Below, one piece after another: positions 1-64,000 of a DNA stretch of 64,000 nt. The first letter of the stretch is position 1. Every line of letters starts with the position of its first letter. The stretch covers positions 1 through 64,000 of the forward strand of contig PGZL01000004.1 in NCBI GenBank assembly GCA_002840095.1, written 5' to 3'. Position numbers and translations under genes: made by a program. Source of the stretch: Gammaproteobacteria bacterium HGW-Gammaproteobacteria-1 (GTDB lineage: Bacteria > Pseudomonadota > Gammaproteobacteria > Thiohalomonadales > Thiohalomonadaceae). Under the pieces are notes generated by a model. That model was not told where the DNA came from. It ran no database searches and saw only the letters and a list, made by a program, of their open reading frames with translations.

Positions 1-2
1 AA

Positions 3-146
3 CCCGCCCCGGTGGCCGAACCCGCCCCGGTGGCCGAACCCGCCCCGGCGGCCGAACCCGCCCCGGTGGCCGAGCCCACCCCGGTGGCCGAGCCCACCCC
101 GGTGGCCGAGCCCACCCCGGTGGCTGAGCTCGCCCCGGTGGCGCCG
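3..146 (+). repeat. Tandem 18-bp coding repeat (about 8 units)
   Basis: About eight copies of an 18-bp unit (CCCGCCCCGGTGGCCGAA and variants) run in frame and encode the (P-A/T-P-V-A-E) linker. The last unit is degenerate (LAPVAP). The array may continue upstream of the window. Exact repeats of this size are likely to vary in copy number by slippage. Confidence 0.9.
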
Positions 147-554
147 GCGCAGGTGGCGTTGGCCCCGGAACCTGTGGCTGAACCTGCGGTGACGGTGCCC
201 GAGGCCACGCGACTGGCCGTGCTCAATGCCCTCAACGGCTGGGCCCGCGCTTGGTCGCAGCAGAACGTCGATGCCTATCTGGCGTACTATGAAGCCGAGT
301 TCGCCCCGGAGGGGATGGAGCGCCATGCCTGGGAGGCCGAGCGCCGGTCCCGGCTCAGCCGGCCCGCCTGGATCAAGGTGGGGCTGGAGGACGTGACCAT
401 GGAGGAGGCGGCGGACGGTACGGTGACGGTCGCCCTGCGCCAGCGCTACGCCTCTCCCGGCTACCAGGACATGACCCTCAAGCGCCTGACCCTGGCGTTG
501 CGGGACGGCAACTGGATGATCACCATGGAAACCAGCCTCAAGGTTCTGCGTTAA
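3..554 (+). CDS. Partial protein: Ala-Glu-Pro repeat linker plus NTF2/Cds6-like C-terminal domain
   Basis: The reading frame is open from the window edge, so the real start lies upstream. The first ~48 residues are a Pro-rich linker of six-residue [12 protein letters not shown] repeats. The last ~110 residues (from [20 protein letters not shown]) form an alpha+beta domain resembling the NTF2/SnoaL-like Cds6 domain found at the C-terminus of some L,D-transpeptidases and TPR proteins. The adjacent downstream L,D-transpeptidase ends in a similar domain (DALNLWLEDWTSGDVERYLA). The gap to that gene is 6 nt, so the two are probably cotranscribed. An envelope role is inferred from the neighbour and the Pro-rich spacer. 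No catalytic motif is visible. Confidence 0.7.
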
Positions 555-560
555 GCCCCT

Positions 561-1892
561 ATGCGCCCACGCTTCGGAAGACTCCTGCTCACGGCCGCAC
601 TGCTGTCGCTGTCGGTGGGCCTGTACGCGGCCCACCGCTTCCAGGACGGCGAAGGCGCCGCCCTGGAGGGGCTGCGCACCCTGGAGTTGTCCGAGGCGCG
701 CGGCGACATGGCGCTGTACCCGCGCGCCCTGGCCCGGCTGGAGGAGCGCCTGGCCCACTATCCGGACGATTACGAGGCCAACCTGCTCAAGGGACTGATC
801 CTGTTCCGCTCGGGTCGCCTGGAGGAGGCGCGGCAGGAGCTGGCGCAGCTCACCCGTCGCGCCCCCAAGTTCCACCTGGCCCACCTGGTGCAGGGCGACC
901 TGTTGCTGGCGCAGACCCAGACCGTGACCGACATCGGCGCCACGCCGCTGCTGGCCGGGCTGCAGGCCGAGGAGGAGGCCCTGGCCCAGTTGCGTGCCGA
1001 GGCCGAGGTGCGGCTCAAGTCCTACCTCGACGCCCTGCCGCAGGACCGCCTGCCGCGTACCCTGCTCACCCTGGGCGAGGACGTGCAGACGGCCATCGTG
1101 GTCGACAAGGAAAGCCATCGCCTGTACATCTACGAGCGCGGCGGCCAGGGCGAGCCGCCGCGGCTGGTGCGTGATTATTACGTCAGCACCGGGCGCGCCA
1201 ACGGCAACAAGAACCTGCGCGGCGATCTGCGCACGCCGGAGGGCGTGTACTTCATCACCGGCCACATCCCGTCCAGCGAACTGCCCGACAAGTACGGCAG
1301 CGGCGCCTTTCCGCTCAACTATCCCAACGAACTGGATCGCCGCCTGGGCAAGACCGGTGACGGCATCTGGCTGCACGGCACCGAGAACGCCTTCTACAGC
1401 CGTCCGCCCCTGGACAGCGAAGGCTGCGTGGTGCTGCCCAACATCGACCTGGATCAGGCCGCCGCCTTCATCCGTCCCGGCGTGACGCCGCTGGTGATTA
1501 CCGCGCGGGTGGACTGGGTGGACGAGGGGGCCTGGCGGCGCGAGCGGCAGGAACTGCTCGACGCGCTGAATCTATGGCTGGAGGACTGGACCAGCGGCGA
1601 CGTGGAGCGCTATCTGGCGCATTACGCCGCCGACTTCTGGAGCCCCGGCTACGACCTGCAGCGCTGGCAGGCGCGCAAGCGTGCGGTGGCGCAGGGGAAA
1701 AAATTCCAGCAGGTGGAGCTGTCCAATCTGTCCCTGTTCGCCTACCCGCAATCGGCCGCCGGCCGCGACCTCGTCGTCGCCAGCTTCCGCCAGCACTACC
1801 GCTCCAACAACTTCAATGCCGATCTGGGCAAGCGCCTGTACCTGACGCGCGAAAACGGGCGTTGGCGCGTACTGTACGAGGGCGGGAGCTGA
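561..1892 (+). CDS. L,D-transpeptidase (YkuD family) with TPR-like region and NTF2-like C-terminal domain
   Basis: 443 aa. Residues 8-24 form a signal peptide or membrane anchor. Residues ~38-115 are helical and TPR-like. The YkuD catalytic domain spans about 175-315, with the motif IWLHGTEN (His272) followed by DSEGCVVLPN, Cys289 being the nucleophile. Family knowledge: these periplasmic enzymes make 3-3 crosslinks in peptidoglycan or attach proteins to it, and many are carbapenem-insensitive. The last ~110 residues (DALNLWLEDWTSGDVERYLA onward) form an NTF2/Cds6-like domain also present in the preceding gene. The start ATG is 6 nt after the previous stop. Substrate (crosslinking versus protein anchoring) cannot be told from sequence. 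Confidence 0.9.
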   Translation: MRPRFGRLLLTAALLSLSVGLYAAHRFQDGEGAALEGLRTLELSEARGDMALYPRALARLEERLAHYPDDYEANLLKGLILFRSGRLEEARQELAQLTRRAPKFHLAHLVQGDLLLAQTQTVTDIGATPLLAGLQAEEEALAQLRAEAEVRLKSYLDALPQDRLPRTLLTLGEDVQTAIVVDKESHRLYIYERGGQGEPPRLVRDYYVSTGRANGNKNLRGDLRTPEGVYFITGHIPSSELPDKYGSGAFPLNYPNELDRRLGKTGDGIWLHGTENAFYSRPPLDSEGCVVLPNIDLDQAAAFIRPGVTPLVITARVDWVDEGAWRRERQELLDALNLWLEDWTSGDVERYLAHYAADFWSPGYDLQRWQARKRAVAQGKKFQQVELSNLSLFAYPQSAAGRDLVVASFRQHYRSNNFNADLGKRLYLTRENGRWRVLYEGGS

Positions 1893-1898
1893 GCTTTT

Positions 1899-1921
1899 TT
1901 TGCCCTCTGCCTTCCGCCTTC
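1899..1921. repeat. One-armed heptad repeat (GCCTTC family)
   Basis: A pyrimidine-rich run of 7-nt units (TGCCCTC, TGCCTTC, CGCCTTC) fills the short gap between the transpeptidase and lipA stops. A similar run lies at 16091-16136. No reverse-complement partner arm is seen here. Confidence 0.4.
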
Positions 1922-2879
1922 AAGACACCTCTTCCCCCCGCGCCTGCCGCTCCGCCTGGTAGGACGAACGCACCATCGGCCCGCTGGCGACGTTGCTGAA
2001 GCCCAGGGCGCGGGCGATGTCCCCCAGCTCCTTGAACTCCTCCGGCGGCACGTAGCGCTGCACCGGCAGGTGGTGCGGTGACGGTTGCAGGTATTGCCCC
2101 AGGGTGAGGTGGGTGCAGCCGTGGGCGCGCAGGTCCTTCAGCACCTCGATGATCTCTTCGTTGCTTTCGCCCAGGCCCAGCATCAGGCCCGACTTGGTGG
2201 GCACCTGGGGATGGCGCCGGTGAAAGCGCTGCAACAGGTGCAGCGAGCCGTGGTAGTCGGCCCCGGGACGGGCCTCGCGGTACAGGCGCGGCACCGTTTC
2301 CAGGTTGTGGTTGAACACATCGGGCAGGGCGGCGTCGAAGGCGGCCAGCGCAACGTCCTCGCGGCCGCGGAAGTCGGGCACCAGGATTTCGATGCCGGTG
2401 GCGGGGGATGTTGCGCGCACGGCCTGGATGCAGGCGGCGAAGTGGGCCGCACCGCCGTCGCGCAGGTCGTCGCGGTCCACCGAGGTGATCACCACGAAGC
2501 GCAGGCCCATGGCGGCGACGGTGGCGGCCAGGTGCTGCGGCTCGTCGGCATCGAGCGGCTCGGGGCGGCCGTGGGCCACGTCGCAGAACGGGCAGCGCCG
2601 CGTGCAGATGCCACCCATGATCATGAAGGTCGCCGTGCCGTGGCCGAAACACTCGCCCAGGTTGGGGCAGGCCGCCTCCTCGCACACCGTGTGCAGCTTC
2701 TGTTCGCGCAGGATGGCCTTGATGCGCAGCACCTCGGGGCTGTTGGGCGAGCGGGCGCGGATCCAGGCGGGCTTGCGCAGCGGTGTTTCCTTCTGCACTA
2801 CCTTGACCGGGATGCGTGAAACCTTGCTTTCCCCCTTGAGCGGGTTGGGCGGTATGACCGGGCTGTCGTCGTTATGCAT
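1920..2879 (-). CDS. lipA: Lipoyl synthase
   Basis: 319 aa, normal family length. A radical-SAM enzyme that inserts two sulfurs into octanoyl groups on lipoyl domains of 2-oxoacid dehydrogenases and GcvH. Both iron-sulfur motifs are visible: the auxiliary cluster set [12 protein letters not shown] near residue 63 and the radical-SAM CTRRCPFC (CxxxCxxC) at about 92-99. The N-terminus carries the typical RKPAWIRAR segment. It is divergent from the octahaem cytochrome operon. Its partner lipB lies 3.6 kb away on the same strand, separated by the respiratory genes, so the two are not one operon here. Confidence 0.97.
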
Positions 2880-2965
2880 ACGGCGATTCTAATCCATGGG
2901 GCAGGCGGAGACCTAACGGCGCGCCGTGTATCCACATGATTGATAAGTAAATCACCAAGTACCCA

Positions 2966-2979
2966 TTGATTATTTTCAA
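2966..2979 (+). promoter_or_regulatory. FNR/ANR-type box and class II promoter for the octahaem cytochrome
   Basis: TTGAT-TATT-TTCAA matches the FNR consensus TTGAT-N4-ATCAA at 9 of 10 positions and sits inside the perfect palindrome CATTGA-N6-TCAATG. A -10-like TACTGT lies at 3003-3008. That places the box near -41.5 of an expected start at about 3014, the usual geometry for FNR class II activation. This predicts anaerobic induction of the cytochrome genes; regulation itself is inferred. Confidence 0.6.
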
Positions 2980-3156
2980 TGCGTCCGGCGTGCGCGCTGC
3001 GCTACTGTGCAGCCGCGTGTGTTGGGGGCGATGCCGGCGCAAAGACCGCCGGCCGTAGATCGACCGTTTTTCTTTCCCGATGGATTCACTTGCGATGGAC
3101 CGCTGCGGCGGCGGCGGCTGCCTGCGTGTGCAGTTTCCGTGTGCCAGGAGGATTTG

Positions 3157-4830
3157 ATGTTATTGCAAGCAAGACGAAGTTTCCGCAGCCTGCTGCCGCT
3201 CATGGGCTTGCTCCTGTGCCTGGCCGGCGCGGCCGGTGCCACGACAGAGGTCCATGAAGAGGCCGCGGCGGATGATGCCCATGCCTTGCCGGCGATCATG
3301 CCGGTGACGGTGGTCAAGTCCGACTCCACCGCCGATCACACCAAGTTCAAGGAGCTGAAGCACGCCTTCGACAGCGGACCCGAAGTCACCAAGGCCTGCC
3401 TGTCCTGCCATACCGAGGCCGGCAAGCACGTGATGGCGACCAAGCACTGGACCTGGGAGTTCAAGAACCCCAAGACCGGCCAGACGCTGGGCAAGAAACA
3501 CCTGGTCAACACCTTCTGCACCAACGCGCGCGGCAACGAGGGCATGTGCGCCCAGTGCCATGTGGGGTACGGCTGGAAGGACGAGAGCTTCGATTTTTCC
3601 AAGGAAGAAAATATCGACTGCCTGGTGTGCCACGACCGCACCGGCACTTATTACAAGACCCCCAACTCGGCCGGCAACAAGGCCTGCGCGGTGATGTTCG
3701 AGGGCAAGAAGGCCATCGACTGGCAGCACGTGGCGCAGAACGTCGGCCTGCCCGGGCGCGAGAACTGCGGCGCCTGTCACTTCTACGGCGGCGGCGGCGA
3801 CGGCGTCAAGCATGGCGACCTGGACTCGTCGTTGCGCCTGCCGAAAAAGGCGCTGGACGTGCACATGGACGCCGACGGCCTCAACTTCGCCTGCACCGAG
3901 TGCCACAAGAGCGACAAGCACGACATCGCCGGCAGCCGCTACGACATGGTGGCCAAGGACACGGCAGGCATCGGCAAGCCCGGTGAGCAGCGCCACGCCG
4001 CCTCCTGCGAGTCCTGCCACGGCAACGGGCCGCACGACATGGACCTGACCGGCCTCAAACTCAATGACCACGTGGCCAAGGTCGCCTGCCAGACATGCCA
4101 CATCCCCAGCTTCGCCCGCGGCGGCGTCGCCACCAAGACCTCCTGGGACTGGCGCACCGCCGGCAAGACCAAAAACGGCGAAGGCTACAAGGAGCACGGC
4201 TACATCCAGGGCAACGGCGAAGACCGCGCCGTCTACAAGTCCATCAAGGGCAGCTTCCAGTGGGGCGAGAATCTCACGCCGCACTACGCCTGGTTCAACG
4301 GCGTGATGGACTACACCACCATCGATACCAAGTTCGATCCGGCCAAGGGCCCGGTCGAGGTGAACAGGCTGGTGGGCGAGCCCGGCGCCGCCGATGCGCG
4401 CATCTGGCCGTTCAAGCGCATGCAGACCGTGCAGCCCTACGACAAGGGCAACAACACTCTGGTCTACATGCACCTGTGGGGCGAAGACGACAACTCCTAC
4501 TGGGGCAATTACGATTTCGGCCGGGCGATCCGTACCGGGATGGAAAAAAACAATCTGCCCTACAGCGGCGAGTACGGCTTCGTCGAGACCTATTCCTACT
4601 GGCCGATCACCCACATGGTGGCGCCCAAGCACGACGCCGTGCGCTGCGTCGAGTGCCACAGCAAGGACGGCCGCCTGGAGGGCATCGGCGGCGTCTATCT
4701 GCCGGGCCGCGACAGCGGCAACCTGCTGGACATGCTGGGCATCTCCCTGGTCATGCTGACATTCCTGGGCGTGCTAGGGCACGCCTTCATCCGCGTTTGC
4801 TGCAACAAGGCTAAGAGAGGCCACGCCTGA
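3157..4830 (+). CDS. otr: Octahaem c-type cytochrome, tetrathionate reductase (Otr) family, membrane-anchored
   Basis: 557 aa from the ATG at 3157, chosen because AGGAGG (3146-3151) lies 5 nt upstream and a signal peptide (residues ~8-27) follows at once. Eight CXXCH haem sites are visible: CLSCH81, CAQCH131, CLVCH155, CGACH204, CTECH246, CESCH284, CQTCH311 and CVECH near 510. Family knowledge: Otr enzymes reduce tetrathionate, and nitrite or hydroxylamine in vitro, in the periplasm. A hydrophobic helix near the C-terminus (LLDMLGISLVMLTFLGVLGH) followed by a basic tail should anchor it to the inner membrane. The next gene, a b-type cytochrome, overlaps by 1 nt and could feed it quinol electrons. 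The physiological substrate is uncertain. Confidence 0.9.
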   Translation: MLLQARRSFRSLLPLMGLLLCLAGAAGATTEVHEEAAADDAHALPAIMPVTVVKSDSTADHTKFKELKHAFDSGPEVTKACLSCHTEAGKHVMATKHWTWEFKNPKTGQTLGKKHLVNTFCTNARGNEGMCAQCHVGYGWKDESFDFSKEENIDCLVCHDRTGTYYKTPNSAGNKACAVMFEGKKAIDWQHVAQNVGLPGRENCGACHFYGGGGDGVKHGDLDSSLRLPKKALDVHMDADGLNFACTECHKSDKHDIAGSRYDMVAKDTAGIGKPGEQRHAASCESCHGNGPHDMDLTGLKLNDHVAKVACQTCHIPSFARGGVATKTSWDWRTAGKTKNGEGYKEHGYIQGNGEDRAVYKSIKGSFQWGENLTPHYAWFNGVMDYTTIDTKFDPAKGPVEVNRLVGEPGAADARIWPFKRMQTVQPYDKGNNTLVYMHLWGEDDNSYWGNYDFGRAIRTGMEKNNLPYSGEYGFVETYSYWPITHMVAPKHDAVRCVECHSKDGRLEGIGGVYLPGRDSGNLLDMLGISLVMLTFLGVLGHAFIRVCCNKAKRGHA

Positions 4831-5477
4831 TGACTATGCGCACCGTAATGGTCTACAAGCGCTTCGAGCGTATCTGGCACTGGTGCCAGATGGCCCTGAT
4901 CATGACCCTGCTGGTGAGCGGTTTCGCCGTGCGCGGCATCCACCACCTGGTGGATTTCCGCAGTGCCGTCAGCGTGCACACCCTGGCGGCCCTGTGCCTG
5001 ATGGTGCTGTGGCTGTTCGCCACCTTCTGGCTGTTCACCACCGGCGACTGGAGGCATTACCTGCCGAAGCGGGAGGGCCTGCTGCAGGTGGCGCGCTACT
5101 ACGCGTGGGGCATCTTCCGCGGCGAGGAGCATCCCTATAACAAGCTGTTCTGGCGCAAGCACAACCCCTTGCAGGCCCTGGCCTACATGCTGCTCAAGGT
5201 GGTGCTGTTCCCGGCCATCTGGATCACCGGCATCCCCTACCTGCTGTACAACGTGTGGCGGGAGCAGGCGCCGGGCTGGCTGGAGCCGGTGGTGTGGATC
5301 CACGTCGGCGCGGCCTATGCCATCCTGGCCTTCGTCATCGTCCACGTCTATCTGCTGACCACCGGCCATTCCTTCGTCGCCCACGTCAAGCCCATGGTCA
5401 CCGGCTATGACGAGGTGGACCTGACCCCGGCGGAAGAGGCCTATCTGCAGGAAAGCCGCATCGTCCCGATGAAGTAA
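4830..5477 (+). CDS. Di-haem cytochrome b (cytochrome b561 / hydrogenase b-subunit type)
   Basis: 215 aa integral membrane protein with about four to five helices. It has the His-rich signature of the bacterial cytochrome b561/Ni-hydrogenase b-type family: FERIWHWCQM in helix 1, VHTLAALCLM in helix 2, and IHVGAAYAILAFVIVHVYLL in a late helix. Its ATG overlaps the stop of the octahaem cytochrome (TGATG), implying coupled translation. The likely role is quinol oxidation at the membrane with electron transfer to the periplasmic octahaem partner. It could alternatively accept electrons from it. The partner assignment is from gene order only. Confidence 0.88.
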   Translation: MTMRTVMVYKRFERIWHWCQMALIMTLLVSGFAVRGIHHLVDFRSAVSVHTLAALCLMVLWLFATFWLFTTGDWRHYLPKREGLLQVARYYAWGIFRGEEHPYNKLFWRKHNPLQALAYMLLKVVLFPAIWITGIPYLLYNVWREQAPGWLEPVVWIHVGAAYAILAFVIVHVYLLTTGHSFVAHVKPMVTGYDEVDLTPAEEAYLQESRIVPMK

Positions 5478-5485
5478 TCTCGTGT

Positions 5486-5515
5486 CGCCGCCCCGCCCGC
5501 GGCGGCGGCGGTTTT
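5486..5515 (+). terminator. Possible GC-rich hairpin terminator after the cytochrome genes
   Basis: CGCCGCC (5486-5492) can pair with GGCGGCG (5504-5510) across an 11-nt loop, followed by G and TTTT. It lies 9 nt past the cytochrome b stop. The T-run is short. Confidence 0.4.
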
Positions 5516-5541
5516 GCTCTCCCGGCGGTTTGCAGTATATT
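5514..5541 (+). promoter_or_regulatory. Candidate sigma-70 promoter for the FHA gene
   Basis: TTGCTC (5514-5519) and TATATT (5536-5541) are spaced by 16 nt and lie 45-72 nt upstream of the FHA start. The -10 is good and the -35 is weak. Confidence 0.4.
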
Positions 5542-5585
5542 GCGGCGCTCGCAGACGGAATTACGGCGGCACCGGGGGAGCAGGC

Positions 5586-5972
5586 ATGGCGGCATTGATC
5601 CAGATACGCAACAACGTGGAAGGGGTGAAGGTGTTCCTGAGCGGGGACAGCTACAGCCTCGGCCGCGGCGACGACAACGACATCGTCGTCAACGACGACC
5701 TCGCCAGCCGCGAACATGCGCTGATTGAACGCGTCGCAGTGCTGGGCAAGGACGCTGCCGTGCGCTACATCATTCGCGATCTGGGCAGCACCAACGGCAC
5801 CTTCGTCAATCACAAGCAGATCAGCGAGCAGGCCCTCAACGACGGCGACGTGATCCGCCTGGGACAGACCTTTCTGCGTTTCTCCCTGCACGAACAGGGC
5901 GACCCGGCGGAAACCAAGGTGATCCGCAAGACCATCATCCCCGGCGTGTTCATCACCACCGAAAAGAAGTAA
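5586..5972 (+). CDS. Small FHA-domain protein
   Basis: 128 aa from the ATG at 5586, which follows a GGGGGAGCAGGC ribosome-binding region; the frame opens further upstream but without a better start. Nearly the whole protein is one forkhead-associated domain, a phosphothreonine-binding fold. Conserved positions are visible: YSLGRGDDNDIVVND (Gly-Arg), a Ser-Arg-Glu-His step (ASREHALIE) and LGSTNGTFVNH. It has no membrane segment or fused enzyme, so it probably acts as an adaptor reading a Ser/Thr kinase elsewhere in the genome. No kinase or phosphatase gene is adjacent. The tail (ETKVIRKTIIPGVFITTEKK) contains Thr residues that could themselves be phosphorylated. Confidence 0.88.
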   Translation: MAALIQIRNNVEGVKVFLSGDSYSLGRGDDNDIVVNDDLASREHALIERVAVLGKDAAVRYIIRDLGSTNGTFVNHKQISEQALNDGDVIRLGQTFLRFSLHEQGDPAETKVIRKTIIPGVFITTEKK

Positions 5973-6066
5973 TCCCCGCCGACCTCTCCGCATAGCCGGC
6001 CATAGGCTAGGCTTTGATTAAGTAACCAAAGCCCGACGGGAGAGCCGCCGCCTGCGGCGTAACGCC

Positions 6067-6156
6067 ATGCCGACCCTCGTGAAGCTGTTTCTCGCCTGCC
6101 TCATCTGCATCGCCGTCATCGCCGGTCTGGTGCTGCTTGCCCAACGGCTATTCTGA
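6067..6156 (+). CDS. Candidate 29-residue single-helix membrane peptide
   Basis: ATG at 6067 opens a 29-codon frame: a short basic start (MPTLVK), a continuous hydrophobic helix of about 19 residues (LFLACLICIAVIAGLVLLA) and QRLF. The amphiphilic layout is typical of small inner-membrane proteins, but no strong ribosome-binding site precedes it. It sits alone between the FHA and DUF2892 genes. It could be chance; the only support is the well-formed helix and positive-inside charge. Confidence 0.3.
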   Translation: MPTLVKLFLACLICIAVIAGLVLLAQRLF

Positions 6157-6252
6157 CCTATTCTTCCTGGAGTCGGCGTCGACGTGGCGCACGGCGCCCT
6201 CCGCCGCGGCGGCGGCAGGGATCAATAACAATCAACGAGGAGAGCGGGCAGC

Positions 6253-6468
6253 ATGAAAAAGAACATGGGTACCATCGACAAGGTCATCCGGGTCGCCGTG
6301 GCGGCCATCATCGCCGTGCTGTATTTCACCGGCCAGATCACGGGAACGGCGGCCATCATCCTGGGCGTGGTCGCCATAGCCTTTATTGCGACCAGCCTCA
6401 TAGGCTGGTGTCCATCCTACGTCCCCTTCGGCATTTCCACCTGCGGGAAGGAAGAGCCGAAAGCCTAG
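6253..6468 (+). CDS. DUF2892 (YgaP-like) small inner-membrane protein
   Basis: 71 aa starting MKKNMGTIDKVIRVAVAAII, preceded by AGGAG at 6238-6242. Two hydrophobic helices and the ending GWCPSYVPFGISTC match the DUF2892 family, which corresponds to the membrane domain of the YgaP rhodanese. Here the rhodanese domain is absent. The two Cys residues are the typical family pair. Function is not established; sulfur-transfer or redox links are suspected for the family. A strong terminator follows directly. Confidence 0.88.
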   Translation: MKKNMGTIDKVIRVAVAAIIAVLYFTGQITGTAAIILGVVAIAFIATSLIGWCPSYVPFGISTCGKEEPKA

Positions 6469-6474
6469 AGTCAC

Positions 6475-6503
6475 GGCGGCGGCACAGTGTGCCGCCGCCT
6501 TTC
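6475..6503. terminator. Bidirectional intrinsic terminator
   Basis: A perfect 11-bp stem GGCGGCGGCAC / GTGCCGCCGCC with loop AGT is followed by TTT. It lies between the convergent DUF2892 gene and lipB and could serve both. Confidence 0.75.
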
Positions 6504-6512
6504 CCTTGACGC

Positions 6513-7133
6513 CTAGCGCGGCTGTTCGAGTCTCTGCCCGACGATGGCCAGCAGCCGCGCGGCGATCTCCGCGCAACTGTCGGTGACGCCCAGGTCGCGC
6601 AGCCGGGTGACGGCGAGGCCGGGGTAGCCGCAGGGATTGATGCGCTGAAAGGGTTCCAGATCCATCTCCACGTTCAGCGCCAGACCGTGATAGCTGCAAC
6701 CGCGGCGCACGCGCAGTCCCAGCGAGGCAATCTTGGCGCCGTCGACGTAAACGCCCGGCGCATCCTGTCGTGCCACGGATTGAATGCCGTAGCCGGCCAG
6801 CAGTTCAATCACCGCCTGCTCCATCAGCGATACCAGCGCGCGCACGCCGAGGCCGCGGCGGCGCAGATCGACGAGCAGATACAGCACGATCTGGCCCGGG
6901 CCGTGATAGGTCACCTGGCCGCCGCGATCCACTTTAACCACGTCGATGTCGCCCGGAGCGAGCAGGTGCTCGGGCTTGCCGTTGAGTCCGACGGTGAAGA
7001 CCGGCGGATGTTCCACCAGCCACAATTCGTCGGGCGTCTCGGCGCCGCGCTCATCGGTATAGCGCTGCATGTCGTGCCATACCGGCGCGTACGCTTGCAG
7101 GCCGAGGCGGCGAATGAGGGGGGCCGGTGTCAT
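6513..7133 (-). CDS. lipB: Octanoyl-[ACP]:protein octanoyltransferase
   Basis: 206 aa from the ATG at 7133; a TTG ten codons upstream is possible but falls in an intergenic repeat arm. The enzyme moves octanoyl groups from ACP to lipoyl domains, and LipA then completes lipoate. Signatures: [18 protein letters not shown], the conserved Lys in [14 protein letters not shown] and the catalytic Cys in [14 protein letters not shown]. It is the last gene of the minus-strand run that begins with the cell-shape genes and follows ybeD, a common gamma-proteobacterial order. Confidence 0.96.
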
Positions 7134-7154
7134 CTTGTGGCTGGTATCCGCTCT

Positions 7155-7265
7155 TGAATTCAAGGTTCAAGGTTCAAGGTTCAAGGTTCAAAATTCGAGT
7201 TTCGGGAGAAGCATGTGCGCGCAGCGCACGCCTCTGCTTGTATCTTGCGACTTGTCACTTGTCTC
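7155..7265. repeat. Heptad inverted repeat A (CAAG family)
   Basis: The left arm at 7161-7191 is four exact CAAGGTT heptamers. The right arm at 7237-7264 is four CTTGNNN heptamers. The arms are reverse-complementary at the CAAG/CTTG core in 7-nt register, with a 45-nt spacer. It lies between ybeD and lipB, which are co-oriented. Confidence 0.8.
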
Positions 7266-7269
7266 TGCC

Positions 7270-7536
7270 TTAAAGCGCCATCAGCACCCGCTCGTGGGCG
7301 GTGAGCTCGGTATAGATGGCGTCGAGCTGCTGTTTGCTTTCAGCGCGGATGGTGACGGTGACGGAGACGTACTTGCCGTTGCTGCTCGGGCGCAGGGTGA
7401 CTGCACCCTCGCTCAGCGGCCCGGTGTGGCGGGTGACGATTTCCACCACCAGCAGGTCGAAGCCCGTGTCGGACAGACCCATGGCCTTGATGGGGAAGGT
7501 GCAGGGAAATTCGAGATGGGTGTCGGTCATGCTCAT
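7270..7536 (-). CDS. ybeD: YbeD / DUF493 family protein
   Basis: 88 aa, normal family length. The ferredoxin-like small protein is recognised by LEFPCTFPIKAMGLSD at the start and SNGKYVSVTVTIRAESKQQL in the middle. YbeD sits between dacA-type carboxypeptidase genes and lipB in many gammaproteobacteria. Its biochemical role is unknown; an allosteric or regulatory role has been suggested from its fold. Here it is separated from lipB and from the aminotransferase gene by two different intergenic hairpins (7155-7265 and 7581-7657). Confidence 0.93.
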   Translation of the reverse strand: MSMTDTHLEFPCTFPIKAMGLSDTGFDLLVVEIVTRHTGPLSEGAVTLRPSSNGKYVSVTVTIRAESKQQLDAIYTELTAHERVLMAL

Positions 7537-7580
7537 CGGGCTGGGGTTATCGTCGCAAGCAAAAGGAACTTCAAATCCTC

Positions 7581-7657
7581 AACGCAGAGGCGCAGAGGCG
7601 CAGAGGAAATGAACCTTGAATTTCTCTGCGGACTCCGCGCCTCCGCGTCTCTGCGTT
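7581..7657. repeat. Inverted repeat B (CGCAGAGG octamer family)
   Basis: The left arm at 7581-7607 is three CGCAGAGG octamers. The right arm at 7623-7657 carries the reverse complement with substitutions, ending CTCTGCGTTG. The spacer is about 15 nt. A relative of this repeat is at 50469-50546. Confidence 0.8.
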
Positions 7658-7710
7658 GGATTTTGTCTTCGGCTCCGGGGTGCACGTTGGATGTTTGAAG
7701 GCCGATAGGG

Positions 7711-8577
7711 TCACTGCACCTTGCCGGCGCGGAAGTCCTGCTTGTAGGCGCTGTACAGCGCGCTGACTTGCTGCCACAGCGGGCCGGGCTTGCCGTCGCC
7801 GACAGGGGCATCGTCGAGGCGGGTGATCGGCACCACCTCGCGCGTGGAACTGCTGATCCACACCTCGTCGGCGCTGCGCAGTTCGTCGGCGCTGATGTCG
7901 GCCTCGCAGCAGGGTATGCCGTGGGCCTGGCACAGTTCGACCACCAGGTCGCGGGTGATGCCGGGCAGCAGCAGGTTGCTCTTGGGCGGCGTGAGCACCG
8001 TGCCGCCGCTGACGATGAACAGATTGCTGGCGGCCCCTTCGGTGGCCAGGCCGTCGCGCAGCAGGATGGCCTCGGCCGCGCCGGCATCGAGCGCCTGCTG
8101 GCGCATCAGCACATTGGGCAGCAGGGTGATTGCCTTGATGTTGCAGTGCTTCCAGCGGATGTCGTCGATGGTGACGGCGGCAACGCCGGCGCGCACCGCG
8201 GCCGCGGGTTCGGTCAGCGGCGTGCTCATGGCAAAGACGGTGGGCTGCACATCGGCGGGGAAGGCGTGGTCGCGGGTGGGCGCGACGCCGCGGGTGACCT
8301 GCAGGTAGATGGACTGATCGCCGCCGCCGTTGTGGCGGATCAGGGCGATGAGGATGTCGCTCCACTGCACGTGGTCGAGCGGGTTGGCGATGCGCACGCC
8401 CTGCAGGCTGAGGTCGAGCCGTTGCAGATGGTGTTCCAGGCGGAAGGCGCGGCCGCCATACACCGGGATCACTTCATAGACGCCGTCACCGAACAGAAAG
8501 CCGCGGTCCATGACCGACACCGTCGCTTCGTGTACCGGCAGAAAGCTGCCGTTGAGATAGACGATGTCGCGGGACAT
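7711..8577 (-). CDS. dat: D-amino acid aminotransferase (class IV PLP enzyme)
   Basis: 288 aa from the ATG at 8577, whose A overlaps the dacC stop (TAATG); longer frames upstream run inside dacC. Fold-type IV PLP transaminase: MDRGFLFGDGVYEVIPVYGG near residue 22, the PLP Lys in DDIRWKHCNIKAITLLPNVL, and a Glu-containing EGAASNLFIV loop. Family knowledge: D-alanine:2-oxoglutarate transaminases and related branched-chain or aminodeoxychorismate enzymes share this fold. The position directly after a DD-carboxypeptidase in a peptidoglycan operon favours a D-amino acid role, for example recycling released D-Ala. A branched-chain specificity cannot be excluded. Confidence 0.88.
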   Translation of the reverse strand: MSRDIVYLNGSFLPVHEATVSVMDRGFLFGDGVYEVIPVYGGRAFRLEHHLQRLDLSLQGVRIANPLDHVQWSDILIALIRHNGGGDQSIYLQVTRGVAPTRDHAFPADVQPTVFAMSTPLTEPAAAVRAGVAAVTIDDIRWKHCNIKAITLLPNVLMRQQALDAGAAEAILLRDGLATEGAASNLFIVSGGTVLTPPKSNLLLPGITRDLVVELCQAHGIPCCEADISADELRSADEVWISSSTREVVPITRLDDAPVGDGKPGPLWQQVSALYSAYKQDFRAGKVQ

Positions 8578-9716
8578 TACTGCAGCAGCATGCGCACGTT
8601 GTCGAACAGCCGCTGCCACAGGCTGCCTTCCGCCACTTCTTCCAGGGCGATGAGCGGCCGTTCGGCGAGGACTTCGTCGCCGAGGCGGACATTGACCGAG
8701 CCGAGGTTCTGGCCCTTGCTGGTCGGTGCGATGATGGCGTTCTCTACGCTGAGCGAGGCGCTGAGCTTGCTGTACTGTCCGCGCGGCACGGTGATGTAGA
8801 GCGATTCGTCCAGGCCCAGCTGCACGGTGTCGCTGGCGCCTTTCCATACGCGCATCGCCTTGAGCGGCTGTCCGGCGTCGTACAGCTTGTGGGTTTCGAA
8901 AAAGCGGAAGCCGTAATTGAGCAGCTTCTGGCTTTCATTGGCCCGCGCACTTTCGCTCTTGGTGCCCATCACCACGGAGATCAGGCGCATCTCGCCGCGC
9001 TTGGCCGAGGCCACCAGGCAGAAGCCGGCGCTCTCGGTATGACCGGTCTTGAAGCCGTCGACGGTGTTGTCGCGGTACAGCAGCAGGTTGCGGTTCTGCT
9101 GGGTGATGCCGCCGTAGGTGTATTCCTTTTCCGAGTACCAGGTGTAGTACTCGGGGAACTCGCGGATCAGCACCGCCGCCAGGCGCGCCAGATCGCGCGC
9201 GGTGCTGTAGTGCTCGGGGTCGGGCAGGCCGGTGGCGTTGACGAAGTGGGTAGCGCTCATGCCGATGTTGCGCGCATGTTCATTCATCAGGGCGGCGAAG
9301 GTTTCCTCGCTGCCGGCAACGTGTTCGGCCAGGGCCACGCTGGCATCGTTGCCGGACTGGATGATCATGCCCTTGAGCAGTTCCTCCACCGACACGCTGC
9401 TGCCCACCTCGATGAACATGCGCGAGCCGGGCATGCGCCAGGCCTTCTTGCTGACGCGCACCATGTCGCCGAGCTTGATCTGGCCGGCGCGCAGTTCGTG
9501 GAACACGGCGTAGGCGGTCATCATCTTGGTCAGGCTGGCCGGTTCCAGGCGTTCGCCGGAATTGCGTTCGGCGAGGAGATGGCCGCTGTGGTAATCGAGC
9601 AGCACGTAGCCGCGGGCGTCCACCGCCGGAGCGTCGGGGATCAGGCGCGGCATGGCCTGGGCGGCGTGCAGCGGGGCCAGCAGGATGACGAAGAGGAGGG
9701 GCAACAGACGGTTCAT
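8577..9716 (-). CDS. dacC: D-alanyl-D-alanine carboxypeptidase (PBP5/6 family)
   Basis: 379 aa. A Sec signal peptide (residues 1-21) ends at AQA. The penicillin-binding catalytic triad is present: S61-L-T-K64, S121-G-N123 and K223-T-G225. The C-terminal beta-domain (VWKGASDTVQLGLDESLYIT onward) and a final amphipathic segment (LWQRLFDNVRMLLQ) match PBP5/6, which attach to the outer face of the inner membrane. The enzyme trims the terminal D-Ala from pentapeptides and so limits crosslinking and shapes the wall. It is part of the minus-strand cell-shape run; the dat gene overlaps its stop. Confidence 0.95.
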   Translation of the reverse strand: MNRLLPLLFVILLAPLHAAQAMPRLIPDAPAVDARGYVLLDYHSGHLLAERNSGERLEPASLTKMMTAYAVFHELRAGQIKLGDMVRVSKKAWRMPGSRMFIEVGSSVSVEELLKGMIIQSGNDASVALAEHVAGSEETFAALMNEHARNIGMSATHFVNATGLPDPEHYSTARDLARLAAVLIREFPEYYTWYSEKEYTYGGITQQNRNLLLYRDNTVDGFKTGHTESAGFCLVASAKRGEMRLISVVMGTKSESARANESQKLLNYGFRFFETHKLYDAGQPLKAMRVWKGASDTVQLGLDESLYITVPRGQYSKLSASLSVENAIIAPTSKGQNLGSVNVRLGDEVLAERPLIALEEVAEGSLWQRLFDNVRMLLQ

Positions 9717-9847
9717 GGGCTCGCGGCGATAGTCGGTGTGGGAAGAAACACAGCCATTTTACCTGAAAAAAGCGCCAAAAAGCTGTTCCGGCCCTGCGCT
9801 CCGGGCGCAGGCTGTCGCGCAATTAGTCCGGTATCGAGCGGGGAAGT

Positions 9848-10678
9848 TCAGTCGATGACGACGTGCGGCGTGCCGACGCCGAGACCGCCGAGACGGCTCG
9901 CCAGGCGATCGGCCTCGTCCACGCTGGGGATGGGGCCGATGCGTACACGGTATATGGGGGTATTGGCGGCGTCGGCGCCCTGTTGCACCTGCACCGGCGG
10001 CAGCGGCTCGCTGCTGAGGCGGCTGCGCAGCTGTTCGGCGTTGCTGCGGCTGACGAAGGCGCCCACCTGCAGGTAGAGGCCCACCGGGCGCGCCGCGGCC
10101 GCGGGCGGCGGCAGTGTGGCGGCGCTGGGTACCGCCGCCGTCACGGTCACCGGCGCGGGCGCCGGCTGGCCCGGCGTGACGGCGCGGATCTCGACCAGGC
10201 CGGTGCCGGTTTCGACGATGCCCAGCTTGCTGGCGGCGGCATAGGAGAGATCGATGAGGCGGTTGTCGTGGAACGGCCCGCGATCGTTGACCCGCACGAC
10301 GGTGCTGCGGCCGTTGTTGAGGTTGGTGACGCGCACATAGCTGGGCAGCGGCAGCGAGGTGTGGGCCGCGGTCATGGCGTTCATGTCGTAGATTTCGCCG
10401 CTGGAGGTGCGCCGGCCGTGGAACTTGGTGCCGTACCAGGAGGCGATGCCGCGCTCGACGTAGCCGGCGGCGCTGTTCATGACCACGTAGCGCCGGCCGT
10501 TCACCACGTAGGAGTCCGGGTTGCCATAGCGGCTGCGCGGTTCGTTGCGCGGCACCGGGTCGGGCACGTGGGACATGTCGGCGGAGTGGGACGGGCCGCC
10601 GTCGCGGCCGCCCAGCGCGCCGCAGCCGCCGAGCAGAAGTGCGGCGGCCAGCGGCAGCAGGCGCTTACTCAGCCGCAT
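9848..10678 (-). CDS. rlpA: RlpA septal lytic transglycosylase, lipoprotein
   Basis: 276 aa from the ATG at 10678; an in-frame ATG six codons earlier is less likely because it would place extra residues before the signal peptide. The lipobox LLLGGC predicts outer-membrane anchoring. The double-psi beta-barrel domain is clear: GIASWYGTKFHGRRTSSGEIYD, ASLPLPSYVRVT-like segment and VRVNDRGPFHDNRLIDLSYAAA with the catalytic Asp. A C-terminal SPOR domain (GLYLQVGAFVSRSNAEQLRS) binds denuded glycan at the septum. Family knowledge: RlpA cleaves such glycans during daughter-cell separation. It overlaps the end of mltB by 14 nt. Confidence 0.94.
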   Translation of the reverse strand: MRLSKRLLPLAAALLLGGCGALGGRDGGPSHSADMSHVPDPVPRNEPRSRYGNPDSYVVNGRRYVVMNSAAGYVERGIASWYGTKFHGRRTSSGEIYDMNAMTAAHTSLPLPSYVRVTNLNNGRSTVVRVNDRGPFHDNRLIDLSYAAASKLGIVETGTGLVEIRAVTPGQPAPAPVTVTAAVPSAATLPPPAAAARPVGLYLQVGAFVSRSNAEQLRSRLSSEPLPPVQVQQGADAANTPIYRVRIGPIPSVDEADRLASRLGGLGVGTPHVVID

Positions 10679-11681
10679 CGTGCCGTGCCAGTGCATTGCG
10701 GCTTTCCCTGGCCTTGCGGATTTCTTCGCTCAACTGGTGCACCGCCATGGCGTAGAGCGGGCTGCGGTTGTAGCGGGTGATGACGTAGAAGTTGTTGAAG
10801 GTGATCCAGTGTTCCGGGCTGCTCTCACCTTCCAGCTCCAGCAGCGCCACCGGCGCGGTGGCGGTGATGCCCCAGCGCGGAGTGACGCCGTAGCCGGCCA
10901 GCTCGCCGGCGTTGATGTGCGGCTTGAGACCGGCATCGAGCAGCGGGCGGTAGGTTTCACCGCTCACCTTGGCGGGCACGGCGATGGTGGCGCCGTTGAT
11001 CCAGCCGTGGGTTTTGAAGTAGTTGGCGACGCTGCCGATGATGTCGTGCACGCTGCCGAACAGATCGCGCCGGCCGTCGCGGTCGAAGTCCACGGCATAG
11101 GCGCGGAAACTGGAGGGAATGAACTGCGGCGTGCCCATGGCGCCGGCGTAGGAGCCGGTGAGGCTGAGCGGCTCGATGGATTCCTCGCGCGTCATCAGCA
11201 GGTAGTGTTGCAGTTCCGAGCGGAAAAAGGCGCCGCGCGGCTCGTAGTCGAAGGCGAGGGTGGCGAGGGCATCCATGATGCGGTGGCGGCCGCGGAAGCG
11301 GCCGTAGCGGGTTTCCACGCCGAGGATGGCGACGATGTATTGCGGCGCCACGCCGTAGCGCTGCTGCGCCTCGGCCAGGATCGCCTCGTGCTCCTGCCAG
11401 AAGGCGACGCCGCCGCGGATGCGCTCGTCGGTGAGGAAGATCGGGCGGTAGGCGTGCCAGGGTTTGCTCTCCGCCGGGCGCGTGATGGCGGCAATGATGT
11501 CCGGACGCAGTTCCACCTCGCGGAACAGCTTTTCCAGTTCGCCGCGGGAGAAGGCGTGCTGCTGCACCATTTCATCGATGAACTCCCGCACCTCGGTGCG
11601 TTCATTGAGATCGGTGTGGCCGTGGCAGGAGAAGGCCGCGGTGGACAGCAACAGGGCGGTGAAGAGGCGGCGCAGGGTCAT
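10665..11681 (-). CDS. mltB: Membrane-bound lytic murein transglycosylase B
   Basis: 338 aa with an N-terminal secretion signal. The catalytic Glu is E123 in AILGVETRYGRFRG, and the SLT_2 fold continues with RREL-free segments such as GAMGTPQFIPSSFRAYAVDFDRDGRRDL. Family knowledge: it cuts the MurNAc-GlcNAc bond to give 1,6-anhydro products. A Cys at residue 19 sits in AAFSCHGH rather than a canonical lipobox, so membrane anchoring as in E. coli MltB is uncertain and it may be soluble in the periplasm (SltB type). It lies between rodA and rlpA. Confidence 0.93.
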   Translation of the reverse strand: MTLRRLFTALLLSTAAFSCHGHTDLNERTEVREFIDEMVQQHAFSRGELEKLFREVELRPDIIAAITRPAESKPWHAYRPIFLTDERIRGGVAFWQEHEAILAEAQQRYGVAPQYIVAILGVETRYGRFRGRHRIMDALATLAFDYEPRGAFFRSELQHYLLMTREESIEPLSLTGSYAGAMGTPQFIPSSFRAYAVDFDRDGRRDLFGSVHDIIGSVANYFKTHGWINGATIAVPAKVSGETYRPLLDAGLKPHINAGELAGYGVTPRWGITATAPVALLELEGESSPEHWITFNNFYVITRYNRSPLYAMAVHQLSEEIRKARESRNALARHDAAE

Positions 11682-11685
11682 GACA

Positions 11686-12804
11686 TCAGGTTTTCAGCAG
11701 TTTGCGGTGCGTGTGTATGGACATCAGCATACCGAACGATGCCATCAGGGTCACCATCGAGCTGCCGCCATAGCTTACCAGCGGCAGCGGTACCCCGACC
11801 ACCGGCAACAGTCCGGTGACCATGCCGATGTTGACGAATACGTACACCAGGAAGGTCATGGTGAGGCCGCCGGCCAGCAGGCGGGTGAAGGTGTCCTGGG
11901 CGCGGCTGGCGATGTAGAGGCAGCGCAGGATGATGAACAGGTACAGCGCCAGCAGCAGCAGGATGCCGAGCAGGCCGAACTCCTCGCCGATCACCGCGAA
12001 GATGAAGTCGGTGTGGCGTTCGGGCAGGAATTCCAGGTGCGACTGGGTGCCGTTGAGCCAGCCCTTGCCGTAGAGGCCGCCGGAGCCGATGGCGATGGTG
12101 GACTGGATGATGTGGTAGCCGGCGCCCAGCGGATCGCTTTCCGGGTTGAGGAAGGTGAGCACGCGGCGGCGCTGGTAGTCGTGCATGCCGTAGTGCCACA
12201 GGATCAGCGCGGCGGGAACGGCGAGCAGGGCGGTGAAGCTCACCAGGCGCCAGGGCAGGCCGGCGAACAGCAGCACGAAGGCGCCGGCGCTGAGGATCAG
12301 CAGTGCGGTGCCCAGATCCGGCTGCTTGGCGATGAGCAGGGCCGGCACCACGAAGATCACCACTCCGGTCAGGATGCGGCGCAGCGGTGGTGGCAGCGGC
12401 GTTTCCGCCAGGTACCAGGCCACCATCAGCGGCACCGCCATCTTCATCATTTCCGAGGGCTGGAAGCGGAACACGCCCAGATCGAGCCAGCGCTGGGCGC
12501 CCTTGCCGATTTCGCCCATCACCAGCACGGCCAGCAGCAGCAGCAGGCCGCTGCCGAACACCAGCGGCGTCCAGCGGCGCAGGGTTTCCGGTGTGATCTG
12601 GGCGAACACGAACATCAGCAGAAAGGCGATGCTGAGGCGGGTCACCTGGCGCAGCACCATTTCGCTGCTTTCGCCGGAGGCGGAATAGAGCACCGCCAGG
12701 CCGCCTGCGGCCAGCAGCAGCAGGCCGGTGAACAGCGGCCAGTCCAGGTGCAGGTGCGGCAGCAGGCTGCGGCGTGACTGTTGCGGTGCGTCCAGCAGTA
12801 TCAC
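11686..12804 (-). CDS. rodA: RodA SEDS peptidoglycan glycosyltransferase
   Basis: 372 aa polytopic membrane protein with about ten helices. SEDS family features: the large periplasmic loop region after GYHIIQSTIAIGSGGLYGKGWLNGTQS and the RHTDFIFAVIGEEFG motif with the functional Asp/Glu. RodA polymerises lipid II glycan strands in the elongasome with PBP2. Its first codons overlap the end of mrdA by 4 nt (ATGA), so the pair is translationally coupled. It belongs to the mreB-mreC-mreD-mrdA-rodA set. Confidence 0.96.
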   Translation of the reverse strand: MILLDAPQQSRRSLLPHLHLDWPLFTGLLLLAAGGLAVLYSASGESSEMVLRQVTRLSIAFLLMFVFAQITPETLRRWTPLVFGSGLLLLLAVLVMGEIGKGAQRWLDLGVFRFQPSEMMKMAVPLMVAWYLAETPLPPPLRRILTGVVIFVVPALLIAKQPDLGTALLILSAGAFVLLFAGLPWRLVSFTALLAVPAALILWHYGMHDYQRRRVLTFLNPESDPLGAGYHIIQSTIAIGSGGLYGKGWLNGTQSHLEFLPERHTDFIFAVIGEEFGLLGILLLLALYLFIILRCLYIASRAQDTFTRLLAGGLTMTFLVYVFVNIGMVTGLLPVVGVPLPLVSYGGSSMVTLMASFGMLMSIHTHRKLLKT

Positions 12805-14672
12805 TTCAGGTCCTCCCGCAGCCGGCCTTCGCCGTCGAGCAGATAGGTATCCATCACCTTGCGGGCCATGGGCGCCGCGATGGCGCCGCCGCCGCCGCCG
12901 TTCTCCACGATCACCGCCACGGCGATGCGCGGCCGGTCGGTGGGGGCGAAGGCCACGAACAGCGCGTGGTCGCGCAGATGCTTGGCGATGTCTTCCGCCA
13001 CGTATTCCTCGTCCTGCTTGATGCCGAACACCTGGGCGGTGCCGGTCTTGCCGGCCACAGTGTAGGCCAGATTGCGGTTGATGCTGCGTGCCGTGCCGGT
13101 GGGGCTGTGCACCACGGCGGTCATGGCGCGGTGGATGCGCTGCCAGTTGCTGTTGTCCACTATCCGCACCGGCGGCAACTCCCTGGCAGGCAGCGGCGTG
13201 CGGACGCCGCTGCCCGATTCCTCCAGCGCGGCGACCACGTTCGGGCTCAGATGGCGGCCGAAGCTGGCGAGGGTGGCGACGGAGGAGGCCAGTTGCAGGG
13301 GCGTGGTGAGGGTAAAGCCCTGGCCGATACCGGTGATCAGGGTTTCACCGGGGAACCAGGGTTGGCGGTGAACCCGGCGCTTCCATTCGCGCGAGGGCAT
13401 CAGGCCGCTGGATTCGCCGGTGAGATCGACGCCGGTGGGGCGGCCGAAGCCGAAGGCGCGCATGAAGTCCGACATGCGATCGATGCCGAGAGTGAGGGCC
13501 AACTCGTAGTAATACACGTCGCAGGACTCGACGATGGATTTGTTGAGGTCGACCCAGCCGTGGCCTTCCTTCTTCCAATCGCGGTAGCGGCGTTCGTCGC
13601 CCTTGAGCATGTAGAACCCCTCGTCCCAGATCTGGGTGTCGGGGCGGATTTCGCCCGACTCCAGGCCGAGCAGGCCGTACAACGGCTTGATGGTCGAGCC
13701 GGGCGGGTATTGGCCGTTGAGGGCACGGTTGAACAGCGGCTGTTCCTTGGAATTGGCCAGGGCGTCGTAGCTGGCGGTGTCGATGCCGTTGACGAACAGG
13801 TTGGGATCGAAGCTGGGCAGGCTGACCAGGGCCAGCACGGCGCCGTCGGACGGGTCGATGGCCACCAGTGCGCCGTGCTCGTTGCCGAGCGCTGCCTGCG
13901 CCGCCTGCTGCAGGCGCACGTCGATGTTGAGGTGCAGGTTGCGACCGGGCACCGGCGGCGTACGCTCCAGCACGCGCAGCACACGGCCGCGGGCGTTGGT
14001 TTCCACCTGCTGGTAGCCCACCTTGCCGTGCAGTTCGTTTTCATAGGTCTTCTCCACACCGGTCTTGCCGATGTGGGCGGTGGCGGCGTAGTTCGAGGTG
14101 TCCAGCTGCTGCAGTTCGCGTTCGTCGATGCGGCCGACGTAGCCCAGGGTGTGGGCCAGCAGGGCGCCCAGGGGATAGTCGCGGGCGAGGCGCGACTTGA
14201 TTTCAACGCCGGGCAGGCGGTAGCGGTTGACGGCGATGCGCGCCACTTCCTCGTCGGACAGGCGCAGGCGCAGCGGCGTTTCCTCGAAGCGGCGTTTGCG
14301 GAGCAGGATCTGGCGGAAGCGCTCCATGTCGCTGTCGCTCACGGTGATCAGTTCGCGGATGGCGGTGAGCGTCGCCTCCATGTCGTCGACCCGCTCGGGC
14401 ACGATTTCCAGGCTGAAGGTGGGCTGGTTCTCCGCCAGGATCACGCCGTTGCGGTCGTAGATCAGGCCGCGGGTGGGGGCAATGGGCTGGATGTCGACGC
14501 GGTTGTTGCGCGACAGCGTGGTGTAGTGCTCGTGGTTGATCACCTGGAGGAAGAACAGGCGGATGATGACGAAGGCAATGAGGGCGATGCTGAACAGCGC
14601 CGCGACGATGACGCGGCGCTTGAACAGGTAGTTTTCCCACTGCGGATTTCGGAGCGGCGCGCCGCGGAACAT
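12801..14672 (-). CDS. mrdA: Penicillin-binding protein 2 (elongasome transpeptidase)
   Basis: 623 aa. There is an N-terminal membrane anchor (residues ~20-45), a class B dimerisation region with the RGLIYDRNGVILAEN motif, and a transpeptidase domain with S326-T-I-K329 (PPGSTIKPLYG), the SxN-type motif SCDVYYYELA, and KTG in AGKTGTAQVFG. It crosslinks new strands along the side wall with RodA. The C-terminus ends shortly after the transpeptidase domain, as in the family. It is the fourth gene of the mre-mrd run, 1 nt from mreD and overlapping rodA. Confidence 0.96.
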   Translation of the reverse strand: MFRGAPLRNPQWENYLFKRRVIVAALFSIALIAFVIIRLFFLQVINHEHYTTLSRNNRVDIQPIAPTRGLIYDRNGVILAENQPTFSLEIVPERVDDMEATLTAIRELITVSDSDMERFRQILLRKRRFEETPLRLRLSDEEVARIAVNRYRLPGVEIKSRLARDYPLGALLAHTLGYVGRIDERELQQLDTSNYAATAHIGKTGVEKTYENELHGKVGYQQVETNARGRVLRVLERTPPVPGRNLHLNIDVRLQQAAQAALGNEHGALVAIDPSDGAVLALVSLPSFDPNLFVNGIDTASYDALANSKEQPLFNRALNGQYPPGSTIKPLYGLLGLESGEIRPDTQIWDEGFYMLKGDERRYRDWKKEGHGWVDLNKSIVESCDVYYYELALTLGIDRMSDFMRAFGFGRPTGVDLTGESSGLMPSREWKRRVHRQPWFPGETLITGIGQGFTLTTPLQLASSVATLASFGRHLSPNVVAALEESGSGVRTPLPARELPPVRIVDNSNWQRIHRAMTAVVHSPTGTARSINRNLAYTVAGKTGTAQVFGIKQDEEYVAEDIAKHLRDHALFVAFAPTDRPRIAVAVIVENGGGGGAIAAPMARKVMDTYLLDGEGRLREDLK

Positions 14673-14673
14673 C

Positions 14674-15162
14674 TCAGCGCACCTGGAAATGACGGCGCAG
14701 GTCGCGCAGGATCAGGAACACCCAGGGCCATAGCAGCATGCTGGTGAGGGACGGCAGCCAGTACAGCCAGCTGCCCGGCGGCTGGCCGATGACGCCTTTC
14801 ACCCACAGCACCAGCAGCTGGTTGAGCGCCACCATCAGCAGTACGAACAGTGACTGCTGCCAGACCGGAAAGACCCGGATGCGCTGGTGCAGATGCACGG
14901 TAAGGTAGGCCACCAGGGCCAGGGCCAAGGCATTCTGGCCCAGCAGCGCGCCCTTGGCCACGTCCAGCAGCAGTCCCACGCTCCAGCCGATGCCGACGCC
15001 GACGCGGTCGGGCAGCGCCAGGCACCAGTAAACCAGTACCATCGCCACCCACTCCGGGCGGAACAGGGCGGCCCAGTCGGGCAGCGGCAGCATGGTGAGC
15101 ATCAGCGCCACCACGAAGGAAAAAGCGATGGCCCAGCCGCCGTGATGCCGTACCAGGCTCAT
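14674..15162 (-). CDS. mreD: Rod shape-determining protein MreD
   Basis: 162 aa, about five or six transmembrane helices, starting MSLVRHHGGWAIAFSFVVAL. The motif LPDRVGVGIGWSVGLLLDVAKGALLGQNAL matches MreD. It is an elongasome membrane subunit linking MreC to the cytoplasmic MreB filament. Its start overlaps the mreC stop by 4 nt. Confidence 0.93.
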   Translation of the reverse strand: MSLVRHHGGWAIAFSFVVALMLTMLPLPDWAALFRPEWVAMVLVYWCLALPDRVGVGIGWSVGLLLDVAKGALLGQNALALALVAYLTVHLHQRIRVFPVWQQSLFVLLMVALNQLLVLWVKGVIGQPPGSWLYWLPSLTSMLLWPWVFLILRDLRRHFQVR

Positions 15163-15950
15163 GGCGTGACCGCCTGCGGCCGGGGCAGCTGCTGCGATAC
15201 CAGCAACACCTCGCGGCTGCGTTCCAGATGCCCGGTGGGCTCGGCGACGACGCGGGCGTAGGGCTGGGTCGGATCCTTTTCAAACTCGATGACGGTGGCG
15301 ACCGGGTAGCCCGGGGGGAAGCGCTGGCCGAGGCCAGAGGCGATGAGCAGGTCGCCCACCTGGATGTCGGCGTTGTTGGGGATGTGGGGGATTTCCAGCC
15401 GGTCGGCCTCGCCGGTGCCCAGGGCGATGGCGCGCAGGCCGTTGCGGTTCACCTGGATCGGGATGGCATGGCTGGGATCGGTGATGAGCAGGGCTCCGCT
15501 GGTGAACGGCGTGACCTCCACCACCTGGCCCATGACGCCGTAGGCATCGAGCAGGGGTTGGCCCTCGAACACGCCGGCATTGGCGCCCTTGTTGATCAGG
15601 ACGCGGCGGCGGAAGGGGTCCTGGTCCACCGCCAGCAGCTCGCCGATGAGCACCTGCTCGCCCACCTTGCTGGAGGAGTTGAGCAGTTCGCGCAGGCGGG
15701 TGTTTTCCGCCTCCAGGGCATAGAGCTTCTGCAGACGCACCTCCTGCAGCAGCTGGCGGGCGCGCAGCTGCTGGTTTTCCTCCTGCAGCGTGCGGCGGGC
15801 ACTCATGTTTTCGCTGGCCCAGTTGCCGGCGGCGCTGGGCAGGTTGACCAGGTATTGCAGGGGATAGACCACCAGGGAGAGGCCGTCGCGGATGGTATCC
15901 AGGTGGTGCTGGCGGTGGTCCACCGTCATCAGAGCCAGCGATGCGAGCAT
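15159..15950 (-). CDS. mreC: Rod shape-determining protein MreC (5' end uncertain)
   Basis: 263 aa from the first ATG (15950). MreC features: a membrane helix continuing into VDHRQHHLDTIRDGLSLVVY, a coiled coil (about 45-90) and the paired beta-barrel region with GANAGVFEGQPLLDAYGVMGQV. The frame stays open upstream and encodes RLFIQGPPVTIRLLLL, which resembles the usual MreC N-terminus and completes the membrane helix. That stretch has no ATG, GTG or TTG. A good Shine-Dalgarno-like AGAGGG lies 7 nt before an ATC codon at 16004-16002. The true start is therefore probably upstream at a non-canonical codon, or the ATG has been lost. Cell-shape scaffold of the elongasome. Confidence 0.93.
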   Translation of the reverse strand: MLASLALMTVDHRQHHLDTIRDGLSLVVYPLQYLVNLPSAAGNWASENMSARRTLQEENQQLRARQLLQEVRLQKLYALEAENTRLRELLNSSSKVGEQVLIGELLAVDQDPFRRRVLINKGANAGVFEGQPLLDAYGVMGQVVEVTPFTSGALLITDPSHAIPIQVNRNGLRAIALGTGEADRLEIPHIPNNADIQVGDLLIASGLGQRFPPGYPVATVIEFEKDPTQPYARVVAEPTGHLERSREVLLVSQQLPRPQAVTP

Positions 15951-16090
15951 CAGCAGCAGCAGACGGATGGTGACGGGTGGCCCCTGGATGAACAGGCGTT
16001 TGATACCAAAACCCTCTTTAAAGGTCGAAGGTGGACGACGCGTGGCAGGGGTGGGAACGTCGGCGCCCTGGGGGACGGCCGGGTCCGCAG

Positions 16091-16136
16091 TTCCTTCTGC
16101 CTTCCTCCCTCATCCTTCTGCCTTGCCTACTGCCGC
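16091..16136. repeat. One-armed pyrimidine heptad repeat (GCCTTC family)
   Basis: Run of CCTTCTG/CCTTCCT/CCTTGCC-type heptamers between mreB and mreC, similar to 1899-1921. A weak purine partner (GGTCGAAGGTGG) occurs at 16023-16034 directly before the mreC coding region. Confidence 0.4.
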
Positions 16137-17204
<1,068 letters not shown>

Positions 17205-17365
17205 TTATTATGCGTGCCCGGGGTGGCGGTGGGCGGGGTTCCTTGAAAAATCCCCGGTACTCTAGCAACGGCCTAGGGGTTTCGCAATGGGCGGGGCTGT
17301 GGGCGGGAGGGTATCTGTGATAAGTTTCGCCTTTTATTTCTCCCGGTAAAAATCAGGAGCAAGCC

Positions 17366-17653
17366 GTGGCCCTGGAACGCAAAGACGTCGAGAACATCGC
17401 CCACCTGGCCCGCCTGGCCATCAGCGAGGCGGATATCCCCGAGTACGCCCGCAATCTGTCCAGCATCCTCGCCCTGGTGGAGCAGATGAGTGCCGTGGAC
17501 ACCGCCGGCGTGGCCCCCATGGCCCACCCCCTGGATGCCGTGCAGCGCCTGCGCGAGGATCAGGTTACCGAAACCGACCAGCGCGAACACTTCCAGGCCA
17601 TCGCCCCCGCCGTCGAGGCCGGGCTGTATCTGGTTCCCAAGGTGATCGAGTAG
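17366..17653 (+). CDS. gatC: Asp/Glu-tRNA amidotransferase subunit C
   Basis: 95 aa, GTG start preceded by AGGAGCAAGCC. GatC features: [20 protein letters not shown] and the C-terminal [10 protein letters not shown]-like belt. It stabilises the GatA-GatB complex that converts misacylated Glu-tRNA-Gln and Asp-tRNA-Asn to the amidated forms. First gene of gatCAB. The stop is followed immediately by a heptad inverted repeat that separates it from gatA by 86 nt. Confidence 0.95.
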
Positions 17654-17730
17654 CAAGTGACAAGTGGCAAGTTACAAGAAAGAAGCTTGCCGCCCAATCA
17701 CTTGCAACTTGTAACTTGTAACTTGCCACT
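17654..17730. repeat. Heptad inverted repeat C (CAAG family), gatC-gatA gap
   Basis: The left arm at 17654-17681 is CAAGTGA, CAAGTGG, CAAGTTA, CAAGAAA. The right arm at 17699-17730 is CTTGCAA/CTTGTAA-type heptamers in reverse complement. The spacer is about 17 nt. It starts directly after the gatC stop and ends 9 nt before the gatA ATG. Confidence 0.85.
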
Positions 17731-17739
17731 GGATTGATC

Positions 17740-19194
17740 ATGCACAACAAGACCCTAGCCGAGCTGTCCGCCGGCCTCGCCGCCGGCCAGTTCTCCAGTG
17801 TGGAGCTGACCGGTCATTTCCTGGGCCGCATCGAGCGTTTCGACGGCAGCCTCAACAGCTTCATCACCGTCACCGCCGAACAGGCCCTGGCCCAGGCCGG
17901 TGCCGCCGACGCGCGCCGCGACCGCGGCGAGGCCGGCCCGCTGACCGGCATTCCGCTGGCCCAGAAGGACATCTTTTGCACCAACGGCGTCAGGACCTCC
18001 TGCGGCTCGAAGATGCTGGACAGCTTCGTTGCCCCCTACGACGCCACCGTGGTGGAGAAGTGCGCCGCCGCCGGCATGGTGATGCTGGGCAAGACCAATA
18101 TGGACGAGTTCGCCATGGGCTCTTCCAACGAGACCAGTTTCTACGGCCCGGTGAAGAACCCCTGGGATACCGCCGCCGTGCCCGGCGGCTCTTCCGGCGG
18201 CTCCGCCGCGGCGGTGGCCGCGCGCCTGGCGCCGGCCGCCACCGGCACCGACACCGGCGGTTCCATCCGCCAGCCAGCAGCTCTGTGCGGCATCAGCGGC
18301 ATCAAGCCCACCTACGGCCGCGTCTCGCGCTACGGCATGATCGCCTTCGCCTCCTCCCTGGATCAGGCGGGGCCGATGGCGCGCACGGCCGAGGACTGCG
18401 CCCTGCTGCTGGGCGCCATGGCCGGCTTCGACCCGCGCGACTCCACCTCGGTGGAGCGCGAGGTGCCGGACTATCGCGCCGCCCTCGGCAACGACCTGAA
18501 GGGGCTGAAGATCGGCCTGCCCAAGGAGTACTTCGGCGCAGGCCTCGACCCAGCCGTGGCCCAGGCGGTGCAGGCGGCCATCGACGAATACAAAAAGCTG
18601 GGCGCCGAGGTGGTGGACATCTCACTGCCCAACACCGGCCTGGCGGTGCCCACCTATTACGTGGTGGCGCCGGCGGAGTGCTCCTCCAACCTGTCGCGCA
18701 TGGATGGCGTGCGCTTTGGTTACCGCTGCGAGAATCCCAAGGATCTGGAAGACCTGTACAAGCGTTCGCGCGGCGAGGGCTTTGGCGCCGAGGTGAAGCG
18801 CCGCATCATGATCGGCACCTACGCCCTGTCGGCCGGTTACTACGACGCCTACTACCTCAAGGCGCAGCAGATGCGCCACCTGATATCCGACGACTTCAAG
18901 CGCGCCTTCGAACAGGTGGACGTGATCATGGGTCCGACCTCGCCCACCGTGGCGTTCAACGTCGGCGACAAGACCGATGATCCGGTGGCCATGTACCTGG
19001 CCGACGTCTACACCATCGCCACCAATCTGGCCGGCCTGCCCGGCATGTCGCTGCCGGCCGGTTTCGTCGGCAACCGCCCGGTCGGTCTGCAACTCATCGG
19101 CAACTACTTCGACGAGGCGCGGCTGCTCAATGTCGCGCATCAGTATCAACTGGCTACTGACTGGCATCAGCGGATGCCGCACGGCTTCGAATAA
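17740..19194 (+). CDS. gatA: Asp/Glu-tRNA amidotransferase subunit A
   Basis: 484 aa from the ATG at 17740; a TTG two codons earlier lies at the edge of the repeat and is less likely. Amidase-signature enzyme with the Ser-cisSer-Lys triad: K76 (PLAQKDIFC), S151 (PGGSSGGS) and S175 ([11 protein letters not shown]). It releases ammonia from glutamine for transfer to the tRNA-bound acyl phosphate in GatB. Lies between two heptad hairpins in gatCAB. Confidence 0.97.
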
Positions 19195-19202
19195 CGAAGT
19201 TT

Positions 19203-19275
19203 CAAGTGACAAGTGACAAGTAGCAAGAAAACCACGCTGCTTTTCACTTGTAACTTGCAACTTGCAACTTGAGAC
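19203..19275. repeat. Heptad inverted repeat D (CAAG family), gatA-gatB gap
   Basis: The left arm at 19203-19229 is CAAGTGA, CAAGTGA, CAAGTAG, CAAG. The right arm at 19245-19275 is ACTTGTA, ACTTGCA, ACTTGCA, ACTTGAG. The right arm ends 7 nt before the gatB ATG and includes the only GAG that could act as its ribosome-binding site. Confidence 0.85.
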
Positions 19276-19282
19276 TGAAGTT

Positions 19283-20731
19283 ATGGAATGGGAAACTGTC
19301 ATCGGGCTGGAGATTCACGCCCAGCTGGCTACCAGGAGCAAGATTTTTTCCGGCGCCTCCACGGCCTTTGGCGCCGCGCCCAACACCCAGGCCTGTGCGG
19401 TGGACCTGGGTCTGCCCGGCGTACTGCCGGTGCTGAACCGGGAAGTGGTGCGCATGGCGGCCAAGTTCGGCCTGGCCATCAACGCCACCGTGGCCGAGCG
19501 CTCGGTGTTCGCGCGCAAGAACTATTTCTATCCCGATCTGCCCAAGGGCTACCAGATTTCCCAGTACGAGCTGCCGGTGGTGGCCAACGGTCACATCGAC
19601 ATCGAGCTGGAGGACGGGGCCGGGAATATGGTTGGCAAGCGCATCGGCGTCACCCGAGCCCACCTGGAAGAGGATGCAGGCAAGTCGCTGCACGAGGATT
19701 TCCACGGCATGACCGGCATCGACCTCAACCGCGCCGGCACGCCGCTGCTGGAGATCGTCTCCGAGCCGGACATGCGCTCGGCCAAGGAGGCAGTGGCCTA
19801 TATGAAGCGCATCCACGAGCTGGTGCGCTACATCGAAATCTGCGACGGCAACATGCAGGAAGGCTCCTTCCGCTGCGACGCCAACGTATCGGTGCGTCCC
19901 AAGGGACAGGAAAAGTTCGGCACCCGCGCCGAGATCAAGAACATCAACTCCTTCCGTTTCGTGGAGAAGGCCATCGACTACGAGGTCGAGCGCCAGATTG
20001 CGCTGATCGAATCCGGCGGCAAGGTGGTACAGGAGACGCGGCTGTACGATCCGGACCGGGACGAGACCCGCTCCATGCGCGCCAAGGAGGAGGCCAACGA
20101 CTACCGCTATTTCCCCGATCCGGACCTGTTGCCGCTGGTGATCGAGCCGTCCTTCATCGAGGCGGTGCGCGCCACCCTGCCCGAGCTGCCGGAGGCGAAA
20201 CGCCGGCGTTTCGTGAGCGAGTACGAACTCTCCCCCTATGATGCAGGGTTCCTCACCGCCAGCCGCGAACTGGCCGATTATTACGAGGCGGTGGTCAAGG
20301 CCGTCGGCGCCGAGCCCAAGCTGTGCGCCAACTGGGTAATGGGCGATCTGTCCGCCAACCTCAACCGCGACGGCAAGGAGATCGGCGACTCGCCGGTGTC
20401 CAGCGCGATGCTGGCCGGAATGATCAAGCGCATCACCGACAACACCATCTCCGGCAAGATCGCCAAGGAAGTATTCGAGGCGATGTGGAACGGCGAGGGC
20501 GATGCCGATGCGGTGATCGACAAGAAAGGACTCAAGCAGATCACCGACAGCGGCGCCATCGAGAAGATAATCGACGATATTCTCGCCGCCAACCCTGACA
20601 ATGTGGCGGCCTACCGCAGCGGCAAGGACAAGCTGTTCGGCTTCTTCGTCGGCCAGGCCATGAAGGCCACCCAGGGCAAGGCCAATCCGCAGCAGCTCAA
20701 CGAGCTGCTGAAGAAGAAACTGAGCGGATGA
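19283..20731 (+). CDS. gatB: Asp/Glu-tRNA amidotransferase subunit B
   Basis: 482 aa from the ATG at 19283 ([15 protein letters not shown], the canonical GatB start); the TTG seven codons upstream lies in the repeat arm. Family motifs: [53 protein letters not shown] and the C-terminal YqeY-like helical tail ending LLKKKLSG. GatB phosphorylates the mischarged tRNA ester and amidates it. Translation initiation may be affected by the hairpin whose arm covers the ribosome-binding region. An intrinsic terminator follows. Confidence 0.97.
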
Positions 20732-20754
20732 GCTGCGCTGTGAAGCGATAACGG

Positions 20755-20783
20755 AAAAGGGAGCAGCGATGCTCCCTTTTTTT
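20755..20783 (+). terminator. Intrinsic terminator of gatCAB
   Basis: GGGAGCA-GCGA-TGCTCCC is a 7-bp stem with a GNRA tetraloop, preceded by AAAA and followed by seven T. It lies 24 nt past the gatB stop. Confidence 0.92.
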
Positions 20784-20817
20784 CGCGAGGTGGTGCGTCG
20801 TGCCGTCTTGCAGCATA

Positions 20818-20847
20818 TTGGGGCAGGTAGGCCGATGTGCATATACT
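20818..20847 (+). promoter_or_regulatory. Candidate sigma-70 promoter for the histidine kinase
   Basis: TTGGGG (20818-20823) and TATACT (20842-20847) with an 18-nt spacer lie 36 nt upstream of the kinase ATG. The -10 is strong, the -35 weak. Confidence 0.4.
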
Positions 20848-20882
20848 GTGAACCACAGGTCCGCGTGTAACGGAGTGCGGCA

Positions 20883-22508
20883 ATGGCTGATGACGGCGTG
20901 ATACGGCAGGGCGAGGACGTCAGGGGCGTCACTCGGCGCGTCCGGCGTGTCGGCATCGGCATTGCTCTGGGCTGGAGCGTGATGATCCTGTTGTCGCTGC
21001 AATGGACCCTGTCGCAGCACAAGGATCACCTGCTGCGCATGGCCGGTGTGTGGGCCGAAACGGCCAATCTGCAATACAAGCTGTGGAGTTCGCTGCACGG
21101 GGTGAAAAACGGATTGCCCGACGGCAACGCGCCGGTCGCGGCTGCGGCGACACCGCAGTCCGCCGCCGCTCCGTACACGCTGTTCAACCCGGCCTATCAA
21201 AGCGAGCAGATCCTCGCCATGCTGCAGCAGGGGCGCGAGATGCGGGGCCATGTCACCAGTCTCAATCCCACCAATCCGGACAATCGTCCGGATGCCTGGG
21301 AAGAGCAGGCACTGCGGGCGTTCGAAACAGGCCGCAAGGAATTCCGCGAGGTGACCCTGCTCGATGACCAGGAATACTACCGCCTGATGCGCCCGCTCTA
21401 CGCCGAGCCGCCCTGCCTGCAGTGCCATGGCGATCAGGTGTCCGGTGAAGGGGCTGTGCGCGGCGGCATCAGCGTCGCAGTGCCGCTGAGCCTGCTGCGG
21501 CGGGAGGAAATGCGCTTTACCGAGCTTTTCCTGGCCCACGGCGGCCTCTGGTTGATCGGACTTGCCGGTATCGGGATCGGCGCCAGGAGCCTGGGCATCG
21601 GTGCGGCACGGCTGGCCGGTGCCAACGCGGTGCTGCAACAGGAACAGGCCGCGCAACAGGCACTGAACCGGCAGCTGGAGCAGGCACAGCAGCAGTTGCT
21701 GCAATCGGAAAAAATGGCGGCCATCGGCCAGCTCGCCGCCGGTGTCGCGCACGAGATCAACAATCCGGCGGGCTACGTCCTGTCCAATCTCGCCACCCTG
21801 CAGCGCTACATGGAAGGTATTCTGGCGCTGCTGGACGCCTACGCGCAGGGCGAGGCGGACATGCAGCACAACCCGACGCGCCTGCAGGACATCGCCGCCC
21901 TGAAGCAGAGCCTGGATCTGGAGTACCTGCGCCAGGACGTACTCGATCTGCTGCGCGAATCCAGCGAGGGCATGCACCGGGTGCGCCGCATCGTGCAGGA
22001 CCTGAAAGACTTCTCCCACGTCGACGCCAGCGAATGGCAGTGGGCGGACCTGCACGCCAATATCGAGAGCACGCTGAACGTGGTGTGGAACGAGCTGAAA
22101 TATCGCGTCGAGGTGGTGAAGGAGTTTGGCGCGGTGCCGCCGCTGTTCTGCATCCCCGCGCAGATCAACCAGGTGGTCATGAACCTGCTGACCAATGCGG
22201 TACAGGCCATCCCCGGGCGCGGCGTCATTACCATCCGCACCGGCAGCAGCACCGACGAAGCCTGGTTCGAGGTGAGCGACACCGGCGGCGGCATCGCGCC
22301 GGAGCACCTGCACCACTTGTTCGAGCCGTTCTTTACCACCAAGCCGGTGGGCAAGGGGACCGGCCTGGGCCTGTCGCTGTCCTTCGGCATCGTGCAGAAA
22401 CACGGCGGCCGCATCGAGGTCGACAGCACGCCTGGGCAGGGCGCGACCTTTCGTGTCTGGCTGCCGCTGGATGGCGGCGGCGAAGCACCGGTGCCGCCGC
22501 CGCGCTGA
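20883..22508 (+). CDS. Haem-binding (Tll0287/DUF3365-like) sensor histidine kinase
   Basis: 541 aa. TM helix at ~22-42, a periplasmic domain at ~45-210 carrying a c-type haem motif C178-L-Q-C181-H182 with the pattern YYRLMRPLYAEPPCLQCHG, and a second TM at ~218-235. A Gln-rich coiled coil (250-275) leads to the HisKA box with phospho-acceptor H290 (AAGVAHEINNPAGYV). The ATPase domain has an N box (NQVVMNLLTNAVQAIPG), G1 (DTGGGIAPEH) and G2 (GKGTGLGLSLSFGIVQKHGG). The input domain matches DUF3365/Tll0287 haem sensors, suggesting redox, oxygen or NO sensing. GGAG precedes the ATG. No response regulator is adjacent, so its partner is unknown. Confidence 0.9.
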   Translation: MADDGVIRQGEDVRGVTRRVRRVGIGIALGWSVMILLSLQWTLSQHKDHLLRMAGVWAETANLQYKLWSSLHGVKNGLPDGNAPVAAAATPQSAAAPYTLFNPAYQSEQILAMLQQGREMRGHVTSLNPTNPDNRPDAWEEQALRAFETGRKEFREVTLLDDQEYYRLMRPLYAEPPCLQCHGDQVSGEGAVRGGISVAVPLSLLRREEMRFTELFLAHGGLWLIGLAGIGIGARSLGIGAARLAGANAVLQQEQAAQQALNRQLEQAQQQLLQSEKMAAIGQLAAGVAHEINNPAGYVLSNLATLQRYMEGILALLDAYAQGEADMQHNPTRLQDIAALKQSLDLEYLRQDVLDLLRESSEGMHRVRRIVQDLKDFSHVDASEWQWADLHANIESTLNVVWNELKYRVEVVKEFGAVPPLFCIPAQINQVVMNLLTNAVQAIPGRGVITIRTGSSTDEAWFEVSDTGGGIAPEHLHHLFEPFFTTKPVGKGTGLGLSLSFGIVQKHGGRIEVDSTPGQGATFRVWLPLDGGGEAPVPPPR

Positions 22509-22556
22509 ATGGCTGTTCCAGATTGCGTGCCTCCGGTGAAGAGGACGATAAAACTT

Positions 22557-22603
22557 TTACCACGGGGAACACGGGGGAATATTCCCATGTGTTCCCCGAG
22601 GTG
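22557..22603. repeat. Inverted repeat M (CGGGGAACA family)
   Basis: CACGGGGAACAC (22561-22572) followed by GGGGGAAT pairs with ATTCCC and GTGTTCCCCGAGGTG (22589-22603). The arms meet almost without a loop. It sits between the kinase and hslO and has a short-period purine-rich arm like the other hairpins. Confidence 0.65.
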
Positions 22604-22687
22604 AGCCGTCTCCTGTTTGCGCGTGTCCGGGTTCGCCGGGCCATGCGATAATGCGCATTCCGTTTTCCACATCCATACTGTTTCCCC

Positions 22688-23551
22688 ATGAACGACGCCC
22701 TGCAACGCTTCCTGTTCGAGCACACGCCGCTACGCGGCGAGCTGGTGCACCTCGACGCCACCTGGCAGGAGGTGCTCACGCGCCATGACTATCCGCCCGC
22801 GGTGCGCGCGCGGCTGGGCGAGATGATGGCATCCTGCCTGCTGCTGTCGGCCACCCTCAAGTTCAACGGCACGGTCACCATGCAGGTGCAGGGCGAGGGG
22901 GCGATCAATCTGCTGGTGGTGGAGGCGACGTCGCGGCGCACGGTGCGCGGTATGGCGCAGTGGCAGGGCGAGGTGGTCGCCGGCGATCTGCATGCACAAT
23001 TCGGTGCCGGGCGCCTGACCATCACCATCGATCCGGGGACCGGCGGTGAACGCTATCAGGGCATCGTGGCGCTGGAGGGCGACAGCCTGGCCGATGCCAT
23101 CGATACTTATCTGGATCGCTCCGAACAACTGCCGACACGCATGTGGCTGGCGGCGGACGAAAACAGCGCCGCGGGCATGCTGTTGCAGAAACTGCCCGGC
23201 ACCGATGCCGATGACGATGCCTGGAACCGGGTGCAGGCGCTGGGTGCGACGCTCTCGGCCGGAGAGCTGCTGGCGCTGCCGGCGCAGGAGATCATTCACC
23301 GGCTGTTTCACGAAGAGGAAGTGCGGCTGTTCGACACCGAACCGGTCAGCTTCCACTGCTCCTGTTCGCGGGAGCGCGTGGCCGGCATGTTGCACAGTCT
23401 CGGGCAGGACGAAGTGATGGACATCCTGCGCAGCGAAGGGGCCGTCGAAGTGACCTGCGAGTTCTGCAACAAGCGCTATCGTTTCGATGCCGTGGATGCG
23501 ACGCAGCTGTTTGCGCCGCTGCCGCCGGACGTGGGTACCACGAGACACTGA
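22688..23551 (+). CDS. hslO: Redox-regulated chaperone Hsp33
   Basis: 287 aa, normal length. N-terminal domain with FNGTVTMQVQGEGAINLLVVEA; C-terminal redox switch FHCSCSRERV and CEFCNKRY (CxC...CxxC), the zinc tetrad. Family knowledge: oxidation releases zinc and activates a holdase that protects unfolding proteins under peroxide or hypochlorite stress. There is no clear ribosome-binding site before the ATG at 22688. Monocistronic, with repeats on both sides. Confidence 0.96.
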   Translation: MNDALQRFLFEHTPLRGELVHLDATWQEVLTRHDYPPAVRARLGEMMASCLLLSATLKFNGTVTMQVQGEGAINLLVVEATSRRTVRGMAQWQGEVVAGDLHAQFGAGRLTITIDPGTGGERYQGIVALEGDSLADAIDTYLDRSEQLPTRMWLAADENSAAGMLLQKLPGTDADDDAWNRVQALGATLSAGELLALPAQEIIHRLFHEEEVRLFDTEPVSFHCSCSRERVAGMLHSLGQDEVMDILRSEGAVEVTCEFCNKRYRFDAVDATQLFAPLPPDVGTTRH

Positions 23552-23568
23552 ACGGAAGGCGGGTTTTG

Positions 23569-23624
23569 TAGGGTGCGCACCCTGCGGCGCCGGATCGGGC
23601 CACTGGTGCGCGATGCGCACCCTA
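23569..23624. repeat. TAGGGTGCGCA inverted repeat
   Basis: TAGGGTGCGCA (23569-23579) and TGCGCACCCTA (23614-23624) are perfect 11-bp inverted ends with a 34-nt GC-rich spacer, downstream of hslO. The same ends occur at 53037-53101, with single or partial copies near 24434, 49881 and 50059. Confidence 0.8.
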
Positions 23625-23645
23625 CCATGGGACGTCAGGGTTTCT

Positions 23646-23876
23646 TCAGCGGCACTTGAGCAGGGCGCAGAGATCGCTGATCAGCTTTTCTTTCTGCTCC
23701 AGTTCATCCATCAGTTTTTCCGCCAGCAGCGGACCACTGGCATAGGCACGGGCAAAGCCCAGCTTGAAGCCCAGCTTGGTGATGTCACGGGCGAGAAATT
23801 CCAGTTCCTCGTCGTCCAGCGGACCACTCTTTCCGTCCAGAACCCGGCGTGCCTCTTTGAGTAATTTTTCGCTCAT
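23646..23876 (-). CDS. Conserved-looking 76-residue helical protein, function unknown
   Basis: 76 aa from the ATG at 23876, chosen because AAGGGG lies ~9 nt upstream; the frame is open for 21 more codons without a good site. It is predicted mostly helical and charged (EKLLKEARRVLDGKSGPLDDEELEFLARDI) and ends in two Cys-containing turns (LCALLKCR). No signal peptide or membrane segment. It is downstream of and co-oriented with the JAMM peptidase gene, 103 nt away. I do not recognise the family. Confidence 0.65.
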   Translation of the reverse strand: MSEKLLKEARRVLDGKSGPLDDEELEFLARDITKLGFKLGFARAYASGPLLAEKLMDELEQKEKLISDLCALLKCR

Positions 23877-23979
23877 GGTGATCCCCTTGCGGCGTATGGT
23901 TATTGTTGCGCTGACGGCGTGACCGCCTGCCCAGAGCATATGCCGCGTCCGCGCAGAAAGCGAGGCTTGCGTTGCGTCC

Positions 23980-24390
23980 TCAGTCCCCGCCCATCTCCAG
24001 TTCCACGGCTTCCACCTGCTGTCCGCGCAGGCGGTAGCCCTGCATCTCCAGCACGCCCCTGGTATTCAGCGAAATGATCAGATACAGCGCAGCGGGATAG
24101 GCCGCCTGTTGCAGATCGGTGGCGGAAGGAACCGCGGGCGCATGGGGATGGGAGTGATAGATGGCGAACAGTTCCTCGCCGCTGTCGCGCATGCGGCGCA
24201 TGGCGTCGATCTGCTGCTGTGGATCCATGGCGAACAGGCGGTCCGCCTGCGCGGCCACGTTCTTTACCGCGTACACACTGCGCGCTACGCCGTTGCCGGC
24301 ACCGACCAGGCCGCACACCTCCTGCTCGGGCGTCTGCTGCGCATGGGCCAGGATCCGGTTGACGAGGGTACGTTCGAGCTGAATGGCCAT
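23980..24390 (-). CDS. JAMM/MPN (M67) metallopeptidase
   Basis: 136 aa single-domain protein. The JAMM zinc site is complete: Glu in TPEQEVCGLVGAG, then HSHPHAPAVPSATD (H-x-H-x10-D type with the downstream Ser/Asp). Family knowledge: bacterial stand-alone JAMM proteins cleave C-terminal extensions from ubiquitin-like sulfur carriers (for example QbsD, Mec+). The adjacent upstream gene encodes a MoeB/ThiF E1-like enzyme, which supports a sulfur-carrier processing role. No sulfur-carrier gene (ThiS/MoaD-like) is visible here, so the substrate must be encoded elsewhere. Confidence 0.9.
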   Translation of the reverse strand: MAIQLERTLVNRILAHAQQTPEQEVCGLVGAGNGVARSVYAVKNVAAQADRLFAMDPQQQIDAMRRMRDSGEELFAIYHSHPHAPAVPSATDLQQAAYPAALYLIISLNTRGVLEMQGYRLRGQQVEAVELEMGGD

Positions 24391-24397
24391 AGATTCA

Positions 24398-24530
24398 GAT
24401 ACAAGATAAAAGTGAAAAGATACAAGTTTCGCAGGGTGCGCACATCACGCCGATGGGTGGCGTCCTGATACCGGATACAAGAGAAACCCTCGTTTCATAT
24501 CCCTTTCCTCTTGTATCTTTCATCTTTACT
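24398..24530. repeat. Inverted repeat E (GATACAAG family)
   Basis: The left arm (24398-24426) has GATACAAG twice with an AAGTGAAAA middle. The right arm (24504-24530) is CTCTTGTATCTTTCATCTTTA. A TAGGGTGCGCA-like fragment (GGGTGCGCAC) is nested in the spacer at 24434-24443, together with a second GATACAAGAG unit. It separates moeB from the JAMM gene. Confidence 0.6.
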
Positions 24531-25278
24531 CTGCGGCTACGCCGCAAATGGGGCAGGCCGGGTCCTTGCGCAGCTTCAGCGTGCGCCATTCCATGTTGAG
24601 CGCATCGAGCAGCAGCAGGCGCCCGCCCAGGGTGTCGCCGATGCCGAGCAGCACCTTGAGGGTTTCCGTGGCCTGCACCGTGCCGATGATGCCGACCACC
24701 GGTGCCAGTACGCCGGTGAGGGCGCAGGTGTCGCCGCCGCCTTCCTCGTCGCGGTAGAGGCAGCGGTAGCAGGGCGCGTCCGGTTGCTCGTTGTGAAATA
24801 CGGTGACCTGGCCTTCCATGCGGATGGCGGCGCCGGACACCAGCGGCGTGCGGTTGCGCACGCAGGCGGCGTTGAGCTCGAAACGGGTGTCGAAGTTGTC
24901 GCTGGCATCCACCACCACGTCGGCCAGGCGCACCTGCTCGTCGAGTGCCGCATCGGTCAGCTGGCCGTTGATGGTGATGACGTCGATGTGCGGATTGAGT
25001 TCCAGCAGGTGGTCGCGTGCCGACTCCACCTTGGGGCGGCCCACGTCGGCGGTGCGGTGCACCACCTGGCGTTGCAGGTTGGACAGCTCCACCGTGTCGT
25101 AATCCACCAGCACCAGGGTACCGACACCGGCGGCGGCGAGGTAGATGGCAATGGGCGAACCGAGGCCGCCCATGCCGATGATCAGCGCGCGCGAGGCCAG
25201 CAGTTTGCGCTGTCCGGCGGCGTCGACCTGGGGCAGGGTGATGTGGCGGCTGTAGCGCTGGAGTTGGTCGTCGTTCAT
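24526..25278 (-). CDS. moeB: E1-like adenylyltransferase MoeB (HesA/MoeB/ThiF family)
   Basis: 250 aa from the ATG at 25278 (a GTG one codon earlier is also in frame). Rossmann motif LIIGMGGLGSPIAIYLAAAGVG near residue 33, a Cys-rich zinc site split as CYRCLY and CPICG, and the catalytic Arg region SNLQRQVVHRTADVG. MoeB adenylates the C-terminal Gly-Gly of MoaD in molybdopterin synthesis; ThiF does so for ThiS. The sequence best fits MoeB, but the adjacent JAMM peptidase means it may act on another sulfur carrier. No fused rhodanese domain. Confidence 0.92.
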   Translation of the reverse strand: MNDDQLQRYSRHITLPQVDAAGQRKLLASRALIIGMGGLGSPIAIYLAAAGVGTLVLVDYDTVELSNLQRQVVHRTADVGRPKVESARDHLLELNPHIDVITINGQLTDAALDEQVRLADVVVDASDNFDTRFELNAACVRNRTPLVSGAAIRMEGQVTVFHNEQPDAPCYRCLYRDEEGGGDTCALTGVLAPVVGIIGTVQATETLKVLLGIGDTLGGRLLLLDALNMEWRTLKLRKDPACPICGVAAE

Positions 25279-25286
25279 CACGGGGA

Positions 25287-25360
25287 AGTTACAAGTTGCA
25301 AGTTACAAGTGGCAAGAGAAAATCCTTTTCTTGCAACTTGGGACTTGTCACTTGGGACTT
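25287..25360. repeat. Heptad inverted repeat F (CAAG family)
   Basis: The left arm (25287-25318) is AGTTACA, AGTTGCA, AGTTACA, AGTGGCA. The right arm (25330-25360) is CTTGCAA, CTTGGGA, CTTGTCA, CTTGGGA. The spacer is 11 nt. It lies between the 25359-25769 gene and moeB, upstream of the moeB start. Confidence 0.85.
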
Positions 25361-25769
25361 AAAGATAATTTCGCCAATGCTCCGGCCGGTCGTCGCGGCA
25401 GCCGTGGCGCAGCTGCTCGTAGCGCTTGACGTAGACCTTCACGTCCTTGGGGGCGGCGTGGCCGTCGAGGCCGAGGTTGGCGCGCTGGGTGTCCTCAGTG
25501 TAGTAGTAGAGGGCGCGCTTGAGCTTGCACATCAGGTTGCTGGCCAGGTGGAAGCCGACTTCGACCAGGACTTCCTCGATGGCGCGCAGGGTGATCAGGG
25601 TGACGTCGTAGCGCACCTGCAGCACGTGGTCCTGCTGCGGCTCGGCGTCGACGATGCCTTCCATGCCGGTGAGCAGCAGGGTGGCGGTGTGAGCCTGCTT
25701 GGGATCCGGATTGAGGGTACAGAAGGTGACATCGCGTATTTTGAGAAATTCGCTGTTTTCCTGCGGCAT
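25359..25769 (-). CDS. Conserved-looking protein with ferredoxin-like (HMA-like) core, function unknown
   Basis: 136 aa. The middle (TATLLLTGMEGIVDAEPQQD, then VLQVRYDVTLITLRAIEEVLVEVGF) alternates strand-helix-strand as in heavy-metal-associated domains, but the CxxC metal motif is absent. Two Cys remain, at TFCTLNP and SNLMCKL. The C-terminal part is basic and aromatic (YVKRYEQLRHGCRDDRPEHW). GGGGTGG precedes the ATG. Its stop lies at the edge of heptad repeat F, and a MITE-like element sits 40 nt upstream. It may be cotranscribed with moeB. I do not recognise a named family. Confidence 0.7.
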   Translation of the reverse strand: MPQENSEFLKIRDVTFCTLNPDPKQAHTATLLLTGMEGIVDAEPQQDHVLQVRYDVTLITLRAIEEVLVEVGFHLASNLMCKLKRALYYYTEDTQRANLGLDGHAAPKDVKVYVKRYEQLRHGCRDDRPEHWRNYL

Positions 25770-25808
25770 GCCGTACCACCCCGGCTGAATCCAGCCTGCT
25801 GCGTTTCT

Positions 25809-25969
25809 TTAAGGAAGGTCTGAATAAGTCCATCCTGGATTTCTCAGACCACGCAAATCGAAAAGTGCGATTTTCAATTTGCTTCATTTTCCAACGACTG
25901 ACCGTCGTTGGAAAATGGCGGCACATCCCTGTGCCGCGGAAGCCCTGAACTTATTCAGAGTTCCCTTAA
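25809..25969. mobile_element. MITE-like non-autonomous element, 161 bp
   Basis: Imperfect ~20-bp terminal inverted repeats begin TTAAGGAAGGTCTGAATAAG and end ACTTATTCAGAGTTCCCTTAA, with TTAA at both ends as a possible target duplication. Inside are two strong hairpins: TTTTCCAACGAC/GTCGTTGGAAAA around TGACC (about 25897-25915 core) and GCGGCACA/TGTGCCGC around TCCC. There is no reading frame of useful length, so transposition would need a transposase elsewhere. Confidence 0.7.
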
Positions 25970-26010
25970 CGTTGCCCAAGTATAACCACATCCGGCGCGG
26001 GATGAAGTGA

Positions 26011-26850
26011 TCAGGACCACCGTCCGCCGCTGACGCGCTCATGGCCGCCGCCGTCGCGGCGGGTCTGCACCTCGCGGTAGCCGTGCCGCGACAGCAGCTC
26101 GCGCACCGCCGCGCCCTGATCGTAGCCGTGCTCCAGCAGCAGCCAGCCGCCGGGCGCGAGGTGCGCCCAGGCGCCCGCCGCCAGCAGGCGGATGTCGTCC
26201 AGGCCGTCGCGGCCTGACGCCAGGGCGCCGGGCGGCTCGTAGCGCAGGTCGCCCCGGCCCAGGTGCGGGTCGCCGGCGGCGACGTAGGGGGGGTTGCTGG
26301 CGATGAGATCGAAGCGCCGGCCGGCCAGCGGTGCGAACCAGGAGCCGGGAAGGAACTCGACGTTGCCGACCTGGTTGAGCGTAGCGTTTTCCCGCGCCAC
26401 GGCCAGGGTGTCCAGGGAGACGTCGGTGGCGACGACCCGGCAGCGGTGCCGTTCCCGGCCCAGGGCCAGGGCGATGGCGCCGCTGCCGGTGCCGAGGTCG
26501 GCGAGGTTGAGGGCGGCCTCCGGCGGCATCAGCTCCAGGGCCCACTCCACCAGGGTTTCGGTATCGGGACGGGGGATCAAGGTGGCCGGGGTCACTTTCA
26601 GCTCCAGCGACCAGAAGGCGCGCCGGCCGGTGAGATAGGCCACCGGCTCGCCGGCGGCCCGGCGGGCGACGAGGTCTTCAAACACCGCCTGCTCGTCCGC
26701 AGTGAGCACCCGCTCCGGCCAGGCGCGCAGCCAGGCGCGGTTCTTTTCCAGCAGATGGCACAGCAGCAGTTCGGCGTCGAGGCGCGGGGTATCGCTTTCC
26801 GCCAGTCGTGTCTGCGCCGCCGCCAGGGCCTGCTGTACGGTAGACGTCAC
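26011..26850 (-). CDS. prmC: Release factor glutamine methyltransferase
   Basis: 279 aa from the GTG at 26850, which overlaps the stop of the preceding gene (GTGA). The start is set by MTSTVQQALAAAQTRLAES, typical of PrmC; longer frames run inside the neighbour. The N-terminal helical domain and SAM domain are clear, with LADLGTGSGAIALALG and the catalytic SNPPYVAAGD (NPPY). It N5-methylates the GGQ glutamine of RF1 and RF2. Usually it directly follows prfA; here a secreted PLA2-like gene is inserted between them. Confidence 0.95.
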   Translation of the reverse strand: MTSTVQQALAAAQTRLAESDTPRLDAELLLCHLLEKNRAWLRAWPERVLTADEQAVFEDLVARRAAGEPVAYLTGRRAFWSLELKVTPATLIPRPDTETLVEWALELMPPEAALNLADLGTGSGAIALALGRERHRCRVVATDVSLDTLAVARENATLNQVGNVEFLPGSWFAPLAGRRFDLIASNPPYVAAGDPHLGRGDLRYEPPGALASGRDGLDDIRLLAAGAWAHLAPGGWLLLEHGYDQGAAVRELLSRHGYREVQTRRDGGGHERVSGGRWS

Positions 26851-27392
26851 GGTTTGCGCTCCGGCATCAGCGGCGCGCAGGCCGGCCGGCCGTAGCCCCA
26901 GCGCCAGGGCAGGGGTGTGCAGGGGGCACCGCCGACACGTACCGCCACGAACATCAAATCGGCTGCCACGGCGAAGCTGCGGCTCACGGCGGCCGGGGGC
27001 AGGTGCAGATGGCGGCCGATGTCCTCCGCCTGGTGTTCGCCGCTGGCGACGACGCAGCGGTGCAGCTCGCTGTCGGCCGCCAGGCGACGGGCGTAGCCGT
27101 CGGTGCTGTCGCCGTCCCAGTAGGCCCAGTCGTGGATTACGCAGCAGGCCTCCCACGGCGGCCGGTTGCCGAACAGGGCGGCATAGCGCGCGTCGTGCTG
27201 CGCCAGCCAGTTCCAGCCGGCGCTCAGGCCGCCGCTGCAGCCGTCGCTGGTGTAGGGGCGCAGTGCACTGTCTTCGACTTCGGCCAGCAGGGCCAGCTGG
27301 CGGTTTTCGATGTAGGCGTTGCCCGGATCGGGCGGCTGGGCGGCGGCAGCACCGGCACACAGGGCCAGGCACAGGGCCAGTGTCCGCTGCAT
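26847..27392 (-). CDS. Secreted phospholipase A2-like protein
   Basis: 181 aa with a signal peptide (residues 1-18, ending AAAA-Q). The central motif TSDGCSGGLSAGW plus PPWEACCVIHDWAYWDGDS has the CCxxHD active-site signature and Gly-rich Ca loop of the PLA2 fold; His is the presumed catalytic base. Several other Cys (HRCVV, APCTP, PACAP) could form disulfides in the periplasm. It sits within prfA-prmC: 13 nt after prfA and overlapping prmC by 4 nt, so it is probably cotranscribed. Phospholipase activity is inferred from the motif only; related bacterial proteins are mostly uncharacterised. Confidence 0.7.
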   Translation of the reverse strand: MQRTLALCLALCAGAAAAQPPDPGNAYIENRQLALLAEVEDSALRPYTSDGCSGGLSAGWNWLAQHDARYAALFGNRPPWEACCVIHDWAYWDGDSTDGYARRLAADSELHRCVVASGEHQAEDIGRHLHLPPAAVSRSFAVAADLMFVAVRVGGAPCTPLPWRWGYGRPACAPLMPERKP

Positions 27393-27405
27393 GCCGCGCC
27401 CGTCC

Positions 27406-28491
27406 CTAGTCCGCGCCCAGGGCGGCGAGCTGATCAGCCTGGTATTCGCTGATCAGCGGGTCGATGAGGGCGTCGAGGTTGCCGGCCATCACGTCGTCCA
27501 GCTTGTACAGGGTGAGGTTGATGCGGTGGTCGGTGACGCGGCCCTGGGGGAAGTTGTAGGTGCGGATGCGCTCGGAGCGGTCGCCGCTGCCCACCAGCAG
27601 CTTGCGCGTGGCGGACTGTTCGCTGTGCTGCTTTTCCTGTTCGGCGGCGAGCAGCTTGGAGGCCAGCACCGACATGGCGCGGGCGCGGTTCTTGTGCTGC
27701 GAGCGCTCGTCCTGGCACTCCACCACGATGCCCGAAGGCAGGTGGGTGATGCGGATGGCCGATTCGGTGCGGTTGACGTGCTGGCCGCCGGCGCCGGAGG
27801 CGCGGTAGGTGTCCACCTTGAGATCGGCCGGGTTGATCTCCTGCGCCTCCACCTCGTCCACCTCGGGCATCACCGCCACGGTGCAGGCGGAGGTGTGGAT
27901 GCGGCCCTGGGATTCGGTTTCCGGCACGCGCTGCACGCGGTGGCCGCCGGATTCGAACTTGAGGCGCGAGTAGGCGCCCTGGCCGATGACGCGGGCGATG
28001 ATCTCCTTGTAGCCGCCGTGTTCGCCCAGGCTCTCGGAGACGATCTCCACCTGCCAGCGGCGCAGTTCGGCGTAGCGGCTGTACATGCGGAACAGGTCGC
28101 CGGCGAAGATCGCCGCCTCGTCGCCGCCGGTGCCGGCGCGCACTTCGAGGAAGATGTTCTTGGCGTCATTGGGGTCCCTGGGCAGCAGCAGCTTGTGCAG
28201 CTCCAGTTCCAGCGCATCGCGCCGCTCCCGCGCCGCCTCCAGTTCCATCTGCCCCAGTTCGCGCAGTTCCGTATCGCTGCCGCGCATCATCTCGTCGGCG
28301 GTGTCGATGTCGGCCAGGGTGGACTGATAGCCCTGGTAACACTCCACCACCGGGGTGAGCTGGGCGTACTCCTGCGACAGGGCGCGGAAACGCTCCTGGT
28401 TGGTGATGGTGTCCGGATCGGCGAGCAGGGCATTGAGCTCCTGCAGCCGCTCGGAGAGATTCTCCAGCTTGCTGAGGATGGAAGGTTTCAC
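27406..28491 (-). CDS. prfA: Peptide chain release factor 1
   Basis: 361 aa, normal for RF1. GGQ motif in [17 protein letters not shown] (the substrate of PrmC), the codon-reading tripeptide of RF1 type within [18 protein letters not shown], and an N-terminal coiled-coil domain. It terminates translation at UAA and UAG. It follows hemA with an 88-nt gap, the usual hemA-prfA-prmC order. Confidence 0.97.
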
Positions 28492-28579
28492 GCTATAGAC
28501 CGTTGTTGCGAAGACTGGGGCCGGTGAGGAGCTAGCGGGTCATCCGGCCGCGGATGGAAAGGTGCTGTGGTGCCGGCGG

Positions 28580-29839
28580 CTAAGGTTCGCCCTTGAGGTT
28601 GAACAGTTCGCGCGCCGCCTGCAACAGCTCGTTGCGCCCCTCGAAGCCGGCGCGGTTGAGCTGGGCGGTGGGCTCGTGGATCAGCTTGTTGGTGAGCAGG
28701 CGCGCCATTTCGCGCATGACGTCATCGGGGTTTTTGCCGGCGGCCAGGTGGCGCATGCAGTGTTCCAGCACCTGGTCGCGGATTTCCTCGGCGGTGCAGC
28801 GGAAGGCGCGGATGGTGTCCACCGCTTCCAGCGATTGCAGCCAGCCCATGAAGTGGGTGACCTGGGTGTCGATGATGTCTTCCGCCTGCAGGGCCGCCTG
28901 CTGCCGCGATTGCAGGTTTTCCTGGATGATCTCGGAGAGGTCGTCGACGGTGTAGAGGTAGATGTCGTCGAGGCCGGCCACTTCCGGCTCGATGTCGCGC
29001 GGCACGGCGATGTCCACCAGCAGCATCGGGCGGTGCTTGCGTGCCTTGAGCGCGCTTTCCACCATGCCCTTGCCCAGGATCGGCAGGGGGCTGGCGGTGG
29101 AGGAGATGACGATGTCGGCCTCGGCCAGGTGGGCGGGAATCTCCGGCAGGGCGATGGCGTAGCCGCCGAACTCCTGCGCCAGGGCGTGGGCGCGGTCCAC
29201 CGTGCGGTTGGCGATAATGACGCGGCCGATGCCCTGCTCGTGCAGGTGGCGGGCCACCAGCTCGATGGTCTCGCCGGCGCCGATGAGCAGGGCGGTGTGC
29301 TTTTCCAGGTTGGAGAATATCTGCTTGGCCAGGCTCACCGCGGCAAAGGCGACGGACACCGGGCTGGCGCCGATGGCGGTGTCGGTGCGCACCTGCTTGG
29401 CCACGGAGAAGGTGTGCTGGAACAGCTTGTTGAGCAGCTGGCCGATGGTGCCGGCCTGCTGCGCGGTGCCGTAGGCCTGCTTGATCTGGCCCAGGATCTG
29501 CGGTTCGCCCAGCACCAGGGAGTCGAGGCCGCTGGCGACGCGCAGGATGTGGCGTACCGCCTGGCTGTCCGGATGGGCGTAGAGATAGGGGTCGACTTCC
29601 TGGGCGCTGAGGCGGTGGAAGTCGCGGAACCATTCCATCACCGGCACGTTCTCATCACCGTCGATGCCGCAGTAGACCTCGGTGCGGTTGCAGGTGGAGA
29701 GGATGACGGCTTCCCGCACCGGCCCGCTGGCGGTGAGCTGTTGCAGCGCCAGCGGCACTTTCTCCGGCGCGAACGCCACCCGCTCCCGAATCTCCACGGG
29801 CGCGGTGCGGTGGTTCAGGCCGAGGGCAAGCAATGTCAT
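28580..29839 (-). CDS. hemA: Glutamyl-tRNA reductase
   Basis: 419 aa from the ATG at 29839 ([20 protein letters not shown]); the much longer open frame upstream is antisense to the TPR gene. Catalytic Cys50 is in [18 protein letters not shown]-binding [18 protein letters not shown] follows, and the C-terminal dimerisation domain ends LFNLKGEP. It makes glutamate-1-semialdehyde, the first committed step of haem synthesis by the C5 pathway. It matters here because the organism makes multihaem cytochromes. It diverges from the TPR lipoprotein gene. Confidence 0.97.
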
Positions 29840-29980
29840 ATGTCGTTTGCAGGGCATGGGCAGGGTTTGCAATTCTGCGGGACAGACCCCGCCAATATCA
29901 AGTATAGGGTGAGCCCCGCGGGCAAAAGCACCGGCAAGTCGGGTATAGTTGACCTGGTTCGTGGACTGGAGTGGTGGTTG

Positions 29981-31720
29981 ATGAAGCGTATCTTGTTGCT
30001 GCTGGCGGGGATAGGGCTGCTGTCGGGCTGCGCGGCGGTGGCGCCGCGCGGCGAGGAGCCGATGTCCCTGGAGCCGGAGATGGATTTGGGCGGGATGCCT
30101 GTCGAAGCCACCGCGCCGGAAGCGGCGCCGCCGGCCGAACTGAGTTCCGGACTGCTGTATCAATTGCTGGTCGGCGAGGTTTCCGCCCAGCGCGGCGAAC
30201 TGGAGATGTCGGCCCACGCCTATCAGCAGGCGGCGGCGTCCACCCGCGACCCGCGCCTGGCGCGCCGCGCCACCCAGATCGCCGTCTATGCCCAGGATTA
30301 CACCACCGGCCTCAAGGCCGCCCGGCTGTGGGTCGAGCTGTCGCCCGACAGCATCGAGGCGCAGCAGTCCCTGGCCGCCCTGCTGGTGCGGCAGGGCCGT
30401 GCCGACGAGGCGCTGGCCCACCTGGAGAAGCTGCTGGGGCTGTCCCGCGACGGCACCGGCCAGGGCTTCATGCTGGTGACCAACATCCTGGCGCGGGAAC
30501 AGGACAAGCGCCGCGCCCTGCAGGTGATGGAGGCGCTGGTGGCGCCGCGGGGCGACGACGGCAACGCCGTGTTCGCCTACGCCAACCTCGCCTATCTGGT
30601 GGAGGAATACCCCCTGGCCCTGCAGCAGATCGACCGCCTGCTGGCCGTGCAGCCTGGTATGCCGCGGGCGCTGGTGCTCAAGGCCAACGTGATGCGCAAG
30701 ATGGGGCGCGACGACGACGCCCTGGCCGCCTATCGCACCGCGCTGGATGCGCAGCCCAAGGACAGCGCCCTGCGCCTGGGCTACGCCCGCATGCTGGTGG
30801 ACATGGAGCGCCTGCCTGCGGCGCGCGAACAGTTCCGGGTGCTGGGCAAGCAGCTGCCGGACAACGCCGACGTGGCCTATGCCGAAGGGTTGCTGGCCAT
30901 GCAGGCCGGTGACCTGGACCAGGCCGAAAAACACTTCAAGCGCCTGCTCAAGCTGGGCCAGCGCGGCGACGAGGCCGCCTATGCCCTGGGCCAGATCGCA
31001 GAAACGCGCAACCGCCCCGCCGAGGCCTTGCAGTGGTACGGCCAGGTGACCGACGGCAACAATTACCTCGACGCCATGGTGCGTTCCGCGGTGCTCATCG
31101 GCCGCCAGCAGGGCCTGCCCGCGGCGCGCGAATACCTGCACAACATTGAGTTGCAGACCTCGCAGCAGGAGCTGCGCCTGCGTATGGTGGAGGCCGAACT
31201 GCTGCGCGACGCCGGGCAGCGGGAGGAGGCGCAGCAGGTATACGACGACGCCCTGGCACAGTTCCCCGACAATATCGAACTGCTCTACGCCCGTGCCATG
31301 AACGCCGAGGGCATGGGACGCCTGGACCTGCTGGAGCGCGACCTCGGCGCCATCCTCAAGCAGGATCCGGACAACGTGCAGGCCCTCAACGCCCTGGGCT
31401 ACACCCTGGCCGACCGCACCGATCGCTATCAGGAAGCCTACGACCTGGTGCGCCGCGCCTATGAGCAGCGCCCCGACGACCCGGCCATCATCGACAGCAT
31501 GGGCTGGGCGGCCTTCCGCCTGGGGCGGCTGGCGGAGGCGGAAAAATACCTGCGCCAGGCCCTGGACCTGCATTTCGACGCCGAAATCGCCGCCCATCTG
31601 GGCGAGGTGCTGTGGGCGGCCGGGCGCCGGGACGAGGCACGCCAGGTATGGCAGGACGCCCTCAAGCGCAACCCCGACCATGCCTTGCTGAAACAGGTGA
31701 TCGAGCGCTTCCAGCCGTGA
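29981..31720 (+). CDS. TPR-repeat outer-membrane lipoprotein
   Basis: 579 aa from the ATG at 29981, with GGAG upstream and a lipoprotein signal ([13 protein letters not shown], lipobox LSGC). After an acidic linker, most of the protein (about 70-575) is tandem TPR helices, for example [21 protein letters not shown] and [20 protein letters not shown]. Such proteins precede lolB-ispE in many gammaproteobacteria. TPRs form protein-binding scaffolds; a role in envelope assembly is plausible but unproven. Its stop overlaps the lolB start by 1 nt. Confidence 0.9.
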
Positions 31721-32304
31721 TGTCGCGGATTTTCCCCGTACTGCTCCTGCTGCTGGCCGGCTGTGCGGCCACGCCGGAACTCCCCCCCGTCGCCGATCCT
31801 TCCCAGGCCTGGGCCGACCACCAGCACCGGCTGGCCGGGGTGGCCGCCTGGCAGCTGGGTGGGCGCATCGCCATCCGTACCGAAGACGAAGGCTGGCAGG
31901 CCGGCATCGACTGGCAGCAGCAGGAACAGGCTTACCTCATCCAGCTCACCGGCCCCCTCGGCCAGGGCAGCCTGCGCCTGCAGGGCGACGGCCGGCTCGT
32001 CACCCTGAGCAGCGGCGACGAAGTACTGGTGGACGAGGACGCCGAGACCCTGCTCTACCGCCAGATGGGCTGGCGCGTGCCGGTGGCCGCCCTGCGCTAC
32101 TGGGCCCTGGGCCTGCCGGCGCCGGGCCCCGCCGAACACGAACTCAACCCCCAGGGCCTGCTGGCCCGGCTGCACCAGTCCGGCTGGACCATCGAATTCC
32201 GCGACTATGTCCACCGCGGCGAGCTGACCCTGCCCGGCCGCCTGTTCATCAGCAACCACCGCGCCCAGGTGCGCCTGGTGGTGGATCGCTGGGAAAAGCT
32301 GTAA
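31720..32304 (+). CDS. lolB: Outer-membrane lipoprotein insertion protein LolB
   Basis: 194 aa from the ATG at 31720 (TGATG overlap with the TPR gene). Lipobox LLLAGC, then a LolB fold: [32 protein letters not shown] and the C-terminal [21 protein letters not shown]. It accepts lipoproteins from LolA and inserts them into the outer membrane. The order TPR-lolB-ispE-prs is conserved in gammaproteobacteria. Confidence 0.94.
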
Positions 32305-32322
32305 CCAGAGTGGCAGGCCGAA

Positions 32323-33207
32323 GTGACCGTCCCTTCCGAAACTCGTAACCCGCAACTCGAAACTGGTGTTGACGCGCCCTGGCCCGCCCCGGCCAAGCTC
32401 AACCTGTTCCTGCGCGTCACCGGGCGCCGGGCCGACGGCTTCCATCTGTTGCAGACGGTATTCCAGTTCCTGGATTACGGTGACGACCTGTTTTTCTCCG
32501 TGCGCGCGGACGGCGTGGTGCGGCGCGTCAGCGACCTGCCCGGCGTGGCGGCGGAGTCCGACCTGGTGGTGCGCGCCGCGCGCCTGTTGCAGGCGGAAAC
32601 CGGTTGTACCCTCGGCGGCGACATCCGGGTGGAAAAGCGCCTGCCCATGGGCGGCGGACTGGGCGGCGGCAGCTCCGACGCGGCCACCACCCTGGTCGCA
32701 CTCAACGCCCTGTGGCGACTCGGCCTGTCGCAGGATCGGCTGGCGGAGCTGGGGCTGACTCTGGGGGCGGACGTGCCGGTGTTCGTACGCGGCCGGGCCG
32801 CCTGGGCGGAGGGGGTGGGGGAGCGGCTGGAGCCGGTGGACCTGCCCGAGCCCTGGTATCTGGTGCTGGTGCCGCCGGTCGCCGTGGCCACCGCCGCGGT
32901 ATTCGGGGCCCCGGAATTGACACGGGATAGCCCTCCCATCACAATACGCGACTTTCTTGCGGGTATGGGTGGAAACGTCTGCGAACCGGTGGTGCGGCGG
33001 CGTTTTCCCGCGGTGGCCGAAGCGCTGGACTGGCTGGCCGGGTATGCCCCCTCCCGCATGACCGGCACCGGCTGCTGCGTGTTCGCGGCCTTCGCCGACG
33101 AGAGCGGGGCACGCGACGTGTTGGCGCAGCTGCCCGCGGGCTGGAGCGGTTTCGTGGCCCGGGGCCGCAACCGTTCGCCGCTGCTGGAGCGTCTGGAACG
33201 CGGCTGA
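32323..33207 (+). CDS. ispE: 4-diphosphocytidyl-2-C-methyl-D-erythritol kinase
   Basis: 294 aa. GHMP kinase of the MEP isoprenoid pathway: [26 protein letters not shown] at the start, ATP motif [17 protein letters not shown], and [12 protein letters not shown] near the end. The only in-frame start is the GTG at 32323, and residues 3-14 ([12 protein letters not shown]) are encoded by a heptad repeat arm (ACTCGTA, ACCCGCA, ACTCGAA). Homologues normally begin almost directly at WPAPAKLNL, so the first ~18 residues look like an addition caused by the repeat. Confidence 0.94.
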
Positions 33208-33235
33208 TAAAGCGGGCCGCATTGGCGTGAGTGAG

Positions 33236-33300
33236 AATGTTGAATTGTGAATTTCGACGGCGGCTGCCGGTGGAATTCACAATTCAACATTTTTTGTTTT
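33236..33300. terminator. Perfect 18-bp inverted repeat (GAATT heptad family) with T-rich tail
   Basis: An 18-bp perfect inverted repeat (33236-33253 with 33274-33291, core TTGAATTGTGAATT) has a 20-nt GC-rich loop and is followed by TTTTTGTTTTTT. It can act as a terminator after ispE. The arm itself has a 7-nt period (GAATT spaced by 7), which links it to the heptad inverted repeats. Confidence 0.65.
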
Positions 33301-33301
33301 T

Positions 33302-33449
33302 TGGGGCGAAGACTAGCGGTAAGGGAACGGGTTTTGATCCCGTCATACCCAGGTTCGACAAATTCGCCGGGAGCGAATTTGGACGCCGCGAACAGCGGCG
33401 GCCCCGAAGGGGCGAGGCCCATGGACGGGCCTCGCAATCCTGGCGCCCC
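33302..33449 (+). pseudogene. tRNA-Gln pseudogene with a 78-nt four-hairpin insert in the T-loop
   Basis: 33302-33358 matches the intact tRNA-Gln at 33532 from acceptor through GGTTCGA, including the identical TTG anticodon arm, with about five changes in the D arm that break its stem. After GGTTCGA comes a 78-nt insert (33359-33436), then ATCCTGGCGCCCC resumes. No CCA follows. The insert folds as AAATTCGC/GCGAATTT, CGCCGC/GCGGCG, GCCCC/GGGGC and CGAGGCCC/GGGCCTCG in series. Confidence 0.75.
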
Positions 33450-33531
33450 CTCCTTAGTGTTTGGCTATGGGGGATGCGAGACGCAGTGTTCGCGCAGCTT
33501 AACTGCAGCGAAACTTAATGAAACAAGTTTT

Positions 33532-33606
33532 TGGGGCGTCGCCAAGCGGTAAGGCAACGGGTTTTGATCCCGTCATACCCAGGTTCGAATCCTGGCGCCC
33601 CAGCCA
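33532..33606 (+). tRNA. tRNA-Gln (anticodon TTG)
   Basis: Intact cloverleaf: acceptor TGGGGCG/CGCCCCA, D arm GCC-AAGCGGTAA-GGC, anticodon arm ACGGG-TTTTGAT-CCCGT reading CAA/CAG, T arm CCAGG-TTCGAAT-CCTGG, discriminator G and encoded CCA. It lies between ispE and prs. GatCAB in this window is consistent with, but does not prove, a transamidation route to Gln-tRNA. Confidence 0.97.
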
Positions 33607-33643
33607 CCTAACTCAGGCCGCCGCAGGTGGCCTGGAACATGTT

Positions 33644-33772
33644 GCTGGGGCGCCAGGATTTGAACCGTAAGGTTCGACTGGTTCGCGGCGGCGAACCGGA
33701 ACAGCGGAGCGTAGCGACGCTGGCCCGCAGGGCGAGGGGCGGCAGCCCCGAGTAATCCTGGCGCCCCAGCCA
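33644..33772 (+). pseudogene. Second interrupted tRNA-Gln 3' fragment inside a 17-bp inverted repeat
   Basis: GGTTCGA (33671-33677), a 77-nt insert (33678-33754) and ATCCTGGCGCCCCAGCCA (33755-33772) repeat the interrupted T-arm arrangement of 33302-33449. Upstream, 33644-33666 is the reverse complement of the same tRNA end, so GCTGGGGCGCCAGGATT pairs with AATCCTGGCGCCCCAGC. The insert again gives four hairpins (GGTTCGC/GCGAACC, CAGCG/CGCTG, GCCC/GGGC, GGGGC/GCCCC), with a sequence that differs from the first insert. Confidence 0.7.
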
Positions 33773-33807
33773 TCTGACTTCGCCGCGCATTTGAGAGCAG
33801 AGGATCC

Positions 33808-34767
33808 ATGGTCTCCGAAATGATGGTCTTTGCGGGTAACGCCAACCCGCAGCTCGCACAGGACATTGCCGCCTATCTGGGACTGCGGCTGGGCAAGGCC
33901 GTGGTCGGCCTGTTCAGCGACGGCGAGATCATGGTGGAGATCCTGGAGAACGTGCGCGGCAAGAACGTGTTCGTGGTCCAGCCCACCTGTGCGCCGACCA
34001 ACGACAATCTGATGGAACTGATGGTGATGGTGGATGCGCTGCGTCGCGCCTCCGCCGGACGCATCACCGCGGTGATGCCGTATTTCGGTTATGCCCGCCA
34101 GGATCGCCGCCCGCGCTCGGCACGCGTGCCCATCACCGCCAAGGTGGTGGCCAACATGCTCACCGGCGTCGGCGTGAACCGCATGCTGACGGTGGATCTG
34201 CATGCCGATCAGATTCAGGGATTCTTCGACATCCCGGTGGACAACGTGTACGCCTCGCCGATCCTGCTGGGCGACGTGTGGCGCAGCAAGAACAACCACA
34301 AGGAAGACGTCGTGGTGGTGTCGCCGGACGTGGGCGGCGTGGTGCGCGCCCGCGCCCTGGCCAAGCGGCTGGACGATGCGGATCTGGCGATTATCGACAA
34401 GCGCCGTCCGCGTGCCAATGAATCGCAGGTGATGCACATCATCGGCGAGGTGGAAGGGCGCACCTGCATCCTGGTGGACGACCTGGTCGACACCGCCGGC
34501 ACCCTGTGCAAGGCCGCCAAGGCCCTGAAGGAGCACGGCGCCGCCAAGGTGAAGGCCTATTCGACCCATGCCGTGCTGTCGGGACCGGCGGTGCAGAACC
34601 TGGAAAATTCCGAGCTGGACGAACTGGTGGTGACCGACACCATCCCGCTGCGCCCCGAGGCGCGCGCCTGCGGCCGGATCCGCGTGCTGTCCATTGCCGA
34701 GATGCTGGCCGAGACCATGCGCCGCATCAACAACGAGGAGTCGGTCAGTTCGCTGTATATGGATTAA
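33808..34767 (+). CDS. prs: Ribose-phosphate pyrophosphokinase
   Basis: 319 aa, normal length. Start ATG at 33808 with GCAGAGGA upstream. Motifs: [45 protein letters not shown] (ATP loop) and the PRPP-binding [18 protein letters not shown]. It makes PRPP for nucleotides, His and Trp. It lies after the tRNA-Gln locus and before rplY, as in most gammaproteobacteria. Confidence 0.97.
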
Positions 34768-34785
34768 CGCGCCTGAACGGCGCGA

Positions 34786-34845
34786 GATACAAGAGGAAAG
34801 ATGCAATAGCCTTTTCTCTGTAGCCTCCCTTGGTCGCGAGGGAGG
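34786..34845 (+). promoter_or_regulatory. rplY leader: partial repeat arm and 7-bp hairpin
   Basis: A single GATACAAGAGGAAAGATGCAA arm (34785-34805) is like repeat E, with a poor partner (CCTTTTCTCTG). Then CCTCCCT/AGGGAGG pairs at 34824-34830 and 34839-34845 over an 8-nt loop. It lies in the 135-nt prs-rplY gap. I cannot tell whether it regulates rplY. Confidence 0.3.
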
Positions 34846-34902
34846 ACGTTGGATCCGGCCATACGGTCGGGTCAGTTGTAACACCAACCTGGAGTAACCG
34901 TA

Positions 34903-35529
34903 ATGAAGAACGATTTTGTAATGGAAGCCAGCCTGCGCAACGATCTGGGGAAAGGTGCGAGCCGCCGCCTGCGTCGCGAAGGCAAGGTTCCCGCCGTGCT
35001 GTATGGTGGTCACAAGGATGCCACTTCCCTGACCATGAGCCACAACGAGCTGTTCCACCACCTGGAAAACGAGGCCTTTTACTCGCACATCCTCACCATC
35101 AAGATCGACGGCAAGGATGAGCAGGCCGTGCTGAAGGACCTGCAGCGTCACCCGTACAAGCCGGTGATCACGCACGTCGATTTCCAGCGCGTCAGCGCCA
35201 GCGAGAAGATCCGCATGCATGTGCCCCTGCACTTCGTCGGCGGCGATATGGCCCCGGGCGTGAAGGTCGGCGGCGGCATCGTCACCCACAACATGAACGA
35301 AGTGGAAGTGAGCTGCCTGCCCAAGGACCTGCCGGAGTTCCTCGAGGTGGATCTGTCCAACTGCGAGCTGAACCACTCCATCCACATGTCCGAGCTGAAG
35401 CTGGGCGCCGGCGTCGAGCTGGTCGAGCTGGCCCACGGCCACGACCTGCCGGTCGGCGGCGTGCACGCCACCCGTGCCACCGTGTCCGAGGAAGGCGGTG
35501 CGGCAGCGGCGGAGGGTGAAGGCGCCTAA
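34903..35529 (+). CDS. rplY: 50S ribosomal protein L25 (Ctc form)
   Basis: 208 aa, the longer Ctc/TL5-type L25 with a C-terminal extension. GGAG lies 9 nt before the ATG. N-terminal 5S rRNA-binding domain MEASLRNDLGKGASRRLRREGKVPAVLYGG, beta C-terminal domain (VPLHFVGGDMAPGVKVGGGI) and an Ala/Glu-rich tail. It binds 5S rRNA in the large subunit. It follows prs and precedes pth in the usual order. Confidence 0.96.
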   Translation: MKNDFVMEASLRNDLGKGASRRLRREGKVPAVLYGGHKDATSLTMSHNELFHHLENEAFYSHILTIKIDGKDEQAVLKDLQRHPYKPVITHVDFQRVSASEKIRMHVPLHFVGGDMAPGVKVGGGIVTHNMNEVEVSCLPKDLPEFLEVDLSNCELNHSIHMSELKLGAGVELVELAHGHDLPVGGVHATRATVSEEGGAAAAEGEGA

Positions 35530-35568
35530 TCGCCTTCGGTCCGCAGTCAACCACCAAAGCCGGCGTCT

Positions 35569-36165
35569 GTGTCCGCGCCTGTTCAACTCATCGTTGGTCT
35601 CGGCAATCCCGGGGCCGAGTACGAACAGACGCGGCACAACGCCGGCTTCTGGTTTGTGGATGCCGTGGCGCGCAGCGCCGGTGGCAGCCTCAAGAACGAA
35701 TCGAAATTTCACGGCGAGGCGTGCAAGGTACGCCTCGACGGTCACGAGGTCTGGCTGCTCAAGCCGCTGACCTTCATGAACCGCAGCGGCCAGGCCGTGG
35801 CGGCGCTGGCGCGGTTCTACAAGATTCCCCTGGAAAACATCCTCGTCGCCCACGACGAACTGGACCTGCTGCCCGGTGTGGCGCGTCTCAAGCAGGGCGG
35901 CGGTCACGCCGGCCACAACGGCCTGCGCGACATCGGCAGTCTGATGGGCGGCAACAATTTTCTGCGCCTGCGCATCGGCATCGGCCATCCGGGACATGCC
36001 GGCCAGGTCACCGGCTTCGTGCTGGGCAAGCCGCCGCAGAGCGAGCGCGGCTTGATCGAAGAGGCCATCGCCGAGGCGCTGGCAACGCTGCCATTGATCA
36101 TGCAGGGCGAAATGGCGCGCGCCATGAACCGATTGCATTCAACCAAAGCGACAAGTTCCAAGTGA
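35569..36165 (+). CDS. pth: Peptidyl-tRNA hydrolase
   Basis: 198 aa, GTG start. Active-site His in [14 protein letters not shown], plus [33 protein letters not shown] and [13 protein letters not shown]. It recycles peptidyl-tRNA released from ribosomes. The last residues (TSSK and the stop) are encoded by the left arm of a heptad inverted repeat that continues to the ychF start, so the C-terminus has been shaped by the repeat. Confidence 0.96.
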
Positions 36166-36226
36166 CAAGCGGCACCATGTTTTTGCCTTTGCTTGTTACT
36201 TGTATCTTGTAACTTGTAACTTGGAA
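36151..36226. repeat. Heptad inverted repeat G (CAAG family), pth-ychF junction
   Basis: The left arm (36151-36172) is ACAAGTTCCAAGTGACAAGC and lies inside the pth 3' end. The right arm (36192-36226) is CTTGTTA, CTTGTAT, CTTGTAA, CTTGTAA, CTTGGAA. The spacer is about 19 nt. The right arm ends 8 nt before the ychF ATG and includes the only GGA upstream of it. Confidence 0.85.
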
Positions 36227-36234
36227 CTGCTTCT

Positions 36235-37326
36235 ATGGGATTCAAATGCGGTATCGTCGGTCTGCCTAACGTCGGCAAGTCCACCCTGTTCAATGCCCTG
36301 ACCAAGGCGGGCATTGAAGCGGCCAATTACCCGTTCTGCACCATCGAGCCCAACGTGGGCGTGGTGCCGATGCCGGATCCGCGTCTGGAGGCGCTGGCGG
36401 AGATCGTCAAGCCGCAGCGCGTGCTGCCCACCACCATGGAGTTCGTCGACATCGCCGGCCTGGTGGCCGGTGCCTCCAAGGGCGAGGGCCTGGGCAACAA
36501 GTTCCTCGCCAACATCCGCGAGACCGATGCCATCGCCCACGTGGTGCGCTGCTTCGAGGACGGCAACGTGGTGCACGTCGCCGGCAAGGTCAGCCCGCTG
36601 GACGATATCGAGGTGATCAACACCGAGTTGGCCCTGGCCGACATGGATTCGGTGGACAAGGCCGTGCTGCGCGTGGCCAAGGTGGCCAAGAGCGGCGACA
36701 AGGACGCCAAGGCCAAGCTGGCGGTGCTGGAGCGGGTGAAGGCCCAGCTCGATGCCGGCAAGCTGGTGCACGCCATGGGCCTGTCGGAAGACGAACAGAA
36801 GCTGGTTTACGACCTGCACCTGCTCACCATCAAGCCCACCATGTACATCGCCAACGTGGCCGAGGACGGCTTCGACAACAATCCCTATCTCGATGCCGTG
36901 CAAAAGCTGGCGGCGGAAGAGGGCGCGGTGGTGGTCGCCGTGTGCGCCGCCATCGAGTCCGAACTGGTCGAGCTGGAAGATGACGAGAAGCAGGTGTTCC
37001 TGGACGAAATGGGACTGGACGAGCCGGGCCTGAACCGTGTCATCCGCGCCGGTTACAAGCTGCTCGGCCTGCAGACCTATTTCACCGCCGGCGTGAAGGA
37101 AGTGCGCGCCTGGACCATTCCCGTCGGCGCCACCGCACCGCAGGCCGCCGGCGTCATCCATACCGACTTCGAGCGCGGCTTCATCCGCGCCGAGGTGACC
37201 GCCTACGAGGATTTCATCAAGTACGGCGGCGAGCAGGGGGCCAAGGAGGCCGGCAAGCTGCGCCTGGAAGGTAAGGACTACATCGTGCAGGACGGCGACG
37301 TCATGCACTTCCGCTTCAACGTCTAG
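36235..37326 (+). CDS. ychF: Redox-regulated ATPase YchF (Obg-like)
   Basis: 363 aa, normal length. P-loop [14 protein letters not shown], switch region [14 protein letters not shown], the adenine-preferring motif in place of NKxD, a coiled-coil insert and a C-terminal TGS domain ([14 protein letters not shown]). An Obg-family ATPase binding ribosomes and linked to stress response. It follows pth and its 3' end overlaps a convergent GGDEF gene by 4 nt. Confidence 0.96.
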
Positions 37327-38405
37327 GCCGACGCCTCCCGCCAGGTGTTGCGGCCGGCGTGCTTGGCCGCGTACATGGCGGTGTCCGCTGCCTGGATCAG
37401 CGCGTCGGGACTGGTACCGTGCACGGGGTAGCGGGCGATGCCGATGCTGGCGCCCAGCGTCAGGGTGCGGCCCTCCAGTTGCAGCGGGCGGCGCAGATCG
37501 TCGATGCAGCGCCGGGCCACCTCCGCGGCGGCGGATTCCGGGTAGGGCTCGTCGATGATCCAGATGAATTCATCGCCGCCGTGGCGCGCCACCGTGTCGG
37601 CCTGGCGCGCCAGCCGGCGCAGCCGCTCCGCCATCGCCCGCAGCACCGCATCGCCCTCCACGTGTCCCCATTCGTCGTTGATGGCCTTGAAGTCGTCGAG
37701 ATCGATGAACAGCAGCGCGAAGCGGCGCTGGTAGCGCTGCGCCTGATCCACCTCGGTCTTCAGCCGGTCATAGAGCAGAGTGCGATTGGGCAGGCCGGTG
37801 AGGGGATCGTACATGGCCTGCTGGCGCAGGGTTTCCCGCGACTGGCGTAGCGCTTCGTCGGTGGCGTGGCGGAAGTATTCATAGACGGCGCAAAACAACG
37901 CAAAAAACACGTAAGCCGCGCTCAGCAGCGACATCTGCAAAGTGCTCGGAGCGATGAAGGCGGCGCCGTTCGCCCGCAGCAGGGTCATGCCCACCAGCAG
38001 CAGGAGAAAGAACGCATTCCAGGCCAGCCCGGCGCGCAGCCCGGCGACGAAGAAGGTGACCAGGGGATAAAGCCCCAGCCAATAAGGGCCGCTGCCCTCG
38101 ATGCCGCCGTCGGCCACCAGGATGACGAACAGCGGCAGCAGGGCGGCCAGGGTGAGGACGTTGGCGCGCTCGATGCGCTCCTGCCGGCGCACGGCATGGA
38201 GGTTGTGCAGCGAGGCGAGGATGACCAGCGCCAGCGCACCGGCGATGGCCTCGTGGCCGAGGAAGAGATTGACCGGCAGCAGCAGCAGCGCCGCCGCCAG
38301 TCCCACCAGACTGGTGGCGTTGTGGAAGAAGATCAGGCGATAGGTCCGGGTGGCCCGATCCTGCTCCCCTCCGCCGGCGAGAAACAGCTGAATTTTCCGT
38401 AACAT
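37323..38405 (-). CDS. Membrane diguanylate cyclase
   Basis: 360 aa. About six N-terminal transmembrane helices (residues ~20-180) of no recognised sensory family, then a GGDEF domain (~200-355) with [28 protein letters not shown] and the intact active loop [11 protein letters not shown]. It should make c-di-GMP in response to a membrane or envelope signal. Convergent with ychF (4-nt overlap of the ends). One of four GGDEF proteins in the window. Confidence 0.9.
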
Positions 38406-38443
38406 CGCGCTGCCTTTGGGTTTCTTCAGGCCAGTTTATAGGG

Positions 38444-38472
38444 TTGACAGGAGGGGGGGAAGATTGGAGAAT
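38444..38472 (+). promoter_or_regulatory. Sigma-70 promoter for tRNA-Met
   Basis: Consensus TTGACA (38444-38449), 17-nt spacer, GAGAAT (38467-38472). The expected start near 38480 lies about 11 nt before the mature tRNA. A purine run (GAGGGGGGG) lies in the spacer. Confidence 0.6.
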
Positions 38473-38490
38473 GCCGCCTCTTCGCGCCAA

Positions 38491-38567
38491 GGCTACGTAG
38501 CTCAGCTGGTTAGAGCACAGCACTCATAATGCTGGGGTCCTCAGTTCGATTCTGAGCGTAGCCACCA
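38491..38567 (+). tRNA. tRNA-Met (elongator, anticodon CAT)
   Basis: 77 nt with encoded CCA. Acceptor GGCTACG/CGTAGCC, anticodon arm CAGCA-CTCATAA-TGCTG, T arm CTCAG-TTCGATT-CTGAG. The acceptor and D arms match elongator Met rather than tRNA-Ile(CAT). Confidence 0.96.
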
Positions 38568-38584
38568 TCTTACCTTCCGCAAGG

Positions 38585-38620
38585 AAAAAAAAGGGCCACA
38601 ATCGCTTGTGGCCCTTTTTT
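38585..38620 (+). terminator. Intrinsic terminator after tRNA-Met
   Basis: AAGGGCCACAA-TCGC-TTGTGGCCCTT, extended by A-run and T-run on the two sides, so it can work in both directions. It sits between tRNA-Met and the convergent SCO1 gene. Confidence 0.95.
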
Positions 38621-38648
38621 CGTTCTGCGTTCACGTGCCGTCTCTGCG

Positions 38649-39218
38649 CTAGAGAAAATCCCGAATCCGCGCCGCCATGTCCCTGGCCAGGATGCCGTGG
38701 GCGAACTTCACCAGCAGGCGGCCGTCGGGCGACATCAGGAACACGCCGGACGAGTGATCCATCTGGTATTGATCGGGCGGCATGCCGGGGACCATCACCT
38801 TTTCATAGCGGACGCGGAAATTCGCCGCGGTGCGGGCGATGAGTTCCGGCGTGCCGGTGAGTCCCACCAGGCTGGGATGAAAGTAGGCGACGTATTCGCG
38901 CAGCACCTGCGGTGTGTCGCGTTCGGGGTCCACGGTGATGAACAGGGGCTGGATGCGCGCGGCGTCGTCGCCCAGCAGCTTCAATGCCTGGGTGAACACC
39001 ATCAGTGCCGACGGACAGACGTCGGGACAGTGGGTGTAGCCGAAATAGATGAGCTGGAAGCGATCGCCGAAGTCGCGGTCGGTGACCATGGCGCCGAGGT
39101 GGTTCATCAGCATGAAACGGCCGTTGATCGGCGGCAACTCGTCCTGGGCGTGCAGCGTGGCCGGTGGCAGCGACAGCAGGGCGAACAGCAACAGTGGGCG
39201 GACTAGCGGGTGCAGCAT
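38649..39218 (-). CDS. SCO1/SenC family copper chaperone or thiol protein
   Basis: 189 aa from the ATG at 39218 with GAGGAGG upstream. Signal peptide (residues 1-24), then a thioredoxin-like domain with the SCO motif YFGYTHCPDVCPSAL (CxxxC) and the copper-ligand His in YQMDHSSGVFLMSPDG. Family knowledge: SCO proteins deliver copper to the CuA site of cytochrome c oxidase or act in redox defence. No oxidase gene is nearby. The next gene upstream is a small secreted Cys-containing protein in the same orientation. Confidence 0.93.
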   Translation of the reverse strand: MLHPLVRPLLLFALLSLPPATLHAQDELPPINGRFMLMNHLGAMVTDRDFGDRFQLIYFGYTHCPDVCPSALMVFTQALKLLGDDAARIQPLFITVDPERDTPQVLREYVAYFHPSLVGLTGTPELIARTAANFRVRYEKVMVPGMPPDQYQMDHSSGVFLMSPDGRLLVKFAHGILARDMAARIRDFL

Positions 39219-39237
39219 GGCGCCGGTTCCTCCTCTG

Positions 39238-39597
39238 TTACGGTTTGTCCGGCGCGAAGACGCGGTACAGGGCGCTGATGGCGCCGTCGACCTCGGCGGC
39301 GTAGGGGGCGCTCTGCGGGCAGGGGAGGTTTTTCTGCACCATCTCCATAAAGGATTTCCGCGTCGCCTCCTCATACAGCTCGCCCAGCTGGCTCACCTTG
39401 GGCACCGCCTCCACCAGCGCGTGCTTCAGGCGGCGCATGTCGGCGGTGTAGCCGCATTGCAGGGCGACGCCGTTCAGCTTGCCCAGGCGGATCACGGCTT
39501 CATGCTGCGTCGGTGTGAAGGCTTCGGCCGTGGCGGTGAGCAGGGCGCCGCACAGGGCGAGCGCGAGCACGGGCAGATTGCGGCGGCGAATATTCAT
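39238..39597 (-). CDS. Secreted Cys-containing protein, unknown function
   Basis: 119 aa with a signal peptide (residues 1-26, ending AEA). The mature part is helical and has two Cys (VALQCGYTAD and NLPCPQSAP) that could form a disulfide in the periplasm. It lies 19 nt upstream of the SCO1 start and is co-oriented, so the pair is likely cotranscribed and may share a copper or redox role. I do not recognise the family. Confidence 0.75.
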   Translation of the reverse strand: MNIRRRNLPVLALALCGALLTATAEAFTPTQHEAVIRLGKLNGVALQCGYTADMRRLKHALVEAVPKVSQLGELYEEATRKSFMEMVQKNLPCPQSAPYAAEVDGAISALYRVFAPDKP

Positions 39598-39728
39598 GGC
39601 GTCGGTGTTTTCATGGGCTGGGTGTGTGCTCTGACTTTAGCGTGAATGACGGCGGTGCTGCCACCGCGTGGGCGTCTGCTGCTACGATTAGTGGGGACTA
39701 TCGTGTCAAACCCCGTGGGGAGCCCGCC

Positions 39729-39989
39729 ATGATCAATGTCAAACGCCTGCTGCTGGACGTGCTCAAGCCGCACAGTCCCAATGCCCTGGAATTTGCCCGG
39801 GCCCTTGCCGAAACCGGGCCGGACTATCGCGTGCAGGTGAAGGTGCTGGAGGTGGACGAGAAGACCGAAACCCTGCAGGTGGAGGTCGCGGGCGGCGCAA
39901 TTGATTTCGAGCGCCTGCACGAGGCCATCGGCCAGTGCGGCGGTTCCCTGCACAGTATCGACGAGGTCGAGGTGACCGGCGGCGAGTGA
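39729..39989 (+). CDS. DUF211 family protein
   Basis: 86 aa from the ATG at 39729 with GGGGAG upstream. The whole length matches DUF211: MINVKRLLLDVLKPHSPNAL at the start and IDFERLHEAIGQCGGSLHSIDEVEV at the end, a ferredoxin-like fold. The family is best known from archaea, where it often neighbours VIT/CCC1-like membrane proteins, as here (13 nt upstream of the next gene). A regulatory or metal-sensing role is suspected; none is proven. Confidence 0.85.
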   Translation: MINVKRLLLDVLKPHSPNALEFARALAETGPDYRVQVKVLEVDEKTETLQVEVAGGAIDFERLHEAIGQCGGSLHSIDEVEVTGGE

Positions 39990-40002
39990 GGAGACGCACG
40001 GC

Positions 40003-40577
40003 ATGAACGTCCTGGGGCAGGCGCGCCTGTGGCTCAACCTCACCCGTTCGCACGGTATTGCGCGCCGCTATTTCGTGGTCAACGGCTTCGACGGCGGGCT
40101 CACCATGCTCGGCCTGAACATGGGGTTCTGGATCAGCGACGCGAGCGATCTCGAGGTGGTGCTCAACGCCTGCCTGGGCGCGGCCATCGCCCTGGCCGTG
40201 AGCGGCGTCAGCAGCGCCTACTTGAGCGAAGCGGCGGAGCGGCGCAAGGCCCTGAGCGAACTGGAGGAAGCCATGGGCAAGGACCTCGGTGCCAGTGCCC
40301 ACGGCCGCGCGGCGCGCTGGGTGCCGCTGCTCATCGCCCTGGTCAACGGCGCCGCCCCCCTGCTCATTTCGTTGTTCATCCTCTCGCCGCTGTGGCTGGC
40401 CCGGGCCGGCGTCGCGCTGCCGCTGCCGCCGCTGCTCGCGGCGCTGGGCTGCGCTTTCTTCGCCCTGTTCCTGCTCGGGGTGTTCCTCGGCCAGGTCTCG
40501 GGCCGGCACTGGCTGGGCAGCGGCGTACAGACCCTGCTCATCGCCCTGCTGACCGCCGGACTGGTGCTGCTGCTCGA

Positions 40578-40581
<4 letters not shown>
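40003..40581 (+). CDS. VIT1/CCC1-like (TIGR00267-type) membrane protein
   Basis: 192 aa with four to five transmembrane helices. Start motif SHGIARRYFVVNGFDGGLTMLGLNMG resembles the VIT1/CCC1 helix-1 FDG motif; a central charged region (EAAERRKALSELEEAMGKDL) parallels the metal-binding insert of that family. Such proteins carry Fe or Mn in eukaryotes and bacteria. It overlaps the P-type ATPase start by 4 nt, and the DUF211 gene is just upstream, so the three form one operon. Confidence 0.8.
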
Positions 40582-43214
<2,633 letters not shown>

Positions 43215-43250
43215 GGAACGGTTCGAAATACCAGGAAAACAGCTGTTATC

Positions 43251-43380
43251 TCGCCAAGACGCCAAGTACGCCAAGTACGCCAAGAAATGATATGCCGTGC
43301 TCCCGCGCCACCTCTGCCAGGGGTATCGCGTCGCCGACCTTGTTTTTATGTCTACTTCGCGCCTTGGCGTCTTGGCGAGA
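43251..43380. repeat. Inverted repeat K (CGCCAAG nonamer family)
   Basis: The left arm (43251-43288) is CGCCAAGA, CGCCAAGTA, CGCCAAGTA, CGCCAAGAA. The right arm (43358-43380) is CGCGCCTTGGCGTCTTGGCGAG. The spacer is about 69 nt, longer than in the other repeats. A one-armed relative occurs at 49806-49835. Confidence 0.75.
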
Positions 43381-43383
43381 AAT

Positions 43384-43443
43384 CACTGATGTGTTGTGTA
43401 TCAGTGGACAGCGCTTCGGAGCTGTCGGCGGGCACGGCCCGCC
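43384..43443. repeat. Chain of three perfect hairpins
   Basis: CACTGAT/ATCAGTG (43384-43390, 43400-43406), GACAGC/GCTGTC (43407-43412, 43421-43426) and GGCGGGC/GCCCGCC (43427-43433, 43437-43443) follow one another with no gap. They lie downstream of the P-type ATPase and of the end of the cyclic-nucleotide protein gene, so they could terminate either transcript or be an untranslated RNA. Confidence 0.6.
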
Positions 43444-43479
43444 CTATGGTATGCGGAACTGTGCGCAGGCCGGTTGTTG

Positions 43480-43953
43480 TTACAAATGCTGATCCAGCCC
43501 GCGCGCCTTGAGGCCCCAGGCAAGGATGGAGAACAGTTTGCGGTTGGTGTTGCGCAGGCGCCCGACCAGGGCGGTGATCAGATCGCGCAGTACGGCGTAG
43601 CCCTGCTCCGGGTGGCGGTCGAGAAAAGCCAGCAGGCGTACGCCGTCGAAGGCGACGAGGGCGCATTCGCTCACCGCCATCACCGAGGCGGAGCGTTCCT
43701 GGCGATCGAACAGCGCCAGTTCGCCGAACACCTCGCCGGCCTCCAGGTCGCACACGCCGGGATGGATGTGACGTCCCTCTTCCAGTTCCAGATCGGCAAT
43801 GATGCGCACCGTGCCGCGTTCGATGAGAAACAGCGTCTCGGCCGGCTCGCCCTCACGGAACACGAACTCGTTGGCGCAGAAGTCCATGCGGCGCCAGTCC
43901 GCGCCCTCACGAAACTCCGGGTGTTGCAGCAGGCTGTGCAGGGGATGTTGCAT
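43480..43953 (-). CDS. Cyclic-nucleotide-binding-domain protein without DNA-binding domain
   Basis: 157 aa that is nearly all one cNMP-binding beta-roll: FVFREGEPAETLFLIERGTVRI, GEVFGELALFDRQERSASVMA (phosphate-binding cassette) and a short C-terminal helix (ITALVGRLRNTNRKL). Unlike Crp/Fnr regulators it has no helix-turn-helix. Such proteins are often small sensor partners. The cassette ends RSAS rather than the strict RxAT, so cAMP or cGMP binding is uncertain. It lies downstream of selO in the same direction. Confidence 0.8.
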   Translation of the reverse strand: MQHPLHSLLQHPEFREGADWRRMDFCANEFVFREGEPAETLFLIERGTVRIIADLELEEGRHIHPGVCDLEAGEVFGELALFDRQERSASVMAVSECALVAFDGVRLLAFLDRHPEQGYAVLRDLITALVGRLRNTNRKLFSILAWGLKARGLDQHL

Positions 43954-44016
43954 CGGAGGCCGTCCACGCTGGTGGGGTGATCCGATTATTAGCCCAATGG
44001 CTGGGGTTTTCCAGCC

Positions 44017-45501
44017 TCAGGACGAGCAGCTGATGGTGAGGCGGCGGCCCCAGTCCGGCGGCGGCGCGGCGTAGGCCGCCAGGTCGGGGTGTTCGTCAAA
44101 GGGCGCCTGCAACAGGCGCAGCAGGCGGCCGATTTCGTCATAGTCGCCCTGTTCCGCCCGGCTGATGGCCTGCTGCGCCAGGTAGTTGCGCAGGATGTAC
44201 TTGGGATTGACCCGGTCCATGGCCTGCCGCCGCGCCGCGTCGTCGCTCTGTTCGGCGCGCAGGCGGGCGGTGTAGGCGGCGGCCCAGCGGTCGTAGGCGT
44301 CCCGTTGCAGGAACAGGTCGCGCAGCGGCACGTTGATCGCCTCTGCGGCGCTGTCGCAGCGGCCCAGGGCGCGGAAGAAGCCGGTGTAGTCGACATGGTC
44401 GGCGGCCAGCAGTCCCAGCAGTTCTCCCATCAGTGCCGCATCGCCGGGCTGCGTGTCGCGTAGGCCGAGCTTTTCCGCCATGGCGGCGTGGTAGTGGCGC
44501 GCGTAGATCTCCTGGTATTCCCCCAGCACCGCATTGGCCCGCTCCGCCGCCGCCTGCGGTGTGCCGTCCAGCAGGGGCAGCAGTGCCTGCCCCAGGCGGC
44601 TCAGGTTCCAGTGGGCGACGGCGGGCTGGCGGTCGAAGGCATAACGCCCCTGGTAGTCGGAGTGGTTGCAGATGAGGCCCGGATCGTAGTCGTCGAGAAA
44701 GGCATAGGGGCCGTAGTCCAGGGTGAGGCCGAGGATGGACATGTTGTCGGTGTTCATCACGCCGTGGGCGAAGCCCACCGCCTGCCATAGTGCGATGAGG
44801 CGGGCGGTGCGTGCGGTCACTTCGCGGAACAGGGCGAGGTAGCGGTCGTCCTCGTCGCCCAACTGGGGGTAGTGGTGCTCGATGACGTAGTCGGTCAGGC
44901 GGCGCAGGGGCTCGAACTGCCGGCGGTAATAGAACACCTCGAAGGAGCCGAAGCGTACGTGGCTGGGCGCCAGGCGCACCAGCAGTGCGCCCTTTTCCAG
45001 GGTTTCGCGCCACACCTCCTCGTCGCTGCCGAACAGGCACAGGGCGCGGGTGGTGGGGATGCCGAGGCCGTGCATGGCCTCCCCGGCCAGGTACTCGCGG
45101 ATGCTGGAGCGCAGCACGGCGCGGCCGTCGCCCTGGCGTGAATAGGGGGTGAGGCCGGCGCCTTTGAGCTGCATCTCCCAGCGTTCGCCGCGGCTGTTCT
45201 GCACCTCGCCGAGCAGGATGGCGCGGCCGTCGCCCAGCTGCGGCACGTAATGGCCGAACTGGTGGCCGGCATAGAGGGCGGCCAGGGGTTCGCTGCCGGG
45301 CAGCGGCGCGGCACCGGAAAGATAGCGGGTGAATTCGGGCCGCTGCGCCTCGGCCGGGTCGAGGTCGAGCAGGGCCGCCGCCGCCGGGTTGAAGCTGAGC
45401 AGGCGGGAACCTTCCAGGGGCGTCGGCCGCAGGCGGGTGTGGAAGGTGTCCGGCAGGCCGGCATAGCTGTTGCTGAAGTGGAGCTGTTCGAGGGTGCGCA
45501 T
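44017..45501 (-). CDS. selO: SelO protein adenylyltransferase (AMPylase)
   Basis: 494 aa from the ATG at 45501, with GAGG directly upstream. Pseudokinase fold: LYAGHQFGHYVPQLGDGRAI, LKGAGLTPYSRQGDGRAVLRSS (the flipped ATP site) and GVMNTDNMSILGLTLDYGPYAFLDDY. The C-terminus SCSS carries the redox Cys that is selenocysteine in some homologues. Family knowledge: SelO AMPylates proteins and links to oxidative-stress protection. It is a stand-alone gene here. Confidence 0.94.
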   Translation of the reverse strand: MRTLEQLHFSNSYAGLPDTFHTRLRPTPLEGSRLLSFNPAAAALLDLDPAEAQRPEFTRYLSGAAPLPGSEPLAALYAGHQFGHYVPQLGDGRAILLGEVQNSRGERWEMQLKGAGLTPYSRQGDGRAVLRSSIREYLAGEAMHGLGIPTTRALCLFGSDEEVWRETLEKGALLVRLAPSHVRFGSFEVFYYRRQFEPLRRLTDYVIEHHYPQLGDEDDRYLALFREVTARTARLIALWQAVGFAHGVMNTDNMSILGLTLDYGPYAFLDDYDPGLICNHSDYQGRYAFDRQPAVAHWNLSRLGQALLPLLDGTPQAAAERANAVLGEYQEIYARHYHAAMAEKLGLRDTQPGDAALMGELLGLLAADHVDYTGFFRALGRCDSAAEAINVPLRDLFLQRDAYDRWAAAYTARLRAEQSDDAARRQAMDRVNPKYILRNYLAQQAISRAEQGDYDEIGRLLRLLQAPFDEHPDLAAYAAPPPDWGRRLTISCSS

Positions 45502-45661
45502 GGCCTCGACATGGCGGCGCCGTCCAGGGCATTCAACCATGGTGTCGGTGCGGCTATGTGCCGTCGTCCGGTATTTCCTTAGTTTTGTGGTCTAGTATTT
45601 TTCTACTGACCTTCCTGTTCCTGCACAGGGGCAAGGACGCCCGATCACGGAGGGGATCGCC

Positions 45662-47455
45662 ATGACGGCGCAATCCTTTTTGCAAGGAAAGGGCGCCTGG
45701 CTGGTGCTGTGGTGGCTGGGCTTGGCTGTGGGGCACGGCCTGCTGGTCGCCGGGAGTTTCCTGCTGGTGTCGGCGGCGAGCGGTACCGTGGTCCTGTGGC
45801 TGCCGGCCGGCTTCGCCCTGGCCGCGGTGGTGCAGCTCGGCTACCGGGTGTGGCCCGGCATCGCCCTGGGCATGGTGCTGGCGCCGCTGCTGCTGGATGC
45901 GGTCCCCATGGTGATGGCCTGGCGCGCGCCCGCCGCCGTCGCCGAGGCTCTGCTGGCCGCCTGGCTGCTCCGGCGCTGGGTGGGCGGGGCGGCGCCTCTG
46001 TGCCATGTGACGGACATCATCCGCTTCATCGCGCTGGTGGCCCTGGCGGCTCTGCCGTTTGCGGCCGCCGAGGGCCTGGTGTGGGGCGGGCCCGGCGGCG
46101 AGGCGGGGCCGCGGGCGGTGCTGGAGTGGTGGCTGGGCAACGTGGCCGGCATGCTGATCTTCGCTCCTTTCGCCCTGGCCTGGATGCTGCCGGACTATGC
46201 ACCGGCACCGGGCCGCCATGCCGAACTGGCCTTGCTGGTGGTGCTGTCGCTGCTGGCGGCGGACCTGGTGTTCGGCGGCCTGCCGCAGGCAGGATCGCTG
46301 GAGTTCCTCCTGCTGGGGTTTTTCATCTGGGCCGGCCTGCGCCTGGAGGTGCGCGGCATGACCACCCTCACCCTGGTGACGGCGCTGGCGGCCGCCTACC
46401 ATACCGGCCGCGGTCGCGGTCCGTTCATCGCCCCCACCGAGCTGGTGACGCTGCTGACCCTGCAGGGCTTTGCGGTGATCAGCACCGTGACCGGCCTGAT
46501 CCTCATCGCCGCCACCCACGAGCGGCGCGAGGCGCTGGAGGCGTTGCGACTGGCGGGCAAGGTGATCGAAAACACGCCGGACGGCGTGATGATTACCGAT
46601 TCTGCAATGCGCATCCGCTCCGTCAACCCGGCCTTTACCGCCACTACCGGCTACCGCGAGGACGAGGTGGTGGGCAAGACGCCGCGCCTGCTTTCTTCCG
46701 GCCGCCACGATGCGGCCTTCTATCGCGAGATGTGGACCGCGCTCGGCCACGGCGGACGCTGGCAGGGGGAAATCTGGAACCGGCGCAAGAACGGCGAAAT
46801 CTACCTGGAGTGGCTCAACGTCATTGCCATCCGCGATGACCATGGACAGGTGCTGTACTACGCCGGCATTTTTTCCGACATCGTCACCCAGGAGCACGTG
46901 CGCAAGCGCCTGCACAGCCTGGCCTATTACGACGCGCTGACCGATCTGCCCAACCGCGAGCTGTTCCACGATCGCCTGTACAACGCGGTGGTGCAGGCGC
47001 GGCGCGAAGGGCGGCAGATGGCGCTGATGTTTCTCGACGTGGATCGCTTCAAGCCCATTAACGACACCCACGGCCATTCGGTGGGCGACAGCCTGCTCAA
47101 GGTGATCGGCAACGTGCTGCGCCTGTGCGTGCGCGAGAGCGACACGGTGGCGCGCCTCGGCGGCGACGAGTTCACCATCGTCCTCACCAGCCTGGCGGGG
47201 CCGGAGGACGCAGTGCAGGTGGCCGGCAAGATCCTCGCCGCCTTTGCGCGGCCGTTCCAGGTGGAAGGGCATGCGCTGTCGGTGGGCATCAGCATCGGCG
47301 TGGCCCTGTATCCGGATGACGCCCACGACGAGGCCATGCTGCTGCGCAACGCCGACGCCGCCATGTACGCCGCCAAGCAGGCGGGGCGCAACAATTTCCA
47401 GCGTTTCAAGCCGTACATGGCCGCGACGTTCAACGGCGGCGGGCGGGGCACCTGA
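45662..47455 (+). CDS. MASE1-PAS-GGDEF membrane diguanylate cyclase
   Basis: 597 aa. A MASE1-type region of about eight transmembrane helices (residues ~10-285), then a PAS domain (~300-420: VIENTPDGVMITDSAMRIRSVN, with the PAC pattern NRRKNGEIYLEWLNVIAIRD) and a GGDEF domain (~435-590) with DALTDLPNREL and RLGGDEFTIVL. MASE1 is a known integral sensory module linked to c-di-GMP enzymes. The GGDEF motif is intact, so it should be an active cyclase. There is no EAL domain. Confidence 0.93.
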   Translation: MTAQSFLQGKGAWLVLWWLGLAVGHGLLVAGSFLLVSAASGTVVLWLPAGFALAAVVQLGYRVWPGIALGMVLAPLLLDAVPMVMAWRAPAAVAEALLAAWLLRRWVGGAAPLCHVTDIIRFIALVALAALPFAAAEGLVWGGPGGEAGPRAVLEWWLGNVAGMLIFAPFALAWMLPDYAPAPGRHAELALLVVLSLLAADLVFGGLPQAGSLEFLLLGFFIWAGLRLEVRGMTTLTLVTALAAAYHTGRGRGPFIAPTELVTLLTLQGFAVISTVTGLILIAATHERREALEALRLAGKVIENTPDGVMITDSAMRIRSVNPAFTATTGYREDEVVGKTPRLLSSGRHDAAFYREMWTALGHGGRWQGEIWNRRKNGEIYLEWLNVIAIRDDHGQVLYYAGIFSDIVTQEHVRKRLHSLAYYDALTDLPNRELFHDRLYNAVVQARREGRQMALMFLDVDRFKPINDTHGHSVGDSLLKVIGNVLRLCVRESDTVARLGGDEFTIVLTSLAGPEDAVQVAGKILAAFARPFQVEGHALSVGISIGVALYPDDAHDEAMLLRNADAAMYAAKQAGRNNFQRFKPYMAATFNGGGRGT

Positions 47456-47523
47456 GGCGGAGCGGTTGACAGGATGCACTCTGCGGTTGAGACTTGGCCT
47501 CCATTTTTTCCACAGTACCGTCC

Positions 47524-48404
<881 letters not shown>

Positions 48405-48408
<4 letters not shown>

Positions 48409-49394
48409 AGCGTCTGCTGGCGGTATTCATCGCACGCAACAAGGAGTTCCTGCGCGACCGCGCGGCGCTGGGCTGGAACCTGCTGTTCCCGGTGTTCATC
48501 GTCGCCGGTTTCGCCTTCGCCTTTTCCGGCGAACCGGCGCCGCTGTACAAGGTCGGCGTGACCGCCGAGGCACCGCACGACGGTTTCTACACCACGCCCC
48601 ATGTGCAGTTCATCGTGGTGGACGATGTCGCCGCGGCCATCACCAAGGTGGAACGGCACCGCCTCGACCTGCTGGTCGACCCGGCGGGCGGGCGTTACTG
48701 GGTCAACGACGAATCGCCGCGCGGCCAGCTGCTGGAGCGGCTGCTGCTGGCCGGCGACGGCGCTGCGCTGCACAAGGAAAGCGTGAGCGGGCGCATCATC
48801 CGCTACGTCGACTGGCTGATCCCCGGCGTGCTCGGCATGAACATCATGTTCAGCGCGCTGTACGGCGTCGGCTTCGTCATCGTGCGCTATCGCAAGAACG
48901 GCGTGCTGAAACGGCTCAAGGCCACGCCGCTGTCCGCCATCGAGTTTCTCGCCGCCCAGGTGGCGTCGCGTCTGTGGCTGATCCTGGCGGTGACCTCCGT
49001 GGTGTTCTTCGGCACCCACCTGTTCGTCGGCTTCGCCATGTACGGCACCTACCTGGCCCTGTTCGCCGCCTTCGCCATGGGCACCGTGTGCATGATCAGC
49101 ATGGGCCTGGTCATTGCTGCGCGCATCGCCAGCGAGGAACTGGCGGAAGGACTGCTCAACCTGATCAGCTGGCCGATGATGTTTCTCTCCGGCGTCTGGT
49201 TCTCCCTGGAGGGCACCCATCCTGCGGTGCAGCAGCTGGCCAAGATTTTTCCCCTCACCCACATGATCGAGGCGGCGCGCGCGGTGATGATCGACGGCGC
49301 CAGCCTCGCCGCCATCGCGCCGCAGCTGGGCGTGCTGCTGGCGATGACCGCCGTGTTCCTGGCCATCGGCGCCCGGCTGTTTCGCTGGGAGTGA
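48405..49394 (+). CDS. ABC-2 type exporter permease
   Basis: 329 aa ABC-2 membrane subunit. One N-terminal helix (ALGWNLLFPVFIVAGFAFAF), a large periplasmic loop (~40-130), then five C-terminal helices with the family motif ELAEGLLNLISWPMMFLSGV. It follows the ATPase gene by overlap, and the two would form one exporter. It may have moved as a unit: the neighbours are unrelated. Confidence 0.9.
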
Positions 49395-49396
49395 GC

Positions 49397-49798
49397 ATGG
49401 CGGACGCAGAGTGTCCCTGCGGCAGCGGCAAGCCCTATGCGCAATGCTGCGGTCCTTATCACGGCGGCGCGGCGGCACCCACCGCGGTGGCCCTGATGCG
49501 TTCGCGCTATGCAGCCTTCGTCCTGGGCAACGCGGACTACCTGCGCGCCAGCTGGCACGCGTCGACGCGGCCGGAGTCGTTGATCCTGGAGCCGGAGGTG
49601 CGCTGGCTGGGGTTGGACGTGCGCCGCTGTGAACAGGGCGGCGCGGATGACGACAAGGGCACGGTGGAGTTTGTCGCGCGCTACAAGGTCAACGGCAAGG
49701 CGGGGCGGCTGCACGAGGTGAGCCGCTTCCTGCGCGAGGACGGGCGCTGGTATTACGTCGACGGCGTCATACAGGAAGGCAGGTCGCGGCGGCGGTAA
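49397..49798 (+). CDS. SEC-C motif protein (YchJ/UPF0225 type)
   Basis: 133 aa from the ATG at 49397. The start CPCGSGKPYAQCCGPYHGG is a SEC-C zinc motif. The rest is the YchJ-type NTF2-like domain (LMRSRYAAFVLGNADYLRASWH). Unlike E. coli YchJ it lacks the second, C-terminal SEC-C motif. Its start is 2 nt after the permease stop, but function is unrelated; the pair may be accidentally linked. The role of the family is unknown. Confidence 0.9.
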   Translation: MADAECPCGSGKPYAQCCGPYHGGAAAPTAVALMRSRYAAFVLGNADYLRASWHASTRPESLILEPEVRWLGLDVRRCEQGGADDDKGTVEFVARYKVNGKAGRLHEVSRFLREDGRWYYVDGVIQEGRSRRR

Positions 49799-49805
49799 CC
49801 TGGTT

Positions 49806-50076
49806 TCCGGTTTCCCTGGCGTACTTTGCGTCCTGGCGGGAGTAATAATGTTTTCCGCCATGCCGGCCCGTTGCAGGGACGGTGCGCGGTGCGCACCCTA
49901 CAGGCGCCGACCGCGACGGATATGGAACATCTTCGACAAGATGAACAGGATGTTTCAGGACGTACAAGATAAAACCGTATTCTGTTTAACTTGTTTATCT
50001 TGGGGAATCTTGTTCATCTTGGCCCCGCATTGGGGATGCCGAAATCCAGGTAGCCCTGGGTGCGCACCCTACAGCG
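49806..50076. repeat. Repeat-rich gap: half repeats N, O and TAGGGTGCGCA fragments
   Basis: This 286-nt gap holds a half-arm of the CGCCAAG family (49806-49835), GGTGCGCACC fragments at 49881-49901 and 50059-50073, and an inverted repeat O: left arm 49937-49972 (CAAGATGAACAGGATG) and right arm 49985-50021 (TTATCTTGGGGAATCTTG), period about 8 nt. I see no gene in it. Confidence 0.65.
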
Positions 50077-50084
50077 GCGGAGTG

Positions 50085-50333
50085 TCAGCCGGTGGAGTCC
50101 GGCTTGTCGCCGGTCGGTGCGCTGGAGAGGATGCCCTTGAGGCGTGCCGTGCCGATGACGTGCAGCACGATGCCGCTGCCGACGAAGAACACTACCGAGG
50201 CCATGAACGCCGCGCGTATCGGGTCATACCCCGTGCCGGGCTGCAGGTAGGCGGCGACGGCGCAGCCCGCTGCTGCCAGGTAGGACAGGGCGGCGAAGAC
50301 GATGGCGATTTTCTGACCCAGATTTTTTTCCAC
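50085..50333 (-). CDS. Two-helix small membrane protein, unknown function
   Basis: 82 aa. Two hydrophobic helices (KIAIVFAALSYLAAAGCAVAA and AAFMASVVFFVGSGIVLHVI) with a short periplasmic loop and a polar tail. Surrounded by repeats on both sides. No family recognised. The frame is well formed, with membrane charge positive-inside, but no partner is visible. Confidence 0.6.
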   Translation of the reverse strand: MEKNLGQKIAIVFAALSYLAAAGCAVAAYLQPGTGYDPIRAAFMASVVFFVGSGIVLHVIGTARLKGILSSAPTGDKPDSTG

Positions 50334-50468
50334 GGTGGTTTCCCTTGGCGCCTGACAGTTGGCGCTTTGTTTGTATGGTTATTGGCGGTAGGCAGTCAGG
50401 GATAGGATGCCACGGTTGGCTGATAGTTCCGCACCCTATATTTGGCGTGCGTTTGAAAAGCCAAACCT

Positions 50469-50546
50469 AACGCAGAGGCGCTGAGACGCAGAGAAAACGC
50501 AGGATTTGCAAATGTATTCCTCTGCGACCTCTGCGCCTCTGCGTTG
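50469..50546. repeat. Inverted repeat L (CGCAGAGG family)
   Basis: The left arm (50469-50496) is CGCAGAGG, CGCTGAGA, CGCAGAGA. The right arm (50517-50546) is CCTCTGCG, ACCTCTGCG, CCTCTGCG. It is the relative of repeat B (7581-7657), 43 kb away. It lies before the 3' end of rlmKL. Confidence 0.8.
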
Positions 50547-50560
50547 GATCTTTGTCTTTG

Positions 50561-52699
50561 CTAAGTCCGCCGGATGCGCCAGCACTGATGAATCCTGCCG
50601 TTGCGCTTGAAGTCTTCCGGGATGGTCCTGCCGCTGATGTCCTCGACGGCGAGGCCGGCCAGGGCCGCCTCGTCCAGCTTGAACTTGCGGTAGTTGTTGG
50701 AGAAGTAGAGCACGCCGCCGGGCGCCAGCAGCTGCACCGCCTGGCGCAGCATCCAGACGTGATCGCGCTGCACGTCGAATACGTCTTCCATGCGTTTTGA
50801 ATTGGAGAAGGTGGGCGGGTCGATGAAGATCAGATCGTACTGGCGCTTGCCTAGCGCCGCCTCGTCCTGCAGCCAGGCGGTGCAGTCGGCCTGGATGTAT
50901 TCGTGTGCTTTGCCGCTGTAGCCGTTGAGCTGCATGTTGCGTTCGGCCCAGCCCAGATAGGTTTTGGACATGTCCACGGTGGTGGTGGCTGTGGCGCCGC
51001 CCGCGGCGGCATGCACCGTGGCGCTGCCGGTATAGGCGAACAGGTTGAGAAAGCGTTTGCCCCGGGCCTCGTCCTCGATCATCTGGCGGGTGATGCGGTG
51101 GTCCAGGAACAGGCCGGTATCGAGATAGTCGGTGAAGTTCACCAGCAGGCGGCAGCTGCCTTCGCGTACCTCATGGAAGTTGCCGCGCTCAGCCAGTTTT
51201 TCATACTGGGCGCGGCCCTTCTGCTGCTGGCGCACCTTGAAGTGCATCTGCGTCGGGGCGACGCCGAGTGTCTGCGGGATCAGGGCCAGGGCCTCGCGCA
51301 GGCGCTGTTGCGCCCGTGCCGGGTCGATGGTTTTCGGCGCCTGGTATTCCTGCACGTGCACCCACAGCTTTTCGCTGTGGTAGAGATCGATGGCGATGGC
51401 ATATTCAGGCAGGTCGGCGTCGTACAGGCGGTAGCAGTCGACGCCGCTGCGCTGGGCCCAGCGGCCGAGATGCTTCAGGTTTTTTTGCAGGCGGTTGGCG
51501 AAGGACTCGGCTCCGGCGGAAAGGGCGGGCGCGGCACCCGGGCCGCTGGCCGGGGCGTAGTTGAACAGCTGGCATTCGATGGGGCCGTTGTTCAGGGCGA
51601 TGCTGAGCTGTTGCGGCAGCGGCAGGTAGCCGGCCAGTTCCGGGTTGCCGGTGAACAGGGTGAGCTGGAATTCCGGCAACTCGTCGCGCACGATTTCACC
51701 CAGGCGGGCGTAGTCGGCGCGCAGGGCGTTGATTTCGCCGATGCGTTCGCCATAGGGCGGATTGACCGCCACCAGGCCGGAGGTGCAGCCTTCGGGCAGC
51801 AGTGCGTCGATGCCGGGGGCGAGCGCGCGGCGCTCGATGGTGATGTAGTCGGACAGGCCGGCCTGATCGACGTTGGCGCGTGCCGCATCGACGGCGGCGT
51901 CGTCCTGATCCCAGCCGAAGATCGGCGGCATGTTCCTGAGGCCGTCGGCGCGGCGCTGCTTCGCCTCCTCCAGCAGTTTCTCCCACACCTCGCGCTCGTG
52001 GCGGCGCCAGTAGAGAAAGCCGAAGTAGTCACGTTGCAAACCTGGCGCGATGTCCGCCGCCATCATGGCGCCTTCGATGAGCAGGGTGCCGGAACCGCAC
52101 ATGGGATCGAGCAGGGCGCCGCCGCGGGCGGCAATGGTGGGCCAGCCGGCCAGTTGCAGGATGCCGGCGGCGAGGTTTTCCTTCAGCGGCGCGGCCACGC
52201 TCTTGGCGCGGTAGCCGCGCTTGTGCAGGCTGCCGCCGGACAGATCGATGGAGATGCGCGCCTGATCGCCGCGCAGGTGCAGGTGCAGGCGCAGGTCGGG
52301 GATTTCGGTGTCGACGGAGGGACGCTCGCCGAACAGATCGCGGAAGCGATCGCAAATGGCGTCCTTGGTCTTGAGCACGGCGTACTGGCTGTGGCTGATC
52401 GCCGCATCGCTGCTGGTGATGTCGATGGCCAGGCTGCCGCTGGAACGCATGTGCTTTTCCCAGCGGATTTCCTTCACCGCGTCGTACAGCCATTCCGGTG
52501 TCGGCGCGCGCACCGTGGTGATCGGCATCAGCACTCGATTGGCCAGGCGCGACCAGAGGCAGACGCGATAGGCGGTTTCCAGGCCGCCCTCGAAGGTGAC
52601 GCCGGCGCCGCCGGGCTGCACCTTTTCCGCGTCGAGGCGGCGCAGCTCATCGGCGAGGGCGGCGGTCAGGCCGCGGGGGGTGGTGGCGTAGAATTTCAT
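50561..52699 (-). CDS. rlmL: Bifunctional 23S rRNA methyltransferase RlmKL
   Basis: 712 aa. N-terminal THUMP domain and methyltransferase with GSGTLLIEGAMMAADIAPGL and VAVNPPYGERIGE (RlmL, m2G2445). The C-terminal RlmK half has FLNLFAYTGSATVHAAAGGA and DLIFIDPPTFSNSKRM (m7G2069). The fused form is normal for gammaproteobacteria. Its ATG is directly after a heptad repeat arm and has no obvious Shine-Dalgarno. Confidence 0.95.
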   Translation of the reverse strand: MKFYATTPRGLTAALADELRRLDAEKVQPGGAGVTFEGGLETAYRVCLWSRLANRVLMPITTVRAPTPEWLYDAVKEIRWEKHMRSSGSLAIDITSSDAAISHSQYAVLKTKDAICDRFRDLFGERPSVDTEIPDLRLHLHLRGDQARISIDLSGGSLHKRGYRAKSVAAPLKENLAAGILQLAGWPTIAARGGALLDPMCGSGTLLIEGAMMAADIAPGLQRDYFGFLYWRRHEREVWEKLLEEAKQRRADGLRNMPPIFGWDQDDAAVDAARANVDQAGLSDYITIERRALAPGIDALLPEGCTSGLVAVNPPYGERIGEINALRADYARLGEIVRDELPEFQLTLFTGNPELAGYLPLPQQLSIALNNGPIECQLFNYAPASGPGAAPALSAGAESFANRLQKNLKHLGRWAQRSGVDCYRLYDADLPEYAIAIDLYHSEKLWVHVQEYQAPKTIDPARAQQRLREALALIPQTLGVAPTQMHFKVRQQQKGRAQYEKLAERGNFHEVREGSCRLLVNFTDYLDTGLFLDHRITRQMIEDEARGKRFLNLFAYTGSATVHAAAGGATATTTVDMSKTYLGWAERNMQLNGYSGKAHEYIQADCTAWLQDEAALGKRQYDLIFIDPPTFSNSKRMEDVFDVQRDHVWMLRQAVQLLAPGGVLYFSNNYRKFKLDEAALAGLAVEDISGRTIPEDFKRNGRIHQCWRIRRT

Positions 52700-52705
52700 A
52701 AAGCC

Positions 52706-52778
52706 AGTTTCAAGTTACAAGTGACAAGTTGCAAGTGAAAGGACTTTTCTGCCACTTGTCACTTGCGACTTGTAACTG
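52706..52778. repeat. Heptad inverted repeat H (CAAG family), slyX-rlmKL gap
   Basis: The left arm (52706-52738) is TTTCAAG, TTACAAG, TGACAAG, TTGCAAG. The right arm (52752-52778) is ACTTGTC, ACTTGCG, ACTTGTA, ACTGG. It lies between the co-oriented slyX and rlmKL genes, about 7 nt upstream of the rlmKL start. Confidence 0.85.
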
Positions 52779-52783
52779 GGGGG

Positions 52784-52987
52784 TTAGTAATGCGGCGGCG
52801 GCGTTTCTTCCGACAGCGGACGCACCGCGGCCGGGCTCAGGTCGCCGAGCAGGGATTTGATGAATTCCAGCTGTTCGCCGGTGGCGGTCAGGGCCTGCTG
52901 CTGGCGCAGTACGGTCTGCGTCAGCTCGTCGATGGCGGCCTCCAGGTGGGCGAGGCGGATTTCGAGATCGGTCATGCGTTCGTCCAT
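52784..52987 (-). CDS. slyX: SlyX family coiled-coil protein
   Basis: 67 aa from the ATG at 52987 (an ATG four codons later is also possible). SlyX pattern: MTDLEIRLAHLEAAIDELTQTVLRQQQALTATGEQ and the ending LSEETPPPHY. A coiled coil covers most of it. The function is not known. It lies upstream of rlmKL in the same direction, with a heptad hairpin between. Confidence 0.9.
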   Translation of the reverse strand: MDERMTDLEIRLAHLEAAIDELTQTVLRQQQALTATGEQLEFIKSLLGDLSPAAVRPLSEETPPPHY

Positions 52988-53036
52988 GGCGCATAGGATA
53001 CCGCATGGCATGGGCCGTTGCCTGACTTTCAGGGAG

Positions 53037-53101
53037 TAGGGTGCGCATCGCGCACCAATTGCCGCCGGCGCGACCGTAACCGGTGCGCAGTGCGCACCCT
53101 A
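53037..53101. repeat. TAGGGTGCGCA inverted repeat, second complete copy
   Basis: TAGGGTGCGCA (53037-53047) and TGCGCACCCTA (53091-53101), perfect 11-bp ends, 43-nt GC-rich spacer with internal GCGCACC/GGTGCGC. Matches 23569-23624. It lies between slyX and a GGDEF gene. Confidence 0.8.
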
Positions 53102-53114
53102 CGGCAGTTGCGGG

Positions 53115-54233
53115 TCAGTGGTGGTCGACCACGAGGCGGTTGCGGCCCTGCTGCTTGGCCTTGTACAGCGCCCGGTCGGCGCCTTCCAGCAGCGTGGTGT
53201 AATCGTCGGGATTGACCGGGACGCGGGTGGCCAGTCCGACGCTGACGGTGACCCAGGGGCTGACGGCGGAGTTGGCGTGGGGCAGTTCCAGGTCTTCCAC
53301 ACGGGAGCGGATTTGTTCGGCCAGTTTTTCCGCGCCGAGCAGGGAGGTGTTGGGCAGGATCGCGGCGAATTCCTCGCCGCCGTAGCGGGCGGCGATGTCG
53401 CCGGGACGGGCGATGGTCACGCTCAGCACGTGGGCAATCTTCTTCAGGCACTCGTCGCCGGCGGGATGGCCGTAGAGGTCGTTGTAGTTCTTGAAGAAAT
53501 CGATGTCGATCATGATCAGGGTGATGGGCTGGTTTTCACGCGCGGCGCGGCGCCATTCCAGTTCCAGTTTTTCGTCGAAGCGGCGGCGGTTGGCGATGCC
53601 GGTGAGGCCGTCCTGGTAGGACAGGTTGCGCAGGGTTTCCTCCAGCAGCTTGCGATCGGTGGCGTCGTGGGCCACCAGCAGGAAGCCGGCCAACTGGCCG
53701 CGGTGCAGGATTTCGGTGAGGGTGGCCTCGAAGTAGTGGGTGGCCTCGTCGAAGTCGTAGCTGAACTGAAAGCTGTGGCCGCGTCCCGGCTTGACCGCGC
53801 GCATGGCCTGCTCGAAGTGCTCGCGCCGCACGCCGTCGACCAGTTCGCTGATGCGGCGCCCCTGCGCCTTGTGCACGCTGATGTCCAGCACCTGCTCCGC
53901 CATGGTGTTGAGGTATTTGACGCGGAAGGCGGTGTCCAGCGCGATGATCAGGGTGTCGCCGGTGGATTGCAGGATGCTGTCCAGGTACAGCGTCCGTTCC
54001 AGCAGCTGTTCGTCGGTGCGTTGCAGGGCGCGCACGATGGACTGGATGATAATCACGATGATGAAGGAGACGATGGTGGCGGTGACGAAACCGGTGGCCA
54101 TGTATTCGCCGCGGATTTCATCGTGCAGCCACAGGCTCAGGGTGATGATGATGATTTCCGCCAGCACCACCGACAGGACCACGGTGGCGACGATGAGGCG
54201 GCCGGCCCGCAGCTGAATGAGCCAGTTTTTCAT
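53115..54233 (-). CDS. PAS-GGDEF membrane diguanylate cyclase
   Basis: 372 aa. Two transmembrane helices (residues ~13-35 and ~48-66), a PAS domain (~75-195: YLDSILQSTGDTLIIALDT; PAC pattern EATLTEILHRGQLAGFLLVAHDATDRK), then GGDEF (~205-365) with DGLTGIANRRRFDEKLELEW and the active loop RYGGEEFAAIL (GGEEF variant). It should make c-di-GMP. The short periplasmic segment is too small to be a binding domain, so input is probably through PAS or the membrane. Confidence 0.92.
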   Translation of the reverse strand: MKNWLIQLRAGRLIVATVVLSVVLAEIIIITLSLWLHDEIRGEYMATGFVTATIVSFIIVIIIQSIVRALQRTDEQLLERTLYLDSILQSTGDTLIIALDTAFRVKYLNTMAEQVLDISVHKAQGRRISELVDGVRREHFEQAMRAVKPGRGHSFQFSYDFDEATHYFEATLTEILHRGQLAGFLLVAHDATDRKLLEETLRNLSYQDGLTGIANRRRFDEKLELEWRRAARENQPITLIMIDIDFFKNYNDLYGHPAGDECLKKIAHVLSVTIARPGDIAARYGGEEFAAILPNTSLLGAEKLAEQIRSRVEDLELPHANSAVSPWVTVSVGLATRVPVNPDDYTTLLEGADRALYKAKQQGRNRLVVDHH

Positions 54234-54319
54234 CGGTATGAGGCGTCGGTGCGGGGCATGTGTTCAAGCTACTGAAAATGGCTGGCCGCCACAAGCGCCG
54301 GTGTGGGGGAAGGGGCGCA

Positions 54320-54348
54320 TTGACTTCGCCCCGGGGCTCGACAATAAC
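54320..54348 (+). promoter_or_regulatory. Candidate sigma-70 promoter for the 54386 gene
   Basis: TTGACT (54320-54325), 17-nt spacer, AATAAC (54343-54348), 38 nt upstream of the ATG. Five of six bases match at -35 and four of six at -10. Confidence 0.45.
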
Positions 54349-54385
54349 TTAACGAAACCCTCCATCTCACCAGGCGGACGACAGC

Positions 54386-54661
54386 ATGAACCGCATGATT
54401 TCCATGGTTATCCGGCACATGGATCGCCGGCTGGCGCGGGCCGGCGCCCACGTTGTGTCGCGCGTGGCGGCACTGGAGGGATTCGGGCTGATCCTGTTTT
54501 TCTGGGCTCTGCTGTTGCTGCTGCTGGCCGGGCTGGTGCTGATCTTCCAGGGCCTGGCAGTGTGGAGTCCCTGGCTGGTGCTGGCCGGCCTGATGAGTTT
54601 CCATCTGCTGGGGCGCCTGCTGGTGCTGGGCGCGCGCCACCTGCGCTGGCTCGATCTCTGA
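54386..54661 (+). CDS. Small membrane protein, unknown function
   Basis: 91 aa. Polar, basic N-terminus (MNRMISMVIRHMDRRLARAG), then two hydrophobic helices (LILFFWALLLLLLAGLVLIF and SPWLVLAGLMSFHLLGRLLVL). A promoter-like pair lies at 54320-54348. It converges on the ABC-F gene, leaving 7 nt. No family recognised. Confidence 0.6.
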   Translation: MNRMISMVIRHMDRRLARAGAHVVSRVAALEGFGLILFFWALLLLLLAGLVLIFQGLAVWSPWLVLAGLMSFHLLGRLLVLGARHLRWLDL

Positions 54662-54668
54662 CGCAGGC

Positions 54669-56564
54669 TTACTGCGCCGCTTCCAGCTCCTCGCTGAGCG
54701 TGAGCCAGCGTTCCTCGGTTTCACCCAAGGTTTGATCGAGCCGCGCCTGTTCCAGCAGCAGGGCCTTGAGCTGTTCCTTGCTGGCGGCCTCGTACAGCGC
54801 CGGCTCGGCCAGCTGCTGTTGCAGCGCGGCCTTCTGCTGGTTGAGCTTGTCCAGCTGCCCTTCCAGTTTTTGCAGTTCCTTGCGCAGCGGCTGCAATTTC
54901 TGCCGCTGCTCGGCATCCTGGCGGCGCCTTTCCTTGCGCGCGGCGGCGCTGTGTTCGGCGCCCGCCGCGCCGCCGTTGTCGCCGCGATCGGTGCGCCGTT
55001 CCGCCAGCCACTGGCGGTAGTCGTCCAGGTCGCCGTCGTAGTTTTCCACCCGGCCGTCGGCCACCAGCAGCAGGCGGTCGGTGACGCTGCGCAGCAGGTG
55101 GCGATCGTGGGACACCACCACCATGGCACCGTTGTAGTCCTGTAGTGCCAGGGTCAGGGCGTGGCGCATCTCCAGGTCGAGGTGGTTGGTGGGTTCGTCC
55201 AGCAGCAGCAGATTGGGACGCTGGTAGACCAGCAGGGCCAGCACCAGGCGCGCCTTTTCGCCGCCGGAAAAGGGCGCGACCAGCGCATCGGCCTGCTCGC
55301 CGCCGAAACCGAAGCCGCCGAGGAAGTCGCGCAGTTCCTGTTCGCGGGCCTTGGGGTCGAGGCGTTGCAGATGCCGGAGCGGGGTGTCGTCGCCGTGCAG
55401 CTGTTCCAGCTGGTGCTGGGCGAAGTAGCCGATGCGCAGGTCCTGCGCCTCCAGCCGTTCACCGCCGCGGGGGGCGAGATCGCCGGCCAGCATCTTGATC
55501 AGGGTGGACTTGCCGGCGCCGTTGGGGCCGAGCAGGCCGATGCGGTCGCCCGGCGCCAGGGTGAGGTCGGTGGCGCCGAGGATGGTGCGCTCGCCGTAGC
55601 TGGCGCCGGCGCGGTCCAGGCGCAGCAGCAGGGCCGGCACCTTGTGTGGTTCGCGGAAGCTGAAATGGAACGGCGAGTCGACGTGGGCCGGGGCGATGAG
55701 CTCCATGCGCGCCAGGGCCTTGAGGCGGCTCTGCGCCTGGCGCGCCTTGGTGGCCTGGGCGCGGAAGCGATCGACGTAGCTCTTGATGTGGGCCACCTCG
55801 CGCTGCTGCTTCTCGTAGGCGGACTGTTGCAGCGCCAGCTTTTCCGCACGCAGCAGCTCGAAGTCGGAGTAGTTGCCGGCGTAGAGGGTGGCGCGCTGCC
55901 GTTCGATGTGGACGATGTGGTGCACCACGGCGTCGAGGAAGTCGCGGTCGTGGGAGATGAGGATCAGGGTGCCGGGATAGGCGCGCAGCCATTCCTCCAG
56001 CCACAGCACGGCGTCCAGATCGAGGTGGTTGGTGGGTTCGTCCAGCAGCAGCAGGTCGGAGCGGCACATCAGCGCCTGGGCCAGGTTGAGGCGCATGCGC
56101 CAGCCGCCGGAGAAACTGGTGACCGGCAGTTCCTCCTGGGGTGCGGTGAAGCCCAGGCCGTGCAGCAGGCGCCCGGCGCGGGCGCGGGCGGTGTAGCCGT
56201 CGATGTTTTCCAGCCGCGCCAGTAGCTCCGCCTGCCGCGTGCCGTCGCCGGCCTGTTCGGCGGCGGCCAGATCATGCTGGATGGCGCGCAGCTCGCTGTC
56301 GCCGTCCATGACGTAGTCCACCGCGCTCGCTTCCACCGCCGGGGTTTCCTGGGCGACGTGGGCGATGACGGTACGCGGCGACAGCGCCAGGTCGCCGGCG
56401 TCCGGCGTCAGCAGGCCGCGCAGCAGCGCGAACAGGCTGGATTTGCCGCAGCCGTTGGCACCCACCAGCCCCACCTTCTGCCCGGCGTGCAGGGTGAGAT
56501 CGACGTGTTCCAGCAGCAGGCGCGCGCCGCGGCGCAGGGAGATATCTGTGAGCTTGACCGACAT
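54669..56564 (-). CDS. yheS: ABC-F ATPase (YheS/Uup-like)
   Basis: 631 aa, two ABC domains without membrane segments. Walker A GANGCGKSSLF and GPNGAGKSTLIKML, signatures TSFSGGWRMRLNLAQALM and APFSGGEKARLVLALL, and LLLLDEPTNHLDL twice. The interdomain arm (YEKQQREVAHIKSYVDRFRAQATKARQAQSR) is typical of ABC-F. The N-terminus (LTDISLRRGARLLLEHVDLT) and VAQETPAVEASAVDYVMDGD fit YheS best. These act on the ribosome. There is a C-terminal coiled coil (LQPLRKELQKLEGQLDKLNQ). Confidence 0.93.
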   Translation of the reverse strand: MSVKLTDISLRRGARLLLEHVDLTLHAGQKVGLVGANGCGKSSLFALLRGLLTPDAGDLALSPRTVIAHVAQETPAVEASAVDYVMDGDSELRAIQHDLAAAEQAGDGTRQAELLARLENIDGYTARARAGRLLHGLGFTAPQEELPVTSFSGGWRMRLNLAQALMCRSDLLLLDEPTNHLDLDAVLWLEEWLRAYPGTLILISHDRDFLDAVVHHIVHIERQRATLYAGNYSDFELLRAEKLALQQSAYEKQQREVAHIKSYVDRFRAQATKARQAQSRLKALARMELIAPAHVDSPFHFSFREPHKVPALLLRLDRAGASYGERTILGATDLTLAPGDRIGLLGPNGAGKSTLIKMLAGDLAPRGGERLEAQDLRIGYFAQHQLEQLHGDDTPLRHLQRLDPKAREQELRDFLGGFGFGGEQADALVAPFSGGEKARLVLALLVYQRPNLLLLDEPTNHLDLEMRHALTLALQDYNGAMVVVSHDRHLLRSVTDRLLLVADGRVENYDGDLDDYRQWLAERRTDRGDNGGAAGAEHSAAARKERRRQDAEQRQKLQPLRKELQKLEGQLDKLNQQKAALQQQLAEPALYEAASKEQLKALLLEQARLDQTLGETEERWLTLSEELEAAQ

Positions 56565-56673
56565 AGGGGGCGCAGTTTACCAGCCCGCCCCCGCGCTGTG
56601 TGATCCGGCGCATGGCGGAGGGCGGCGGCGTGAGCCATGCTCTAGCGACCATCGGTTCACGGAGGCGATGACT

Positions 56674-57078
56674 ATGAACATGCAGCGAGTGATTTGCGGT
56701 GTGCTGGCCCTGTCCCTGGCGGGCGGCACGATACATGTCCCCCTGGCCCAGGCCGCCCTGGTCGGCACCGAGCAGGTGGTCGCGGCGACGGCCGGGGCGC
56801 AGGCGGCGGACGAAGCGCGGCAGCGTCTCGCCGCGCTGCTGGCGCGCGACGACGTGGCGGCGGCCCTGCAGGGCCACGGCGTCGACGCGGCCCAGGCGCG
56901 CGCGCGGGTCGACAGCCTGAGCGACGCCGAGGTGCAGCAGCTGGCCGGGCAGATCGATCAACTGCCGGCCGGCGGTGACGTGCTGGGCATCGCGGTGTTC
57001 GTATTCCTGGTCCTGCTGTTCACCGACATCATGGGCTACACCGACATCTTCCCTTTCGTGAAGAAAACCGCCAGGTAG
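56674..57078 (+). CDS. PA2779-family small protein
   Basis: 134 aa from the ATG at 56674; GGAGG lies 8 nt upstream, which favours it over the ATG two codons earlier. Signal peptide (residues ~1-26), then a helical region (RLAALLARDDVAAALQGHGVDA), and a C-terminal hydrophobic helix (LGIAVFVFLVLLFTDIMGYT). It matches the PA2779 family, which is almost always beside a PA2778-type cysteine peptidase, as here. The function of the pair is unknown. Confidence 0.85.
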   Translation: MNMQRVICGVLALSLAGGTIHVPLAQAALVGTEQVVAATAGAQAADEARQRLAALLARDDVAAALQGHGVDAAQARARVDSLSDAEVQQLAGQIDQLPAGGDVLGIAVFVFLVLLFTDIMGYTDIFPFVKKTAR

Positions 57079-57087
57079 CTGTTTCGG

Positions 57088-58032
57088 GTGTCGCTTTTGC
57101 GTGGTGGAACCTGCCGCTGGACAGCTGCGCTGGCGTTGACGCTGCTGCTGTCCGGATGCGGCACGCTGTCCCCCGCCCTGCGCCCCGGTGACGGCCTGCC
57201 GCAGCAGGCCTATGCCGGGGCGCCGTTCTTCGCGCAGGAAATTCACCATTGCGGCCCCTCCGCCCTGGCCGGGGCGCTGGGTGCATCCGGCGTCACCACG
57301 ACGCCGGATGCGCTGGCGCCGCAGGTCTACCTGCCGGGGCGGGAGGGCAGCCTGCAGCTGGAGCTGGTGGCGGCGGCGCGCGGCGCCGGGCGCATCGCCT
57401 ACGTACTGGACCCCGCGCTGGAGGACGCCTTGCGCGAAGTGGCGGCGGGCCGTCCGGTGCTGGTGCTGCAGAACCTGGGCCTGTCCTGGTATCCGCGCTG
57501 GCACTACGCCCTGCTGGTCGGTTACGACCTGGAGGCGCGCAGCGTCACCCTGCACAGCGGCACCGAACGTGACTACGTCACCGCCCTGGCCACCTTCGAT
57601 CGCACCTGGGCGCGGGCCGGCCGCTGGGCCTTGGTGATACCCGCTCCGGGCACCCTGCCGGCCACGGCGCGGGAGCTGCCCTATATCGCGGCAGCGGCCG
57701 CCCTGGAGCGCAGCGACCCTGTCGCGGCGGAAGCCGCCTATGACACCGCGCTGGTCCGCTGGCCCGCCAGCCTGCCGGCCCGGCTGGGACTGGGGAACGC
57801 CCGTTACGCCCGGGGTGATCTGGCGGGGGCCGAGGCGGCCTTCTCCGCCGCCGCCCGTGCCCACCCGGACGCCGCCGTGGCCCACAACAACCACGCCCAC
57901 GTACTGGCCCGCCTGGGGCGCCGGGCCGAGGCCCAGGCCGCCGCCCGCCGCGCGGTGGAACTGGCCGGCGACAGCCTGCCGGAGGCCCGGCGCACGCTGG
58001 ATGAAATCAAGGGGTTAGGGGCCAGGGACTAG
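57088..58032 (+). CDS. PA2778-family C39-like cysteine peptidase with TPRs, lipoprotein
   Basis: 314 aa from the GTG at 57088. Lipobox LLLSGC; papain-like C39 peptidase core with Cys in IHHCGPSALAGAL and the His in YPRWHYALLVGYD; C-terminal TPR-like helices (~195-305: PARLGLGNARYARGDLAGAE). It follows the PA2779 gene by 9 nt. The last residues (KGLGARD) are encoded by the left arm of a heptad repeat (58010-58041). Substrate unknown. Confidence 0.88.
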   Translation: MSLLRGGTCRWTAALALTLLLSGCGTLSPALRPGDGLPQQAYAGAPFFAQEIHHCGPSALAGALGASGVTTTPDALAPQVYLPGREGSLQLELVAAARGAGRIAYVLDPALEDALREVAAGRPVLVLQNLGLSWYPRWHYALLVGYDLEARSVTLHSGTERDYVTALATFDRTWARAGRWALVIPAPGTLPATARELPYIAAAAALERSDPVAAEAAYDTALVRWPASLPARLGLGNARYARGDLAGAEAAFSAAARAHPDAAVAHNNHAHVLARLGRRAEAQAAARRAVELAGDSLPEARRTLDEIKGLGARD

Positions 58033-58124
58033 GGGCGAGGGAATGTACTCGCTGCGCTCGTGCCCTTTTCGATAACAGCGTGCGCATAGCGCACTCCATC
58101 CCCAGCCCCCAGCCCCTGGCCCCT
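58010..58124. repeat. Heptad inverted repeat P (AGGGGCC family)
   Basis: The left arm (58010-58041) is exact 7-nt steps AGGGGTT, AGGGGCC, AGGGACT, AGGGGCG, AGGG, overlapping the end of the upstream gene. The right arm (58104-58124) is AGCCCCC, AGCCCCT, GGCCCCT. The spacer of about 62 nt holds a GCGCATAGCGC palindrome. It lies upstream of the Cfa-like gene. Confidence 0.8.
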
Positions 58125-58243
58125 TCCTTGCCTTTAGAGCGATCGTGGATTAGGTTTTTTGGACGTGCCCGGCGCGGTCAGCACGTGTGCCTTACCGCCA
58201 ACAAGGAGATGTATTCCACGGAAGTGATGGAGGTTGCAGCGCG

Positions 58244-59521
58244 ATGAAGCAGGAAAAAGCCGAAAACCTGGGTATTCCTTCTTTCTCCTCCCCGGCCCTG
58301 AAACGCCACAGCCAGGTGGCGACGCCGGAACGCTGGCTGATGCGGCAACTGCTGCGCAGCCTGGGCGACCCGCCCATCCGGGTGCGCTTCTGGGACGGCG
58401 CCGAAATGGAACCCTGTCCCGGCGAGGCGCGCACCGCCGTGGTGATCCATGACCGCCTGGCCCTGTGGCGCCTGATCAGCCACCCCATGCTGCACTTCGG
58501 TGACGACTACAGCCTGGGTCGGCTCGATGTGGAGGGCGACCTGGTGGAGTTCCTCGACACCGTGTTCCGCCACCGCCCGCGCCTGCGCAGCAGCAGCCCG
58601 ACGCGGCGCCAGCTGATGGAGCGCCTGCAGCGGGTGCGCCGCAACACCCTGCGCGGTTCGCGCGAGAACATCCACCACCATTACGACATCGGCAACGCCT
58701 TTTACCGCCTGTGGCTCGACCACGAAATGCAGTACACCTGTGCCTATTTCCCCGACCCGGACATGACCCTGGAGGCGGCGCAGCGGGCCAAGCTGGACCA
58801 CGTCTGCCGCAAGCTGCAACTGAAGCCCGGCGAGACCGTGGTGGAGGCGGGCTGCGGCTGGGGCGGGCTGGCGCGACATATGGCGCGTTACTACGGCGTG
58901 CGCGTGAAGGCCTACAACATCTCCACCGAACAGGTGGCCTACGCCCGCGAGCGTGCGGCGCAGGAGGGGCTGGCCGACCGCGTCGAATACGTGCTCGACG
59001 ACTACCGCACCATCGCCGGCGAGTACGATGCCTTCGTCTCCGTCGGCATGCTGGAGCACGTGGGCGCCGAGCAGTACCACGTTCTGGGCGGGGTCATCGA
59101 CCGCGCCCTCAAGCCGGGCGGGCGCGGCCTGATTCATTCCATCGGCCAGAACCAGGCGCAGCCCATGAGCGCCTGGGCCGAACGGCGCATCTTCCCCGGC
59201 GCCTACCCGCCGACGCTGCGCGAGATGATGATGATCTTCGAGCCCTACGATCTGTCGGTGCTCGACGTGGAAAACCTGCGCCTGCACTACGCCCGCACCC
59301 TGGAACACTGGTTGCAGCGCTACGAGGCCAGCGAGCCGGAGGTGGAGCAGATGTTCGACGCCCATTTCGTGCGCGCCTGGCGCCTGTACCTGGCTTCGTC
59401 CATCGCCAGCTTCACCAGCGGCAGCCTGCAACTGTTCCAGGTGCTGTTCGCGCGGCCGCAGCACAACGGGCTGCCCTGGTCGCGCGCCCATCTCTACCGG
59501 GATCACAATCACAAGGAGTGA
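58244..59521 (+). CDS. Cyclopropane-fatty-acid-synthase-like methyltransferase
   Basis: 425 aa from the ATG at 58244 with GGAGG about 10 nt upstream; a longer GTG start is unlikely. CFA fold: HHHYDIGNAFYRLWLDHEMQYT, SAM site VEAGCGWGGLARHMARYYGV, and the C-terminal SSIASFTSGSLQLFQVLF. It methylates membrane-bound unsaturated acyl chains using SAM. It is longer at the N-terminus than some homologues, and the adjacent FAD-dependent reductase (2 nt away) suggests the product could be further reduced, so it may not simply make cyclopropane fatty acids. Confidence 0.88.
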   Translation: MKQEKAENLGIPSFSSPALKRHSQVATPERWLMRQLLRSLGDPPIRVRFWDGAEMEPCPGEARTAVVIHDRLALWRLISHPMLHFGDDYSLGRLDVEGDLVEFLDTVFRHRPRLRSSSPTRRQLMERLQRVRRNTLRGSRENIHHHYDIGNAFYRLWLDHEMQYTCAYFPDPDMTLEAAQRAKLDHVCRKLQLKPGETVVEAGCGWGGLARHMARYYGVRVKAYNISTEQVAYARERAAQEGLADRVEYVLDDYRTIAGEYDAFVSVGMLEHVGAEQYHVLGGVIDRALKPGGRGLIHSIGQNQAQPMSAWAERRIFPGAYPPTLREMMMIFEPYDLSVLDVENLRLHYARTLEHWLQRYEASEPEVEQMFDAHFVRAWRLYLASSIASFTSGSLQLFQVLFARPQHNGLPWSRAHLYRDHNHKE

Positions 59522-59523
59522 TC

Positions 59524-60651
59524 ATGGAGCGCTGTGATGCATTGATCGTCGGCGGCGGCCCCGCCGGCTCCACCCTGGCCCGGCAACTGACCGCGCAGGG
59601 CAGGGACGTGGTGATCCTCGACAAGAAGGAGTTTCCCCGCGACAAGGTGTGCGCCGGCTGGATCACGCCCGCGGTGGTGGAGATGCTCAGGCTGGACCTG
59701 GACGACTACGGCGCCGGCCGCACCCTCCAGCCCATCCATCGTTTCCGCACCGGCCTTATCGGCGGCGGCGAGCTGCTCACCGATTACGGCGCCGTGGTGA
59801 GCTACGGCATCCGCCGTCGCGAGTTCGACGACTATCTGCTGCGGCGCAGCGGCGCACGCCTGTTGCTGGGCGAGGGGCTGGAGAGTTTCGAGCGCGTCGA
59901 TGGTGAGTGGATCGTCAACGGCCGCCTGCGCACGCCGCTGCTCATCGGTGCCGGCGGACACTATTGCCCGGTGGCCCGCCGTCTCGGCGCCGCCGTGGGC
60001 ACGGACGAGGGACCGGTGACGGCACAGGAAGTGGAATTCGAGCTGACGCCGCAGCAGGCCGCCGCCTGCACCGTGGCGCCGGATACGCCGGAACTGTTCT
60101 TCACCCCGGAACTGGACGGCTACGGCTGGGTGTTCCGCAAGGGCGGCGTGCTCAACATCGGCCTGGGTCGCGAAGCCGGCGGCAAACTGGGCGATTCCGT
60201 CGCCGCCTTTACCGCCTGGCTGCAACAGCAGGGCAAGATACCCGTCGACATTCCGCAGCGCTTCCACGGTCACGCCTATCTGGTCTATCCGCAGCGCCGT
60301 CCGCGCCGCGTGGTGGACGACGGCGTGCTGCTCATCGGCGATGCGGCCGGACTGGCCTATCCGCAGAGCGGCGAGGGCATACGCCCGGCGGTGGAGTCGG
60401 CCATGCTGGCGGCCGGGGTGATTGAAGCGGCAGCGGGAGCCTACAGCGCCGCCGCGCTGGCGCCCTATGCGGAACAACTCGCTGCACGGTTCGGTGCGCG
60501 CCAGGCGGCGCCGTCGGCCCTGCCCTGGCTGCCTGCCCGGTTCAAGCGCGCCCTCGCCGGCCACCTGCTCGGCAATCCTGCCTTCACCCGCCGCGTGGTG
60601 CTCGATCGCTGGTTCCTGCACCGGCAACAGGCGACGTTGCCCGTCGCCTGA
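59524..60651 (+). CDS. FAD-dependent oxidoreductase, geranylgeranyl reductase family
   Basis: 375 aa from the ATG at 59524; AAGGAG in the end of the preceding gene lies ~6 nt upstream. FAD motif ALIVGGGPAGSTLARQLTAQG (residues 7-27), the CAGW motif in PRDKVCAGWITPAVVEML and the second FAD motif VLLIGDAAGLAYPQSGEGIRPAVESA. This is the COG0644 family, which reduces isoprenoid or fatty-acyl double bonds. Cotranscribed with the Cfa-like methyltransferase, so they may modify the same lipid. Confidence 0.88.
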   Translation: MERCDALIVGGGPAGSTLARQLTAQGRDVVILDKKEFPRDKVCAGWITPAVVEMLRLDLDDYGAGRTLQPIHRFRTGLIGGGELLTDYGAVVSYGIRRREFDDYLLRRSGARLLLGEGLESFERVDGEWIVNGRLRTPLLIGAGGHYCPVARRLGAAVGTDEGPVTAQEVEFELTPQQAAACTVAPDTPELFFTPELDGYGWVFRKGGVLNIGLGREAGGKLGDSVAAFTAWLQQQGKIPVDIPQRFHGHAYLVYPQRRPRRVVDDGVLLIGDAAGLAYPQSGEGIRPAVESAMLAAGVIEAAAGAYSAAALAPYAEQLAARFGARQAAPSALPWLPARFKRALAGHLLGNPAFTRRVVLDRWFLHRQQATLPVA

Positions 60652-60813
60652 GCCCTGCGGCACTGTGCCGTTGCCTCAATGCCTGCCTCGGGCCTTTTCT
60701 CCGCGCACGGCGGCAAGCGTGATCTTTTTCAATTCACGATCCCTTTCTACGCCTTATAATCCCAGCCCGAATCATCCCGTAGGGGTGATGGTTCGCAATC
60801 CGAGGAGCGAAGT

Positions 60814-61443
60814 TTGATACGAGTCCTGATTGCCGATGACCACGCCATCGTGCGGCGCGGCATCCGCGACATCATTGAAGACGAGCCGGACATCACGGTG
60901 GTGGCGGAAGCGGCCGACGGACAGGAAACCCTGGCGCAGGCGCAGTCCTGCGACTGGGACGTGCTGCTGCTCGATCTCGCCATGCCCGGCATGCACGGCA
61001 GCGACGTGCTGGCGCGGCTGCGGCGCCAGTGCCCGGACAAGGCGGTGCTCATCGTCACCATGCACCCGGAAGAGGAATACGGCCTGCGCCTGATGCGCGC
61101 CGGTGCCGCCGGTTATCTCACCAAGGAAAGCGCGCCGGACCTGCTGGTCAGCGCCATCCGCCAGGTGATGGCCGGCGAGCAGTATCTCAGCCCCCGCCTA
61201 CGCACGCTGCTGGCCCGGGAAAAATCCGGCGCCGACAAGCGGCCGCCCCACGCCGTTCTGTCGGAACGCGAAACCCAGGTGCTGCGTCACATCGCCAGCG
61301 GTCGCACGCTATCCGACATCTCCGCCCTGATGGCGCTCAGCCCCAAGACCGTCAGCACCTACCGCTACCGCCTGCTGGTGAAGATGCGCATGAAGAGCAA
61401 CGCCGAGCTGACGCGCTACGCGGTGGAAAACAAGCTGCTCTGA
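60814..61443 (+). CDS. LuxR/NarL-type response regulator
   Basis: 209 aa from the TTG at 60814, supported by GAGGAG at 60802-60807. Receiver domain (1-120) with phospho-acceptor D54 in VLLLDLAMPGM and Lys in GYLTKESAPD; LuxR helix-turn-helix (~145-205) with LSERETQVLRHIASGRTLSD and SPKTVSTYRYRLLVKMRMKS. It should bind DNA when phosphorylated. No histidine kinase is beside it; the haem-sensing kinase at 20.9 kb is a possible but unproven partner. Confidence 0.92.
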   Translation: MIRVLIADDHAIVRRGIRDIIEDEPDITVVAEAADGQETLAQAQSCDWDVLLLDLAMPGMHGSDVLARLRRQCPDKAVLIVTMHPEEEYGLRLMRAGAAGYLTKESAPDLLVSAIRQVMAGEQYLSPRLRTLLAREKSGADKRPPHAVLSERETQVLRHIASGRTLSDISALMALSPKTVSTYRYRLLVKMRMKSNAELTRYAVENKLL

Positions 61444-61566
61444 AAACCTGCGTTAAATGGCGGTTCCAATCATTGCCGGCCAGTAATACCGGTAGGAGCC
61501 GAGTCCTCCCGGCGAATATTCGCCGATCGGCACCACGTGTCATGGGTGGTATTTCGAAACAGCTAT

Positions 61567-64000
61567 TCAGGTCATACCGGCGGTATGCGCGGCCCGCACC
61601 ACGTGGCGGCGGAACGCTTCCTGCACCACTTCGGCCAGTTCGTCGTTGTCCCAGGGCTTGGACATGAACTTGAACACCGCGCCGGCGTTGACCGCTTCCT
61701 TGGCGGTCGCCATGTCGGCGTAGCCGGTGAGCAGGATGCGGACGGTGTTGGGGTGGATGTCCTTGATGCGGCTGAGGAACTCGGTGCCGGTCATGCCCGG
61801 CATGCGCTGATCGGAAATCACCACGGCGGCGCCGTGTATCGCCAGCTGCTCGAAGCCCTTCTCGGCAGTGGTGGCGGACAGGATGCGATAGCCCTCGTGG
61901 CGCAGCAGCCGCTCCAGTGCGGCGATGACGTGGAGGTCGTCGTCGACGATGAGCAGGGTATGCAGCTCGCCGCGATCGCCGCCGGCCTCGCTCTCCCCGC
62001 CGATTTCCCCCTTCCGCAACAGGGCGGTGGCATCCGCCGCCGGCATCGGCCGGCCGAAGTAGTAGCCCTGCATCTGGTCACACAGCGCGCGCCGCAGGTA
62101 ATGGGCCTGGGCCTGGTGCTCGATACCCTCGGCGGTCACCTGCAAGCCGAGGGCGTGGGCCATGGCGATGATGGTGCGCGAAATGGTGGCACTTTCGGGG
62201 TTGGTGGTGATGTCGCGCACGAAGGACTGATCGATCTTCAGGGTGTCGAAGGGATAGTGGCGCAGGTAATTGAGGCTCGAATAGCCGGTGCCGAAGTCGT
62301 CCAGCGCCAGCTGGGCGCCGAGGGCCTTGAGCTCGTGCAGTTCGGTGCGCAGCTTGTCCGGTTCCTCCGCCAGCATGCTCTCCGTCAATTCCAGCTCCAG
62401 CAGTTTCGGCTCCACGCCGCACTGGCTTACGCATTGCCGCACCGTGTCGATGAAGCGGCCGGAGCGGAACTGCTGCACCGACACGTTCACCGCCATGGTG
62501 ATGGCCGGCAGGCCGGCATCCTGCCATTGCCGCATCTGTTCGCAGGCGGTGCGCAGGACCCAGGCGCCGATGGGCACGATCAGGTTGGTTTCCTCGGCGA
62601 TGCTGATGAACTGTCCCGGCGCCACCAGTCCCAGGTCCGGATGATGCCAGCGCAGCAGGGCCTCCATGCCGGTGATGTAGCCGGTGGTGAGATCGACCTG
62701 CGGCTGGTAGTAGAGCTCGAATTCGCCGCGATCGAGGGCGCGGCGCAGGGCGCCCTCCAGGGTCAGGCGTTCGAGCACGCGCGCATTGAGCTCGGCGGTG
62801 AAGAACTGCAGGTTGTCGCGGCCCATGTCCTTGGCGCGATACATGGCGGTGTCGGCATTGCGCAGCAGGGTGCCGACGTCGGTACCGTCGCGCGGATAAA
62901 TGCTGATGCCGATGCTGGTCGTGGTGTTCAGTTCGTGATCGGGATGGGGGATGGCGCGCGCCACCTCGTGCAGCAGGCGCTGGGCGATGGTGATGGCCTC
63001 GTCCTGATCGCCCAGGTCGGGCAGGATCACCACGAATTCGTCGCCGCCCAGGCGCCCGACGGTATCGCCCTCGCGGCTGCATCCGCGCAGCCGTGCGGCC
63101 ACTTCACACAGCACGACGTCGCCGACGCTGTGACCGAGGCTGTCGTTAATCAGCTTGAACCGATCCAGGTCGAGAAACAGCACGCCTATCAGCCGGTTGT
63201 GGCGGTGGGCCTGGGCGATGGCCAGTTCCAGGCGGTCGGAGATCAGTGCCCGGTTGGGCAGCCGGGTGAGCAGGTCATGGGTGCCCTGATAGCGCAGCTG
63301 CTCTTCCTGGTTTTTCCGTTCCGTGATGTCGCTGGCCACACCGGCAATGAGGATGACCTTGCCGGCGGCATCGACGATGGGAAAGCGCCGGTCCTGGATC
63401 CAGGCCGCTGTGCCGTCGGGGCGCAGCAGACGGTATTCGGCCTCGTCCGGTTCGGAGCGGCCGGCGGGAAAGGGGCGCGTGCAGTACGGGCGGTCATCCA
63501 CGTGCACGGCGTCGACAAAGGCATCGGGATAGGTGGTCAGGGTGCTGCGGGGAAATCCCCACATGTGATCGAAGGCGGGCGAGACGTAGTCGAAGCGGTT
63601 CAGGTCCGGTGTGCTGAGCCAGAACACGTCGTCGATGGCGCCGGTCACCAGCCGGAACTGCTCTTCGCTGCGGCGCAGCGATTCCTCCATGGCCACCTGC
63701 AGGCTGATGTCCTCCAGGATGTGGACGGAGACCCGGTGAGCGTGGCTGTGGTCGTACACGGCGAAGCCGCGTGAGCGGAAGATGCGGCCGTCGGGCAGGA
63801 TGAAATCGTCGTCGGAACCGTCCTGCCGCTCCGTCAGTGCCCGGCTGCAACTGGGCAGCGGTCCGTCGCCGATGGGAAAGCAGCGCCAGTAGGGCTGGCC
63901 GATGATTTCCTGATAGGGTATTCCGGCCTGTTTCACATAGGCCTGGTTGGCGCCCACCACGCGAAACTGCGCATCGTGGATGAAGATCGGATCGCGCACC
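61567..64000 (-). CDS. PAS-PAS-GGDEF-EAL-REC protein, 5' end cut by window edge
   Basis: At least 810 aa; the frame runs past the window edge, so the start is not seen. Two PAS domains (1-~115 and ~120-235: EQFRLVTGAIDDVFWLSTPD; PAC pattern), GGDEF (~250-410) with RLGGDEFVVIL, EAL (~425-670) with GMEALLRWHHP, NVSVQQFRSG and LDDFGTGYSSLNYL, then a C-terminal receiver (~680-800: LLIVDDDLHVIAALERLL, Asp in VVISDQRMPGMTG). The GGDEF and EAL motifs look intact, so both cyclase and phosphodiesterase activity are possible. A receiver at the C-terminus is less common than at the N-terminus. Confidence 0.93.
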   Translation of the reverse strand, partial: VRDPIFIHDAQFRVVGANQAYVKQAGIPYQEIIGQPYWRCFPIGDGPLPSCSRALTERQDGSDDDFILPDGRIFRSRGFAVYDHSHAHRVSVHILEDISLQVAMEESLRRSEEQFRLVTGAIDDVFWLSTPDLNRFDYVSPAFDHMWGFPRSTLTTYPDAFVDAVHVDDRPYCTRPFPAGRSEPDEAEYRLLRPDGTAAWIQDRRFPIVDAAGKVILIAGVASDITERKNQEEQLRYQGTHDLLTRLPNRALISDRLELAIAQAHRHNRLIGVLFLDLDRFKLINDSLGHSVGDVVLCEVAARLRGCSREGDTVGRLGGDEFVVILPDLGDQDEAITIAQRLLHEVARAIPHPDHELNTTTSIGISIYPRDGTDVGTLLRNADTAMYRAKDMGRDNLQFFTAELNARVLERLTLEGALRRALDRGEFELYYQPQVDLTTGYITGMEALLRWHHPDLGLVAPGQFISIAEETNLIVPIGAWVLRTACEQMRQWQDAGLPAITMAVNVSVQQFRSGRFIDTVRQCVSQCGVEPKLLELELTESMLAEEPDKLRTELHELKALGAQLALDDFGTGYSSLNYLRHYPFDTLKIDQSFVRDITTNPESATISRTIIAMAHALGLQVTAEGIEHQAQAHYLRRALCDQMQGYYFGRPMPAADATALLRKGEIGGESEAGGDRGELHTLLIVDDDLHVIAALERLLRHEGYRILSATTAEKGFEQLAIHGAAVVISDQRMPGMTGTEFLSRIKDIHPNTVRILLTGYADMATAKEAVNAGAVFKFMSKPWDNDELAEVVQEAFRRHVVRAAHTAGMT

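Follow-up and report, generated by a model that had tools for sequence, protein, structure and literature searches.

The two inserts that interrupt tRNA-Gln-derived sequence in the window (the whole stretch of 64,000 nucleotides analysed here) are very likely both copies of a palindromic, non-autonomous mobile element that measures some 65–90 nt, folds into four hairpins and usually has (C/T)GA as its target. Both belong to one module family, copies of which are dispersed, follow a common target motif, occupy sites found empty elsewhere and stand in frame within protein genes. The RtT RNA of Rfam (RF00391) is best read as the tRNA-associated form of this palindromic mobile element. The initial annotation had suggested a small non-autonomous element that targets the T-loop. 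The non-autonomous element is well supported, but its confinement to T-loops is not, modules having been found also at start codons, in the interiors of open reading frames and in other modules.

All features of the locus are read on the forward strand. Copy 1 begins with a decayed tRNA-Gln 5′ part, from the acceptor to GGTTCGA (33302–33358), which agrees with the intact tRNA at 52 of 57 positions, with mismatches at positions 8, 9, 11, 13 and 24; ARAGORN calls no tRNA on copy 1. In its T-loop lies the first four-hairpin module, of 78 nt (33359–33436), recognised by its fold, by an end-to-end alignment with the Rfam RtT model that stays below the gathering threshold (17.5 bits, E 1.4), and by 90.7 bits with the covariance model R1, module 1 itself being among the 7 sequences used to build that model. 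The tRNA 3′ end then resumes from ATCC, without CCA (33437–33449). The intact tRNA-Gln, with anticodon TTG and CCA (33532–33606), was identified by ARAGORN and by the Rfam tRNA model (62.4 bits). Copy 2 comprises, in order, an inverted tRNA 3′ half, GGTTCGA, the module and a tRNA 3′ half. Its inverted arm (33644–33666) is the reverse complement of the tRNA 3′ half (GCTGGGGCGCCAGGATTTGAACC), as revealed by exact 10-mers at 33644–33660, and the sequence of the left half of the T-loop, GGTTCGA, follows at 33671–33677. The second four-hairpin module, of 77 nt (33678–33754), scores 35.9 bits with R1 (E 1.8e-5), and 33637–33772 as a whole exceeds the gathering threshold of Rfam RtT (50.9 bits versus 45). 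The unit is completed by a copy of the tRNA 3′ end with CCA at its end (33755–33772). The reported interruption of the T-loop is thus correct: both inserts are bounded by GGTTCGA on the left and ATCC on the right, the right boundary being ambiguous by one A. The accompanying description of the two copies needs one correction: a nearly complete tRNA 5′ part is present in copy 1 but not in copy 2, which has the inverted 3′ half instead. Tandem intact tRNA copies were rejected, ARAGORN calling one tRNA-Gln only at the locus. Phage records resembling this stretch were also set aside; among the matches listed, it was mostly the tRNA itself that aligned.

A comparison with genomes of the same genus provides the empty site. 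In G003, a single uninterrupted tRNA-Gln stands in this place, with outer flanks like those of the locus in the window, while G001, G002 and G004 possess the tRNA together with a copy-2-type unit, which in G004 is diverged and gives no RF00391 match. The upstream flank of copy 1 resembles the upstream flank of the tRNA in G002 and G003, and the flank 3′ of copy 2 matches the empty site of G003. Since both outer flanks resemble those of the G003 tRNA, the window contains, relative to G003, 395 nt of extra DNA (33359–33753) between the T-loop halves. It seems that copy 1 marks the ancestral tRNA position and that the intact tRNA-Gln is a duplicate. The ancestral tRNA-Gln would have been split at the T-loop base, with the 395-nt addition between its halves; at tRNAs, an interrupted copy would survive because an intact one adjoins it. 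Just upstream of the tRNA, 33236–33296 is occupied by a long inverted repeat, GAATGTTGAATTGTGAATTT ... GGAATTCACAATTCAACATT, with T-runs after it; the same-genus genomes have this repeat in the same place, with a variable loop.

Both inserts fold alike, as initially described, into four successive hairpins of −48.7 and −44.9 kcal/mol, with z-scores of −5.3 (insert 1) and −3.7 (insert 2) against 300 mononucleotide shuffles. When the locus was compared with the genus by BLAST, modules of the copy-1 type turned up away from tRNAs, and R1 was built from copy 1, five dispersed genus modules and one RtT core. Copy 2 was outside the model, and its recovery by R1 therefore indicates that the inserts are related and not unrelated sequences. 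The expectation that the fold is conserved over changed sequence also proved right. Across 83 distinct rows, 93.8% of cells are paired versus 69.6% in shuffles and 471 cells are changed on both sides of the stem versus 139, a count that leans towards R1, with which the rows were found and to which they were aligned. Covariation of RtT as such has already been published (PMC7657543, PMC8250186). Several copies (L304, L319, L334, L348 and others) have a hairpin 3 with an extra nested hairpin (e.g., CCCCGTAGCGCGCAGCGCGGAGGGG).

The loops are conserved as well. The flank set was reduced from 196 rows to 161 unique ones and then to 124 copies with independent flanks, flanks shorter than 12 nt or near-identical being left out; CANGGANG is present in 94 of the 124. 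The loop counts omit 5 copies with fewer than three folded hairpins; of the other 119, GGA stands in the first loop of 111 and in the last of 113, and 133 of 207 middle loops have the form C-GNA-G. Triloops of this form possess special stability in DNA. The GGA loops of hairpins 1 and 4, which recall the RsmE/CsrA consensus, would agree with another reading, in which the module is a predicted CsrA/RsmA-binding RNA decoy or control element and its mobility spreads regulation to new genes; positions at start codons would suit translational control. Such a role is decidedly unlikely: neither E. coli rttR nor copy 2 of the window has GGA loops, the conservation of the loops could equally serve a mobilising enzyme, and R1, built from GGA-loop sequences, favours them.

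The module family is a dispersed multicopy palindrome both in the window's own genome and in the class survey. The own genome has at least 17 R1 matches at E ≤ 1 (150 of 1509 candidates scored, copy 2 not among the matches listed), and R1 also matches 110 of the 274 class genomes (E ≤ 0.001), where copy numbers per genome are lower bounds because at most 17 candidates per genome were scored. In the phylum, R1 matches occur in 39 of 299 genomes (E ≤ 1e-5), including 24 outside the class, 21 of which belong to one family (f191). In the own genome, four near-identical modules (L065–L068) lie within a longer composite repeat, which is followed by TTTCTTT-rich sequence.

The copies defined by R1 lean on the leading GA that this model contains, so a flank-neutral sample was begun after the G. 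This exact-pattern sample, fixed from the A onwards, comprises 109 copies among the matches listed, from 100 stretches of species genomes; it represents one subfamily and was not deduplicated. G precedes the leading A in 104 of these 109 copies (CGA 72, TGA 20, GGA 9), and after the merging of similar upstream flanks it does so in 53 of 58 (CGA 31, TGA 14), with GGTTCG in 15. The contexts of the 109 listed copies include GGTTCG (39), GGATTCG (one, L302) and ATG (8). The flank patterns of the 124 independent-flank copies place 24 in T-loops in the sense orientation, 8 at CAT with GA (ATGA), 4 in D-loops and 88 elsewhere. The terminal inverted repeats and target duplication of MITEs were not found in flanks, ends or comparisons of filled with empty sequence, where at most one base, itself ambiguous, could be duplicated.

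At GGTTCGA/AATCC, the tRNA T-loop is a prime target of the element, yielding RtT. A strictly sense orientation at T-loops was considered and rejected, antisense T-loop copies making up 3 of the 124: L166, downstream of tRNA-Met, and two units of the L056 array. The latter, in contig C57 of the own genome (approximately 1300–1740), lies downstream of tRNA-Pro(GGG) and has three units in tandem, whose modules stand in the T-half of that tRNA copied in antisense; it is an antisense RtT-like array. Sense T-loop copies still outnumber antisense ones by 39 to 1 among the exact-pattern copies listed, although the antisense strand also offers TTCGA/A, and selection or a role at the RNA level may therefore act too. 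An RNA step, or selection on RNA, possibly lies behind both this predominance and the inverted arm.

Besides T-loops, the module occurs in D-loops of tRNA-Ser, at ATGA start codons, in frame inside open reading frames and in other modules (nested copies L175 and L182). The D-loop modules lie upstream of an intact tRNA-Ser (L118, L158, L163, L181), an arrangement that mirrors the downstream RtT, and L118 and L163 carry both. At a further D-loop copy (L116), no tRNA was called; the contig ends there. In L095 (1501–1580), a module preceded by GGTTC lies some 80 nt downstream of a tmRNA gene, much as RtT follows tRNAs. On the reverse strand of L117, tandem units with a period of 217 precede an intact tRNA-Ser(CGA) gene. 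The module in them comes after GACTCGA, which may be the anticodon loop from a partial tRNA-Ser(CGA).

Filled and empty versions of the same site were found at the tRNA-Gln locus (empty in G003), in a phage gene and in a pair of PglZ genes. In the viral gene, compared over the best 80 of 192 relatives, one of which (L263) begins inside the gene, 2 of the 80 homologues contain the module as a 72-nt insertion, in frame, after ATGA. The module is absent from the viral protein of L213, which is 96% identical to a filled homologue. Among the six ATGA insertions examined, the length is either 72 or 75 nt, and the open frame that they leave begins MTNSSGTNLD; three of the eight CAT-GA copies (L060, L081, L171) were left out of the frame check. 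Among the eight ATG copies of the exact-pattern sample, the frame continues for 90 to 716 residues in six and ends after 31 and 40 in the other two.

The proteins with the module at these ATG copies include a GlyS and a BREX-3 PglZ, both with a module-encoded N-terminus, after which the match to the protein family begins at residue 31 in each (885 and 728 bits, respectively). Another of them, a protein of the PmbA/TldD type, contains two tandem modules. Two PglZ proteins, 84% identical, have N- and C-terminal modules in common, and one of them contains two further in-frame module insertions of 25 residues, one per strand, that the other lacks. In L110 (G154:C1:1266000-1275000), a BREX-3 PglZ gene and a long helicase-like open reading frame contain many modules in both orientations, with the frames kept.

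The initial annotation had also offered a tRNA-derived non-coding RNA as an explanation. This holds for the T-loop form with arms, which corresponds to Rfam RtT and repeats at its 3′ end that of the tRNA next to it, but not for the core, which is also found without a tRNA. A tRNA lies upstream on the same strand in 27 of the 28 RF00391 matches (Gln, Ser, Tyr, Val, Arg, Glu), which come from 16 genomes in a set of 56 relatives that contains the own genome (E ≤ 0.01); the remaining match, L023, is at a contig end, and the comparison with the neighbouring tRNA was made for the 27 others. In 25 of these, the 3′ end of RtT copies the 3′ end of the adjacent tRNA, the exceptions being L019 and also L010, where masked bases intervene. 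Copy 2 of the window, too, lies downstream of a tRNA and carries a copy of its 3′ end, which is the position characteristic of RtT. The inverted arm is clear in L001, L002 and L008 and weak in L005, L013 and L017.

The repetition of the tRNA 3′ end, the exact repetition of the first 10 nt after the tRNA in 13 of 27 loci (several of them from single arrays) and the arrays L025, L027, L028 and L056 are what would be expected of local tandem duplication with template switching, in which tRNA arrays arise and no element moves. As an account of the whole this is very improbable, being contradicted for the core, since it leaves unexplained both the cores at unrelated places and the filled and empty phage and PglZ sites. 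It is likely that tandem duplication is true of the arms of RtT and not of its core.

The same anatomy was found in E. coli K-12, where the tyrT/rttR region reads GGTTCGA-module-GAGTA-ATCC. E. coli rttR (RF00391) and the window unit share the four-hairpin core, the copy of the tRNA 3′ end, the inverted arm and tandem repeats; however, the E. coli RtT follows tRNA-Tyr, whereas the 3′ end here tracks whichever tRNA is adjacent and the core occurs tRNA-free as well. Modules lie outside the listed genes in records of Klebsiella, Salmonella and E. coli. The E. coli copy at L395 interrupts a repeat after GAGTGA, presumably one resembling RSA/YPAL, and is present in 604 of 5,426 genomes at 605 places. 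Its joined flanks were found in 5,375 of the 5,426 genomes, at a median of 5 places each; among the 15 matches listed, 13 are uninterrupted over the full 109 nt, one is in two pieces with 71 extra bases and one is partial. These uninterrupted copies are other members of the repeat and not the orthologous site (ybfA). The occurrence of the filled copy once per genome in nearly all 604 carriers probably reflects one old event and not present activity.

To our knowledge, the RtT RNA family has no known function. RtT might nevertheless be what it has classically been taken for, a functional small RNA or cis-regulatory piece that is processed from tRNA operons and maintained for its role as RNA, with similar hairpins elsewhere coincidental or exapted. 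The Rfam assignment, the mostly sense orientation of T-loop copies and the strong covariation agree with this, as does a published mention of an RtT sRNA among the ncRNAs raised in Thioalkalivibrio at low temperature (PMC8092127). This explanation is unlikely, given that the core also lies outside tRNAs, that phage and ORF positions have empty relatives, that the target motif is common to all these contexts and that antisense T-loop copies exist; besides, RF00391 matches only 51 of the 274 class genomes (E ≤ 0.001) versus 110 for R1. An account of RtT as a mobile element was not met with among the matches listed from the open-access literature.

The insertion point of the mobile palindrome appears to lie directly 3′ of a short motif, which is usually (C/T)GA, and in many cases an A comes next; at most one ambiguous base is duplicated. 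The C-GNA-G triloops, together with this mode of insertion and its lack of a longer duplication, suggest transposition via a single strand. Conjecturally, the folded strand would be moved by an enzyme acting in trans, of the HUH type or another; a single-strand-folding recombination site, one of the alternatives raised at the outset, is a possible mechanism. Among the candidates examined, no mobilising transposase for the module was found. The same hairpins and mode of insertion, and the triloops, would suit a single-stranded DNA element moved in trans by a Y1 transposase of the RAYT/IS200-IS605 type, that is, a variant of REP/REPIN. Y1 genes are present in 12 of 12 module-rich genomes, and the association of PF01797 with the module is moderate (79 of 110 module-bearing versus 88 of 164 other genomes, Fisher p 0.0025). 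Nevertheless, this identification is unlikely. A search for modules flanking Y1 transposase genes (PF01797) at 30 loci in 12 genomes gave one weak match only (E 0.056), and 31 of the 110 module-bearing genomes have no PF01797 match (E ≤ 1e-6), including G138 (100% complete) and G080 (99%). R1 likewise has no match at the K-12 REP clusters upstream of gatY, rbfA and cvpA.

The module resembles several known systems. REP, BIME and REPIN sequences with RAYT (GTAG and CGTC families) are also multicopy palindromes, some of them within ORFs (PMC3733652). The module, however, is a longer four-hairpin unit, the listed copies have no GTAG/CGTC tag at their ends as judged by eye, and the Y1 genes examined have no flanking modules. 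For the rtT-like BIME attenuators, Naville and Gautheret 2010 (PMC2965389) described a dispersed enterobacterial cluster with similarity to rtT, and stated that rtT resembles BIMEs. An identity of RtT with BIME was rejected, as R1 finds no module at the three K-12 loci named above, where Rfam calls naRNA4 (below gathering at cvpA). Rickettsia palindromic elements (RPE) are likewise short palindromes in frame in protein genes (PMC10969869, PMC6649704); their published length is about 150 bp, and the module differs from them, in a comparison by description only, in its four hairpins, YGA target and tRNA-loop insertions. A catalogue of stem-loop repeats in 40 bacterial genomes contains unnamed families, some of about 80 nt in Pseudomonas (PMC2267715). 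Compared by description only, the module family could be among these, where it might be labelled Pae-1 or Ppu-4, for example.

Tentatively, and with somewhat more doubt than confidence, the family may be regarded as a new class of transposable element, shorter than 100 nt and enzyme-less, which would target YGA in exposed loops and start-codon overlaps, perhaps by a single-strand or RNA-mediated route, would add 24–25 residues, N-terminal or internal, to proteins that apparently still work (a glycyl-tRNA synthetase subunit among them), and would be the source of RtT RNAs. How enzyme-less palindromes move can be tested on laboratory strains: sites are at hand in filled and in empty form, and some E. 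coli strains have the copy while others lack it. On the reading of the inserts as mobile palindromes, RtT gains an origin as the tRNA-interrupting form of such an element, and one target rule would cover insertions at start codons, in structural RNA genes and, with the frame kept, in coding sequence, in an element that occurs in many genomes of the class to which the window belongs and in one or more other classes of its phylum.
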